This document shows positions 1 to 64,000 of a stretch of DNA of 64,000 nucleotides, in pieces. The notes below the pieces were generated by a model. That model was not told the DNA's origin and ran no database searches. It worked only from the letters and a program-made list of their open reading frames with translations. Source of the stretch: Cliona cf. orientalis (taxonomy: Eukaryota > Porifera > Demospongiae > Clionaida > Clionaidae); contig OZ005689.1 in NCBI GenBank assembly GCA_963930775.1, forward strand, positions 30,023,079 to 30,087,078, given 5' to 3'. Position numbers and translations under genes: made by a program. The first letter of the stretch is position 1, and the number at the start of each line of letters is the position of its first letter.

Positions 1-66
1 AAATTAATGATGGATGAGACTATCAAATGTTTAAGGTGCTTCTATACAAAGAAATGATTCTGCATG

Positions 67-206
67 TGTCACGAGATCCCTTAGTGATTTGTGTTGCATA
101 ATATCATGTGACCTATATTCTTGTTAATGTGAATGAATCAGAGTTGAATCTATACAATGTCTATGAACTACGTCTAGCGAGTTACGAGTCGCATAGCATC
201 GTTACA
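67..206 (+). repeat. 5' LTR of gypsy element 1
   Basis: 140 bp starting TGTCACGAG and ending CGTTACA, identical to 4545-4684. It is very short for an LTR, which fits compact gypsy elements. Transcription should start inside it, but I cannot place a TATA box with confidence. Confidence 0.95.
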
Positions 207-224
207 TGGTGGCAGCGGCGGGAT
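207..224 (+). other. Primer-binding site of gypsy element 1
   Basis: TGGTGGCAGCGGCGGG immediately abuts the LTR, as expected for the complement of a tRNA 3' end (…CCA). The second gypsy element has a similar site (TGGTGGCAGCTGG on the minus strand at 59207-59219). I have not assigned the tRNA. Confidence 0.75.
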
Positions 225-310
225 CACTCCGCCAATTCAGTGACAAAACAACACTCGATCTATTACAGCAGCGTTCCGAGCCGAACGAGCCCCGCGTGGC
301 ACAGAGCAAT

Positions 311-3300
311 ATGGCGGCCAGTAACTACACACTCCCAGCACCACAACCACTAGAGATCCATGATCCCCAGGCCGCGGAAAAGTGGAAGAGATTCAAAAGA
401 GCGTGGACAAACTATTCGCTGGCCACTGAACTGAACAAGAAATCAGACGATGTCCAAGTCGCGACATTGTTGACTGTCATAGGCGAAGAAGCCCGGGAGG
501 TGTACGCGACCTTTACCGACTGGGCTGCTGATGGCGACTCGACAAAGATAGCACCCGTGTTAGCCAAGTTCGAGGCATATTGCAAACCTCGTAAAAACAT
601 CCCTTTTGAGAGATACCGATTTAACCGTCGTATGCAGGAATCTGGGGAAACGTATGACCAGTATCGCACTGCCCTACGGCAACTAGCTGAGGGCTGTGAT
701 TTCTCAACAATAACACCAGATGAGATACTGAGGGACCGCTTGGTGTTTGGAATCCGGGACGCAAAAGCCAGGGAACGATTGCTTCGTGAATCGAAACTAA
801 CATTGGCAAAAACTGACGAGATCTGCCGTGCAGCAGAAAGCATGGTCGCGCAGTTAAAGGTGGTGGAGGACAGTCCGAGCTCACTTGTGAGTGCTGTCAA
901 ATCGGATAATGACCAGCAACAAACAGCTACAAAAGAAGGAAGCAACATCCGAGAATGTTGGAATTGCGGGCGTAGGCACGATTTTCGCAAACGAGAGCTA
1001 TGCCCCGCTTATGGCAAGACATGCAACAAATGTCATAAACCAAACCACTTTGCTGCCAAGTGCCGCAGTAAGTCAGCTCCAAAATCAGTAAAATCAGTCG
1101 AAGAAAGCGATGAGATATATCAGACCCACATCACAGGGACTGATATCGACGACTCACAGTTTGTTACACTCAAACTAGACAGTGGCAACTTCCTGCGATT
1201 TCAGGTCGATACTGGGGCCCAGTGTAATGTTGTACCAATGGATCTCTACAAGAAGGCTACCAAAGACTACCACCTCTCGAGTGTCACATTTTGCAAGCAG
1301 AAAATCACCGCATATGGTGGAACCTCGATCCCTGTTGTGGGCAAAGCGATAATCCGGGTCTGGAGGGGTGACCGTAGCTGCCGGCTCGACTGCAAGATTA
1401 TTGAGCAAAGCAATGTTCGTCCTCTACTTGGAAAGAAAGCTTGCATTGGAATGCAGATTGTTACCTACCTGGATAATGACATGATGAATAAGCCGAACAC
1501 CAATGGTTCGAAGGTGTACACGCTTAGTGCAAGCAGTCCACTAACCAAGGACAAACTCATCAGCAAATACCCGAAGGTCTTTGGTGAAGGAGTGGGCTGC
1601 CTGGAGGGAGAATACCATATCCGTCTAAACGCTGAAATCGATCCTGTGCAACATGCCCCACGGCGAGTGCACGTAGCCCTTCGCGAGCGTCTGCAAGAGA
1701 CACTTGATGATCTCGTTCAGCAGGATATTCTGGCACCGGTCACCGAACCCACCCCTTGGGTCAACTCAATGGTCGTAGTTCCAAAGAAAGACGGGAAGCT
1801 ACGTATATGTCTTGACCCAAAAGACCTCAATCTGGCCATACAGAGGGAGCACTACCCTCTACCTACCATCGAGGAGATAGCCACCCGTTTGCATGGTGCA
1901 AAGCTGTTCACTGTGCTGGATGTACGGCATGGCTTCTGGCACGTCCCATTGGATGAGCCATCTTCATTACTCACTACTTTCAACACTCCATTTGGCCGTT
2001 ATCGTTGGAAACGCATGCCATTTGGTATCAGCTCAGCACCAGAAGTTTTCCAGCGAAAGATGCATGAGGTCACCGAAGGATTGAAAGGAGTGGAAGTTGT
2101 CGCTGACGATTTCGTAGTGGTTGGATTTGGTGACTCAATTGAAGATGCCACCACCGACCATGACAACCACCTGGAAGCTTTCCTAGAGCGCTGTGCAGTA
2201 AAGCATTTGAAGCTGAATGACAAGAAGATAAGGCTGAGATTACAGGAAGTGCCCTTTATTGGCCATGTAGCAACGTCAGAGGGCTTGTGTGTAGACCCCT
2301 ACAAAGTGCAAGCTATCCTGGAGATGCCACCCCCCACCGATGTGGCTGGAGTGCAGCGGCTTCTTGGCCTTGCACAGTACCTCAGCAAGTTTCTACCACA
2401 CCTCTCAGACATCACTAAGCCCCTACGAGAATTGACACAGAAAGAAACGGAGTGGGAGTGGGCCCAAGCTCAACAAGACGCTCTACAGAGCCTCAAAACA
2501 GCCGTGTCAAGCACTCCAGTCCTTCGCTACTACAACGTGAAAGAGGAGGTCACTTTACAGTGTGATGCCTCCCAGTCAGGGTTGGGAGCAGCCCTACTAC
2601 AAAATGGCCAGCCTGTGGCATATGCTTCACGTGCCCTCACACCAACTGAAACTCGGTATGCACAGATCGAAAAGGAACTGCTTGCCATTGTGTTTGCCTG
2701 TGATCATTTTGAAGCATATGTCTATGGGAGAGAAGTCGTTCAAGTTGAGACCGATCATCAGCCATTAGTGTCAATCGTGAAAAAACCTCTCAACAGCGCG
2801 CCCAGCCGGCTGCAAAGAATGTTACTCCGGTTACAAAAGTACAACCTGAGTCTGAAGTATAAGCGAGGCCCAATGATGTTCCTTGCCGACACTCTAAGTC
2901 GAGCCTATCTACCTGACATCAGCGCATGTGAGTTTTCTCATCAGCTTGAGGAAATTGACCATACACTCTCACTGGCCATGACTGAGGACCGTCTACAACA
3001 ACTCACACATGCTTCATCACATGATCCTGTACTACAAGTGCTGCGGGAGACAATCGGCCGAGGTTGGCCGGAGAACAAGTCAGAAGTGCCGGACAGCATC
3101 CATGCTTACTATGATTTTCGCGATGAGCTAACTGTCCAGGATCAGCTGGTGTTCAAAGGGGATCGCTTGGTAGTTCCAGCTACGATGCGGAGAGCAATGA
3201 TGGAGGTTACCCATGCTACCCACATTGGCATTGAAGGATGTATAAGACGAGCCCGGGAATCATTGTTTTGGCCTCGCATGTCGAAAGAGCTAAAGGAATA

Positions 3301-4324
3301 CATATCTAAGTGTGATGTCTGTACCGCTCACCGTGCCTCACCAAGCAAAGAGCCTCTTCAGCAACATGAGTTCGCAGCCCGACCGTGGAGTAAAGTTGGT
3401 GCTGATCTTTGTGATCTTCGAGGACGCACGCTTCTGGTAGTGACTGACTACTACAGCAACTACATAGAAGTCGAAAGTATCAGTAAAGCCAACACGAGTG
3501 GTATCACCAAACCACTCAAAGCTATGTTTTCCCGGTATGGAGTACCTGATACAGTGGTATCAGATAACGGTCCCCAGTTCGCCTCAACAGAATTTGACAC
3601 TTTTGCCAAAACTTGGGGATTTGAGCATATTACATCCTCACCCAGGTACCCCCAATCCAATGGGAAAGCCGAAAATGCCGTCAAAACTGTGAAAAGGCTT
3701 TTCAGCAAGTGCCAGGAGACGCATCAATCGGAATTTCTGGCTCTCCTTGACTGGCGCAATACACCCACTGAGGGAGTAGGCACAAGCCCCGCCCAGAGAT
3801 TCTTGGGTAGGCGGTGCAAGACCCTTTTGCCGGTCACAGGATCGCTTTTGGAACCACGGTACCCCACAGAAGACGATGCTCGTGCTATTAATCACCAGAA
3901 ACAGCGACAGGAACACTACTATAACCGTCAAACCAAACCACTCAAGCCAATTGAGCCTGGTAGTGCTGTGGGTATGCGCTTACCCGGAGAATCCTCTTGG
4001 ACTCCTGGAGTATGCAATGGTCTCGTTGGACCCCGAAGCTACCGAGTGAGTGTGGGTGGGAACGAGTTTACCCGCAACCGCCGCCACCTCATCCCAGTGG
4101 ACAGCCAGTCACAACGGGAGATACCCGACAGTGAGGAGCCTTTGATTACGATGTCAGATCATGCTGAAGGGTCTCAGGAACCTCTGTCCGTCAATGACAC
4201 TCCTCACAAGTCACCAAGTGATATGGAACATACACTTGAGTCACCAAAGGGTTCCCCACAACTGCGTAGATCTGGAAGGAATCGCAGACCTCCAGACTGG
4301 ATTACACACTACGTACCATCATAA
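311..4324 (+). CDS. Gag-Pol polyprotein of gypsy element 1
   Basis: One open frame of about 1337 codons from the ATG at 311. The frame also runs upstream to 206, but that start sits on the LTR/PBS boundary, so 311 is preferred. In order: a Gag-like N-terminus, paired Cys/His knuckles (CWNCG and CNKCHKPNHFAAKC, nt ~955-1065), an aspartic protease with DTGA (~1206), reverse transcriptase with the active site VADD (~2097) rather than the usual YxDD, RNase H (~2560-2800), an integrase HHCC finger (~3210-3330) and an integrase core with D (GADLC), D (SDNGPQ) and E (GKAENA). The C-terminal tail is variable. All catalytic residues are present, so the protein is probably functional. The product copies the element's RNA and inserts the DNA. 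Confidence 0.95.
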   Translation: MAASNYTLPAPQPLEIHDPQAAEKWKRFKRAWTNYSLATELNKKSDDVQVATLLTVIGEEAREVYATFTDWAADGDSTKIAPVLAKFEAYCKPRKNIPFERYRFNRRMQESGETYDQYRTALRQLAEGCDFSTITPDEILRDRLVFGIRDAKARERLLRESKLTLAKTDEICRAAESMVAQLKVVEDSPSSLVSAVKSDNDQQQTATKEGSNIRECWNCGRRHDFRKRELCPAYGKTCNKCHKPNHFAAKCRSKSAPKSVKSVEESDEIYQTHITGTDIDDSQFVTLKLDSGNFLRFQVDTGAQCNVVPMDLYKKATKDYHLSSVTFCKQKITAYGGTSIPVVGKAIIRVWRGDRSCRLDCKIIEQSNVRPLLGKKACIGMQIVTYLDNDMMNKPNTNGSKVYTLSASSPLTKDKLISKYPKVFGEGVGCLEGEYHIRLNAEIDPVQHAPRRVHVALRERLQETLDDLVQQDILAPVTEPTPWVNSMVVVPKKDGKLRICLDPKDLNLAIQREHYPLPTIEEIATRLHGAKLFTVLDVRHGFWHVPLDEPSSLLTTFNTPFGRYRWKRMPFGISSAPEVFQRKMHEVTEGLKGVEVVADDFVVVGFGDSIEDATTDHDNHLEAFLERCAVKHLKLNDKKIRLRLQEVPFIGHVATSEGLCVDPYKVQAILEMPPPTDVAGVQRLLGLAQYLSKFLPHLSDITKPLRELTQKETEWEWAQAQQDALQSLKTAVSSTPVLRYYNVKEEVTLQCDASQSGLGAALLQNGQPVAYASRALTPTETRYAQIEKELLAIVFACDHFEAYVYGREVVQVETDHQPLVSIVKKPLNSAPSRLQRMLLRLQKYNLSLKYKRGPMMFLADTLSRAYLPDISACEFSHQLEEIDHTLSLAMTEDRLQQLTHASSHDPVLQVLRETIGRGWPENKSEVPDSIHAYYDFRDELTVQDQLVFKGDRLVVPATMRRAMMEVTHATHIGIEGCIRRARESLFWPRMSKELKEYISKCDVCTAHRASPSKEPLQQHEFAARPWSKVGADLCDLRGRTLLVVTDYYSNYIEVESISKANTSGITKPLKAMFSRYGVPDTVVSDNGPQFASTEFDTFAKTWGFEHITSSPRYPQSNGKAENAVKTVKRLFSKCQETHQSEFLALLDWRNTPTEGVGTSPAQRFLGRRCKTLLPVTGSLLEPRYPTEDDARAINHQKQRQEHYYNRQTKPLKPIEPGSAVGMRLPGESSWTPGVCNGLVGPRSYRVSVGGNEFTRNRRHLIPVDSQSQREIPDSEEPLITMSDHAEGSQEPLSVNDTPHKSPSDMEHTLESPKGSPQLRRSGRNRRPPDWITHYVPS

Positions 4325-4531
4325 ACTAGTCTGGCTCATTATGATCATCAGTAACTGTTATTATTATTTATGTTGTCATCTTTATTAGTATTCTCATCAT
4401 AATTATTATACTATCCTAATTATTGTTCTCAGTTGTTAAATTAAATAATATTATTATCTACAACAATTATTAGTATAATATTATCATCATTATAATTAAA
4501 TTTTATGTAAAAGTTAGTGTTTTTCTTTTCT

Positions 4532-4544
4532 AAAAGAAGGGAGA
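4532..4544 (+). other. Polypurine tract of gypsy element 1
   Basis: AAAAGAAGGGAGA lies directly before the 3' LTR, where plus-strand DNA synthesis is primed. About 200 bp of AT-rich DNA separates it from the gag-pol stop. Confidence 0.85.
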
Positions 4545-4684
4545 TGTCACGAGATCCCTTAGTGATTTGTGTTGCATAATATCATGTGACCTATATTCTT
4601 GTTAATGTGAATGAATCAGAGTTGAATCTATACAATGTCTATGAACTACGTCTAGCGAGTTACGAGTCGCATAGCATCGTTACA
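4545..4684 (+). repeat. 3' LTR of gypsy element 1
   Basis: Identical copy of 67-206, followed by the target duplication GCATG. Confidence 0.95.
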
Positions 4685-5035
4685 GCATGTGTACTGTCAT
4701 GGATATGACATTGTGTGCATGATTGCATTGACAGCTAGGTGCAGGTAGCATTGTTACAAGGTGGCAGCCCACAGGATCAGGAGCCACCAACATCAAACTG
4801 TGCAAACAGTAATTATTAGTGGTTAAGTGATACATGCAATTGTGATACTTGTGGCTTAATCTTCATGCACATCAAAACCAGGGCCTGTTTATGTAAGTAT
4901 GCATGATAATTGAGTGCTTGATATGATATCACTCACACATACACATAATAGTTATCTGAGCAGTAATTGGGGTGCACGAGATGCATGGTCGAATGCACCT
5001 CAATTACTATCATAACTATTTTGCTGGTAGTTGAC
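4685..5035. other. Intergenic, no gene seen
   Basis: AT-rich DNA flanking gypsy element 1. I see no convincing frame, RNA gene or repeat. Confidence 0.6.
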
Positions 5036-5962
5036 CTCTGTTCATCATTGGCCTACTTTATGATGATCAACCCCTTCCCATAGCTGACAAATTGCCTATA
5101 AAAACTTTGGTTGCTAGGCAACTACCAACAAACACATTTATGTATAATACATCAGTTAGAAATCAGTGTTGATTATACTGGAGATATATTATATACATAG
5201 CAGTGGAGTAGGAAACAATCGTGTGTTGCAGGGGCCACCGATACAAGTTGTGGGTGTGGCTTTGATTACTGAATTTTGTGACTACAATTACTCTTTTGTA
5301 GAGGTCATGTTATTTTAGTAATTTAAACCAGACTTTTACAAAGAAAGTCTATGATTAAAATTGGAAGAAAACATACACACGGTCTTGTATCAAGCCTGAT
5401 TATTGGGGGGCCAGGCCCCGCCCCTTATGAAATATTGTGGGGGGGGGGGGAGGGGGGGCAGTGGCCCCTTGGTTCCTATACTCCACTGCATAGCCAACTA
5501 TTGGACAAGGTTTCATTACTTGCATATACACACATCTATGATCGACCAATCTAGGCTACTGGAAATGCGCACGTGTGAAAGCGAGAGACTAGCCATAGAG
5601 TCGGCAAAGAGAGAGCTAGATCTTATGCATATCGATAGTTAAGTAATGGTATGAATTTTGCACGATGTCATAATAATTATTGTATGCATGTATAATACTT
5701 ACTTAGATACAGACATTAGAGGAGAATGGATAGAAAATGTCAATTATTAATACATTTTACTAGTATTAAACCCTATAGATAGGGCTTGACCTGGTAGTAT
5801 AGGAATTATATTGTTTCATAGGTTTTGTGAATTACAACATGTACCTGTGGCTTGCATCTTGATCCAAAACCAATTATACTTGACAGTGTGCTTTCGGATC
5901 AAGATGCAAGCCACAGGTAATTCACAAAAACTATGAAACAATAATTTTTTTACTACCAGGAA
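5036..5962 (+). repeat. Left arm of a large dispersed inverted repeat
   Basis: This ~0.93-kb segment recurs in reverse complement at 19637-20583, more than 13 kb away. Shared landmarks include the block starting CTCTGTTCATCATTGG, a C/G-rich stretch near 5400-5465 and a terminal hairpin at 5763-5962. The copies differ by small indels. Only the short hairpin is self-complementary. It looks like two copies of a non-autonomous element in opposite orientation. The open frames in the G-rich part are not credible genes. Confidence 0.85.
5763..5962. repeat. Fold-back hairpin
   Basis: Two complementary arms (GGTAGTATAGGAATT... and ...TACTACC, with CTTGCATCTTGATCC and GGATCAAGATGCAAG inside) around a short loop at ~5869-5894. 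The partner copy at 19637-19857 keeps both arms to the motif AGGGTTTAATA, so this one is truncated at its right end. Confidence 0.8.
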
Positions 5963-6039
5963 TTATTGTTTAAGATCCGGAATAATTTTTTTTCCGGATT
6001 CTGTAAAAAATTAATTTACACTTTAATGAATCGAGGGTA

Positions 6040-6168
6040 GCTTAGGATCTAAGCCACTAGTATCTAAGACAACCTTGGCTTAGAATCTAAGTCAACTTCG
6101 GCTTAGGATCTAAGTCAATCTCAGCTTAGTATCTAAGCCACTCTCAGCTGAGGATCTAAGCCACCACC
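6040..6168 (+). repeat. 23-bp minisatellite
   Basis: About five units built on GCTTAGGATCTAAGCCA, with clean 23-bp spacing at 6055, 6078, 6101, 6124 and 6147 and point variants between units. Each unit contains the near-palindrome CTTAGNATCTAAG, so a single strand can form small stems. Confidence 0.85.
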
Positions 6169-7130
6169 GATGTTGGCACAATAGCTTACCTTATAAGCCA
6201 CAAACTACTTGAGCAAAACCACTAACCTACTTGAGATACGAGCCACGTGGTCAGCAGCTCACCGCCAAGACCAATAATTAAGGTACATACCTCTGTGTAC
6301 CTGAGCACTATTGTTACATTGTATGTTGTTGACTTCTATGCATATCAACTAGTGAATATCATTCTTATATATCTTGATATAAACTATTATTCATATTTGC
6401 AAGACGATTAATTTTTGTCACAAATCAGCTTCATCTTGTATCAATCCATTTTTTTGTTCATGTATTTACATTTATTATGATATATCTTTTTCTGTGTGTG
6501 TATTCTAAGAATTTTGCATTCATGGTAATACGTACATATGTATTTACACATGCCTTCCTTTCACACTCATACTCATATCATATGCATGTATAATTACATG
6601 GCATGTGTTATATGCACATGCACATGTAATTATGCCTATAGATACATTACATGTGTACATATATACATACTTGCATGATCATGTAAATGATCAATGCCCT
6701 CTAACACCTAACCAAAAGGTAGGTAGAAGTAACTAACAAGGAAAATGAACCAGCCATAATAATAATAGAAATTGCATCTATGGTGGTACTGAGCTAGTGA
6801 TTGGTAGTAGTTTTTCTCTCTGCAGTACTTCATAATTCCAGGGAACATATGCCCCCCTTAATACTATGATTATGATATTGTGGTCACCACAGAGTAAACA
6901 TTGGTGCACACACACGGTGTAGTTTAAGTGCCTTACAATTAGGTGAAGTACATCTACTAGTAGTAAAACCACATAATGTATAGATACTCAATCACCACGT
7001 GTATGATCTAACACTGGACCTACCATAATTATAATATTATAATACACATATTAATTGGTTCAAAGCTTTGTTAATTTGATTTTGAGTTGTATGAGGTTGC
7101 TTGTGTTTTCTCTCTTGCAACAACATACTG
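6169..7130. other. AT-rich intergenic DNA
   Basis: TA/CA-rich microsatellite-like stretches around 6480-6680. I found no supported gene. Confidence 0.55.
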
Positions 7131-9030
7131 ACAAAAAATTCTCCATTGATTAGAATTCTCATACATAAACCATCTTTCCTTTTGACTACTGTTTACACCA
7201 CTTTAGATTATGAATATAGAAAAACAAAGCTATGAACAAAGGTACTGGTCTAGTTTTGATACTTAGAAAGTATCGGGTGTACAAAAAAGCTACAAGATGT
7301 GTGCTGTACTGATTGACATGAAAAATGCTCATCCTCACACACACAGAAGTTACCAGTACCACTGTTTACAACACTCTTAGACTAGATTATGAATATAAAT
7401 ACAAGAACAAAGGCACTAGTCAGGTTTTGGTACCTAAAAAGTATGGGGTGTACAAATGAGACCATACAAAAAAGCTACAGGATGTGTACAGTACCAATTA
7501 ACATGAAGTACACACGAAATGCACACACAGAAGTCACCAATACCATAAATTATGAATATAGACATCAAAATAAATTTTGATACTTCATGGATTATATTTG
7601 TAGAATCGAGAGTTAAAATTGTACAGATTATTGTACATATGAATGTAGGAAATTCTCATACCGATTGCCACTGGTCCTCTTGCAGTCTCAGGGATCCGGG
7701 AATCATCACAGATGATCTTTGTGTATACTGGCTACACAATATGAACTGATGTTTCCTCTAACGTAATTAATATTGGAGAAGAAATAGTACCATGTTACAA
7801 TCACATAGTTGTGTTAGCATGGCTTTGTAATGGTACTTGGCAGCAAATTGCATCAGAAGCAGTAATCAAGGATATGACAACAACTAGTACGGAACATACT
7901 TCAACCACATCACCAGTCAATGAAATTCAGAAGTATGATTGTTAACATTAAGACAAAGGTACTGATCAAGTTTGGAACTTCAGAGATGATGTAGAATTGA
8001 TAGCTTAAAAACTAAGAAGTGCTTAATAATTGCAGTGAATGCCCGCAGTACATGTAATTAGTACACACACAGAAGTCACTAATACCATGCCCAGTGTTTA
8101 CACCACTCTAGATTATGAATACAGACACAAGAACAAAGGTACTGGTCTGGTTTTGGCACTTAGAAAGTATGGGGTGTACAAATGAGACCAAGAAAGCTAC
8201 AAGATATGAAGTACACAAAATGCTCATCCTCACACACAGAAGTCACCAATACCATGTCTACTGTTTATACCGCTCTAGACAGTGGCGGATCCAGGATTTC
8301 TAAAAGGGGGGTTGTAGTACAGTCTTGCGCGCGAAAATTTGAGAAGCCACGCCCACTTTGGGGCAAAACCACGCCCATTTTCGATCGTTTTGAGATAAAC
8401 TACCAGGCCTACCGATTCGTTTTCGAACGAATTTCTTCTAAAGCATTCTAAGGTGAGCCATAGTAGGAGTTTTCTTAGTTCTGTAGCCAGAAAGGGGGGT
8501 TCCATTTAGTTCGTCATCAGTACTTCTTAGTGTTAGATGCAACCCAAAGGGGGGTACACTTGCACCCCCCTTACCCCCCCCTGTATCCGCCACTGCTAGA
8601 TTATGGTTATAGACACAAGAACAAAGGTGCTAGTCAAGGAGAGATGTTGTATGTGGAATTGAGAGCTAACAAGCTATGCAAATTGCACCAATTACCGTGA
8701 ATGCATGTGCACAGGAAATTATGTGCAGAACATGCCTCAATCACATCACCAGTCAACGAAACTCAGAAAGATGATTATTAACGTGAAGTCAATGATACTG
8801 ATCAAGTTTGGTACTTCAGGGATGTTGTGTGTAGAATTAAGAGCTAAAAAGCTATGAAATGTGTACTGATTGCCGTGAATGTATGTACGCACATGGGATA
8901 TTCTTAGAATACACACACACACACACAAAAGTCACCAATGCCATGTCCACTGTTTACACCACTCTAGATTATAAATATAGGCACAAGAACAAAGGTACTT
9001 ATCTGGTTAGGGTGTATCCTTTGTTGCCAT
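7130..9030 (+). repeat. Diverged ~170-180-bp tandem repeat array
   Basis: Landmarks recur in order: ACACCACT.TAGATTATGAATA, ACAAGAACAAAGGTACTGGTC, AGAAAGTATGGGGTGTACAAA, CACACACAGAAGTCACCAATACCATG. They appear from about 7190, 7367, 7545, 7940, 8095, 8265/8600, 8765 and 8945. Units are eroded by indels, so spacing is irregular. One unit is interrupted by the mobile element at 8280-8595. Short frames here are by-products of the repeat. Confidence 0.75.
8280..8595 (+). mobile_element. MITE with 5-bp target duplication
   Basis: 316 bp with terminal inverted repeats CAGTGGCGGATCCAGG / CCTGTATCCGCCACTG, flanked by CTAGA (8275-8279 and 8596-8600). It splits one unit of the ~175-bp array. The termini and 5-bp duplication match the elements at 9195, 14735, 46383 and 52818. 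The CAG..CTG ends suggest a hAT-related family, an inference because typical hAT duplications are 8 bp. Confidence 0.85.
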
Positions 9031-9194
9031 AATTATTGTATGAGGGTATGTTGTACTGAAGACGGGGAACTCCCTCTATGTACACTTGCACTCACAACAG
9101 GAGACTTTGATGAGAGTATAATAATATACTGTTATTATGGTATTGGGTCGGGCTACATGTTATAATCATGCAGTTCATATAATTAATTATACTT

Positions 9195-9521
9195 CAAGGG
9201 CGGAGAACAGGTAGCAAAAGTGGGGGGGGCTCAGACCTTTGACTGTGTAATGTGACGTACAACTATTAGGCTGTGGGCACATGCCCACAGCCCACCTAGG
9301 GGGGTCTGGGGGCATGCTCCCCCAGAAAATTTTGGAAATTTCGACTCTCTGAGAGCGTTTCTGATGCAATCTGGCACCAGTTTTTGGACTGATTTTAGTA
9401 GCAATTTTTACTTTAGCAATCTTTGCAAACACCTAGAATTATGACAGAACTATGTTGCTGTAATTTTGTAGTATGGGCATGTGATAAAATGGGGGGGCTC
9501 AGCCCCCCTTGTTTCTAAAGT

Positions 9522-9552
<31 letters not shown>

Positions 9553-9595
9553 CTGAAGCCCCCCCTGCCCCCCCCCCCCTATTTCTCCGCCCCTG
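9195..9595 (+). mobile_element. MITE nested in the DIRS left terminus
   Basis: 401 bp with ends CAAGGGCGGAGAA / TTTCTCCGCCCCTG and a 5-bp duplication TACTT (9190-9194 and 9596-9600). It sits 11 bp inside the DIRS left end. Removing it restores a left end that matches the internal complementary region exactly, so it landed after the DIRS element. Confidence 0.9.
9522..9552 (+). repeat. 31-base poly-G tract
   Basis: An uninterrupted run of about 31 G within the MITE, followed by G/C-rich complementary sequence. It is strong G-quadruplex potential, and its length is likely to be unreliable in any assembly. Confidence 0.9.
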
Positions 9596-9820
9596 TACTT
9601 CAGAAGGCTCGGTCTCACATATCAACGTGTTTAGTCCAGCTTCCTAACTCATTTCCGGTTCCTGTCAGCTAGTTAGTAGTAATTTACGTATGTACATTGC
9701 GCGGGCGCTCTCCTAATTGCGCCTTCTGCATCTGCGCTAGCGCCGCTACAGTTTGGCGCCAAATTTAATTTGCATGATCGCTATAAAACCTCCTTGCTTT
9801 GCCACCTTGAACAGTCTTCT
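9596..9820 (+). repeat. DIRS left inverted terminal repeat (main part)
   Basis: The reverse complement recurs at 14287-14514. Shared features include CATATCAACGTGTTTAGTCC, the GCGGGCGCTCTCC block and GCTATAAAACCTCCTTGCTT, which contains a TATAAA motif ~90 bp upstream of the gag-like ATG. It may act as the promoter. Confidence 0.88.
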
Positions 9821-9872
9821 TTCTAGCTCGCTGACTTTTCACTGGTCCCGAAATTTCAAATCTATGCAAATC

Positions 9873-11057
9873 ATGGCTACACTCGAAGCATCTGACCAAG
9901 TCACCGCCAACAACGGGGAGCCACAGAGTGATCAGTTTGCGGAGCTCCTCCAACATGCCCTGAGCCTAGACAGTGGCCTTTCCAATAAGCCCGAGAACCC
10001 TCAGGTGAAAGACCTGTACACAGCGATCAAGGCTCTGGCAGAGGACGTCTCACGTCAACTTGGAGATGTTGGGCAGCGGCTTGGCGCTCTAGAAGCCAAC
10101 AAAAAGCCAACGTCAAGCCACGCGGTGAGCCCAATCGGCACCTCGACACCAACACCAGAGGCGCGAAATGGCTCGAGCGAGGTACCGGAGGTGCAAGGGA
10201 ATGAGACTGCAGTGAAGACACCTCTTAATCCTGCTGCAGCCAGTCTTCTAAGCTGGGCAGAAAGACCTGTCGATGAAGTACCAAACTACGAGGAACAGCT
10301 CGTTTGGCCAGACGAGGAAGACAAAGCCTCCTCAGGTAACTCTAAGCTTTTCGCCGTCTCGGAGAGTACGGGAAAGCTCCTTGATGATGCCTTTGGAAAA
10401 GGCGTACCCAACGTCACAAGGAAACAGTGGCGGGAGCGGTACGGAGACCCTAAATGTCCGAAGACGAGGGTCCCGAAACTTGACAAGATTGTCAAGGACA
10501 GGCTGACCCAGGAAACGGCCAGAATGGATCGTACCCTAGCAAGGATCCAGGCCTTAGCCACGGACGTGGTAGGTCCCCTCACCACGATTGTGGAGCAAGG
10601 GGAAGCAGGCTCTCTTACAGCCGAAGGCGCAATAGCGGCAGCGAAGCTGGCGCTAAAATTTGCCGGCAATGCAACCGTGCAAATCTCTAGGGAAAGAGGG
10701 AAGAGGGCCATCATGGATATGAATCCGAAACTCTCGGACTTGGCCGACAAAGACTCCATATTCGAGAAGGCAGCTCCGGAGCTCTTTGGTGACAATTTCG
10801 CGAAGGAGGCCAAGGAGCGCGAGGACCAACTCCGATGCCTTGATAGAGCCACAGGAGGACGGGGAAAGCCTCAACACCACCAAAATTTTTACCAGAGCCG
10901 CCCTCTAGCTATGCGCCGAGGGGGCGGCAACCAATTTCTCTACCGTCGAGGACAGATGCCGAGAGGAAAGGGAAGATTCCGACCATATCAGAAGCCAAGG
11001 TCCTACAGAGGAGCCGCAAAAGAAAACTACCCGAAGGGGAACGGAGTATCCCACTAA
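9873..11057 (+). CDS. DIRS gag-like protein
   Basis: Open frame of 394 codons from ATG 9873; the frame extends upstream to 9753, but that part lies in the terminal repeat. The N-terminal half is acidic with a heptad-like stretch (DVSRQLGDVGQRLGALEANK). The middle carries Ala/Leu helices. The C-terminus is strongly basic and rich in Arg/Gly (MRRGGGNQ, RRGQMPRGKGRFRPYQKPRSYRG), fitting nucleic-acid binding. There is no zinc knuckle, as in other DIRS first ORFs. Assignment rests on position and composition. Confidence 0.8.
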   Translation: MATLEASDQVTANNGEPQSDQFAELLQHALSLDSGLSNKPENPQVKDLYTAIKALAEDVSRQLGDVGQRLGALEANKKPTSSHAVSPIGTSTPTPEARNGSSEVPEVQGNETAVKTPLNPAAASLLSWAERPVDEVPNYEEQLVWPDEEDKASSGNSKLFAVSESTGKLLDDAFGKGVPNVTRKQWRERYGDPKCPKTRVPKLDKIVKDRLTQETARMDRTLARIQALATDVVGPLTTIVEQGEAGSLTAEGAIAAAKLALKFAGNATVQISRERGKRAIMDMNPKLSDLADKDSIFEKAAPELFGDNFAKEAKEREDQLRCLDRATGGRGKPQHHQNFYQSRPLAMRRGGGNQFLYRRGQMPRGKGRFRPYQKPRSYRGAAKENYPKGNGVSH

Positions 11058-11098
11058 AAAGACACAGAAAACAATCAGAGAACGATAGCACACAATCA

Positions 11099-13265
11099 GT
11101 GAGTAATACACAGGCTAGCCAGTCGGAGACTGACTTAATTTTCGTATTTACTGATTTACCTTTGGTATATCCTATTTTGAATAAAAGCTATACCTGCTCA
11201 CTTACTGTTCAACAATTATCAAAGCTCGGAGTAGCTAATATTGCCGCACAGATAGCTAGTAATTCAAATCAGTTTGCAGGAAGGCTTACCCTATTCTTAA
11301 ACAATTGAAAAAAATATGCACAGACCGGTGGGTCCTGGATGCAGTTCAGGGGTATCAGATAGAGTGGTCGGAGCCACCACATCAACACCACCCCCCAATG
11401 CCTCACCATTTCCCCAGGAAAGAGATGGAATCTCTAGACCTGGAGATTCAAAACATGGTCAAGAAAGGAGCCATATCACCGGTGGTGAACCTACAAGATG
11501 GCTTCCTGTCCACCATCTTTCTAGTTCCAAAGAAAGGTGGGGGCCTCAGACCCCTAATCAACCTCAACGAATTCATCCCTCACCATCATTTCAAGATGGA
11601 GGGTATCCACATGCTGAAAGATCTCCTGAAACAAGGGGATTTCATGGCAAAGATAGATCTGAAAGACGCATATTTCGCGGTCCCAATAAGCAAATCAGAC
11701 CGAAGATACCTGAGGTTCAGGTGGAAAGACAAGATATATCAGTTCAACTGCCTGCCTTTTGGACTGTCATGTGCTCCTTGGGTCTTTACCAAGATAACCA
11801 AGGCAGAAACAGCAGTCTTGAGAGAGATGGGCATCAGGCTCATCATCTACATAGATGACATACTGATCATGGCGGAGTCGGAGACACTGCTAAAAGATCA
11901 CATCCAAGGTGTAATCTACCTCCTAGAGAATCTAGCTAGAGAATCTAGGATTTGTGATCAACTTTCCAAAATCCACACTGGATGCAATGAGAAGCATAGA
12001 GTTTCTAGGCATCCTGGTGGATTCAGGCACCATGGAGCTGAGACTCCCAGGGGACAAATTGAAGAATATTCGCGGGGAAGCAAAGAAACTCCTGACCTCA
12101 GAGCACACCACGGCGCTAGAGCTGTCGAGAACACTTGGGAAAATGAACGCAGCAACCAAGGCGATAGCCATAGCTCCCCTATTTTACAGGCAATTGCATG
12201 TTCAAGTCCGGCCAGGACTACAACACCCTACTCAATCTGTCGACGGGAGCGAAAGAGGAGTTACAGTGGTGGCACACCCACTTCACCCAGTGGAATGGGC
12301 GGAGTCTGATTGCGAGAAAGCCGAACGTGTCGCTGGAAACGGATGCCTCACGAACGGGTTGGGGCACAGTATGCCAGGGCGTCAGGACCGGGGGTCCCTG
12401 GGCCGAAGAGGAGAAGAGACTACACATCAATTGCCTAGAATTTATGGCAGCGTTTCTGGCCTTCAAATGCTACTTCAGGGAGAGAAGGAGCATCCATGTC
12501 CTACTGAAGATGGACAACACATCGGCAGTCGCTTACATCAACAAGATGGGAGGGACGGTGTCCCCAGCCCTAAACAACCTGAACAAGCAATTCTGGCTAT
12601 GGTGCATGGAGAGGGACATCTCTGTACAAGCACAGCATTTAGCAGGGAAACTGAACAGCACCGCGGATGCGGAATACAGAGAGATGAGAGACAGATACGA
12701 CTGGAAACTTTGCCCCCGAGTTTTCCAGTCCATCAATAACAAGTTTGGACCACTGGAAGTGGACCTGTTTGCATCTCGTCTAACCACCCAGCTACCGACA
12801 TTCGTGAGCTGGAGACCAGACCCAGAGGCCTTGTCCACGGATGCGTTTACGTTGACCTGGACAAATATGAAAGCATATGCCAATCCACCGTGGAGTCTAA
12901 TAGGCAGAGTCCTGGCACAGACGCATCAGCAGAAAGCGAATCTCATCCTTGTAGCTCCGGTATGGAAGACCCAAGCATGGTATCCCAGAATCCTGGAAAT
13001 GTGCTCGGATTACCCCCGAATCATTCCCAGGAAGCACAACCTCATCCAACCGAGTTATGCCCTAGCAATGCCACACATAGTTCCCCAACTAGCCGTGTGG
13101 ATTATCTCAGGAGACGGTACAAAGAGCAGCAGCTTTCGGAGGAGGCTGCAGAGCTCATGCTCTCGTCATGGAGAGAAAAATCTGCAAAGTCCTATGACTC
13201 ACAATTTCAGAGATGGCTTGGCTGGTGCCGTGCGAGGGGTGCTGATCCCATTTCATGCCCTATAG
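11099..13265 (+). pseudogene. DIRS reverse transcriptase-RNase H-methyltransferase (frameshifted)
   Basis: Three consecutive frames form one DIRS-type ORF: N-terminus (11099-11308), RT (11305-~11935), the rest of RT (~11950-12195), then RNase H and a DAM-like adenine methyltransferase domain (12198-13265). RT motifs include LVPKKGGG, KIDLKDAYF, LPFGLSCAPW and the active site YIDD. RNase H shows ETDASRTGWG and KMDNTSAVAY. The methyltransferase-like part has DLFASR and NPPW. Breaks: a one-base shift at ~11306, a 13-bp tandem duplication of CTAGAGAATCTAG at 11923-11948, and a one-base shift near 12195. The 3' end overlaps the recombinase frame, as is usual in DIRS elements. Confidence 0.9.
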
Positions 13266-14071
13266 GAGAGGTTATTAACTTCCTTGCTGACCTATTCACA
13301 CAAGGCTACCAGTACAGCTCCATCAATGCATTCAGATCAGCAATATCGTCTGTGCATGACAAAGTCGATGGCTGTGATGTGGGACAACATCCTTTAGTTA
13401 ATAGACTCCTCAAAGGCGTGTTCCACCAGAGACCTCCTCAACCACGATACACTCGGACGTGGGATGTAGGGTTGGTCACAAACTACTTCAAATCAAAGGG
13501 TGAGAATAAATCATTGCTACTACCAGATGTAGCCCACAAACTTGCGATGCTCATGGCATTGACAAGACCATCGAGATCAGCTGATCTTGCAAACCTTAAT
13601 CTCAATCGCAGATCATACTCCCAGGAAGGAGTGACCTTTCTACCAACGAAGTTGGCGAAACAGTCAAGACAGCAGAAACACGGAACGGAGTTTTTCTTTC
13701 CATGCTATCCTCACAATGATAGATTATGCCCGGTATTGGCCTTAAGGGAATATGAGTCCCGAACTACGCTTATCAGGGGCTCTCACTCCACAGTTTTCCT
13801 CAGCCTGAATAAACCCCATAAACCTGTATCCTCCTCGACTATAGCCAGATGGCTCAAGTCAGTATTGAGCAAAGCTGGGGTGAATACGGAGATATTCAAA
13901 GCCCATTCTGTACGGAGTGCTAGTGCTAGTACTTCAGCAGCAGCCACTGCTGGAAACACAACAGGGGATATCCTGAAAGCAGCTGACTGGAGCAATGAAG
14001 CCGTCTTCCAGAAGTTTTATCATAAGCCTGTTAAATCAGGAGATTTTGGTATAGCGGTATTATCCAAATAG
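12962..14071 (+). CDS. DIRS tyrosine recombinase
   Basis: Open frame ending TAG at 14071. The first ATG in frame is at 12962, but the frame is open from about 12890 and overlaps the upstream ORF, so the true start is uncertain. An N-terminal SAM-like core-binding part (SWREKSAKSYDSQFQRWLGW) precedes a catalytic domain with the tetrad in order: Arg in RPSRSADL, His and Arg in HSVRSAS, and Tyr in FQKFYHKP. The enzyme should integrate a circular DNA copy without target duplication. It is intact, so it could act in trans. Confidence 0.92.
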   Translation: MEDPSMVSQNPGNVLGLPPNHSQEAQPHPTELCPSNATHSSPTSRVDYLRRRYKEQQLSEEAAELMLSSWREKSAKSYDSQFQRWLGWCRARGADPISCPIGEVINFLADLFTQGYQYSSINAFRSAISSVHDKVDGCDVGQHPLVNRLLKGVFHQRPPQPRYTRTWDVGLVTNYFKSKGENKSLLLPDVAHKLAMLMALTRPSRSADLANLNLNRRSYSQEGVTFLPTKLAKQSRQQKHGTEFFFPCYPHNDRLCPVLALREYESRTTLIRGSHSTVFLSLNKPHKPVSSSTIARWLKSVLSKAGVNTEIFKAHSVRSASASTSAAATAGNTTGDILKAADWSNEAVFQKFYHKPVKSGDFGIAVLSK

Positions 14072-14113
14072 CTATCACCCATCTGACAACTCTATATGTA
14101 TACAGCTACGAAC

Positions 14114-14231
14114 ACACGTTGATATGTGAGACCGAGCCTTCTGAAGTATAATTACAGAATGGCTCAGCCCACGCAGTGGGTGCCAGCTATTCTGGATTAT
14201 ATGAAGAAGGTGAGGTCGAGCATATCAACGT
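14114..14231 (+). repeat. DIRS internal complementary region
   Basis: The left half (14114-14154) is the reverse complement of the element's left end. The right half (14149-14231) is the reverse complement of its right end. They overlap at TAATTA. In the accepted DIRS model this region templates joining of the termini into a circle. Its sequence therefore defines both element ends at 9184 and 14566. Confidence 0.92.
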
Positions 14232-14286
14232 CCCGCCCAAACCCACCCAAGAGGCAAGCCTTCATTAGAAGTTTTAGGTCGCTCAC

Positions 14287-14566
14287 TATCAAGAAGACTG
14301 ATCAAGGTGGCAAAGCAAGGAGGTTTTATAGCGATCATGCAAATTAAATTTGGCGCCAAACTGTAGCGGCGCTAGCACAGATGCAGAAGGCGCAATTAGG
14401 AGAGCGCCCGCTCAACGTACATACGTAAATTACTACTAACTAGCTGACAGGAACCGGAAATGAGCTAGGAAGCAGGACTAAACACGTTGATATGCTCGAC
14501 CTCACCTTCTTCATATAATCCAGAATAGCTGGCTCCCACTGCGTGGGCTGAGCCATTCTGTAATTA
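14287..14566 (-). repeat. DIRS right inverted terminal repeat
   Basis: The reverse complement of 9596-9820 up to CATATCAACGTG. Beyond that is a right-end-specific ~50-70-bp extension (CTCGACCTCACC... to TAATTA) matched only by the internal complementary region. Confidence 0.9.
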
Positions 14567-14734
14567 CACACTTCGAAGAGCACTGAGGTACAGAATGCTC
14601 AGCACAAGTGCACAGTAAAATTAATTATTGATGGTTGATATGGCGCTAAGATAATAAGTCAGAATTGGTGTTACTATTATATAGTAGTTTTGTGACATAG
14701 ATGACGTTTTTGGCTATTCTTCAATGGTAGCTAT

Positions 14735-15076
14735 CAGGGGCGTAGCCAGGATTTTAGGTGAGGGGGTGCTGGAGTACGCGCGCAAAATTTAAGCCACGCC
14801 CACTTATTAACCGTCAAGGTCGAAGTTCAAATTGTCAAAGAGAACGCGTTCTGAATGTAGCTAGCAAGCTAGCTCAAGGTTTTCGGCCAGATCTTGGGAT
14901 AAGATAAGTTTATAACTGTCTTCTAAGCTGTTTTTTTTGTAGTAGATGATAGTTTGGAGTAGCCAAGGGGGTGCTGGATAATGCTGTTCTATGAACTATG
15001 TGAACTAGGCATGACTAGGCCAAGAGCAGAGGGGGGTGCTCAAGCTCCCTGAGCACCCCCCCTGCCTACGCCACTG
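14735..15076 (+). mobile_element. MITE with 5-bp target duplication
   Basis: 342 bp with termini CAGGGGCGTAGCCAGG / CCTGCCTACGCCACTG, flanked by GCTAT on both sides (14730-14734 and 15077-15081). A near-identical copy lies in the opposite orientation at 46383-46725. It is non-coding. Confidence 0.92.
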
Positions 15077-15880
15077 GCTATATAGTGCTCCAGTAATTGT
15101 GCTGATGCAATGTGTGGCGCTGAAATATATACTAACCATTGAGACCTGACACACCTTATAAGTATTCAAAACAGCAATACTGGGCAGGTTGTCATCTAAA
15201 GATACACGTACAACCAAGCTTGGCCTCATGCACTATAAAGCTATGATAGGATGGTGAAGGTAGAATACTGTTCTCTACCTACGTGTACATTAATTTACTC
15301 TACAGAATCGAGATGTCAGAAACTATAGTGATCTAGCATTCCAGTATACAGAGACAGATGTTGATAAATACATTTATTTGATGGATTATATCTCCAAAAG
15401 TATTCAACTTCAAACTAGAAAATGTTTTAGCATGAGTTATCTTTAATTTGGACCAGAGTAGGTAATTAACTAATTAGATTAGTGTGATATGAATGGTATG
15501 GTAAGGAGTCTTTTTTGATATCAAGTATAGCCAAGACCAGCCAAGACCATCCAAGATGAAAATGGCGTTAATATTTGTGAGGAACTCTTGGGGACATTTT
15601 TCAAAATGTCAACCACAAGTGATGTGCTATAATTTCATTCACTATAAAAATACAGCAGAAAAAGGACAAAAACTCCATCTGTTCCCAAGTAGGGATGCAA
15701 GGAAGTTACTTGATGTCAAAAACATTAGCGCCTTAGAACTCATAGTATCTCCATTCCCCAAGGCGAAATTTTGAAAATCAGTTAAAGCGACACCTTATAC
15801 TTAACCTTAAATTATACACCTTAAATTTTTCTACTTTAATTAGAAAGATGGTATAATCATAATAATATTATTATGAAGTG
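15077..15880. other. Intergenic, no gene seen
   Basis: A 72-codon frame at 15556-15774 has no recognisable features. Otherwise AT-rich. Confidence 0.5.
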
Positions 15881-15891
15881 ACACATGGATC

Positions 15892-17591
15892 TCATGATAT
15901 TACACATGCAGAATTGTCAGTCTGCGGGGAGACATCAGAAGAGCTACATGTATCATCATGTGAGGAGGGAGCGTGCGGAGTTCCAGCAACCGTGGCTTGT
16001 GGAGAGGGAGGAGTTCCAGCAACAGTGGCTTGTGGAGAGGGAGCCTGCGGAGTTTCAGCAACCGTGGTTTGTGGAGAAGGAGCCTGCGGAGTTCCAGCAA
16101 CCGTAGCTTGTGGAGAGGGAGGAGTTCCAGCAACAGTGGCTTGTGGAGAGGGAGCCTGCGGAGTTCCAGCAACCGTGGCTTGTGGAGAAGGAGCCTGCGG
16201 AGTTTCAGCAATCGTGGCTTGAGGAGGAGCCTGCAGAGTTCCAGTAATCGTGGCTTGAGGAGAGGGAGCCTGCGGCAGTCCAGCAATCGTGGCTTGTGGA
16301 GAGGGAGCTTGTGACATTTCAGCAACTGTGGCTTGAGGAGAGGGAGCTTGTGACATTCCAGCAATCGTGGCTTGAGGAGAGGGAGCCTGCAGAGTTCCAG
16401 TAATCATGGCTTGAGGAGAGGGAGCCTGTGGCAGTCCAGCAATCGTGGCTAGGGGTAGGTAAATAATATGCATAATAGGTGTGTAAGCATTTGAGAATTA
16501 TCCTAGCATTATAGGCATCAACTAGCACAATTTTGAGAGTGTTAGGGCAACAATTGCAAGTACATGAGTAACTTGACTTTTGTCAATAATATGAACTGAT
16601 AAAGGGTTGTTAATTAGCTAGTACCCATCTTTGACCCAGAGCACGTGGTAAAATAATATTATTGTACATGAAATGGTAGCACTCAATAGTATATCACCTG
16701 AGTCTGTCAGACTTTGAGTACGTAGCTCTCAGTCAACTGACAGTGAGCCTATTCCAAATGTGCCCAGTCTTTTGGACAAACTTAAGCACAATGGGCAATG
16801 TATGGTACACTTTCTGAGAATTATTAGGGATTTTTTGAGAATTTCATTACAAGCAACCAAATTAGCATAATTAAATTTGCCTACCCCTATTTGTGGCTCG
16901 TGGAAAGGGAGCCTGGAGTGGTCCAGCAATCATGGGTTGTGGAGAGGGAGCCTGCTGAAGTCCACTGTATGAAGGCTGTGGAGAGGGAGCCTGCTGAAGT
17001 CCACTGTCTGGAGGTTGTGCAGAGGGAGCCTGCGGAAGTCCAAGTTGTGGAGAGGGAGCCTGCTGAAGTCCACTGTATGCAGGTTGTACAGAGGGAGCCT
17101 GCGGAAGTCCAAGTTGTGGAGAGGGAGCCTGCTGAAGTCCAGTGTATGAAGGTTGTGGAGAGGGAGCCTGCTGAAGTCCACTGTATGCAGGTTGTGCAGA
17201 GGGAGCCTGCTGAAGTCCACTGCATGCAATTTGTAGAGAGGGAGCCTGCAGAGGTCCAGCGTAAGTGGCCTGTGGAGAGGGAGTCTGCAGTTCTCCAGCA
17301 TATGTGGAGGGGGGGGCTTGCGAAGGTCCACCATAGGCAGCTTGTGGTGGCATAGATGCCGATCGAAAATCGTATTCCTGTTGTTTATATTTGTGCAGGA
17401 GTTAAAAAATTGCAACTATAGATTAGCAGTTCAATACCTTTCTAAATCGCCATGGCTGCCGTCCTCATCCCCTACCTCCCCTCCTTGTTGGCTTAAAGTA
17501 TGGCTGAACTTGCCACACTCTTGTAGCCTTCTTTCACAATCCTCTATCTCTCTTTCTCTCTCCAAAAGCTGATACTCCTTCAAGGCAATTT
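15892..17591 (-). CDS. Pro/Gln-rich repeat protein, multi-exon (unrecognised)
   Basis: Three probable exons on the minus strand. Exon A (17591-17438) has an acceptor TAACAG and a donor AAAG/GTATTG and encodes a charged coiled-coil-like stretch (LKEYQLLEREREIEDCERR). Exon B (~17377-16886) and exon C (~16450-15892) carry tandem ~14-residue repeats of the type QAPSPQATVAGTP and QAPSPQPSYSGLQ. Joining B to C at AATAGGG/GTAGGC and CCCCTAG keeps the repeat in frame. The C-terminus is SPQTDNSACVIS then stop. Joining A to B in the Pro/Gln frame needs a different phase, so an indel or another splice site is likely. No known family assigned; probably a disordered protein. The start exon was not found. 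Confidence 0.5.
15970..16455 (-). repeat. 42-bp coding minisatellite (array 1)
   Basis: About 12 units of ~42 bp (some 36 bp) built on GTGGCTTGTGGAGAGGGAGC and CTGCGGAGTTCCAGCAA. All three minus-strand frames stay open, which explains the many overlapping false ORFs. Confidence 0.9.
16890..17300 (-). repeat. 42-bp coding minisatellite (array 2)
   Basis: About 10 units, related to but distinct from array 1 (GTTGTGGAGAGGGAGCCTGC, TGAAGTCCACTG). Some units are shortened to ~27 bp. It is separated from array 1 by ~430 bp that looks like an intron. Confidence 0.88.
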
Positions 17592-18632
17592 CTGTTACGC
17601 AGATGGTTCATGCAGTATAAGTTACTTTGTTACACAATAACATTCAATATTCTCACTTGAAATCTCTCCCATCCTGATGACAGCAACTCTAAATGTCAGT
17701 GAAGATCAGCTCCATGATCCCTTTTATGTGTCACAGTAATTAGATTTGTAAAGAGTGCTTGCAAGTTAGTGTCCACAGGAGGAAAATGGGTGGTTTAGAA
17801 CAAAGGCAAGTAGTTTACATAGCAACATCTACCAGCTGCCTATTGCCCTTTCTGTTGGGCAACCAAATTTGTAGACAAGCCTGTAGTCCAGCAGAATAAT
17901 GTGTAGCTTTGCAAAATTGCTATGATTGTTGGTAGAGGATTGCACAGCAATTCCTTCTGACCTGCTTGAGCGCTTAGGAATTTCTAAGGTGAATTGTATT
18001 ACTCTACTGACCTGTTTTATGCCCCTCCCCTCCCTCATACTATTTCATCTCTCTCTCATGCAGATCAAGCAAAAACTGAAGTCCCTTTGTGTATTTATTC
18101 AGACCACAGTGCAGCAATAATAATATTGAACAGTTATATCTTAGCACAAGCACGTGTACTCAATAGTGGAAATCCTTTCTTCTCCATCTCGATCATTCTT
18201 TTACTATCCGCACTCAGATTCTTGCACGTATTCTTTACACCAACTCCTTTCTATTGTTGGTTAGCTACACTAATTTGTTTGATAATAGTTATTACATGAA
18301 CTACCTTGACACCATGATTTTTTAGCGATCACCACACTAAATATTAATGTCCGAAAAAAGTGGTGCATATAGATGACCATTCAAATCCAGAATCGAGGTA
18401 TGAGTGTTAATATAATGTATGTACATGCATCTGAAAGAATCACTCATCTGTTCAATGGTGTAGTAGTAGAGCATCAGAAATTGCAGTACATGTTACATTC
18501 ATTTTTAGCTCCGTCATACTAAATGTTATACTTCAATTATTGTGAGATACATGCAGCCAAGGAACATCATACTATTATAGTATTATATTATGGGCAAAAT
18601 ATTAATTAGAGTATACAAGTTATACTGGACCA
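17592..18632. other. No gene assigned
   Basis: Weak minus-strand frames (e.g. 17829-18038) may hold upstream exons of the Pro/Gln-rich gene, but I see no splice pair that proves it. Confidence 0.4.
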
Positions 18633-18695
18633 GGACTCGAAACTGCTACCCTCTGTGTGGGAGTCCAGAACCTTACCAGCAAGCTATTGGAAAGG
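18633..18695 (-). repeat. tRNA-like (Pol III) fragment, probably SINE-derived
   Basis: On the minus strand a B-box-like GTTTCGAGTCC lies at 18643-18633, and an A-box-like TAGCTTGCTGGTAAGG lies about 45 bp upstream. A convincing cloverleaf could not be drawn, so a degraded tRNA-derived SINE is more likely than a tRNA gene. Confidence 0.4.
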
Positions 18696-18889
18696 TGCTA
18701 ATAAGTTTACATTCTACTTGTAACAAACACTGTGATCTGATTGGTTAAATTGAAGTATCTATCCTTCATAGAAAATCATGCAAAGCTCTATAGAAAATCA
18801 TGTAAAATTTCTTGCCTATGGTTAGGGTTGTTGCTAGGCAGCAGTTTATATGTCTAGCTTTTGAGCATTGTTGCTACGATCTAAACATG

Positions 18890-18994
18890 TTAGACACTGT
18901 TTAGTCGGTTTCTACGTGATTTAGAAGACCTCAGGGCTTAGTAGAGAACCCTTCGGTCTTCTAAATCACGTAGAAACCTCAAACAGTGTCCAAC
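18890..18994. repeat. Fold-back element
   Basis: Near-perfect inverted arms: GTTAGACACTGTTT...GGTTTCTACGTGATTTAG and its complement ending AAACAGTGTCCAAC, around a loop of ~25 bp. Confidence 0.85.
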
Positions 18995-19302
18995 TATTAT
19001 ATGGGTGTTGATTGGTGTTACTTGCAGTCATGGACTAGAGAGGGAGGCTGCCATAGAGGGGCCACACTTTACAGTGAAAAATCACATACACGTGTGTACA
19101 TGTAATTAATTAACCACTAATTATCTTTCCAATATGTCATCCTGATACACATCAAGGTGTACAAATTTTCATTAAATCCCAGCATGTGTATTATAGTACA
19201 CTTGCATGTACATATATATGTGCACAATGTCATAATTATATTATTGTATTTATGTACAATACTTAGACACAGACATTAGAGGAGAATGGATAGAAAACGT
19301 GT

Positions 19303-19440
19303 AATAGTTATTGACCAACTCCCGAGGTTTGTATGAAGTATAGTATAGAAGCACTCATCCATCGGGCTTTGCCCGAGGGATGAGTGTTTCTATATTGGAT
19401 ACAATGCGAGGGATTGGTCAATAACTATTTTCTAGCCCAT
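19303..19440. repeat. Fold-back element
   Basis: Nested complementary blocks TAGTTATTGACCAA / TTGGTCAATAACTA and GCACTCATCCATCGGG / CCCGAGGGATGAGTG around CTTTG. Flanks repeat part of the dispersed element (AGACATTAGAGGAGAATGGA at ~19270). Confidence 0.8.
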
Positions 19441-19636
19441 TGTTTCCATGGATACAATAAACATGTTTTTAGCCCCCAAGAACTAGCTGTTACAGTATGA
19501 ATGTTTGCCCTGGCCCTCAGGAACTGTATAATAGTAAACATATGGACGTGAGCCCTACAAGGAGGGACTGTATCATATATACAGTACCTTGTATACGTTA
19601 GTAACCACATAGCAACGGGCTAGAACAATTAATATA

Positions 19637-20583
19637 GTATTAAACCCTATAGGGCTTGACCTAGCTGGTAGTAAAGGAATTGTTTCATAGTTTTTGTGAA
19701 CTACCTGTGGCTTGCATCTTGATCCAAAAGCACACTGTCAGGTATAATTGCTTTTGGATCAAGATGCAATTGAGCCACGGGTAATTCACAAAACCTACGA
19801 AACAATATAATTCCTATACTACCAGGTCAAGCCCTATCTATAGGGTTTAATACTAGTAAAATGTGTTAATAATTGACATTTTCTATCCATTCTCCTCTAA
19901 TGTCTGTATCTAAATATTATACATGCTTACAATAATTATTATGACATCGTGCAAAATTCATAGCATTACTTTAACTATCGATATGCATAAGATCTAGCTC
20001 TCTCTTTTGCCGACTCTATGGCTAGTCTCTCGCTTTCACACGTGCTCATTTCCATTAGCCTAGATTGGTCGATCATAGATGTGTGTATATGCAAGTAATG
20101 AAACCTTGTCCAATAGTTGGCTATGCAGTGGAGTATAGGAACCAAGGGGCCACTGCCCCCCCTCCCCTCTCCCCCCCACAATATTTCATAAGGGGCGGGG
20201 CCTGGCCACCCAATAATCAGGCTTGATACAAAACCGTGTGTATGTTTTCTTCCAATTTTAATCATAGACTTTCTTTGTAAAAGTCTGGTTTAAATTACTA
20301 AAATAACATGACCTCTACAAAAGAGTAATTGTGGTCACGAAATTCAGTAATCAAAGCCACACCCACAACTTGTATCGGTGGCCCCTGCAACACACGATTG
20401 TTTCCTACTCCACTGCTATGTATATAATATATCTCCAGTATAATCAACACTGATTTCTTACTGATGTATTATACATAAATGTGTTTGTTGGTAGTTGCCT
20501 AGCAACCAAAGTTTTTATAGGCAATTTGTCAGCTATGGGAAGGGGTCGATCATCATAAAGTAGGCCAATGATGAACAGAGGTC
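19637..20583 (-). repeat. Right arm of the large dispersed inverted repeat
   Basis: The reverse complement of 5036-5962, including a complete terminal hairpin at 19637-19857. Its end at ~20583 abuts the BEN-like exon, so the copy may sit in an intron or promoter of that gene. Confidence 0.85.
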
Positions 20584-21046
20584 TCCTCCGAGTCCAATGC
20601 CTCCTCCGAGTCCAGTGCCTCCGATGGTTATGCTACCAGTTGAGCTCCCACATCCCTCAGAAGTACAGTCAATTCCGATTGCAATTGCAGCCTCTGGATC
20701 CACGTTCAAACCCGAACCAGTACAGCAGGTTCTCATAGAGTCAGAATGTTTCTTCACAGAAAAAGATATCGGCAGAGTTGCCATTGCATTGGCGAAGCGC
20801 TGCTTTTTTGGTGAAGCTGCTCTTGAAGCTGCAACTTTGTACGGGAAGGGGGCCACGAAGCAGAAGCTAGCGGGACACACGTTAGCGGAGTTGAGGAAAG
20901 CAATTGAAACAATTCCACTCCTCTCAACCAACACCCAAGACGAAAAAGAGCACATGTGGAGGCTGTGCCTTAGATCTATCGCCGGCGCATGCAAGGAGTT
21001 GAGGAAGAAAAATGCCAAGACAACGCTTGAACAACCTCACTCATTT
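20579..21046 (+). CDS. BEN-domain-like exon
   Basis: The frame opens in Pro-rich sequence (SPPSPMPPPSPVPP) after a possible acceptor AACAG at 20578. It continues into about 95 residues that resemble a BEN domain: FFTEKDIGRVAIALAKRCFFGE, LYGKGATKQKLAGHTLAELRKAI and WRLCLRSIAGACKELRKKNA. BEN domains bind DNA or chromatin proteins and occur in transcription regulators and some transposon proteins. The frame runs on into a tandem repeat to 21178, and the true 3' end is not resolved. This may be a partial gene. Assignment is by pattern only. Confidence 0.45.
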
Positions 21047-21056
21047 TTGTTCATTT

Positions 21057-21310
21057 TTGTTTCCTCCGCCTATGTGCGCAACTCCAGGACAGTTGATCTT
21101 TCTGCTTTACTGTTTAATTTTTTTCTCCGCCTTAGTATATATATATGTGCACGAACTCCAGGACAGATGGTTTGCTGATCTTTTTTTTTTTACTGTTAAA
21201 TCTCTTCTTTTTCCTCCGCCTATGTGCGCAAACTCCAGGACAGATAGTTATTGATCTTTCTTTCTTACTGTTCAATCTCTTCTTTTTCCTCCACTTTTGT
21301 GTGTGAACAG
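21057..21310 (+). repeat. ~75-80-bp tandem repeat
   Basis: Three to four units of TCCTCCGCCTATGTGCGCAA, CTCCAGGACAG, GATCTTTCT and CTGTT(C)AAT at 21057, ~21120, ~21208 and ~21287 (partial). Confidence 0.85.
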
Positions 21311-21361
21311 CAGAATATAAGTGCATCATGATCTGAGCAATAACAATTGAGACACACATGC

Positions 21362-21410
21362 ACACACACCAGTGGAGCTTGTTTTATAATATTATAAGCT
21401 CCACTGGTGT
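21362..21410. repeat. Short perfect hairpin
   Basis: ACACACCAGTGGAGCTT and its complement AAGCTCCACTGGTGTGT around an AT-rich loop, followed by a (GT)n tract. Confidence 0.85.
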
Positions 21411-23997
21411 GTGTGTGTGTGAGTGTGCGTGTGTGTACAGATATGTTCTCTTCAATAGGTGAGGCGCATCCATGGCCAGCTTTGTGTTTGGTGCATACCT
21501 GCATAGAGGTTTGACGTAGCCATCTAGTATGGCCGTCTGTGCATGTCAGTATGTCTAGGGTCCATATAGCTATAGAGGTACAAGTAGAGGCCCAATATAC
21601 TGTTCACTGGCGTAAGAACTTGTGGGGAGGCCAATTATTCCCCTAGTCTGAAAACCAGGGGGGTCTGCCCCTGGTTTTCAGGCTGCTATGCAAGCAAGGG
21701 GGTGGGGCTCACCCTCTGGCTTGCACTAGCTTCACATGTGTAGCCACAGTGGTTGAATAATAATAATATTATTATAATTATGTCTATAATGAATACATTC
21801 ATGATTGTGGTATGCCTTAGCACCACTCTATGTTGATCAATGGTTGTCATATGTGAACACTAAATTAAATCAGTAATGATAATTCTTATAGCTGCATGAC
21901 TTCACTAGCCCACAGTCAATCGCTGTAACTGGAGCTAAGTTATACACTCACTAGTTAGAGATACAGTATGTCAAAAAGTCTCCATTCCTTTTCACTTCTG
22001 TATACTCGGTATCTGTGATGGAGCTAAAGGTAAGCTTAGCAATGTTCTAACTATAGTCTTAACTTGTTGTAGGCTTTGTGTGATATCGCAAAGTATCAGC
22101 CCTCCCCCCCTTCTCCCCCTGCACTCAAAATTATCTTCATATTATGCCACAGCTGTCAGGACAGATTTTCCTTTGATGTAGCAGCTAGGAGGTAATGTCA
22201 CGACACAGCACGTTCATACACATACCCCATCACATCATTTTCAGAGTAGGAAAACCAAGATGGCAACTTGTGTCTATACGAAGAGAGGGAGATAGTATTG
22301 ACCCCTGTAATTTATAAATGAGATCAGCCAAACCACAAGTACCCCTATAAGAGTGGCCATTGACTGGTATTAAGTGCCAAGCTCAGCTCTGCTTACAGCA
22401 TGTATGTCGAGATACTGGATGACATCATACCATATTATAGCGGGAAAGTTTCGCTGGTGCAAACTTTCACAGCCACCTTTGCCTTCAGAAGAAATTTTCA
22501 TGCTTCTAAATTTCGTGATGCGCTCCAGTGAGATCATCTGCTAATTAGCACTATAGTACACACTAGCTAATGCGAAAGGTGCTACATTGAAATTTCTGTG
22601 GTTATTTTGGCGGCATCCGATCTACCTGCGAAAAATGTGAATTTTGCACCATGTGAAAATTTCCTGCTATACAGTAGTTAAAAATTATGCAGCTTACTCT
22701 CGCCGTAACTGATCGCCTAGATCTTACATTTGCTGGAGCAGTTGTTGTGACCAATTATCTTATCACCAATATTTGCATCTCTGACTCTCCTGTTCTATTC
22801 ATTTTTCAGCAGCTGTATTGATCTCAACCAATCTTGTCATGTTCTTTCTAGTTGTCATCTATCCCTAGCTCTTATGCTTAATCTGGCTTCCCTCTCAGTC
22901 CCCTCATATACCTGGTGTTATTTTTCTATGATCAGCACTTTCTTTGCTTCTAAAAGTGCTAGCTTGCCTATCTAGTAGAGCTTTCCTCCGAAGCACTCTT
23001 CTATGTTCTTCCATCCTGCTGTCCACACTGCTGCCTAAGGTGAAGTTCACACTCCATATTATTCAGGGGAAGATATGGTGGTGGTGGGGCAGGGGGATTG
23101 AGTGGGGCTCCCTTTCTATCATTCTGAACAGCCCCAAGTGTACCTGTAGCTACATGTACATACAAATCAGCAAGCTTGATGAACCCACACATGGTGCAGT
23201 GGGCACACCCCAGGGTCAGCTATAAGAGCAATGAATTGTGTAATATCAACCACACTACAGTCAGCTCTGGTGGTACTTGTGGTTAGGCTGTGTTCAGATC
23301 CTTGTACATGCATGCACACTGTGGCAAGCAGTCACTGGGATTTGCAGCAACCTGTACATGTACATGTATGTCTGAAATCCAGCATCATTGAATCAAGTAC
23401 ATTCAGGCAGCAGTTTTTTAAATGTAACGAGTTATGTGTGGATACATAATTTGAACACAGCGAATTACAAGGAAAATATTTTGTTGCCACAGTGCAGACG
23501 CTGGATTGTTTGTTTATGTTGCATGCATGGACGGTTTGGCTCAGCTGGTGGGTACTTAAAGTGGATGCTTTGAGTAGTAGACACTCTCTCGGTGACTCCT
23601 ATTCGCAGTGCAGAGCAGTTTTCCCCAGGTATGTACATGGATGCTATATTATATCAGTGCATTTATTGCCCCATGTCTGTTTTGTTTGAGTATCATATGC
23701 AATTCTAATGCAACTTGCTGACAGAACAGACTAGAGCTGAGCAGAGACCTACCTGACCAGACTAGATCTACACTCTAATGGACAGAACTCACCCCTTTTT
23801 TGTCACCAGGGATGTTGTAATTCTTTTCCTCTCTCACAGTTTTTTCTTAATCAGAGATTTTTTATGTGTGAGAGGTTTTTCCCATGGGTATAGTTGGCCG
23901 CATAGCTACCCTAAAACTGTGTACAGTCTGGTACGCAATTATGTTTTCATTGGCCCTTATTCCAGCTAGTCATTTTATGTAGCTGTGATAGCGTGTC
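21411..23997. other. Intergenic, no gene supported
   Basis: Includes a small hairpin near 21655-21685 (AACCAGGGG...CCCCTGGTT). Frames are short and featureless. Confidence 0.5.
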
Positions 23998-24868
23998 GAT
24001 GTGGTTGTTGTGTTGTTGTGTGGCGTACTTTTTCTGCACTCTCTGTCACCCGACACCCAATTACAATTGATTGTAAACATGTTGGTGAGTGGTTGCATGG
24101 GGTGCCATGCATGTAGTGGGATTAGATGAGAGTTGCAATAAGGTGGACATGCACGGCCATACTAAAGTGGGGGGTGGTCTCCACAATACATTCTAGAGCT
24201 GCTCTCTTTTAACTACTCCACCCCCCACTTTGCATGTGCATGTGCTAACTCATAACCATGTGTCAATTTATGCAAATAAGTATGATATCCCATTATGATG
24301 GCTCATACACGTATATTATATTATGCATGTATATTCAATAACTCACACATTGTGGCAGCTGCAGTGCTCTCATCAAAGTCTCCTGTTGTGAGTGCAAGTG
24401 TACATAGAGGGAGTTGCAGACACACTGCAAATTGTCAGTGTGTTTCTGGGTTATTGCCCGTCTTCAGTACAACGTACCCTCATACAATAACAATTATGGT
24501 AACAAAGGATACATGGATGTACTACCATAATGCCATAATGCCACCTCCTATATGAGAAAATAGAGAACAATAAACACCTTGACCACCACTTGGGCTCTGA
24601 CTTAGGAGCACCACTCGGGCTCTGACTACAGAACCACAGCACCACATGTACATGTATAATAGGTAAGTAATTTTTTCTATTTAATGCTCACTAGTACAAT
24701 TATCAAGCACAAGTCTAAGTTCAGTGTGTTTCAAAGCTAAAACACATACATGTACATGTAATTTTGGTGCCATAGTTCCTTCAGGAGCTACATCTAGGCT
24801 CACACTTCTAAGGAGTACCACTTTCAGCTGAACTTAATTTACAATCAAATTCTGAATACTACTATATA
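23998..24868 (+). repeat. Direct repeat, copy 1
   Basis: About 870 bp nearly identical to 26046-27184, except that the second copy carries ~280 bp of extra sequence at ~26252-26535. Copy 1 ends at GAATACTACTATATACG and is followed by another inverted-repeat element. Confidence 0.9.
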
Positions 24869-25141
24869 CGTATTTCCTCGAATGCTTCTCGTGGATAGTA
24901 TTATTCTCAGACAGCATAAACCCGTGGGTACAATTCAAGGGCGGATACTAAATATTTCACTTGCTATAGCGCTAAATAGCACGCGCAGCAAGTACATTGA
25001 TCGTGCATGCGAAGCATGTATATTTATCATGAACGTACACGGTGTGGGTACAATTTGAGGGCGGGATTTATTTTATTTACCGCACGCAAGTGAACGGATG
25101 TGGGAACAAGTCGAGGGTGGAAAGTATTCGAGGAATACAGT
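24869..25141 (+). mobile_element. Putative MITE
   Basis: Ends TATTTCCTCGAATGC and GTATTCGAGGAATAC are inverted. The interior has repeated GTGGGTACAAT..GAGGGCGG blocks. No clear target duplication. Confidence 0.5.
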
Positions 25142-25218
25142 ATTCAATTTTGCAGTGAAATGGAATTTTTTGCCCCAGGATCAGTTGGTTTTTGGCTGCT
25201 ATCACCAGGAGCCTATAT

Positions 25219-25592
25219 CATAGTTGCCAACCGTCCCGTTTTGACCGGGACAGTCCCGATATTTGGCCTCCTGTCCCGGTCATGTCCCGGTAGAGCAGTC
25301 CAGACTGGGGGTGTGAGATCAAACTGCCAAAGGAGCTGTTGTCAAAGAGCAAGAAGGCAACTAGTGTGCAAGTGTCCCATAGAGCTTCAAAGTAACTCTA
25401 GGACTACTAACTTCATGACAATACTTATCCACACTCGGTACCTTTTTATTCTTGTACATTACTGCATTCTTCACTGTTCAGTTCTGTCTCTTTATACAAT
25501 GGTAGTGGGTGCGGTTTCAATGATGGGTGTGGTTTAAATGGTGGGTGTGGGCAAATGTCCCGGTTTCCATTTTAAAAAACTTGGCAACTATG
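25219..25592 (+). mobile_element. MITE with 6-bp target duplication
   Basis: 374 bp with ends CATAGTTGCCAA / TTGGCAACTATG, flanked by CTATAT (25213-25218 and 25593-25598). Rich in GTCCCGGT-type motifs. Non-coding. Confidence 0.8.
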
Positions 25593-25967
25593 CTATATAC
25601 AACCAAGGGCTTAATATGGAGTCTATAAACCCTTGATCTACACTATCAAGCAGCATTTCTACTCAATATTTGTACACACAAAAGCAGACCTATAGATTGC
25701 GCAATGTGCGCGTGGGGTATGTGCTCTACAGAGCTCTAGTATTATAATAATTATTTTGAATATGGAAAACAGGCTTTACACCAAATTTAAAAGATGTTTG
25801 ACTCGTGGATTTCTTTGAGCTATAAGGCTTCTTTCAAGATATACATCATTTGTCACTACTTTCATCCGATCTGTACCAAAAGCTCCAACAGGGAAAGAGA
25901 GAGCACAAAAAAACGAACAAAAAACAACTTCCCAAGTTAACACATGCAGTTTTTACACACCCAAGGA

Positions 25968-26043
25968 ACGTCTGAATCACCAAAAAATCTCTTGGGATGT
26001 CCATGCAGTGTTGGTGATACCACACATCACATGAATCACACTG
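25968..26043 (+). repeat. 76-bp duplicated target (left copy)
   Basis: Identical to 27185-27260. Encodes the PHD segment CDSCDVWYHQHC on the minus strand. It flanks the inserted repeat copy at 26044-27184. Microhomology ACG lies at the right junction. Confidence 0.9.
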
Positions 26044-27184
26044 CAGATGTGGTTGTTGTGTTGTTGTGTGGCGTACTTTTTCTGCACTCTGTCACCCGAC
26101 ACCCAATTACAATTGATTGTAAACATGTTGGTGAGTGGTTGCATGGGGTGCCATGCATGTAGTGGGATTAGATGAGAGTTGCAATAAGGTGGACATGCAC
26201 GGCTATACTAAAGTGGGGGGTGGTCTCCACAATACATTCTAGAGCTGCTCTTGATTGTACAGTATAAGCTGCTTAACTGGGACACCTACATGAACAGGTA
26301 GCCCCATTAAGGACCTAGAGAGCACTTCACATAAGTATCATCAGTATATCAGTGTACATCGGACACTTTCTGAATTACACAACACTCAAATAATCTCAGA
26401 CATTATAGTAAAATAACACAGAAGTACACACAATTTGCAGTCCCCCTTCATCCAACAAATTAAAATGGGAATAATTAGGACTCAGGGGAGTACATGAACC
26501 TTTACATCCCATCCCAACCACCAATTTCTACTAACTCTTTTAACTACTCCACCCCCCGCTTTGCATGTGCATGTGCTAACTCATAACCATGTGTCAATTT
26601 ATGCAAATAAGTATGATATCCCATTATGATGGCTCATACACGTATATTATATGCATGTATATTCAATAACTCACACATTGTGGCAGCTGCAGTGCTCTCA
26701 TCAAAGTCTCCTGTTGTGAGTGCAAGTGTACATAGAGGGAGTTGCAGACACACTGCAAATTGTCAGTGTGTTTCTGGGTTATTGCCCGTCTTCAGTACAA
26801 CGTACCCTCATACAATAACAATTATGGTAACAAAGGATACATGGATGTACTACCATAATGCCACCTCCTATATGAGAAAATAGAGAACAATAAACACCTT
26901 GAGCACCACTTGGGCTCTGACTTAGGAGCACCACTCGGGCTCTGACTACAGAACCACAGCACCACATGTACATGTATAATAGGTAAGTAATTTTTTCTAT
27001 TTAATGCTCACTAGTACAATTATCAAGCACAAGTCTAAGTTCAGTGTGTTTCAAAGCTAAAACACATACATGTACATGTAATTTTGGTGCCATAGTTCCT
27101 TCAGGAGCTACATCTAGGCTCACACTTCTAAGGAGTACCACTTTCAGCTGAACTTAATTTACAATCAAATTCTGAATACTATAT
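26044..27184 (+). repeat. Direct repeat copy 2, inserted in the PHD exon
   Basis: A second copy of 23998-24868 with an extra ~280-bp block (26252-26535), inserted within the Ulp1-PHD frame. It is flanked by a 76-bp direct duplication of the target. No terminal inverted repeats or poly-A tail are visible. The long duplication suggests repair of a widely staggered break using nearby DNA, or a non-LTR-type event. Confidence 0.85.
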
Positions 27185-28269
27185 ACGTCTGAATCACCAA
27201 AAAATCTCTTGGGATGTCCATGCAGTGTTGGTGATACCACACATCACATGAATCACACTGAGCCATCACATCCCCTTCTACCTCTGGCATGCGACTAGAA
27301 CAGTGAAGCTCAACCTCCTGACTATTCTTTATATTAGAATGCCTACGCTTGCCAACTATGGGGAACCGTGAAAGGTGGCACTCTTCCAAGCACTTGAGCA
27401 AGTGTTGTCTGATTGACTTATGGTTGTACTTAGCCTTGCAGGGGTCATTCCCACAGCAAATGTCGTAAGCAAAAGCTATAGACAGGACTCCACAGTCTGA
27501 GCCATTAGATTGTTTACCAACATCCATCACTCTAATCACAAGCTTAGTGGCAGATGTGAACAACAGGCTGGCTATGACATTAACGGTCGTGGAAGACACA
27601 GAATAGTACATGCTGTCGTACACATTGACAACACCTTCGCTACAACCCGCATTGGAAACAGTGCACCAGTGGTTGCCTCCAACACATAGAATCTGAACAA
27701 ATTCTCCCCTGTGGACTTGGAAAGCCTTGGTCTGAGCGAGTGTGGGTGGCTGGAGACCGGACATGTGGGGAAACTGCTGCAGTATGAGCAACTGAGCGGC
27801 TGAAATCACATTGTCATTCAGCCATCCAGAAGGAGACTCTATCGTTTCACGTTCTCCATCACTGAGTGTGTACAGCACGTTATTAAGCCAAACATTGTTA
27901 CCAGCTGGCATATGGCTGTTATCTGATTCCTCAGAGTCTCCTGTGAGGTCTATGGCAGGCAAAGGAGACTTGCTACGGGTACAGTTGCACCTCTCCAGAC
28001 ATGCTGGATCGCTAATTGCATCACAAATGGACACTGTGGGACTTTGACACCACTCATCCAATGGAATGGAGAAGTTGCAGCTAGAGACCGTCAAATCCTT
28101 GCTCGAGTAACGTCCACTGAGAACACCATTCTTACTGGAAAGACGGTAGAATTTACCCACAACTTGGACAATGCGGCATGGGACATGGCTGTCGATTACC
28201 TTTCTACTATGCACAAATACACAATCTCCGGGCTTAAGCTCAACACTGTCATGGTCTTTCTTACACATA

Positions 28270-29035
28270 CTCAGGCCAGTTAAGGACTGGGACCAGCTAA
28301 ATTTCACTGTTTTTACCATGTCTTGTAAGAATAGTTACAGCAAAATGAAAAGTAATAAAGTAATATGACAGTTATCCCAGGTTCTTCAACCTTTGATGTG
28401 GCTAATGACACCTCTTTTAGCCCCGCCCATCAAACTGCAATGGCTGCACCTCCATTTTCGTGGAAGCACTTCAGTCAACATGGATGAGCTAGGCGGGGAA
28501 CTTCTCGGCCATGGATCAGCTAGATAGCCATAGTAGTAGTTTCTTACTTTGATTTATAACATTTCTGTAGTTTGCAATTTTTAAAATGATCGTTCATTTG
28601 GTAGAGAGAGGTAAAAATGTACAAAAGTGCCACTCCCACTTTCTATATAAAGCCTTCCTTTGGGAAACTGGAGGGGTAAGTTATAAATTGCAAACGACAG
28701 ATCTTTAGATATTACTTACATAAGTAGTATGAGCGACAGAACTCGCCGAACCATCTTGTTCCAACACCCCGCCTAGCACAGTCTATCTATTCCTACACTT
28801 CACTACTAGCGGGTGTGGCTTAGGTCACATTACCTGTCAGCTGCTCCAAAATCGCCATTCAGAAGGTCTGTTACTGGCTGTACATGGATGAATCATTGAT
28901 AAACTCAAAGGATTATCACGTATGCACTGGATTTTCGGTGTGAAATTCGTCAATCTGGGAGATAGCTGTACGGTGGGCGGGGACCCTGCTATGAATATCA
29001 TTATCGCGCGGGTCCCAGTCCTTAACGTGTCTGAG
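28270..29035. mobile_element. TA-flanked DNA element in the transposase-Ulp1 frame
   Basis: 766 bp with inverted ends CTCAGGCCAGTTAAGGACTG and CTCAGACACGTTAAGGACTG (reading inwards) and TA on both sides (28268-28269, 29036-29037). TA duplication suggests a Tc1/mariner-type MITE. Excision joins codons VH to MCKKDHD without changing frame. Confidence 0.82.
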
Positions 29036-31669
29036 TATGAACTTTGTCAGATTCGATCGTATCATCCGATTCTCCACACTTGGAGTGGCCAAGATTGCTT
29101 GATGGAGCAGGCAAAACATCATCAGCACCAAAGAGGACACGACTGGATCGATTCCTGCTGTTCATAGGACAGTACGCCTTGTGTGCATGATTCAATGACC
29201 CACACACACACAGACTACCACTGATTAAGTCGTCGTCATGCATCCACTCATCACTTAATTCATCAACATTGCTGTCTGAAGAGACACAAACAACAGGATT
29301 AATGTCACTATCATTGTCACTTGATCCAGACAGTGTGACACTGTTGTGTACCAAATCTGGAACATTAACTCTCCTCTTCTTGTTCAGAGGACAGTCCTGT
29401 GTTTTGGACGACTGTGATTAGTAGACCCACACTTGCATTTGCGTTTCACACCAACTTTTGATACTGTATCGGCTTCATCATCGGAACCGTAGGTATCTTT
29501 GCCATGTGCCTTGGACCACTCCTTGCGACGCTGGGAGTCCAAGACTCTCTCCTTCTTCAGTTGAATTCTACGTCTTTTTGCTACTTCTGTCTTTGCCAAG
29601 TCTATTTCAGCCTTTCTCCTTCTATTCAATGCCTCAAGCTCTTCCTCAAGGCCTTCAAAAACTGGCAGCCCAAGACGCCGAAACAGCTCTGGAACCCAGT
29701 GATAGGATGGGCCATGCTTGCTGTACATGTAGGTCATGTTGGACTGCAGTAGGCCCAGGTTGGTTGCGGTCTTGTAATGAAGCCATTCCAGGTGAATGTG
29801 CTTTGGTCTGAATCTGATGAACACACTATGTGAGGCTTCTAACCAATTGGAGCGGCCTCGCTTCAGGATGGGGTGAACCAGGATATCAGCCATAGAAGCT
29901 CTGCGATTACATTCAATTTCATATGCAAGGGAGTGTAGAGGACAGGACAAAATGTGCTTAGTGTGGTAATTTTCCCCTTACACTCAAAGTTCTCCCTGTC
30001 CCCACACTTTTTACAGCTACACACTTTGAGAGGATGAAAGTCGCACTGTCCCCCAACCCACTCATGTTGGTCACGTGCATGTTTGGGCAATGCTCTCAGT
30101 CTGGTTGAAAATTCTTCTGGTGATTGTGACTCACTAAGAATAAAGGAAAAATTATTGCGTGCTCTCTCTATGAAAGAATCAGACAGACACCCACAGCCAA
30201 TGCTGTGCTGCTTTTTACAGTGACACACTACATCACGCACCAGTGGAAATTTTTTACCATGCATAGCTATAAAGTCCTCTGAAAATGATTTCATTTTAGC
30301 TGGGTTTTCAAGCTGTTTTTTGTGGGCCCTACCAGCATGGCCTCCACAAATCATCACCTTGGTGTCACCAAAGTGCTCTACTACTACATTGGAGGAGGAG
30401 TCAGCATCCTGCCAATGCACTTCGATGCGTAAACCTTCCTCTTTTGCCTTCTTTAGAGTGAGCCGTGCACCGTACCCTTTTGCGGCTTTTGACGTACCTT
30501 GTTAGAGATCTCCCTGAATCACTTTGTCCCTACCTTTCTGACAAAGATGGACATAGTACAGAAGAGCTCCAGTAAGGTTGTCATGTATGCTAAAGGTGGC
30601 ATTTTTTGAATGATATCCACGTGTCATCCAAGTGCCATCGGCAGAGGTGACAGCTCGGGACCACGAACCAAGATGAGTCTGATCCATTGCTTTCATGTCA
30701 TTTTTTGCCTCCTCACACATGTCATCAACCAGCCGCTTGACAATGGGATACATCTTAAGTATGGTTGACATGAATGCATTGGCACCTACTGCATCAATTC
30801 CGAGAGCATACCGGAGCACCTTGCAATAGGTGGCATGAGTACACCCAGCCACAATGAAGGCCACTTGTACTGCAGTTCCTATTTTTGTCGTGCCTTTAAA
30901 TTTTAAAGAACTTTCAAAGGGAATATGATGCATAAGGCAACCATTACATGAAAAGGTTATGGAAATAGCACCTCCCAGTCCACTCATCTTAACGGAAGAG
31001 GGGATAAGAATGCCTGAACAGCCTGGTGTCACACAGCACCGACTAGCATTTAATAGTTGAACAGAAGTGTTCAGCTGCTTTAATTCTAAGAAGCACACAC
31101 TATCTGGTATGGGAACTTCAAGACTGACTCGATGTGCCCAAAGAGTCTTTTGGGGAGTTGGAATATAAAATGACTGATTGGACACAAACGAAACATCAAG
31201 ATCAGAAAACTCACCTTTTTCGTTGCCAGAATTTACTGGACTCTCCACACTACCAGTCACACCCTATAATCCACAAAATGTACATGTACATATAATATTA
31301 TACACACATCAGTAGAAAATAGTACAGTAGTAGTCAAACTATACAGCACTTGCATATCACGCCAAAACTCTATGGACTTGATACTCATGCAGTCGCATAC
31401 TCAAGGCCCCCCTTTACTTCGCACACTCAAGGGCTATCGACTCCCCACATGTAATTGCGCATATTATGTGCATGGAATGTCAATGAGGCCGCTTTTCTTA
31501 TTGATATGGGAATTAGCTGATGTTTATACCGCCTGGGTGAAGTGATGGAAAGTAGGCGTATTGCTTGAGCACAAGCACATCGTCTGTGTCCATAGAAGGG
31601 GTTACTATTTTGGGGTACACTGTGGCCACATTGACACTCTGTGCTACATACTACCTACATGTGCATGCC

Positions 31670-31728
31670 TAGCCTCGTCCCCAGGCCACTCCCATGTTTT
31701 CAGTGAGAGTGGCCTGGGAACAAGGCTA
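31670..31728. repeat. Short hairpin in the transposase intron
   Basis: TAGCCTCGTCCCCAGGCCACT and AGTGGCCTGGGAACAAGGCT pair around a ~15-base loop. Looks like a tiny fold-back element. Confidence 0.7.
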
Positions 31729-32239
31729 CTACATGCCCTCTTGGGGAGTCGATAACACTGAGGAACAAATCGATTTGACGTGATGCAACAAACTATGTTC
31801 ATTGTACAATCCAACGAGAGTCATCCTAAACAAAATTTAAATTTTTGCCCTTAGACTTAATAGTCTAGCAAGAGATAAAACAGAACAGATTAGTGTCGAC
31901 TCCAGGCCCCAGAGAGGAAAAACTAGACCTGGGTACATCGCTGTATATGCTCATGCATCAAGCACGAGGATCTAGCAGCCATGCTCTTTCTATTTAGTGC
32001 GCACCAAAGCACTTGACCAACACGCTTAGTAAAAATGAATACGGCAACATAGTGGCGCAGATCTAACAATTACATAGGACGGCTACGCTTACTTGTAGGT
32101 AGGGTAGGGTAAGGTGGGGTAGAGCAGGTTAGATATTATGGTAGGTCCAAGTAAGCGTACCAGTTTATTACCATGCAGGAAATATAAATTATAATAATTA
32201 TTATTATGTTCTACTTACACTTACTTCAGATGATTCCAT

Positions 32240-33861
32240 GGTAAAAATTTCTGTATCAAGAAAGAACTGAACAAAAAGTGTGTCAAGATCAATCAGTAGT
32301 ACTATAGTACAAGTATACAGTTCGCGACAGATCGTTACGTAATAGGAATTGGCGGTAGCCATGGCAACCCACGCGTGGTACCAGAGTGCGCATGCGCAAA
32401 AGATGCCACTTACGTTGCTCGCGCACATGCGCGTTCAACCACGCCAAGGATTGGGGGCGTGGTTTAAAACGACCATTACCTTTGCTACAAAGTCTTACGA
32501 AGACTTCTGTACAGTGAAACACCGCTAAACACCCTTAGGACTAGACGTAGATTAGATTGGTACCTATAAACTGCGAATTCTGACATCATCCCGCCCACGC
32601 AATCACGGAGCCTTAATTCACTGGCTTGTCACCATCATGGCTTTGAAGCCTGAAGGGGCATCTGACCATCCCTGTGGCCATGAATACAATTATTTCTATT
32701 GGACTAGTGAACAGTATCCCTGACACCGAGCTGAAAGTAGTAGATAGCAGATCTAGAATCACGCGGCGGCTAGCACTCAAGCAACTCACGGACAGTATCG
32801 AAGCACCGTACCTGGTTGTTGCTTTCACGGTAGTGCAAGTTTTGGCTACCACGTGGTAAGCCATATCATGCCATCATTTAACCACAAATATGCAATGTGC
32901 AGTAGCTATTAAATACGTTGGCGTAGCTAATAATTATTATTGCAAACAACCTGCATCGATATCAAACTAGAAATTAGTAGCAATGAGTAGACAATTAATA
33001 AAAAATAATACACATGACAACTACTGCTATCTGACCATAGAATACCTTAGGGTGCGATTTTATTAATTATGCAGCATGCTGAAGTGGTACAGGGTCGACA
33101 CAATCCATGCTCTATAAATAATATTGCGGGCACAAAATTTTGCGTCTTGGGGGCAAAAATATTATTAGTACCCCCACCTCAATCAACATGGCAGTATATT
33201 ATTATTATAGTAGTCTATAAGATCACAAAAAGTCCACAAGGGTTTTGATGGTGGACCATGTATACATGTAGCTAGCAGTCTCAGTGCCAAGTTTGATCCA
33301 TCGCCAAGACTACAATTGTATATTAGTGTGCATTAAGAAACATTTATTAAAATTATGCAGCAAGCTACCAAATTGAGTGATCAATTACTTGTAGTTATTT
33401 AATCACCCTGCATAATATTATGTTGAGGAGTGAAGAGTTTTCAGGAAATAACATAGCTAGCTATATTATTATATAGTGTATTGGTGCACGGACATTTAAG
33501 TAGGAGTAAAAAAATTATTATAGCTGTGATTGTATAGCACATGAAGATCAATTAAGATTTATATACTTAATTTCTGTTACTGAAAAATGCATACAAGTAC
33601 ATAGTATTCCAATTACAGTAGCAAGTAATATCAAGCATCACTTTTTTGAGATACTAGCTCGATCAATAACTCAACCACAAATTTAAATCAATTTGGAATT
33701 CGAATACTGAACAGAAAATCTGCGTAAGCGATGTTCTCACTCAGGTCACTGGCTTTGAACTAGCACGGCTTCCACTAAATTTTTAATTGTAGAGCCATCT
33801 ATTAAATAGCTAGCTACTGATGTCTACATAGAATGCACTGATTCAGAGTGCAACTGTTACA
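32240..33861. other. Mostly gene-free; one weak exon candidate
   Basis: A frame at 32674-32858 (+) ends at a good donor, CACGTG/GTAAGC, and encodes LVNSIPDTELKVVDSR-type sequence. I do not recognise it, and an overlapping frame from the ATG at 32638 competes with it. The rest is AT-rich. Confidence 0.3.
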
Positions 33862-33865
33862 TTAA

Positions 33866-34070
33866 AGGGAGGGTTGCATGAAAAAATTATTTTTTATTTT
33901 TTTTGCTAAATAGGCTCCTTATATGTAAATAATAACATCCAGAATATTAAAAATGTTGTGTATGTCGTGATCTCTGAAATACTAGCACTTCTATTATGCG
34001 CTCTGCATGCTGCATCCGCTTGTGGTCGAATGTAGGTGTGGCTACGCGTGACGTCACTGAAGGAACCTCG
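33866..34070 (+). repeat. Kolobok left terminal inverted repeat
   Basis: About 205 bp, the reverse complement of ~38700-38902, with few mismatches. It includes an A/T-rich block near the tip and GTGGCTACGCGTGACGTCAC, containing a CRE-like TGACGTCA, at its inner edge. Both divergent genes start just inside it, so the repeat probably serves as promoter for each. Confidence 0.92.
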
Positions 34071-34133
34071 TGTACTCGAATACTGGAGCAGTAGCGCATA
34101 GCCAAGTCTAGTCGATCAATGGAAGAAGAGAGG

Positions 34134-34920
34134 GACGACTAGTGATCGCCGACTTTCCGACAGTCAAGACGGATCGTCTGTTGATTCAAATGGTAGCCAA
34201 TCGTCTGACAACCAGAGCGATCTCAGTCTTTCCTGTTCTTCCTCGCCTTTTGAGGGTCACGGTGACGAGACCGATGAAGAGGAGGCTGAAGGGACTATTG
34301 AACCATACCTGTACGAACCATCTGCAAGCTCTAGTGGCGAGTCAGTTGATAGTGATGACTCTGAAGACCTTAGCCGTCTTAATACTGATTGGTGAGTGAA
34401 TATCCATTGTTCTGTGGTGCAGTAAGGCTGGCAATCTTGCTATGAATTATTGTTTGGGGGTTTGCTTAGGTGTGAATGTGGAAACTGTCAGGTAATGCCT
34501 ACAGCAAGGGAGTGTGTATGCTGTTGTGAGATTGATCAAGTCAACGAAAAGAAGCAAGAGACCTGGAGTGGTAGCGAAGTGGCCTGCATAGTTGATCATG
34601 AAGGCTTCGAGTCGGTCTGCTTGAATGTGTGGGTGCTGCAGGCTGCCTACTTTGCGTACAGATATCACTATGGTGAAGTGGGAGGTCTAACACACGAGTG
34701 AGTGATCCTTTAGGTTTGTGACATTCTTAAGTTACCAAAAGTTTTCTGTCTATGAAGGAGATACAAATTTGTTGCATATTGTCAGCTGACAGGGTGGTGT
34801 TGGGGGTGGCTTGGGAGGAAAATGAGAGTGATTCTCCCGAGTTGTGCAGTGACAAAAATTAGGAGTACTTTCCCCTCTGCTGCTTACACAGGATTTAAGT
34901 ATCCAAATACTAGTACTTAA
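34134..34920 (+). CDS. P2X7 ballast-domain-like cargo protein of Kolobok
   Basis: Three exons: ~34134-34391, 34470-34697 and 34758-34920, with donors G/GTGAGTG and A/GTGAGT, acceptors TTAG and GAAG, and matching phases. Exon 1 encodes an acidic Ser-rich leader (DSDDSEDLSRLNTDW). Exons 2-3 encode WCECGNCQ, TARECVCCCEID, ACIVDHEGFESVCLNVWVLQ, RYKFVAYCQLTGWCW, RVILPSCAVTKIR and TGFKYP. This is the pattern of the zinc-binding, guanine-nucleotide-binding cytoplasmic 'ballast' domain of vertebrate P2X7, including the Cys clusters and the ILPSC...IR..FP signature. No membrane segment or channel domain is present, so it is not a receptor. The ATG at 34118 is out of phase by one base with this frame, so the start is uncertain. 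Confidence 0.85.
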
Positions 34921-35000
34921 GTATTGTTATTATTATGAAAATGAAACCCATACAATCATTGCTAACATGTCATGTAATTATTGCATTGTGTGTACCAAGT

Positions 35001-38000
35001 TCATGAAATACCAAATCGTGATCTGTGTTGTTTTATAGCCGTGTCTTTTTCTGGCCTTTCATACTCGCTACACAGTGGCTCTGGAACCTCAGAAGGTGTT
35101 GCTACATTCCCATCTTTAAATCGCTTGATAGTTTCTTCAATGAGTTCATCCAAGTAACCTACATATATAATATTTTTATTGCATGACAGCTGCATTACAC
35201 CATGCTGGTTGTGTGCATTACATACTGACTAATAGTTCTTACCGTATGTGGGGTCCTTAGTGACCTTTACTATGTAGCCACCCTTTTTATATTTTGGGAA
35301 TACAATACCATATCTGAGTTCTCCAGCCTTGGTGACAGCTTGATCGCGATGTGCATTTTCATTAAAGTGTAATGCAGCTAGCTGTATTCTGACGAAATAC
35401 AATATCATTGTATAAATTAAAATTATTATGTAGATATGTAATGTACCGGCATTCCATCCCTAAATATGAGAATGCAGTTGATTTGGGGGCGAAGTGATTG
35501 ACAACACTGTGGTATGACTCCAGTGAAGATGTCTGATGAGAGGGACACAGTCTAGCGATATCTTTAGTCAGATTCACATTTGTCAATAGTGGAGTAAGCT
35601 TTTCACTAGATTTTGTGTCTGCATAGAGAGAGAAAGCCATGACATTGTCAATTGTAACCATAATAATATGGTTGTTATACCTATATTATACGTACAGTGC
35701 AACCAAGCAAGAGAGCAAAACTTTTATTTCAGAATTTGAGCCTATTTTGACTCATAAAATAAAATCTATTATAGATAAGAGTTTGAAATTTGGTACCAAT
35801 CTTCTTCAACATAAACTCTACATAGAATTTAAATTATGGGATGTAACCATGATTACTTCCATTTTTATGGCTTCATAAGATAACATGGCTCTCCAAAATA
35901 TGTTAGGCACATTAAATGAGTATTGTTTTCGGTTAAGGGTGTGCGCTCTACCCAGTCATGCACATCCATATGAAGTTAATTGGACATGAGTGTAGAGGCT
36001 GTGCAGTGCATTGCTAACCAGATATTGTCCTAAAATCCCTTTCGGAGGGCCAAATATGTTAGGCACATTTTTTCCTATTTAGTTCTAGTTAAGAAATTCC
36101 ACTTGGTGGGCTGATAGCACTTGTAATAAAGTTACTAAATCCCAAATTTGAAGTCTCGACTCCTTACCACTTCCAAGATACAGCCATTTTTATCCAAAAT
36201 CAGTGAAAAATCTATGAAAACTGGCCTGCACATATGTGGCTTCTGTATTAGCTATATATGGGAAATTTGCAATTTTGTAAAACACAATAAAAATGATTGT
36301 TGTGGCCATTTTGATATCAAGTAGGTCTGTCTGTATAGTTTTTAGCCCAAAAATATGGTTTTAAAAAGTTTTGCTCTCTTGCTTGGTTGCACTGTACGTT
36401 TTTTTAGCCATTTCTTATTCTTGTCTCTTCCTTGTAATTTCCCATGCAAGCACTTGGGAAAATCTTTACTGTGTCCGCGGTGCACATTATGAAGGTGATT
36501 ATCAAGGGATAACCACTTGGCTTTGATGATCGTCTCATTACTGTCGGGAGTCGAGGCCACACACCAATAGAGATGGTTTATGATACTTTTTTCCCACTTT
36601 CCTACCACCTCACAGCCTTTCTGTTTTGCCAGAGCTTGAACCTTCTTGCGCAAACCTTATGATACACAATGACATGTAAACAAGCATGATGCATGTATTT
36701 TAAATTAGGTGCTGAATCAATTATAGCTGTTACGTACTGTAACAGATTCAATTCCCACATACATGTCATACACTATGAACAGGGGCATGCAATGCATACT
36801 ACCCCAGCCATACATCTGTATATTATAATATTATATCCCTTACCGTTTGCGACGTGCCAAACGTCATAAAAATGTTGAATGTTAGGGTGGGTTTCTCGTA
36901 GCCACTTATTGATCTGTTTGTGCCGGTCAGTGACGATTATCTCAATAGCTACCTTTTGCTGTTTCAGGTACTTCATCACACGACATAGTCCCTCTTTCTC
37001 CATGTGATAGCTTCCTCCTACTTCATTGCTCTATAATAATTGTGAGGGTGTTAATTGAATTATAAAATCATGATCTCCATGGCAATCACATAATAGGTAA
37101 TGATATCCTATAGTGAACAAGAAAGTGCTTACACACCTGAACTAGCTTAAAATCAATGACTTTATTGCATGTTAACTCCACCAAAGTGTAGCAACCATAT
37201 TTGGCACTGTGCCCTGGACTATCTGCACGCCCGTCACCTGCAACCACCATTGATTTTTTCTCACGCCTAAACCCACTAAGTAGTGCCTGTTGATGTTTTC
37301 TCCATACGCTGTTGATGGCAGGCCACATGAAATCACTTTGATGACGAAAGAAGGCTGATTGGCTAATGGCTTATGGCGGCACATTTCAAAACTAGAAACA
37401 GTCTGAGAGCCTTAGATGGAAGGGAACCAGTGTAGAGTATTTCGGATGACAGAAGAACGTTTCCAGCCGGTCTACTCCCAATGAAAGGTTGGCTTTCCCA
37501 TACACGCTTTTTCCCACAATCGTTACATGATTTTATTACTCTCAAAAAAGTTCCATTTACCACCTTCTTAATTTGCGTGCTCAAACATCCACAATAGGCA
37601 CACACTTTAAAAAGAAGTAGAAGGGCTGACTCAAACACAATATATATTTATTGTGGTACACGTGCAAGTGAAGTATCAGTAGCATCAGACATGCCAGTAT
37701 AGCATAATAATAATATTATAGCATCAAGTAATGTGTAAATTTTCACCTACATAGTGCTTTCTTGAGATAGGTGGAAACTCTGGTCTGTATGAGTATCTTC
37801 AATATCTAGCTCTGACTCAGATGACTCGGCAAGATAATGTGGGGGAGTAGACATAGCAACAGGAGGCACTTCACACCGAACACTAGCAAGCATAGGAGGT
37901 AGCGAGCACTGCACACCAACATCTCGAGTACATACTTGCGAGCCCACTTGTACTTCTAATAATAATGATTTACCTTCTCAGTGTGTATGTATGTATACGG

Positions 38001-38651
38001 TATGGATTATGGGATACCTTTAGAGTGTGACTTCGGCTTTGTTTGAGTCCGGATATTCCTTCTGCATGGGCTGGCTTGGATACCTATGCTTAGCTGTGAT
38101 TTTTCTATGGGTGTACTAGTGGTTGGATTCAGAGTTTCAATATCAGCAGCCTCCTCAGGGTGGTTAGAATCAAGCAATTCATCAACAATCTATGATAATA
38201 ATACTGTTAGTTTTTGCCTATAGCTATCCCATGACAATACTAAAGTAGCTACTGCTTACCCTTATCCTTTCTCGTTTTTCAACGGCTCCTCGTGCACGTT
38301 TACTGGAGGTAGCAGCCAGAGGATCAGCGGACCTTTTCCGCGGTACTCGCTGATCCTCAGACCCTGAACCTACTGAAGACTGCCGCTTAAAAATTGTGGG
38401 CACAGCGTCTGGTTTTAGCCTTCTTTTTTTAGAAATGCCAAACGTCGCTGCTATGGCAGAATCGACTTCAAAGGAATCCTCACTGAAGTGCTCGCTACAA
38501 AGAACAGAGTGCTTGGTTGGTGTCCATTGGGCACGAGTCCTGACTTGTTTCACCCACTTTTCTCTGAGTTTTGGATCGGCAGGAAACTTGTGTAGACTTA
38601 TACGTTCACTAGGAGTATTGAACAGCCAGCTGCAACGCAGCGATTCACCAT
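35001..38651 (-). CDS. Kolobok THAP transposase (nine exons, small lesions)
   Basis: Exons (high to low): 38651-38260, 38190-38018, 37955-37751, ~37629-37137, 37030-36844, ~36647-36398, 35618-35447, 35398-35243 and 35159-35001, nearly all with GT..AG borders. Exon 1 is a THAP zinc finger: MVNRC, AAGC, then W.P....LCSEHF and DAVPTIF. Exon 4 has CAYCGC..CNDC and the core GDGRADSPGHSAKYG. Exon 5 has IVTDRH and HFYDVWHV. Exons 7-9 give SSLESYHS..FAPKS, KYKKGGY and the C-terminus. About 730 residues. Lesions: a one-base loss near 38622 in the THAP exon and a 7-bp near-duplication near 37375. The exon 3-4 phase is unresolved. The enzyme cuts and pastes the element into TTAA. Confidence 0.9.
35695..36394. 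mobile_element. TA-flanked MITE in the Kolobok intron 6
   Basis: 700 bp with ~28-bp inverted ends CAGTGCAACCAAGCAAGAGA and TA at 35693-35694 and 36395-36396, fitting Tc1/mariner-type insertion. It sits within 3 bp of the exon-6 splice donor (AAAAAAC/GTA); the original donor would read GTATAA. Confidence 0.9.
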
Positions 38652-38699
38652 ACTGTACGACCTCGTGCCAGAAAGCTAGTGCAAGCGCCAATATCACTA

Positions 38700-38902
38700 C
38701 AGGCAGGTTCCTTCAGTGACGTCACGCGTAGCCACACCTACATTCGACCACGAGAGGATGCAGCATGCAGAGTGCATAATAGAAGTGCTAGTATTTCAGA
38801 GATCACGACATACACATTTTTAATATTCTGGATGTTATTTACATATAAGGAGCCCATTTAGCAAAAAAAATAAAAAATGATTTTTTTCATGCAACCCTCC
38901 CT
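38700..38902 (-). repeat. Kolobok right terminal inverted repeat
   Basis: The complement of 33866-34070; ends AACCCTCCCT before TTAA. The transposase ATG lies ~50 bp inside it. Confidence 0.92.
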
Positions 38903-38906
38903 TTAA

Positions 38907-39609
38907 CTATAAGTCACTGCATGATGGCTAGGCTAACTTAATTAGTTATATTACTATTATTGTAGTTAGATTGTTCATAAAATTAATATCCGTATTTCTT
39001 TCTGATAACCATGATAGCTGTGCTTTCTCGTTCTACGGAACGAATATTAATTGGCTAGGATAGACGCAAGGAAAAGATTGTGAGAGCTCCTGGCTATGTG
39101 TTCGTACGCGGAGCGGGTACGTCCTGTTCTCTACCCGGTCTTCTTATGCGGTCCTTTCCCATTTTCTGGTATAGTTAATATATGGATACACACAACCATG
39201 TCCATTATACACTGTACAATCTTGTCATTTTTTTGTGGTCGGTTGATTATCCGCTGATAAAAATTGGACCCCTTGTAATTTCCCACTATAATATGCACAC
39301 AGTGTGGGCCATGGGGGGGGGGGGGGGAGAGGGAGGAAAGCTCCCACAATGAAAGGGAGACAGAAAAATGAGGAAAGAGATAGAGAGGGAGTTGGAGACG
39401 AAAGTACTCATTTTGTTGGTGCTGTGGTACGAGTGATCAGTATTCCCCTAAAACTATATGTAGTCAGTTAATCACATCGTAGATAAACCACATACATGTA
39501 CCGTAGAATCCCGCGATTACGCCCCCCCTGCATTTTTAGCTCAAGTTCCTGCATAGGTAGTTTTGTCTCGCGTATAAGCCCCCTCCCTGACTGTAAAATG
39601 GAGTCCATA
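38907..39609. other. Intergenic with G-tract
   Basis: A (G)n run near 39314-39328 and a sequence ACCGTAGAATCCCGCGATTACG at ~39498 that resembles a transposon end (compare ~49870). No gene. Confidence 0.5.
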
Positions 39610-42480
39610 CAGGGGCGTAGCCAGGGGGGTTTCCTGTTGCCCAGAACCCCCCCCCCCACCACCATAATAATAATTATACTTACTGAATAACTTACTTACC
39701 TACACTGCCAGCCTGCTAGTACTGACCTGCCTAACGTCAAACCACACCCAGCTAAGTTCAGGGGTGTGGTCTGCAAGGTCACGTTTATTGCATGTGATCA
39801 CCTTGCAGCTGGCCTGCTATAGCTAGTATGTCAAAGAGGCAGGGGTCTCTGTTTTCCTATGGTTTTGTGGGAGGCAGTCTTCAATCAGCTTCAAAGAGAG
39901 TCAGATCATTATCTCCAGAAGCTTTAACTCAGTCCCAGACTAGCTCCACTCCAGAGGAAGAAAATTATCAAGCTTCTGGCACTCAGAACTCAGATCTACT
40001 AAGGAACTGCTAGATGTACACAGTCAACCACCAAGCACAGACCTTGGCAAATACAGTGAGACGGAAATTGTACGTTTTACTAATGAACAAAAATATTGGC
40101 TACTAAACCATGCTTTTAGACCTGGCTTAAATTTTAAATTCCCGTCAAAAGTAGAGTATTCTAAAACGAGGTCATTCCAGCATTCGTGGGTACGAGAATA
40201 TCCTTGGTTATCATATTCAATTTCACTTGATGGTGGCTACTGTATACACTGTATGCTATTTGCTAAGAATAGGGGTATTCTTGGGCAACTAATTACTTCT
40301 CCTATGATAAATTTTACTCGTGCAACTCGCACACTCAAAGAGCACAATACACAGCAATCGCATCTCATGGCTATGGAAGATTCAGCTTCGTTTACTGGAA
40401 TAATGGAAGGTCATCAACTATCTGTACAGCAACAGTTGCAAGACCACGGTTCCAGGCAGATTCAGAAAAATCGTGAAATTTTAAAAGCCATTCTGAAAGT
40501 CATAATTTTTTGTGGGAAACAAAATATTTCTCTTAGATGGCACCGGGAAAGCATGTCTAGTAATGCAGGAAATCCTGGAAATTTCATATCCTTGCTTCAT
40601 CTTCGAATGGATGCAGGTGATGTAGTTTTGAAGGAGCATTTTTCTTCTGCTGCCAGAAATGCTCGGTATCACTCCCCTACTGCTCAGAATGAACTTGTAG
40701 CAGCATGTGGGGAGTGGATCCAAGAGAAGATCTTACTAGAGGTACGAAAAGCTAAATACTTCACTGTATGTGCTGATGAGGCAGCAGATGTATCAAACAA
40801 AGAGCAACTTCCCCTTGTATTGCGATTTGTTGATGAAGCTGGTACGATTAGGGAGGAATTTGTTGAATTCATTCTATGTGAATCTCGTACCACTGGTGAA
40901 GCACTCGCTCGTACTATTACCAGCACCGTGGAAAACTTTGCATTAGATCTCAGCTATTTATGTGGGCAAGGCTATGATGGGGCTGGTAACATGGCAGGCA
41001 AATATAACGGAACTGCTGCTATTATTCAGGATAGTTATCCTAAAGCTACTTACGTCCACTGCACTGCCCATTCACTAAACCTTTGTGTTGTATCTGCCTG
41101 TAGCATCCCAGCGATCCGCAATGCACATGGAGTTCTTCAAGAGATATGTATATTCTTCAATTACTCCCCAAAGAGGCAAGCTGAGCTAGAAAGGCAAATT
41201 AAATAGCTACCACTAGTTGAATCTAGGAGGCAAAAACTTGTTAACCTGTGTAAAACACGTTGGGTAGCGAGAATCGAGGCATATGAAGTATTCATGGAAG
41301 TAATGCCAGCTGTTGTAGGTACCATGGAGATATTCAGTACCGAGAGTGGTTGGAATTCTGAATCATCCCAGAAGGCAGCATCACTCCTTACTGCCATTAC
41401 CGTGTTTATTCAACTAGAATGCAAGCAAAAAAAATAATTTCAAATCTGGTTTGCGCACAATTAGAGTCAAAACAATTCCAGGAAGTGAATTTTCTTGCAT
41501 TAATTAGATGTTGCGTTGTAATAGAACAATTAGCATAGCTTTGTCATGAGCGACGACGAATAGTGGCTGTCTATGGTATCGTACCTGTGCCCCTGGCCCC
41601 GATCATCATGAGGGTAGCCTGAGAAAGGCCTTCTGACAGCCGCGCCGCATGGTTACTAGTGATGCCACTGAATCGTGCTGATCGCAGCCTGAGGCCCTGG
41701 CTGCTGGACTTAGTGCAGTTCCAACTAAGGTCAGTCCCGAGTGTAGTTTAGTACCCTCATGAACGATGAACGACACTCACGATTTGGTTAACTATAGCTA
41801 GCAACAAGTCCGAGAGACAGAGCGAGATATAATATAGAGGCTTCCAGAACGGTTTATTATTAAGCAGGTTTGGTTTAACCGTGCAGCACGCGGTTTGAGC
41901 ATGCGCAATAGCCTCACCTTAGCACTATTGCGCTAATTGGATTCATAGAAAATAATTACAGACAGTTGCTTCCGTTCTAATAGAATGCAAACAATTCCTG
42001 GAATTGAATTTTCTTGCGGTAATTGGATCATGCGTTCTATTAGCATAAACACGGTACTCAATTTGAGTTTCTAATGGCATTTATCATTACCAAATGTGGT
42101 TTTGGCTTCATCAAAGGATTGACAGTGTCCCTCCAGAGTCATTCCCAGGATATCTGTAATGCCTACAACGAAGTTGATAATGTCAAAAGTGCTTTACGTG
42201 AAATTCGTAATGTTGACACTCATCACAGAACATGGTACGATATTGCCATTACTTTGGGAGACACGGTCAATACCCCACCATCAATTCCTCGTCGATGTGC
42301 TCGCCAAATGAGTAGATGCAATGTACCGGGTGACACTCCAGAAGAGTATTATAGGAGAGCAATTACTGTTCCTTTTTTGGATGAGCTCCTTTCACACTTG
42401 GATACCCGTTTTTCTAAGACACAATTGGCTGTGAAAGCATTGAGCATTGTGCCATCAGTACTGCTGCAGTGTGCCATCTC
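39610..42480 (+). pseudogene. hAT transposase, ZMYM1-like (broken)
   Basis: A terminal sequence CAGGGGCGTAGCCAGG at 39610 is followed by MSKRQGSLFSYG at 39828. After a one-base shift near 40010 come a TTF-type zinc-finger region (HSWVREYPWL, GGYCIHCMLF), a DUF4371-like RNase H core (FTVCADEAADVSNKEQ, GQGYDGAGNMAG, VHCTAHSLNL) and KTRWVARIEAYE. Breaks: TAG at 41204 and a 655-bp TA element at 41400-42054. Removing that element joins LLTAIT to QFEFLMAFI in frame. The coding similarity ends near 42455, before the usual C-terminal dimerisation motif, so the 3' end is missing. It was a cut-and-paste transposase. Its 5' terminus matches the 5-bp-duplication MITEs, which it may have mobilised. Confidence 0.85.
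41400..42054. mobile_element. TA-flanked element in the ZMYM1-like hAT
   Basis: 655 bp with ends CCGTGTTTAT / ATAAACACGG and TA at 41398-41399 and 42055-42056. Subterminal blocks are repeated (AACAATTCC.GGAA.TGAATT at ~41469 and ~41990). A fragment of the same right end occurs near 63545-63590. Confidence 0.85.
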
Positions 42481-42497
42481 CTCCAGACACCGCTGAT

Positions 42498-44566
42498 CCA
42501 TTGCATCGAACAAAATAAGATGTTGCCTACTAGCTCAGAAAATGTAGGCCTACAGAACTTTCTGTCCCACACTCTAGCCACACCTGAGCAAGCACATGAT
42601 ATACTCAATTTCAGACAGATTGGACAGGAGGAGTTTGAAACTCATATCAATTATCGTATTCTACGTGACCCTAGTATTAGTGCACCAGAGCGTAGGAAAT
42701 GCTTGCACACATTTGCATCAACAAAGGCACGAAAAAAGAAAGAAAAACAACTAGACCACGAGAGAAAATTACACCAGGCATGCATGAAAAAGATGGTGAT
42801 GTTCTCAAGAGGAGAAAAGATGCCTCAGGTATGTAGTTCACTGTTTACACCACTACCTCTCACTCTGGTTGGGCATGATGGGCTTCCATATAAAGGAAAC
42901 AAAAGTAAGGCAACAGACTTTTTTTGAGACTAGGTATAAGGCGGGTGTTATTGTATCTGACTTCCCACAGCAATGGGTACCCGATTCGGTCATCCTAGAG
43001 GGGATGTTCATGATACAGACACCCCCTTCACCAAGCATAGCAACCTATGCACAGTACTGTAAGCTGCTTGTGACATGATACATCAATCCCCACTTAAAAG
43101 CAGGTGTAAGTCAAGTACACGTTCTTATTGATGACCCTAGCCAAAACATGTCTCCAAAGCAGATAGAGCACACTAAGCGTGATGAAACTTCACAGGTCAG
43201 TTCATCACACACATGCACCACTGTTGACCAATCCATTACTGTACCATCAAAGTGGAGGGATGACCTACTCAACTGTCAATGTAAAAGAGCACTGTGCAAA
43301 TTTCTCAGCATGGAAATACTGAATCAAATCCCTTCACTTCTCTCGGACAACCAGACCCTGCTAACAGCTGGAGGGTTCATTGGCCTAAAACAACACCAAT
43401 GTTGGAGTGTACAGCGAGATGGTAAATCTCAACCATTGCCATATTTACAATCAAATGCAGAGGAAACAGATCTTCATGCTTGGCTTCACTGCATACACTC
43501 ATCTGGGTCAAAGAAGCTCCTGTATTCTCCCGACACCGATGTTTATCACATTGGCTTGCCGATATTAAATCACGATCGGCACTTGGATGTCTTCGTTCAA
43601 CTAAAGGGACGCTCTAAAGATGTTAAGCGATACATCAGAATGGGAGCCTTCATTCAAGCCATTGAAAACGATCCTGATCTGGCACATGTGCCCACAAATA
43701 GATGCACTTTGGTGCTACAGGCTGCTTATGTAGCAACTGGGTGTGACTATACATCCTATTTCAAGGGAATAGGCAAAGTGTTTTTTCTAAACGTCCTCTT
43801 TCAACATGCTAAATTTATCACAGGTGGATCAACCCCTATTGGAAGTTTGGCTGACTTTGACGAGGACAATGCTCACCTAGGGCAATTAGCTTTCATCAGA
43901 CTAGTTGGATGTGCATACCATAAGAAACACGTTTCCGCTTCCAGCCTGAACACCCCTGAAGCACTGTATAATTCAGTGGTAGCCCAAACTAGTGAGGGTA
44001 CTCATAGAGAATGGCTACAAGCAATACGTGTAACCGTATGGGAACAAACAGTGGATGAGAGCTATTATGTACCATCATTTGAAGCACTTGTCCTGCACTG
44101 GAAATGGTGTACCTGGGTGTTACAGTACTGGCAGAAGGCCAAACACCAGACAGTAGTCATGCCACCGCTCACACAATATGGATGGTATGACGAAGAAGGA
44201 AAGCTGAAAGTCAATTGGGACACTGAAGAGAACATGAAGAAGGTGGAAGACCAAGTAGAGTTCTTCACAAAGGGCTGCCGCTGTAAAACGGGGTGTGTTA
44301 TGAAACAATGTAAATGTCTGAAAGCGGGTTTATCGTGTGGACCAAGCTGTCGATGTTTGAACTGTAAAAATAATAATATGCAGTATACATCCCAGAAGCG
44401 GCAGCAAGAAAAAGAGCAAGAGAAGGAGCTAGCAGAAGAAGTAGAAGAGGAGATGAGGAATAATAATGAATATGAATCAGAAGAAAGTGAAGACGATACA
44501 AATCCTAATGATATGGAAGTGGATGAGACTATGAACGAAGTTTTTGGTACTCTATTTTTGGACTAG
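42498..44566 (+). pseudogene. FEN/XPG-like nuclease with tesmin-type CXC cluster
   Basis: Frame begins near 42498 after a possible acceptor CTCCAG. The N-terminal part (EEFETHINYRILRDPSISAPERRKC) is unassigned. The nuclease part shows VLIDDPSQN, EETDLHAWLHCIH, KLLYSPDTDVYHIGL and the helix-2-turn-helix-like ATGCDYTSYFKGIGK, matching the acidic-residue pattern of PIN/FEN nucleases. The C-terminus has a Cys-rich CXC cluster (CRCKTGC, KQCKCLKAGLSCGPSCRC) and an acidic tail. Breaks: one extra T in a run near 42922 and an in-frame TGA at 43076. From 43148 to 44566 the frame is open. It could bind DNA by the CXC cluster and cleave structured DNA. Whether it belongs to a transposon is unknown. Confidence 0.65.
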
Positions 44567-44888
44567 CTGTAGGCAATAATAGGCAATACTATATCTGTAG
44601 ATAATTTCTCTGGAAATTTTTTGTTTACATCAGCTTATCTGTATTTACTGTACTGAACTATCAGTTAAGTCATTGAACATTGTTTCACTTACCAAAATTT
44701 GTGTCCTAGACTGCGGTGTCAAAGTAAATAAAATCTTTGCACTACATGGGGATGAGAGAACGCGTCATAGCACTCGTATCAACAAAGATCATTAGAGCTT
44801 ACACGGGTAACGCACCTGAACGAGGCGAGCACAAAAAAAATTAGTCATCAAAGAAGCGTTCTTCCACTTCGTTTCCCAGAGCGTGTGC

Positions 44889-45558
44889 TTATAGAGCAGT
44901 CATAAGGGTTTCTTTGTAGACGCTAACAAACGCCATGAGGCCTAGCTTCCACACCGGAAGTGCTGACTTGCAAAAAATTAAAAATGGGCGTGGTTTACGC
45001 TGGCGTATAGACTGTATTCTCTTGGTAGCTTTAACGTACCCATACTTGTAGTTGTAAAGTTCAGCCCTTTGCTTGTACGACAGCTGACCTATAAGAGTCT
45101 CTGCATCCAACTGCTGTAGCAGTGACATTTCAACAGCAGTTTCTCGGGTTGAAAGGAAGTAAGGCAGTGATTTGCCAGTCTTCATCAATATAGATGCTGC
45201 TGCCTCCCATAAATGGTGTCCATAATGCTGAACATAAGGACATCCCGACCTATACTTCCTGCATCTCTTGCGATAGTTGAGTGCTGTTTATAGTGCTCGC
45301 TGTATCTGTGTACACGACAACCCGACTTGGTCTGTCAGCTTTCACCATAAGTGAAGAACAACATAGCTTGCATGTTTGTTTTGGAGAAATCAGAATGATA
45401 CCGAGTGACACTCCAAGTGGACCCACAAAGCAGTGTAGGTGTAGATCGCTCAACATTTGAATATCTGGATGCAGTGCATCAGGTTCCATGTATTCCATGT
45501 TTTTGAAGGCCTTGGCTTTCTCAGGTGGTAAATCACACCCAGGCTGAGAATCTTTTTT
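44889..45558 (-). pseudogene. CxC5-type cysteine-cluster protein (KDZ-associated), fragment
   Basis: The exon starts at 45558 after an acceptor TTTGCAG. It encodes SPKQTCKLCCSSL, RPSRVVVYTD, then after a one-base shift near 45270 NYRKRCRKYRSGCPYVQHYGHH, LPYFLSTRETAVEMSLLQQLDAETLIG and SYKQRAELYN. The C..C...C..C...H pattern and the STRETA block are typical of the CxC5 domain linked to KDZ-family transposases. No KDZ transposase core is visible nearby, so this is a remnant or a domesticated gene piece. Function is unknown. Confidence 0.65.
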
Positions 45559-45707
45559 CTGCAAAGGATGTCACAGTATCCCATAGTTTGGGTGTCACTC
45601 TGGGCAATGTGCTAGCAGCAAAATTTAGTCAACGCACAACAGAAAGATTGGTTGTTAGCGTACTACACTGGCTAAGCATCTTGCGTTTTGTGGTACGGTG
45701 CGAGGAA

Positions 45708-45924
45708 ATGTGGGCGTGGTTTAGCATAATATTATTGTACACTTGGCTGAGAGTGCACATGCCAATATTGCGTCCATGATCCATCGAGCTGGCCAGAGCG
45801 CTAGTACCATGTGGTTGTGGCTATGTGGGCGTGGTTTAGCACAATATTATCGTATACGTGGCTGAGAGTGCGCATGCCAAATGCGTCCATCGAGCTGGAG
45901 CGCTAGTACCACGTGGTTGTGGCT
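45708..45924 (+). repeat. Tandem duplication of ~105-117 bp
   Basis: Two units: GTGGGCGTGGTTTAGCATAATATT... (45708-45824) and GTGGGCGTGGTTTAGCACAATATT... (45825-45924), each ending at GTGGTTGTGGCTAT. It lies directly upstream of a candidate first exon, so it may be a duplicated promoter. Confidence 0.85.
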
Positions 45925-46026
45925 ATGGCTGACAAGAGGTTGCAATCTGCGGCGTACAGAGCGTCACTGGAAGCTTGCTGGAAAGTAGATGTGGACTGGG
46001 ACCTCTACCCACAAAAACTAACTGAT
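45925..46026 (+). CDS. First exon of an unrecognised gene
   Basis: ATG at 45925, 34 codons (MADKRLQSAAYRASLE...DWDLYPQKLTD), then a strong donor GAT/GTAAGC. No family recognised. The intron holds the hAT element that starts 35 bp downstream. I could not find the next exon. Likely host gene, moderate doubt. Confidence 0.45.
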
Positions 46027-46277
46027 GTAAGCTGATCTGATGTCAATTCTCTAGCTGTCACTAGGGACACGCACATTATGCTTTTTAAACTTCCTATTAT
46101 GCTATGCTCCAATTCTCAATACCAAACAAGTTTATGCTTAATTTTTGTACCAATTATGCCTCCTATTATGCTTCACATTTTAATACAATTATGAGTTTGT
46201 GTAACATACACATGTAACATGAGTAAGATGATAATAAAATAGGTTGCATGACAAAATTGAGTTCAGAATTAATATTA

Positions 46278-48595
46278 TTAATGCTTGTTATATTGAAGGA
46301 GCAGTGAGCATTCAATGTAGTCTTCTAGCGAGTTGTACTGTTTGGTACTGAATGAGTTATTGAGCAGGGAGAATACTCTTTCCAGTGGCGTAGGCAGGGG
46401 GGGTGCTCAGGGGGCTCGAGCACCCCCCTCTGCTCTTGGCCTAGTCATGCCTAGTTCACATAGTCCATAGAACAGCCTCATCCAGCACCCCCTTGGCTAC
46501 TCCAAACTATCATCTACTACAAAAAAAACAGCTTAGAAGATAGTTAGAAACTTATCTCATCCCAAGATTCGGCCGAAAACCTTGAGCTAGCTCGCTAGCT
46601 ACATTCAGAACGCGTTCTCGTTGACAATTTGAACTTCGACCTTGACGGTTAATAAGTGGGCGTGGCTTAAAATTTTGCGCGCGTACTCCAGCACCCCCTT
46701 ACCTAAAATCCTGGCTACGCCCCTGGTTTCTGCTGCAGCAGACGATGGCTGTATGAGCAGTACTTTACGTGCTACTGAAGACCAATTAGGCAATACATCT
46801 TCATTCTGTTTCCACCAATCCAACACGTTCACTGTTGAGCTAACACTATCGCATTTGGCCAGATAGACAGGTAATTCCTTCTTGAGATTTGCAATAGTGG
46901 TTGGATCATTCAGGAACGGGATTGATGTCAGAGAGTCAATATCTGAAGCAGAAGGCTGCATTTCATCCATTTTAGATGGAGACATGTATCGAGCTGCTTT
47001 GAATGCATTCAAAGGAGATTTCGAGTCATCACCAAATTTTTGTTGGAAGTATTCCAATCCATCCTTTACACAGCTGAGTGCATGCAAAGTCATCTGTTGC
47101 TGAATTGCAGGGTTAGCAGGTGCTAAATTACTTGCAACAGCATTCACATTGGGATAGTGAGCGGTTTGAATAACAGCTCTGAGCTTGACTTCCTCATAGC
47201 AGATGAACACTAGAGGCCCATCCCCTTCCAAGGTGTAAGTGGATTTTACAAAGTGCTCACCTACATCAATCACTGCAGCCAATTCAAGCTTCAGATTTGC
47301 AAGAGATTGCACATTGGTGACCATTTCCAGTAGTTTAGGCCGTAAAGCAGGACCTATGTTTTCGTTTCTTCTCAAGAAGGGCTCAATATCTCCAAACTGT
47401 ACCATCAATTGGTGTAGAACTTCCCATCAACTCCACCAGCGTGTTTTGCTGTATGAGGCCATAGCTTTTCCTGTTTGCTCTTTCCAAAGGGCTTTTGTTT
47501 TAGGGCTGTGTGAAAAATGAGAGAGCCATATTGTACAAAACTGGCTGAGTACAGGCGTCTTGAACTTCTCTCCCACAATATCCAATGTATGAGAGTAGCA
47601 CCCTACATCAAGGACATTGGGATACACTATACTATACTCACTACTCGCATGGCTGCATTATTCACACTAGCCCTGTCCCTCATCGTGGCAAGAAGAAGAT
47701 GAGACTCAACTCTGAGCATAACCGACAGTATATTAATCAGTTCACGAGCAACTTCTTCTCCTGACATACTCTTCGTCAGAAACTCCAATCTCACCAAGCG
47801 CTGTTGAATTTCCCATCCATCAATGTAGCGAACAACCACTGCTAGTACCTCTCCAAGTCTGGAAGTACCATCAAACACAAGAGAGAGAAATTTACCACTG
47901 ATTTCTCTCTTGATCCTTGACTTTCCTCCTCGAGAACAAACGGTACAAGATCAAGCATGTGTCTTGTATCTGTCAAGCGGAGTGCATTTTCTTCCAGAAT
48001 ATCTCGAAGATATTCTAGTTTCGAAATCGGTATTCCAGCCCGCAAGAAAGCCATCACAACCTTCACACGATAAATACGTTGTTCATCGGGAAGTGTTTGT
48101 CCCTTGGGTTGTGTTGTTTCATCATATCTTTTCAGGGCACTTGCAATATCCTTTTCCCTCGCTTCTTTTCTCTGCAGCTTTTCCTTACTTTGCTGATGTT
48201 TTGTGGACTTCACGTGGTTGGAAACAGTGCTTCTCTTTAATGATAGGGTTTCACGACAGGCCTTACAGAATAGCCTACCCAAAGCAGAAACAGTAAGTTC
48301 CTCATCGGGAAACTCACTCACTCTTTGTGATGGCTTTATCTTTGGTTCTTGTATTCCATGACGACCAGAAGACCTTCGTTTTCCAGTGGGTGGATTGCAG
48401 TGAACTTTCCTCTTTCTTGCTAGGTCTGAAGCAGTGGGGGATCTCAATCTATCCAAAAGCGATATGGTTTCCGATTCGGCTCTGGATTCTCCACTAGTTT
48501 CGTGACTCCTCTTCTTCAGACACGTCAGACTCGTCAATAGACTCTGTAACCGATTCTGTGCTAAGAACAGACGAACTACGACTACCACTAGCCAT
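46278..48595 (-). pseudogene. hAT transposase with BED-like finger
   Basis: Starts at ATG 48595 (MASGSRSSSVLSTESV...SEEEE). A zinc finger follows (LFCKAC..HVKSTKH), then the catalytic core (FDGTSRLGEV, SHTLDIVGEKF, KTRWWS) and the C-terminal dimerisation region (LDWWKQNEDVLPNWSSVARKVL, PSSAAAE, then RVFSLLNNSFS beyond the MITE). The stop is at 46278. Breaks: one-base shifts near 48510 and 47900, a 5-bp repeat ATAGT twice near 47635, an in-frame TGA at 47427 and the MITE at 46383-46725. It cannot encode an active enzyme as written. Confidence 0.9.
46383..46725 (-). mobile_element. MITE nested in the hAT C-terminus
   Basis: The reverse-complement copy of 14735-15076, inserted between codons for SSAAAE and RVFSL of the hAT transposase. 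Flanks CTTTC/GTTTC match at four of five positions, fitting the family's 5-bp duplication. Confidence 0.9.
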
Positions 48596-48774
48596 GTTAA
48601 ACAATCTTTGGGAAAAATGCTGACTAAGCACCACGTGCTCAATAACCTCATGCCAGCAATCATGTGATTATGCCACATTTTAACCCTATTATGCCCGCAT
48701 TATGCCAGCATAGACCAACCTACCTATTATGCCCAAAGCAATGCCAGCATATTGTGCGTGTCCCTAGCTGTCAC

Positions 48775-49879
48775 TAATAGTTAAATAACTAACTTTGCGG
48801 CTGTACCATAATAGCCTTTCATTTCATTACCATGGTTGTTAGGGGGCCAACCCCACCCCCCTCCCCGGAGATGGTCCCGTTATCAATACATTATACAACA
48901 AATATATTAAATATGTAACAAATTCACCTCAACTTTATCCTCCAAATGTCCACTACTAAAACTAACAGTATATTTCATGCATGAACATCCCCGCTCAGCT
49001 CAAATAAGCAGAAATTATCTAAATAAGTGAAAATGGCCTATAAACCACATGCACGTAGGGGATGTGTACGTGTTTTGCACTAACTTAGCTAGTTACTCCA
49101 TAGTTAGTATTGGGATTACAAAAGTGAAAGACGCTGTTCATAACATTGAAGCTAAGAGTTAGCGAACAGGTAGCCCACACAGTCTAATATCACTGATGCA
49201 ACCGAACGACCCAGAGGTCTCCAACCGAGAGAAGACAATCATTTTGAACATCACGAAAAAGACTTTGGGAGGTATTTAGTTTAGCAGTGCTGTAGCCATG
49301 TACATTATGGGGAGAATTTCTCGAGATAAAAATCCATATTGGACGTTTACTGCTACTGAAAAGAAATCAGTGTCGAATTGTACAGGGAAAGGCAAGGTTT
49401 TTAACTCGACGCACAATTTTATGATCTGTTGAACGAAATCAACAAAACCGTGGAGCTGTGACTACCACGGTTCTTCGTGAATATGTCTGACCACATTTGA
49501 CATTCTTAGAGCCGGCAGTGGAGCTTAAATCACGTGTGGTGAGCAAGAACTAGTTTAGAGGACATGGTATGAAAAGTAGCCATTGAAGCCATACGATCTT
49601 GGCCGAGCCCAGGTAGAGGACCTTGCTTCTCCCGGAATAAGTTGTTCGTCAGGCAGAGTTTGTGGAGATTGCTATGAGATGGAGTGAAAAGATGGCTTGA
49701 ACGAACAAATTTAAACAGGCAAACTGTTTGGTGTATATTATACGAATGTTGATTCTAATATCTACATTTCACGGGGGAGGGTGGGGGCTTACATGCAGAA
49801 TAAAACCTATAATATATACAGGAAATGCAGCGGGGCTTATGGACAAGGGGAATGTAGTTGTGGGATTCTACGGTAATAC
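48775..49879. other. No gene; transposon-end-like sequence at right
   Basis: No supported frames. At ~49740-49879 lies GGGGGCTTACATGC...GGGATTCTACGGTAAT. Its complement begins ACCGTAGAATCCC, like ~39498, so this is probably a related element end. Confidence 0.45.
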
Positions 49880-50190
49880 CAAGAGTATAATATAATAGAG
49901 AGGGAGGGAGAGTATCCTACTTCACTATGGGCCTGTGTTACAACACTTTACAGAGGTCATGTAATGATATTCACAGGCTTGAGGCCTCAGTACTAGCCGT
50001 TTGTGGGCATGTAGCTAACCTCATGTATAGTAGAACACTAATGCAGGTTGTTGCAGCTGCTATGTGATGTTGTAGGACAATCTGTGAAACCACTTTGTAT
50101 ATGAATATCATTACAAAGGTCATGACCCCTGTTTGTAACACAGGCCCATAGTGAAGTAGGATACTCTCCCTCCTCTATTATATACTCTTG
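49880..50190. mobile_element. Fold-back MITE with 7-bp target duplication
   Basis: 311 bp with long inverted arms (CAAGAGTATA.TATAATAGAG to ...GGGCCTGTGTTACAA, ~70 bp) and GTAATAC on each side (49873-49879, 50191-50197). Confidence 0.85.
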
Positions 50191-50197
50191 GTAATAC

Positions 50198-50847
50198 TTT
50201 TAAGCTTAATAGATGCCTTGGCATCAGTGCATCTCACGTGAGGAAGCATACTCATTGATCCTCTCCACCCACATAGTGGCCACTCAGAAACCCTTGAAGT
50301 GTATAGTGTATAGTGTTGTACATGTACATGTCTATATACAGGTTAGATATGCTAAGACCTAGAGAGAAGAGTGTATATAACATTATGTTACCCTCCAACC
50401 ATTATTATTGCACTGGAGATCAATCTGAGATAAAGGCCACAAGGTGATAACTATCATTTCACTTTCTGGCATGGATCGATAGAGGAATCATTCTACACAA
50501 AAACCTACTTCGTACGCTGTAGCTTCTAGAATGCTATGCTTACTGAGTTATGGCTCAAGGAAGTCAGCCGTGTAGCTAACATTGACCACCCATGATACAG
50601 TGCCGTTGCCATAGTTGCAGCTAGGCAAGCACAGCAGCTGCACACAGAACCAGTCACTTCTTTGTTCGATTTTGTGTACTAATGATGTATAGATACGCTT
50701 TTTTTTTTTCCATCGAAACGCCGGCTGTTGCTATCTTTCCAATGTTTTGGCAGCCATCTAGCTAATTGACGTATTGGGCATGGCCACATGTTTTGCATAA
50801 ACGGCGTTTATGTTTTGCGTTTACTGCATCATCCAATAGTACGTTAC
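50198..50847. other. Intergenic, no gene seen
   Basis: Contains a T-run near 50699. No frame worth reporting. Confidence 0.5.
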
Positions 50848-51056
50848 CTCTGCTCCAATTTGCCGTTTGTTTCACATCGCAGTGCTATCATTGCTGAGAT
50901 ACGATCCCTCAAAGTCTGATGGTATACGGACGGCGATTTCGAGAAAACGGCGTTGAAACGTTGACTTTCAGGTAGTTTCATTGCATTCCGCAAGTTCCGT
51001 ATACTCTCCGCAGCATGTGGGTGTGGCCAGCGATAACTAATAATCGGCTCGTTCAT
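50848..51056 (-). CDS. First-exon candidate, unrecognised gene
   Basis: From ATG at 51056, 69 codons (MNEPIISYRWPHPHAAESIR...) with coding-like composition, ending at donor AGAG/GTAACG. Downstream exons were not found. Divergent on the other strand, AAGCGAG/GTACGT at ~51095 could be another donor, so this may be a bidirectional promoter region. Confidence 0.4.
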
Positions 51057-51719
51057 CAACGCTGGCTGTCAACAAGAAGCGTAAAGCCAAGCGAGGTACG
51101 TACTGCCTTTCCGTACTGTATTCAAGTGTTCTGTAGGATCTTACTAAGAGAGCAGAGAGTACCTATGATTATTAAAGTCGAATTGCGATGAGAGATGAAA
51201 CGGGCGTATTGATTCTATTCAGATTCGAACTGGTCATCGCAGTACAGTCGAGAAATTATGCTACAGAGCTCTTAAAACTATCGAGGAAGCTGTCATAGGC
51301 CGATGAAGGTGGCAAGTAAGCTATAGTCTGGTATGTAAACACATGCATGGGTGGGATCTATTAAGAACGAATGGCAGCATTACAGCAATGACATGCATGT
51401 ACCTGCTTCTAAGTTAAATTTGCAGTGATATAACTTTTAGGTAGGCTGCTTAAGCAACCCTGTATAACTTGCATAAAATTTTGAGGCAGCAGGAATGTAC
51501 ATGTATTGCTACATGGTGTGACACGAAGCTGACGAGTGAGGAAGATGGAGGGAAAGTGAGTGAGTGAGAGAGAGAGAAAGAGAGTCAGGGTGTAGAGAGG
51601 GAAGGTAATATTAATAGTACAAATAAAGCCAGAAAGGATGGTGGTGGTTGGGTGGTTAGCTTGAAAAAAAAAGCTTGGGGTGCATGGGGTTGAGTATGTT
51701 AAGTACACTGGGGGTAGTG
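51057..51719. other. Intergenic, no gene supported
   Basis: An A/G-rich stretch at 51540-51600. No convincing exon apart from the donor-like site at ~51095. Confidence 0.45.
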
Positions 51720-52817
51720 TCACTGCTCCTTGTTTGGACATGTTCTTTTATCATGTCCAGGTTGATGACATGCACCACAGAGTCGTTGGCGCTTTGGTGG
51801 TGGTGGATTTCCAGCTCCATCATCCTGTGGGTGCGGTGTACCTCCCCTACTTCCACCTGGCTTGGGAACTAAAGGCAGTGGACACACTGTCTTTGTCGTC
51901 TTCCGGACAGAAGGGTCGTATCTGTTCGTATAGATACCACTTCCTTTCTGCACTAAGCCCATGTGGTAGAATGACAGTTGGCAACTCATCAAAGTCGGGC
52001 TCCCACGGTGCTTTCAGCAAATCGATCTCCACTTCTGCGCTGTCACACTGCTCTCGGACGAACACCTTACCAGGGGATGAAGAAGTTGTCCTGAAATGAT
52101 GGTACTTTTTGATTCCATTGATTTTCTTCATCATCGTCATCGTCGCAAAAAAATCCGTCCAGTCATAGGAAGAGACGATGGTACTGCCGTCCTCACGAGA
52201 CACCAGCTGTGCGAAGTTGCACTCTGCCGAGCTACCTGGGCAATGGACTGGAGACTTCCCACCTTCGTTCTCTTGAACAGCTGCTTGAACAAGCCAAAAC
52301 ACCAATCAGGTGAGAATTTGGTGTGGCCAACAGGGAGAAATGAGAGTGTAATGCTATAGTGCCTCTTAGTTAGCGTACGCCAAACAAGATACTGTATCGT
52401 AGCATTATTTTTATTTTGGCCGCAGCAGTTGTCGGCATGCAGGTATACTTCCGTCTCTCCTAGACCATGGTGTTTGAAAAAGTGGATCCTGCTGATAACG
52501 GCATTGGCACCTTTGCCACAATCACCCGCTTCGTCAGTAAGGAAGTTGACCTGCCGTGGAAGCGCTTCGCAATTGACTCCCAACACCATATACTTCCTTG
52601 GTGTCAAAATGTAGATTGGACGTGGCTGGAGGGGGTCGGACGGATAGTGCACCTGCTGTGCAAAATCAAATGAGTAGTGGACTTTGATCTTGTTTGAGTT
52701 ATGCGGCGTGTTGGAGCTGAGAGGTGGTTGAGAAAATTTGTGACCGGATTTGGGAAAACCCTCCGTATGGAATTTTTTCAGAAAATTGAGTTTGATGCAT
52801 GGTTGATAAGCTCTACC

Positions 52818-53150
52818 CAGGGGCGTGTCCAGGATTTGAGGAAGGTAGGTGCTGAGCCAAACGCGCGCAAAGCGCGCGCGCAAAAAATTTTAGCCACGCC
52901 CCCAAAACGTTGACCACGCCCCTCATTAACACGTTCTTGAAGACAGCTTGATGACAAAGAAGGCTGTTTTAGGCCTAGTAGCAACGAGAAACTGCCGTTT
53001 AGAGCGAGTCCAGAAAGTTTATTGTTGGTCTTAGCTATCAGTTGTTGCTTATCAGTAACAATAGTTGTCACACAGCAACTAAGTTGGCTGTTGTGCCAGA
53101 CCTTAGGGGGGTGCTCCAGCCCCCTGAGCCCCCCGCTGGACACGCCCCTG
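52818..53150 (+). mobile_element. MITE nested in the TIR element
   Basis: 333 bp with ends CAGGGGCGTGTCCAGG / CTGGACACGCCCCTG and a 5-bp duplication CTACC (52813-52817, 53151-53155). Same family as 14735. Confidence 0.9.
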
Positions 53151-53354
53151 CTACCATAGAGCTAACCCGCGTTCAAGTCTTAGGCTGATCGCGCGCTTCG
53201 TTGTGGAGATACAGCGCTTTGTTTGCAATCGCGCCACACCCCCAATAATCGAGAAATTGCGGTCTAAAGGCGTTGCTATGCATGCGTATGGCGTTTCCGC
53301 ATACTACGCGTGACCCGGATATCAATTAAATGGACCTGGGCGGAGCCGTTCGAA

Positions 53355-53438
53355 ATGAACGTAAAGATAGAGCAAGAGTTGAATTTCGTTGTTGACAACG
53401 ACAGCCGATTGTTCTTAGATGCCCAAGAAGCTAAAAAG
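53355..53438 (+). CDS. Exon-like frame inside the TIR element
   Basis: ATG at 53355, 28 codons (MNVKIEQELNFVVDND...EAKK), then donor AAAG/GTGAGC. Unrecognised. It may be a host first exon captured by the element or the element's own gene. Confidence 0.35.
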
Positions 53439-54875
53439 GTGAGCGAAAGTACAGTAGATCGATGAATCTAGCTGTATCTAGGTAGAGAATTCTAATTAGC
53501 GCCCATAGCAACGGGCTCCGTGTACGGTGGCTGTGCCGACTAGGTGGGTCAAAATGAAGGCTTATTTCGCCTTCATATAGCACGACTAGCCTCCGTAGAA
53601 GATGGCAACAGTTAGAGAAGAAGGGTTGTTCGACATGTATATGACAAAATCTGGACTTCGACAAATTTCAACCTGAGCTACTAAAAACGTGCATTGCGCG
53701 AATCGCGCGCGGATCCCATACGGAGGGTTTTCCCGAATCCGGTCACATTTACCGTCAGTGATGAAGTGACCTTCAATACTTGCCTTGCACTCATCACATA
53801 TGGACTTGTAGTAAGTCCTTTCCATCTTCACTATGCGGAGGTGCTCAAGAGCCTCACTAATGGTCGATGTCTTCTCGGCCTCTGAACCATTGGAGCTATG
53901 CATAATAGCAGTGCTATTTTCCTGACATTTCCAGCAGAGGTCAGAGCGCGGTTTCATCACGATGATTGATGGCACTAAAGTCCTCCACAGCAGGCAAAAT
54001 GTGGTGTATGCAACGGCATGGACTGTACTGATGGCTTCAGCTGCTGCGTGATACACTCGCCAGACTTTCCGCTTGGACACACTTGATGGTAGGAGCTGTA
54101 TGTCTGAGCGGCTGTATCCTGGGATTCTCCCTGGAGGAAGAAGAGCATGCTGTTCAGCATAGGTATGCAGGAACCGCACTACATACTCTGGAGGCGTAAG
54201 TAAGGGCATGCTTGGGTTTCCTTTTGGTGTTGCCATGCACTCTAGGACGTAGGCTATTCTCCTTATAGTTCTTTAGGAGATTCTTAAGCCATTTTGTCCC
54301 AATGGTGTGGAGAAATAGGAACATCTGAGTGCACACTGGCTTGCCTTGATGTACAAAGGATGTGTATGACCGCTGTCGCTCAGATTCTGCGTGCCTGGCT
54401 ACCGTGGAGACTGTGAAGCTCGTATTTGTGGATGCCATCAACTGACCTAGGATGGCCATATCAAGTTCAGCACGTTCTTGCTCAGTGCATTGTCTCCTCA
54501 CAGACCTTACGTACTCCAGCGAAAACTGCTTACTGCACCGCTTCACACATCCACATCCCGTAGACATGAACTTGGACACAAGATCCTCTTCAGCCAGGTC
54601 AGTAGGGAGACTAGTGATAGTGATCTCATCGGCAATCGAGTGCAAGTTTCTGAGAGCCTCACTCACACGTTCCTCAGTGTCAACCAGCCCACTCTCATCA
54701 TCGTCATCAAGTTCTGTCTCCCCAGGATCACAGGAGCATAGTAGCTGAGTAGCAGCAGGATCTGTGTATGGCCATTGCATTCAGATTAGTGTATGTATGT
54801 ATCTTATGCTAGTATTATAGTTTTGGTATGTTCAATAATAATTACATCCTAAGTGGGAAAAAAATAAAATCGATC

Positions 54876-54904
54876 TAATGTAATGTAATGTAATGTAATG
54901 TAAT
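54876..54904 (+). repeat. (TAATG)n microsatellite
   Basis: About six TAATG units. Confidence 0.9.
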
Positions 54905-55070
54905 ATAAGTAAACTCAGCCCCAGAACATGCTACGAAGATAATTCAAAGACCAGCAGATAGAGCATAAAAAAAAAAAATTTACATGTTCCAGAATTTTCA
55001 ATTTCACTTTCATTGTCGAATTATAAGCGAAAATGTCCTTGTCAAAACACAAAAGCCACAACTGTACTAC

Positions 55071-55129
55071 TGTCCAGATGGTCTAATAGTTAAGCTCTGA
55101 GTCTGCCAGGCAGTGTGAAATGTGCGCCC
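55071..55129 (+). repeat. tRNA-like sequence, 5' half (A box)
   Basis: TGTCCAGATGG then an A box TGGTCTAATAGTTAAG. The sequence is cut at CGCCC by gypsy element 2 and continues at 59421. Rejoined with one target copy it is ~83 bases, the length of a long-variable-arm (Leu/Ser-type) tRNA. Acceptor pairing has mismatches, so a tRNA-derived SINE or pseudogene is likeliest. Confidence 0.6.
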
Positions 55130-55326
55130 TGTGGTAGTTTTTACTAAGGACTTGTTATTATTATTAAATAACAGCCTTTACAACACCATGTATGCAGGAT
55201 GACTTAAACAGATTTGACAGGAAGTAGACTGACAAAACACAAGAGATGGCACATTCTATATGCACACAACAATGACATAATCATACATACGTCATGATAT
55301 AAAAATAGAATAATAATACTGCCACA
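55130..55326 (-). repeat. 3' LTR of gypsy element 2
   Basis: 197 bp, ending CTACCACA in element orientation. The Pol frame runs about 12 codons into it. Confidence 0.93.
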
Positions 55327-55500
55327 TCTCCCCTCTTAAGCTGTAAAGTCGCTCAGGGGGTCTAACAACTGTTGCAGTTTGGGATCTGGTAACGATTCGA
55401 CTCGGTTGTGATTGCTCAGTAGATTGTTCGTTCGACTCAGGCTCAGAATCCTCCGACTGTTCAGGAGCAACATTTAAGTGTTGGCGGTTTCGCCTCAACA

Positions 55501-57934
55501 CACCAGGAGTATCTACAACATAGCTTCTTGGGGAATTTGCAGGGGATATTACTCTGCCTTCGACACGGTCACCTTCTCAAGTGATCCACACCTTTGTATC
55601 TTCCGGAATATCCTCCAGATTTTGTGCTCGGTGATGTTTATCAAAGTCCCGCTTCTGCTTTTGTTTGAATTTCTGGTTGAGAGATCTAAATTCCACCAGG
55701 TATGGCCATTTAGGGACCAGCTGCTCTGTTACTCGAGGAATGCATGTTCTGAGCGATCTTCCCATCATTAGTTCTGCTGGGCTCCTCTGGCACCAGGGTA
55801 GTGGTGTTGCTCGATAGTTCAAAAGCGCAAGGTACGGATCACTAGCTCGCTTTAGAAATCGCTTCACAGTCTGGACAGTGCGTTCAGCCTGACCATTGCT
55901 CTGGGGATAGCGAGGACTGCTTGTCAGATGCGGAAATCCATAGGACTTGGCAAATTGTGAGAAGTCTTGCGATGAATATTGGGGACTATTGTCACTTCGG
56001 ATGATCTCGGGGATCCCGTGCCTAGCAAAGATGGACTTCAGGACATTGATCACGGCTAGCGAAGTAGTAGAGGTGAGTTTAGCAATCTCTGGATACCTAG
56101 AGAAGTAATCTACCACCAGCAGATAGGTAACTCCTTTGAGCTCGAATAGATCAGTTCCGATCACTTGCCAAGGGTAGTCTGGCAATGGAGAAATCATTAG
56201 AGGTTCTTTCCTTGGAGTAGCCTCCTTTGCACACACAGGACATTGCTGGATCATCTCTGTCATCTGCTTGGTAACTCCTGGCCACCAGATAGAGTACTTG
56301 ACTCTCAGTCGGCAACGTTCTATGCCTTGATGTCTGCCATGCACTTTCTCCAGTGTCTCCTTCCTTAGAGGAGTGGGAATCACGATCCTATTTCCGTGTA
56401 GAAGCAAATCATCTTTGAGTGTGAGATACTTTCTGGCTTTCCAGTATGGGATAATCTCTGGCTCCCTTCTCTCCTTCCTGGGCCAGCTGGAGAGGCAATA
56501 CTCCTTGACTCTAGAGCATGCTGCATCACTAGCTTGTGCTTTCTTGTATGCCTCCAACTGGTTTGAACTTGCGGGAAGGTGGTCTGTAACACTTGCGATA
56601 AATAACTCCACCTCTTCTTGTAGCAGGAGAGAGTTCACTCCTACGATGGGAGCTCTTGATAAGGTGTCTGCAGTGTACAGAAGCTTTCCAGGTACATGTT
56701 GGATGCTATAGTCATACCGGGCGAGTCGCAGTCGGAAGCGGAGAATTCGTGGAGGTAAATTGTCCAGATTCTTAGTACTTAGGAGTGGAACGAGGGGTTT
56801 GTGGTCTGTCTCAATGTTGAAATTACGTCCGAGGATGTAACATGAGAATTTTTCACATGACCATGTAACAGCGAGAGCTTCTTTCTCAATCTGCGCATAG
56901 CGCTTCTCAGTGTCTGTCATTGACCTGGATGCATACGCTACTGGCTTCCACTTCTCCTCAATTTGCTGCAGGAGAACAGCTCCTAACCCATAGGATGAGG
57001 CGTCTGCGGAGACTTTTGTGGGAGCTTTTGGGTCGTAGAGAGCCAGCACTGTCGGTTGAGAGAGTTCTGTTTTGATCTGCTCGAATGCCTGCTCTTGGCT
57101 GCTACCCCACATCCACAACTGTTTGGTACTCAAGAGTTCTCTGAGGGGTTGGGACAGTTCGGAGATTCGTGCGGAGAACTTCCCCAGCTGGTTCGCTATG
57201 CCGAGAAATCTGCGTAGCTCGGTCACATTGGTAGGTGCTTCCATCTGGAGAATAGCTGAGGTCTTCTCAGGATCTGCTCTGATGCCTTCTCGGTCTATCA
57301 GATGTCCGAGGAATTTGACTCGATCTCTTCCGAATTCACACTTGTCTGAATTAAGAGTTACCCCAGCAGCTTCTAACCTCTTTATCACAGCTCGTAGACA
57401 GGCATCATGCTCCATTTGGTTGGTTCCATACACTAACACATCGTCCATGTGGCAGAGGACTCCTCCTAGCCCTAGCCCTTCCAAGATCACGTTGATACGA
57501 CGCTGGAACAACTCAGGCGCACTGGATATCCCGAAGGGGAGTTTGTTAAAACAGTACCTCCCGAAGGGCGTGATGAAAGTCGTGAGGGGCCGTGATTCTT
57601 TGGCTAGGGGTATTTGCCAAAATCCGCTGTTTGCGTCCAGCTTTGAGAAGATCTTTGCCCCTGAGGCCTGGGCTAGCGTCTCATCCACGTTTGGGATGGG
57701 GTGCAGTTCACGTAGTACGCTTTCGTTGAGCGGCTTTAGGTCGACACAAATGCGAATGGCTCCAGAGCGCTTTGGTATGACTACCATCCCTGCGCACCAG
57801 GGGGTAGGTTCTTGGATAGGGGAAATGACTCCCAGAGCTTCCATTCGGGTAAGCTCTTCCTTCACCTTCTCCCGGAGAGGGATGGGTACGTTTCGAGGGG
57901 TGAAGAGGGCGTAGGGAACAGCTCTTTCCTTCAA
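55501..57934 (-). pseudogene. Pol of gypsy element 2 (RT, RNase H, integrase)
   Basis: An open frame from ~57934 to 55577 with RT (CVDLKPLN, LDANSGFWQIPL, active site CHMDD), RNase H (SADASSYGLGAVL, ETDHKPLVPL), an integrase HHCC finger (HGRHQGIERC...CPVCAKE) and core D (IGTDLFE), D (SDNSPQYSS) and E (GQAERTV). A single in-frame TGA at 55577 separates it from a short Ser/Glu-rich C-terminal tail that stays in frame to ~55292. It lies in a different frame from the protease ORF, so a shift or ribosomal frameshift joins them. Confidence 0.92.
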
Positions 57935-58023
57935 CTTTATTCGATACTCGTCTCCCAGGTTGCCCAGACCTGAGAATACTTTGGGAGATTCCCGTCACAT
58001 GTGTCCTCCTACATCAACACTGT

Positions 58024-58632
58024 TCACTCGGTAGAGGAGCTGGAGGGAGATAATTGCTGGCAGTCCCAGCAAGTTGTTCCGCAGTCCACGTATGACGAAT
58101 ACGGCTTGTCGCGAGGTTGCTTCTGGCGTTCCAGGGTAGCCGTGAACTGACCGAGGACGTTGAGTGTCTGTCTCGCCGGACCAAACAAGACCTTTGATGG
58201 TTGTTGCAGTTCAGGTTGGCCCAGCCTCTTGTACGTCTCCTCTGAGATAGCGGTATCCTCTGCTCCTGTGTCTAATTTGAAGGAGGTCTCCACCTTGTTG
58301 AGGAGTAGTTTAGCTGTCCACAGGGATCCTGGATTCGCTCTCACAGTTCCAAGGAATGCAGTGTCCAAGTTGAGCTCATTAGTATTAACAGTGGCTACTG
58401 TCTTAGAGAAGCATTGGCTGCTATAGTGTCCCTTGCGGTTACACTTATGACAGATAGCATCTTTAGCTGGACACCTGGCTCCTTTATCATGTTTCTGCTT
58501 ACCACATCTTGTGCTTTGTTGCAGGTGCTGTGGTACTACTGGTACCTCCTTTAGCTGATAACGATCTCCCAGTGGGATGTCTCCTCGTTTGAGGTTTCTT
58601 TGATGGGGTACTACCTTTGACCTGGTCAACAA
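58024..58632 (-). CDS. Nucleocapsid-protease part of gypsy element 2
   Basis: Contains zinc knuckles (RCGKQKHDKGARC, CHKCNRKGHYSSQC) and a retropepsin motif LDTGAED. It is one frame away from Gag upstream and from Pol downstream. Start not certain; probably continues from Gag by a lost or programmed frameshift near 58650. Confidence 0.85.
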   Translation of the reverse strand: MLTRSKVVPHQRNLKRGDIPLGDRYQLKEVPVVPQHLQQSTRCGKQKHDKGARCPAKDAICHKCNRKGHYSSQCFSKTVATVNTNELNLDTAFLGTVRANPGSLWTAKLLLNKVETSFKLDTGAEDTAISEETYKRLGQPELQQPSKVLFGPARQTLNVLGQFTATLERQKQPRDKPYSSYVDCGTTCWDCQQLSPSSSSTE

Positions 58633-58660
58633 TTATGGGTGCTTGTTTACTGCCATCGCC

Positions 58661-59200
58661 TCACAGCTGCTGCCCTTGCTCAGACACAGGTTCTCGTTGG
58701 CGCACCTTCTTCTTGGCCGTTTCGAGGGTCAAGTCGGCGTCTAGTTGTAGGCGTTCGGACATAGCAGTGTCTCTGATGCCCACGACGATGCGGTCTCGTA
58801 GCATCTCTTCTTTGAGTGCTCTGTACTCGCAGGAGTCTACAAGACGATAGAGAGCAGTGATGTATTGTTCGATTGACTCTCCTTCGAGCTGGTTGCGGCA
58901 ATTGAACCTCGCTCGCTCGAATATTACATTCTTCCTCACTTGAAAGAAAGCATCAAATTTTTCGATAACCGTCGCGTACTTTTTCTTGCCTTCTTCTGTG
59001 ATATTGGTGGAGGCGAGGACATCATCAGCTTCCTCCCCAAGGCAGTACAGCAGCGTCTTCACTTGCCTCGGCTCGTCCTCTTTGGTGAGTCCCAAAGCGA
59101 CACGGATTTGCTCAAACCGCTTCTTCCATTTAGACCAATTGTATGGCTGCTTGAAGTCGAATGGTTCGGGCGTCCTTAGTTGCAGGTTCGCTAGAGCCAT
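58661..59200 (-). CDS. Gag of gypsy element 2
   Basis: 179 codons from the ATG at 59200, 7 bp inside the primer-binding site (MALANLQLRTPEPFDF, W.KWKKRFEQ, FERARFNCRNQLEGESIEQY, EEMLRDRIVVGIRD). The same Gag type as element 1 (FERYRFNRRMQ..., RDRLVFGIRD), so the two elements are distant relatives. Confidence 0.88.
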   Translation of the reverse strand: MALANLQLRTPEPFDFKQPYNWSKWKKRFEQIRVALGLTKEDEPRQVKTLLYCLGEEADDVLASTNITEEGKKKYATVIEKFDAFFQVRKNVIFERARFNCRNQLEGESIEQYITALYRLVDSCEYRALKEEMLRDRIVVGIRDTAMSERLQLDADLTLETAKKKVRQREPVSEQGQQL

Positions 59201-59219
59201 ATCCTGCCAGCTGCCACCA

Positions 59220-59415
59220 TGTGGTAGTTTTTACTAAGGACTTACTATTATTAAACAACAGCCTTTACAACAGCATGTATGCAGGATGACTTACACAGAT
59301 TTGACAGGAAGTAGACTGACAAAAACACAAGAGATGGCACATTTTATATGCACACAACGACATAATCATACATACGTCATGATATAAAAATAGAATAATA
59401 ATCGATACTGCCACA
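59220..59415 (-). repeat. 5' LTR of gypsy element 2
   Basis: 196 bp, starting TGTGGCAGTATCGATTATT in element orientation; followed downstream by the PBS at 59219-59207. Confidence 0.93.
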
Positions 59416-59420
59416 CGCCC

Positions 59421-59460
59421 CGGTTCGAATCCCACCACTGGCCAGAGCCGATTTTTTTTT
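59421..59460 (+). repeat. tRNA-like sequence, 3' half (B box) and Pol III terminator
   Basis: The B box GGTTCGAATCC at 59422-59432 is a perfect match to consensus, followed by CACCACTGGCCA and a T-run at 59452-59460. Together with 55071-55129 it is a Pol III unit split by gypsy element 2. Confidence 0.65.
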
Positions 59461-59855
59461 CCAACTCTTTTTAACAGCCAATGATGCTGGGAAGGTTATT
59501 TTTCATGTATATTGGATAATAAAAGATTAAATACTAGTATGTATACTGATGCATCATCATCAATACACAGTTTAGGCCATATTGGCCAATGACAATAATA
59601 TTTATCATAGCTAAATACTCGAGTGAAGCAAAGTTAGGTAAAGATCGTCATTGGCTGCTTCATGCTCTAGATATTAATGTTCACTATTAAAGCACCACAT
59701 GATTTGGTAGCAAGTGACGTATCTTGCGGTATTATCAATCTTTGTGGTGCAAGCTGACTGACTGATTGTCGTCCTTTTGGTGGTGGCTGGTTGTTAATTT
59801 AAAAGTGTTTCAAGTTGTGATCTACTATCATTCGGTCAGTGAGTTGTTGAATACT
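59461..59855. other. Intergenic, no gene seen
   Basis: AT-rich; no supported feature. Confidence 0.5.
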
Positions 59856-60180
59856 ATGCCTCGTGGAAAAACGTACAATAATTGTTCTCTACACTGAATT
59901 ACGTATGCTTTTAATAAACAGTGTACATCTTTTGGATTTATGTTTGGTAAAAAAGATGGTCAGCCAAGTAATACTAAGGCCTCTGATGGCTATTCTGTGG
60001 GCACCAGTGGTGGTAGGCCCATTGGTACCAAAGCCTCTGATGGATATTCTGTCAGTATTAGTGGTGGTAGGCCCAGTGGTACCAAAGCCTCTGATGGATA
60101 TTCTGTCAGCACTAGTGGTGGGTAGGCCCAGTGGTGGGTAGGCCCAGTGGTACCAAAGCATCTGATGGCTATTAATATAA
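59856..60180 (+). CDS. AT-hook-like 18-residue repeat protein (partial)
   Basis: An ATG at 59856 (MPRGKTYNNC) is followed by a stop at ~59899. From 59940 the frame encodes three to four 18-residue repeats of GGRPxGTKASDGYSVSTS (54-bp DNA repeat). The GRP core resembles AT-hook DNA-binding motifs. A partial duplicate GGTAGGCCCAGTGGTGGGTA near 60118 shifts the frame. The 5' part may be a separate exon. Probably a gene fragment of an invertebrate repeat family. Confidence 0.5.
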
Positions 60181-60280
60181 TAATCATAACATCTGAAATT
60201 CAGTTTGTTCCTCCTAATGCAGATGTTTTTCTAGCTAAATGAACACACTTTTATCCACTTAGGATGCGGTCAGTCTTCTT

Positions 60281-60281
<1 letters not shown>

Positions 60282-60313
<32 letters not shown>

Positions 60314-60325
60314 GTAATAATAGCA
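60282..60325 (+). repeat. (TAA)n microsatellite
   Basis: About 14 TAA units with two TAG interruptions. It lies just beyond the exon at 60355-60562. Confidence 0.92.
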
Positions 60326-60354
60326 ACAACAATAAAGTAGCTAATGCTCAATAC

Positions 60355-60562
60355 CTTCTAAAGTCACTGTGAGACTATCCTCTAAGTGAGTTAAGCCTTC
60401 ATCCAGATCATTAACCTCCTCCAAGTCATCCTCATCTTCAACAGAGTCTGGAGAAGTGAAATACTCGTGGAGTACCTCGAGCATCGCCTCTTGATCACTG
60501 CTGCTGAACCTAAGCAGAGAATTCACTGCCTTGGCAGCTTCTGTTGCTGCAGCTGTAGCCAT
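60355..60562 (-). CDS. First exon of an unrecognised acidic protein
   Basis: From ATG at 60562: MATAAATEAAKAVNSLLRFS, QEAMLEVLHEYFTSPDS and a Glu/Asp-rich tail, ending at donor GAAG/GTATTG. 69 codons, helical N-terminus, acidic C-terminus. The frame is open further upstream but with poorer composition. Downstream exons are not evident. It is divergent from the DUF3987-like gene, so the ~600 bp between may be a shared promoter. Confidence 0.5.
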
Positions 60563-61443
60563 GGCTATGAGCGTAGCTAGCGCAAGCGCCCGTAGCGTCA
60601 ACGTTACCATGGTAATATTCATAGCTACGTAATCATTAATGGGCGGGGAGTCCCAGCGTCCGTTTACGCTTCGGTATACTCTCCGTGTAACATTTCCGGG
60701 TGAACTCCGTGTAACGCGTGGAGAAGAACGGTAGCCTATGTTTTGAAACGGCTCGCTCGAGGGGAATACGACAGTCTCCGATGTTCTAATTTGGCCTGGA
60801 GGTAGGTAAAGGGTCATAGTTAACTATGATATCATCAATAGAATTTAGCGGATATATGACCTACGTGACTATAATCGCACGCACTGAGAATTATTGTTCT
60901 GGGCGATATGGTCCCTTTTCTCATATCCTATCACATATGTAGCAATGTTTCATCGTGCTTGCTGCAGTTTTTATTATGGGCGGTCAGGGTACATTTTGGG
61001 TCATATTTCCATGACTACATGGGCTAAAGACTTCAAATTTGCGGGAGAAATAGTTCAAGGTTATTATTGGTAATGGTGGCCTTGACTACAAATTGGTTGT
61101 CAGTGCAATAATTACGGTTGATTTTGTCATGGAAGGTCACATATTATGTACTTACATTTGATGACATAGTGACTGGAGATGTCAACTTCCAAATGGATAA
61201 GACGGCACTAAAGGTTAGTGGCTTTACTCAGCCTACAGTTGCTAAGAGCCTGTGGGATCAGCAAGCTAGCATAGTGAAGGGCCTTCGCCAGAGGTTCCTG
61301 TGGCTAATCCCTCAGCCATCCTTCTCAACTTTCGAATTGTTGGAACCGATTGATGAAACTTTCTACGATTCAGTTGGTAATTACTTTAATGAATATAGGT
61401 GATCACTTAATTCACTATGACTTACGCTTCCAAACACTATAGA

Positions 61444-61827
61444 ACTGCAGACAGTTTTCTGAATGCATTTACTGCACCCTCTTTATTCCCCCACGAGCGT
61501 AACTACTTGGCATTCAAAAGTGGTGTCAGTGGCCACTTCTTGCCTGGCAGCAGAAGACAGTGGGGCTGCAGCAGCATCTACACGACTTTCTTCAATGCTA
61601 GGCTCATCTACATATATATGGGAAAAGAGATCATAGTCTTGACTAGAAAAAACAAATCAAAACTTACTTGCATCCACAGCAGAAATAATCTCAGCTAGGT
61701 TTCGTCTACCAGAAAGAAGAGTGGCATGCTCTCCACACACTTGAACGAAGCTACCTTCACTGCTGCTTCATTAATAGTTTCCTGGAGTGTGTACTTGTCA
61801 TCCAAGCTAAACAGAGCATTCATTATA
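61444..61827 (-). repeat. Inverted copy of the DUF3987 exons
   Basis: 384 bp complementary to 62100-62486, including the exon-intron-exon junctions, with about one 7-bp deletion and few substitutions. The spacer is 272 bp. The transcript would fold into a long hairpin. Confidence 0.93.
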
Positions 61828-62099
61828 GAACTGAGCTTACAGCAGTAATTGAACACTATTAACCGTATTGAATATTATAAGATCATCATTTTCATACTAG
61901 TGGCCCTCTTTTCTGAATTGTGGAAGTCTGGAGGTGGACAGGATGGCAAATTGAGAGTACTGCAGCTGCCCTCTGATTGTGAATATTACAGGCAGATGTT
62001 TGATTCTCTCCAAGGCTATCTCAGGAAGCTGTGTGGACATGACGATTTTGTGACGGGAGTCATTAGCAAGCGAATAGGACAAATACTTCGTGCTGGAGC

Positions 62100-62486
62100 T
62101 ATAATGAATGCTCTGTTTAGCTTGGATGACAAGTACACACTCCAGGAAACTATTAATGAAGCAGCAGTGAAGGTAGCCATAGACTTCGTTCAAGTGTGTG
62201 GAGAGCATGCCTCTCTTCTTTCTGGTAGACGAAGCCTAGCTGAGATTATTTCTGCTGTGGATGCAAGTAAGTTTTGATTTGTTTTTTCTAGTCAAGACTA
62301 TGATCTCTTTTCCCATATATATGTAGATGAGCCTAGCATTGAAGAAAGTTGTGTAGATGCTGCTGCAGCCCACTGTCTTCTGCCAGGCAAGAAGTTGCCA
62401 CTGACACCACTTTTGAATGCCAAGTAGTTACGCTCGTGGGGGAATAAAGAGGGTGCAGTAAATGCATTCAGAAAACTGTTTGCAGT
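62100..62486 (+). repeat. Source arm of the inverted exon duplication
   Basis: The coding-orientation arm; it carries the intact splice sites at 62266/62327. See 61444-61827. Confidence 0.93.
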
Positions 62487-62535
62487 GGGCCTGGGAGAAG
62501 TAGAAGAGATCAGAGGAAAGCGAGGGACTAAACTT

Positions 62536-64000
62536 GTAAGTGAGCTTTTCTGACAGGATTCTAAATTATCGTTGGCGGAATGTACATGACGTCATTACCC
62601 GTAACCGCTAAATTAATTTATGTAAAAACAGTGTACTAGCTATTAGTCTTTGTACAACGTCCTAGAATGGTTGTCATAGCTATGGACGCTTTATTGACAC
62701 GAAGGAGTCATTGTACAACCTTCGTAGTTAGTTACTTTAGCTTCGTATGTACATATAGTATGCTATTTCTGAACATAAAAGCTTAAAAGCTTACTTACCT
62801 CCAAACAGTCCCCATCTCAAGTCCATCCGTGGTTAGTAGAACTCTTCGTCTCACTTTGTCTACACAGTAAGGTAGACATAGACCTAGTCTAACTGTATGC
62901 TTAGCATTGTCTGTACTGCACCTACTGTGGCAGAAAACAAGGCTATTTCAACGCTGAGGTGAATGGTGGCCATCTCGATCTTGATAAGTAATCTCGTTAG
63001 TACTTCCTTTCTGAAGGTCAACAAGTGACCTCGAAGCCACACTGGAGTAAGGTATTTCCTGTACTAACCTCAGACAGGATGCCAAGCCCAAACTAATCTA
63101 TTATGGAATGACGGGCGGAGCTATAGCACAGCAATAATGGCGCTTGCGCCTTAAGGTGTCTCTCGCGCTTAATGACATGCACACGCATGTGCCTTAAGTC
63201 GCATCTCGCGTATAATCGGTTAAGTGGGTTTAATTGCATATTATTATATTATACAACGTACGTGATATGTAGATATAATAATACAAGTCAACCATCCTCA
63301 CATTGCACATACAAGTAATATTGTGTTTATGGCAAAACTAATGGTTAACTCAATGCTTTTCAATTGCACTACAGACACTGGTAATATAGGATTATGGGTC
63401 TGATAGACTGAGTACTGTACTTAATCTAAAACTACTACGCATGGAAAAAAATTTCAATTTTTAAAATTTTCTGGGAAATTTTCTGGTAAAGGTCATCAAT
63501 CGCTCCATATATAAATAACGTTACGAGATTTTGTAAACTGCTAATTTATTGCGAATTGGATCATGCGTTGTATTCGATTAACTACGGTAATAATAATTAC
63601 AATATACATATATATGCTGTGCCTTTTGTAGCTTTATCTTGAATGTATATTATCCCTGACACAGCAATATATCTTTCATAAAAGATCAGTTCCCGATAGT
63701 CTGGAGGAAAGGCAGCAGCTGTGTCTGAAATTGCAGAGGTTTAATGTTTCTATGGAGGGATTCTGCAAATCGATTTTCCCGCAGCGCTAATTAGCTAAGC
63801 GGCCGAAGTTGACGTTTTACGCCTACCGCCGTTCTCAGGCTTGTAAGGATCATCTTGGATACCAAGATCAATTGTGACCTGCTCTGAGAAAAGGGACCTT
63901 AGTACATAAATATTCATTTTCTAACAATGGCTGAAATGTGAAAAAATCTGCTTTTCTTCAGTTTTCTACTTTTTAGTCTCAAAAAAGGTGAAGGTTCTGG
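62536..64000. other. Intergenic; fragment of a TA element
   Basis: No gene supported. At ~63545-63590 AATTGGATCATGCGTT...TACGGTA repeats the right end of the TA element at 41400-42054. A short duplicated motif (GCCTTAAG.TG..TCTCGCG) lies at ~63147-63215. Confidence 0.5.

Follow-up and report, generated by a model that had tools for sequence, protein, structure and literature searches.

A free-standing relative of the P2X7 ballast domain as a constrained second gene of Kolobok-like transposons in the sponge Cliona cf. orientalis

A Kolobok element with TTAA at both ends, complete but decayed, occupies positions 33862–38906 of the window (the whole stretch of 64,000 nucleotides that was analysed), and the three-exon gene on the plus strand in its left part (34119–34920) is almost certainly KolX of the Kol0 lineage. 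The zinc domain of the drug-target receptor P2X7 occurs here as a free-standing, constrained protein in transposon families, and the function of KolX would tell what role the ballast had before P2X7. A role in transposition, perhaps exerted through DNA binding, appears to be the best reading, and we put the probability that KolX is an accessory transposition subunit at roughly 0.55. KolX was named, and its ballast fold and seven cysteines stated, by Kojima and Bao (2022; PMC9587614); in the available text of that paper sponges are among the Kol0 hosts, P2X7 arose when KolX was fused to a P2X4-like gene and Nanor is another likely domesticated KolX. Transposons as the source of the P2X7 domain, as suggested in an earlier sequence-only reading of the window, are therefore already in print there. 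The homology to the P2X7 ballast and the link to transposons have been known since 2022 and are confirmed here in one more genome; a contrast between CXC-like and THAP modules, together with the census of constraint and orientation, is possibly new.

The features of the element, with putative splice sites placed from the sequence, are as follows.

33862–33865: left TTAA, target-site duplication (border inspection and sister-copy alignment)
33862–34089 (+): left terminal inverted repeat, about 228 bp, with AGGGAGGG right after TTAA
34119–34391 (+): KolX exon 1, acidic and Ser-rich, with the motif IEPYLYEP
34392–34469 (+): intron 1, GTGAGT..TTAG, phase 2, splitting the W of WCxCGxC
34470–34697 (+): KolX exon 2, with WCECGNC and the CC and CIV zinc cysteines
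34698–34757 (+): intron 2, GTGAGT..GAAG, phase 2
34758–34920 (+): KolX exon 3, RYKFVAY..ILPSC..KIR..FP..YTGFKYP, with a TAA stop at 34918–34920
35001–35228 (−): open frame at the 3' end of the transposase, presumed C-terminal part, no match
35362–35685 (−): open frame of the transposase with the E (SSLESYHSVV)
35695–36394: nested 700-bp insertion with inverted ends CAGTGCAACC..GGTTGCACTG and TA flanks
36342–36656 (−): open frame of the transposase between the second D and the E, with C/H residues
36773–37030 (−): open frame of the transposase with the second D (VTDRHKQI) and DVWH
37086–37370 (−): open frame of the transposase with the first D (GDGRADSPG)
37363–37647 (−): open frame, presumed transposase, upstream of the first D
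38224–38712 (−): THAP exon of the transposase (PF05485, 64.9 bits, profile positions 14–87)
38685–38906 (−): right terminal inverted repeat
38903–38906: right TTAA (border inspection and sister-copy alignment)

The borders proposed in the sequence-only reading hold: TTAA lies at exactly 33862–33865 and 38903–38906, next to imperfect terminal inverted repeats of about 228 bp. The termini just inside TTAA, AGGGAGGG .. CCCTCCCT, follow the 5'-RR ... YY-3' rule, which in the accessible part of PMC9587614 is a criterion for Kolobok, unlike piggyBac. Judged by TTAA, the RR..YY termini and KolX, the element is probably an autonomous Kolobok DNA transposon, now decayed, that belongs to the Kol0 lineage. 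Searching the genome (216.8 Mb) with the terminal repeats recovered three copies with both ends (the window element and the sister copies L009 and L010, the latter with TATA in place of TTAA at its left end) and one lone end. All three copies carry KolX; gene-less complete copies of the family were looked for and not found. The 700-bp insertion lies in a presumed transposase intron and is missing in both sister copies, whose alignment to the window breaks at its edges, at ∼35687–35695 and 36393.

The transposase gene runs on the minus strand in several exons, from the THAP exon down to frames near 35000. We take the acidic residues of GDGRADSPG, VTDRHKQI and SSLESYHSVV, recognized by eye, to be the DDE triad; C/DxxH (as DVWH) and a zinc finger before the last E were likewise read by eye only. 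A Pfam search of the catalytic exons gave no match above cut-off, the frame at 36773–37030 showing a weak MULE match (E = 1.2e-4) below it. KolX sits on the plus strand at the left end and faces the transposase, which occupies the minus strand at the right end; the two genes had been described as divergent and are in fact convergent.

Three exons inside the transposon borders, with phases that match across both introns, had been proposed from sequence, and this layout stands apart from the start of exon 3, which is corrected to 34758; both introns are phase 2. Eight AGs were tried as acceptors in 34701–34800; that at 34757 brings the full domain into frame, and the one at 34760 also leaves the frame open and gives a product one residue shorter. 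The C-terminal end of the product, ...HERYKFVAYCQLTGWCWGWLGRKMRVILPSCAVTKIRSTFPSAAYTGFKYPNTST, is followed by the stop, up to 34920. At the other end of the gene, the ATG at 34119 lies in a different frame from the remainder of KolX, and the only ATG in the phase of exon 1 within 34001–34400, at 34030, is directly followed by a stop. The database relatives P0011 and P0012 are open straight through the stretch corresponding to the start region. Because a usable start is missing, these relatives read through, and the window THAP match lacks profile positions 1–13 (which L009 and L010 have), we regard the window copy as decayed.

A Pfam search with the spliced 220-residue product matched PF20478 (P2RX7_C) at 44.9 bits (cut-off 23.5; E = 1.6e-11). 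No channel domain of a P2X receptor was found in the product, PF20478 being its sole Pfam match; both the cysteine cluster with the ILPSC..IR..F pattern and the missing channel part had been recognized beforehand. P2X7 chains were also matched in the PDB (best E = 9.5e-5). The comparison of profiles suggested earlier, made with profiles of database KolX relatives rather than of the window's own protein, aligned them by hhalign with residues 470–596 of rat P2X7 at probabilities of 99.5 and 99.4 (E = 1.3e-22 and 3.9e-21), and predicted models of relatives, including a type-1 relative, superpose on the rat P2X7 ballast. A re-ranked Foldseek candidate list contained no fold other than P2X7. The cytoplasmic ballast of P2X7 was reportedly described by McCarthy et al. 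in 2019.

Comparison of KolX with the P2X7 ballast (chains 6u9v and 8tr6) shows that the two share their fold, as modelled, and the set of seven zinc cysteines, all of which the window KolX keeps (C477, 479, 482, 498, 499, 506 and 572). KolX differs from P2X7 in having no channel part and in the gap from CC to the following C, which is 6 residues in rat P2X7, 18–20 in type-1 KolX and 4 in type-2 KolX (14 of 15 rows matched in each type; two odd rows, one per count, caught an earlier CC). In type 3 (L012, L017 and L018) R or K takes the place of C506, the sixth zinc cysteine, and position 574 is K. A tree intended to place P2X7 among the KolX lineages was set aside, the P2X7 branch being 3.6 changes per column long and its position unsure; in it type 1 forms one clade (94/100) that leaves P2X7 outside, in a weakly supported group (23/47) together with type 3 and part of type 2. 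A pattern scan for KolX in viral contigs returned ten stretches, none of them relatives. One database protein, P0016, joins a KolX C-terminus to an integrase core (PF00665), perhaps by read-through into a nested element.

In the genome, PF20478 matches occur at 25 places. A transposase search gave 86 matches, which were collapsed by hand to 27 loci, and KolX lies within 6 kb of 24 of these, with an expectation by chance of 0.002 per locus. The remaining three loci have no KolX nearby: C1:26197116, C1:26183538 (where a single exon was matched) and C11:4606791. All 24 pairs, which come from distant families, have KolX on the same side and in convergent orientation. TTAA with inverted ends (at most 4 of 24 mismatches) encloses both genes in 11 of the 26 fetched loci, a count that is not independent as nearly all of them were picked via KolX; L010 makes a twelfth on the strength of the terminal-repeat search. 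Co-inheritance of the two genes by a Mantel test was discarded as support (r = 0.80 with copies included, but r = 0.37, p = 0.10 by family).

Constraint was measured in tblastn-aligned stretches. For the 20 between-family type-1 pairs listed, KolX gave pS values of 0.71–0.90, near saturation, and pN values of 0.11–0.33, and the transposase core gave 0.79–0.93 and 0.20–0.29, respectively; a corrected dS could be computed for a single KolX pair (ratio 0.17). The five within-family pairs contain few changes and gave ratios of 0.19–1.06 for KolX and 0.27–1.19 for the transposase. Near-saturated pS together with low pN indicates that over the long run KolX has been kept with a strictness similar to that of the transposase core. 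Exon 1 is loose, and within it PYx[FYML][ED]P is found in 11 of 13 type-1 loci, in ten of them as [I/V]EPYxYEP, and in none of the type-2/3 loci searched. The KolX of the window's lineage is a small protein that combines an acidic, Ser-rich N-terminus bearing [I/V]EPYxYEP with a C-terminal two-zinc ballast.

A second Kolobok type is represented by L013–L017, elements that have both ends and the KolX ballast region in one open frame. L013 (4308–8919) and L014 (729–5679) are complete copies on contigs C2 and C8 whose KolX frames differ at one residue of 230; being 99.6–99.8% alike on different contigs, they indicate that the family was recently mobile. Among the 12 type-2/3 loci (L012–L020 and L024–L026), a CXC-like pattern was found in nine, always upstream of KolX and on the same strand: nine cysteines with strict CXC-like spacing precede the ballast in six, and a looser spacing occurs in three more, including L015, where it contains an internal stop. 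Cluster and ballast share one frame in L013, L014 and L017. The looser pattern was run on nine loci and later on all 26 as a control; the 13 type-1 loci contain one instance of the strict pattern (L023) and two of the looser one, in L021 (590–623, minus strand, low-complexity) and L023 (at 377), both ∼4 kb from KolX. In a set of 56 proteins the pattern was present in five, one of them the L013 reading itself, most of the others being too short upstream for a verdict. All nine cysteines are invariant across seven segments, and the spacing arose in none of 20000 shuffles of each of the five proteins. A test of type-2 KolX against the CXC and tesmin/TSO1 Pfam families gave preSET_CXC as its best match (E = 0.11, one of seven segments), a PDB search with the segments returned nothing meaningful (one angiogenin row, E = 0.68) and hhalign against the TCR/CXC-like segment at window position 44276 gave 75%.

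THAP domains show the opposite distribution, lying upstream of 17 of 21 type-1 transposases versus none of six type-2-like ones. The pairing took 26 of 102 THAP rows; the remainder were checked by reading, and none of them lay close to a type-2 locus or to any of the four THAP-less type-1 loci. A ribbon-helix-helix-like N-terminus of the type-2 transposase, noticed by eye, was rejected, Pfam giving only a weak unrelated row (E = 0.16). The contrast between CXC-like and THAP modules hints that the handling of DNA is shared between KolX and the transposase. Two tick proteins in which a THAP or TolA N-terminus precedes the ballast (Rump et al., 2020; PMC7016195, available text) may hint in the same direction, unless they are gene-model fusions.

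As an accessory subunit, KolX would be nuclear, non-catalytic and required for transposition; its ballast would act as a zinc-stapled scaffold joining the transposase and/or the DNA ends. The CXC-like cluster of the second Kolobok type would give KolX a DNA contact of its own. We offer a more specific version tentatively and consider it doubtful as a whole: the Kolobok transpososome might have KolX as a second subunit that handles DNA, with the DNA-binding module on either partner (THAP on the transposase or a CXC-type cluster on KolX), and the P2X7 ballast might be a retired transposition subunit, its cysteine spacing being nearer to CXC-bearing KolX than to the window's lineage. KolX could alternatively act outside the transposition reaction, against host control, for example by preventing, as a zinc protein in the nucleus, the silencing of the element. 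A conserved second gene would fit such a role, as would the resemblance of the acidic, Ser-rich N-terminus and its linear motif to an interaction region; however, nothing in the analysis points to a host target and the type-2 cluster suggests contact with DNA, so we consider this unlikely.

The nucleotide sensing suggested in the sequence-only reading would make KolX a GDP/GTP sensor like the P2X7 ballast, licensing transposition according to the state of the cell. Guanine-nucleotide contacts are not present in all ballast members, and the sponge domain may still bind GDP, according to the accessible sections of PMC7016195. The contacts R546, H547, R574, R578 and K583 correspond to K, F, V, R and S in the window KolX, which lacks three of the five. 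All 38 KolX rows compared have R or K at position 546 and 37 keep R578, in line with a sensor, but none of the 38 retains H547, R574 or K583; most relatives keep two of the five contact positions. We therefore judge sensing very unlikely; the kept residues favour a zinc scaffold over a nucleotide sensor as the earlier role of the ballast.

The sequence-only reading had also called the gene cargo, and a host gene caught as a passenger would be dispensable for transposition. The domain does occur in host genes, in P2X7 and Nanor (PMC9587614 and PMC7016195, parts available), and no transposase was matched within 6 kb of 16 of the 40 KolX places. Those 40 places result from merging three match lists (25, 60 and 39) and joining the exons of one gene, with some weak matches excluded (for example C7:5620281, C16:6701868, C2:6960600, C2:11375591 and C6:3623185). 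C1:33573624 and C17:5815083 belong to the places that lack a transposase in the lists used; a weak match to one lies at a distance in some of these places (L012 and L018), and others could be relics or host genes. Against a passenger stand the uniform side and convergence of the 24 pairs across distant families, the presence of KolX in both types and a constraint like that on the transposase. A regular, constrained second gene is what the genome displays; cargo is a misleading label, and the passenger account is highly improbable. That the cysteine pattern arose by chance in an open reading frame that is not a gene, as the lack of a usable start in the window copy might suggest, can be dismissed given the PF20478, PDB and hhalign matches and the constraint on the protein.

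Kol0 KolX in PMC9587614 resembles that of the window in being a second protein beside a DDD/E transposase, with a seven-cysteine ballast, TTAA, RR..YY termini and sponge hosts; the available text of that paper contains no convergent orientation, [I/V]EPYxYEP motif, selection on KolX or CXC-like cluster on KolX. The ZCD/NANOR-like single-domain proteins of PMC7016195 are short, with a C-terminal ballast, and occur throughout Metazoa, including a sponge. Its accessible main text takes them as host genes with synteny and has no words in 'transpos-'; many of them may be KolX. The XKol transposases of Xenopus (PMC6004289), like that of the window, combine THAP with DDE and belong to the Kolobok superfamily, and P2X, accessory and second proteins go unmentioned in the part of that paper available. 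Among the matches listed, by titles and abstract starts in the open-licence literature, no other paper combines Kolobok with P2X7, KolX, ballast or CXC.

The window contains further candidate mobile elements. A region on the minus strand (27165–31263) matches a Mutator-like transposase (PF20700, 27.5 bits, cut-off 26.5). A PHD finger (28.6 bits) and a weak Ulp1 protease match (19.5 bits, cut-off 20.7) follow downstream, and the region probably represents a further DNA transposon that carries a SUMO-protease-like gene. The 420-residue frame at 39944–41206 (+) matches DUF4371 (93.9 bits) and presumably encodes a hAT-like transposase. A 495-residue frame at 43079–44566 (+) contains a CXC segment resembling tesmin/TSO1 (PF03638, 21.9 bits, cut-off 23.5) and possibly belongs to another mobile element.
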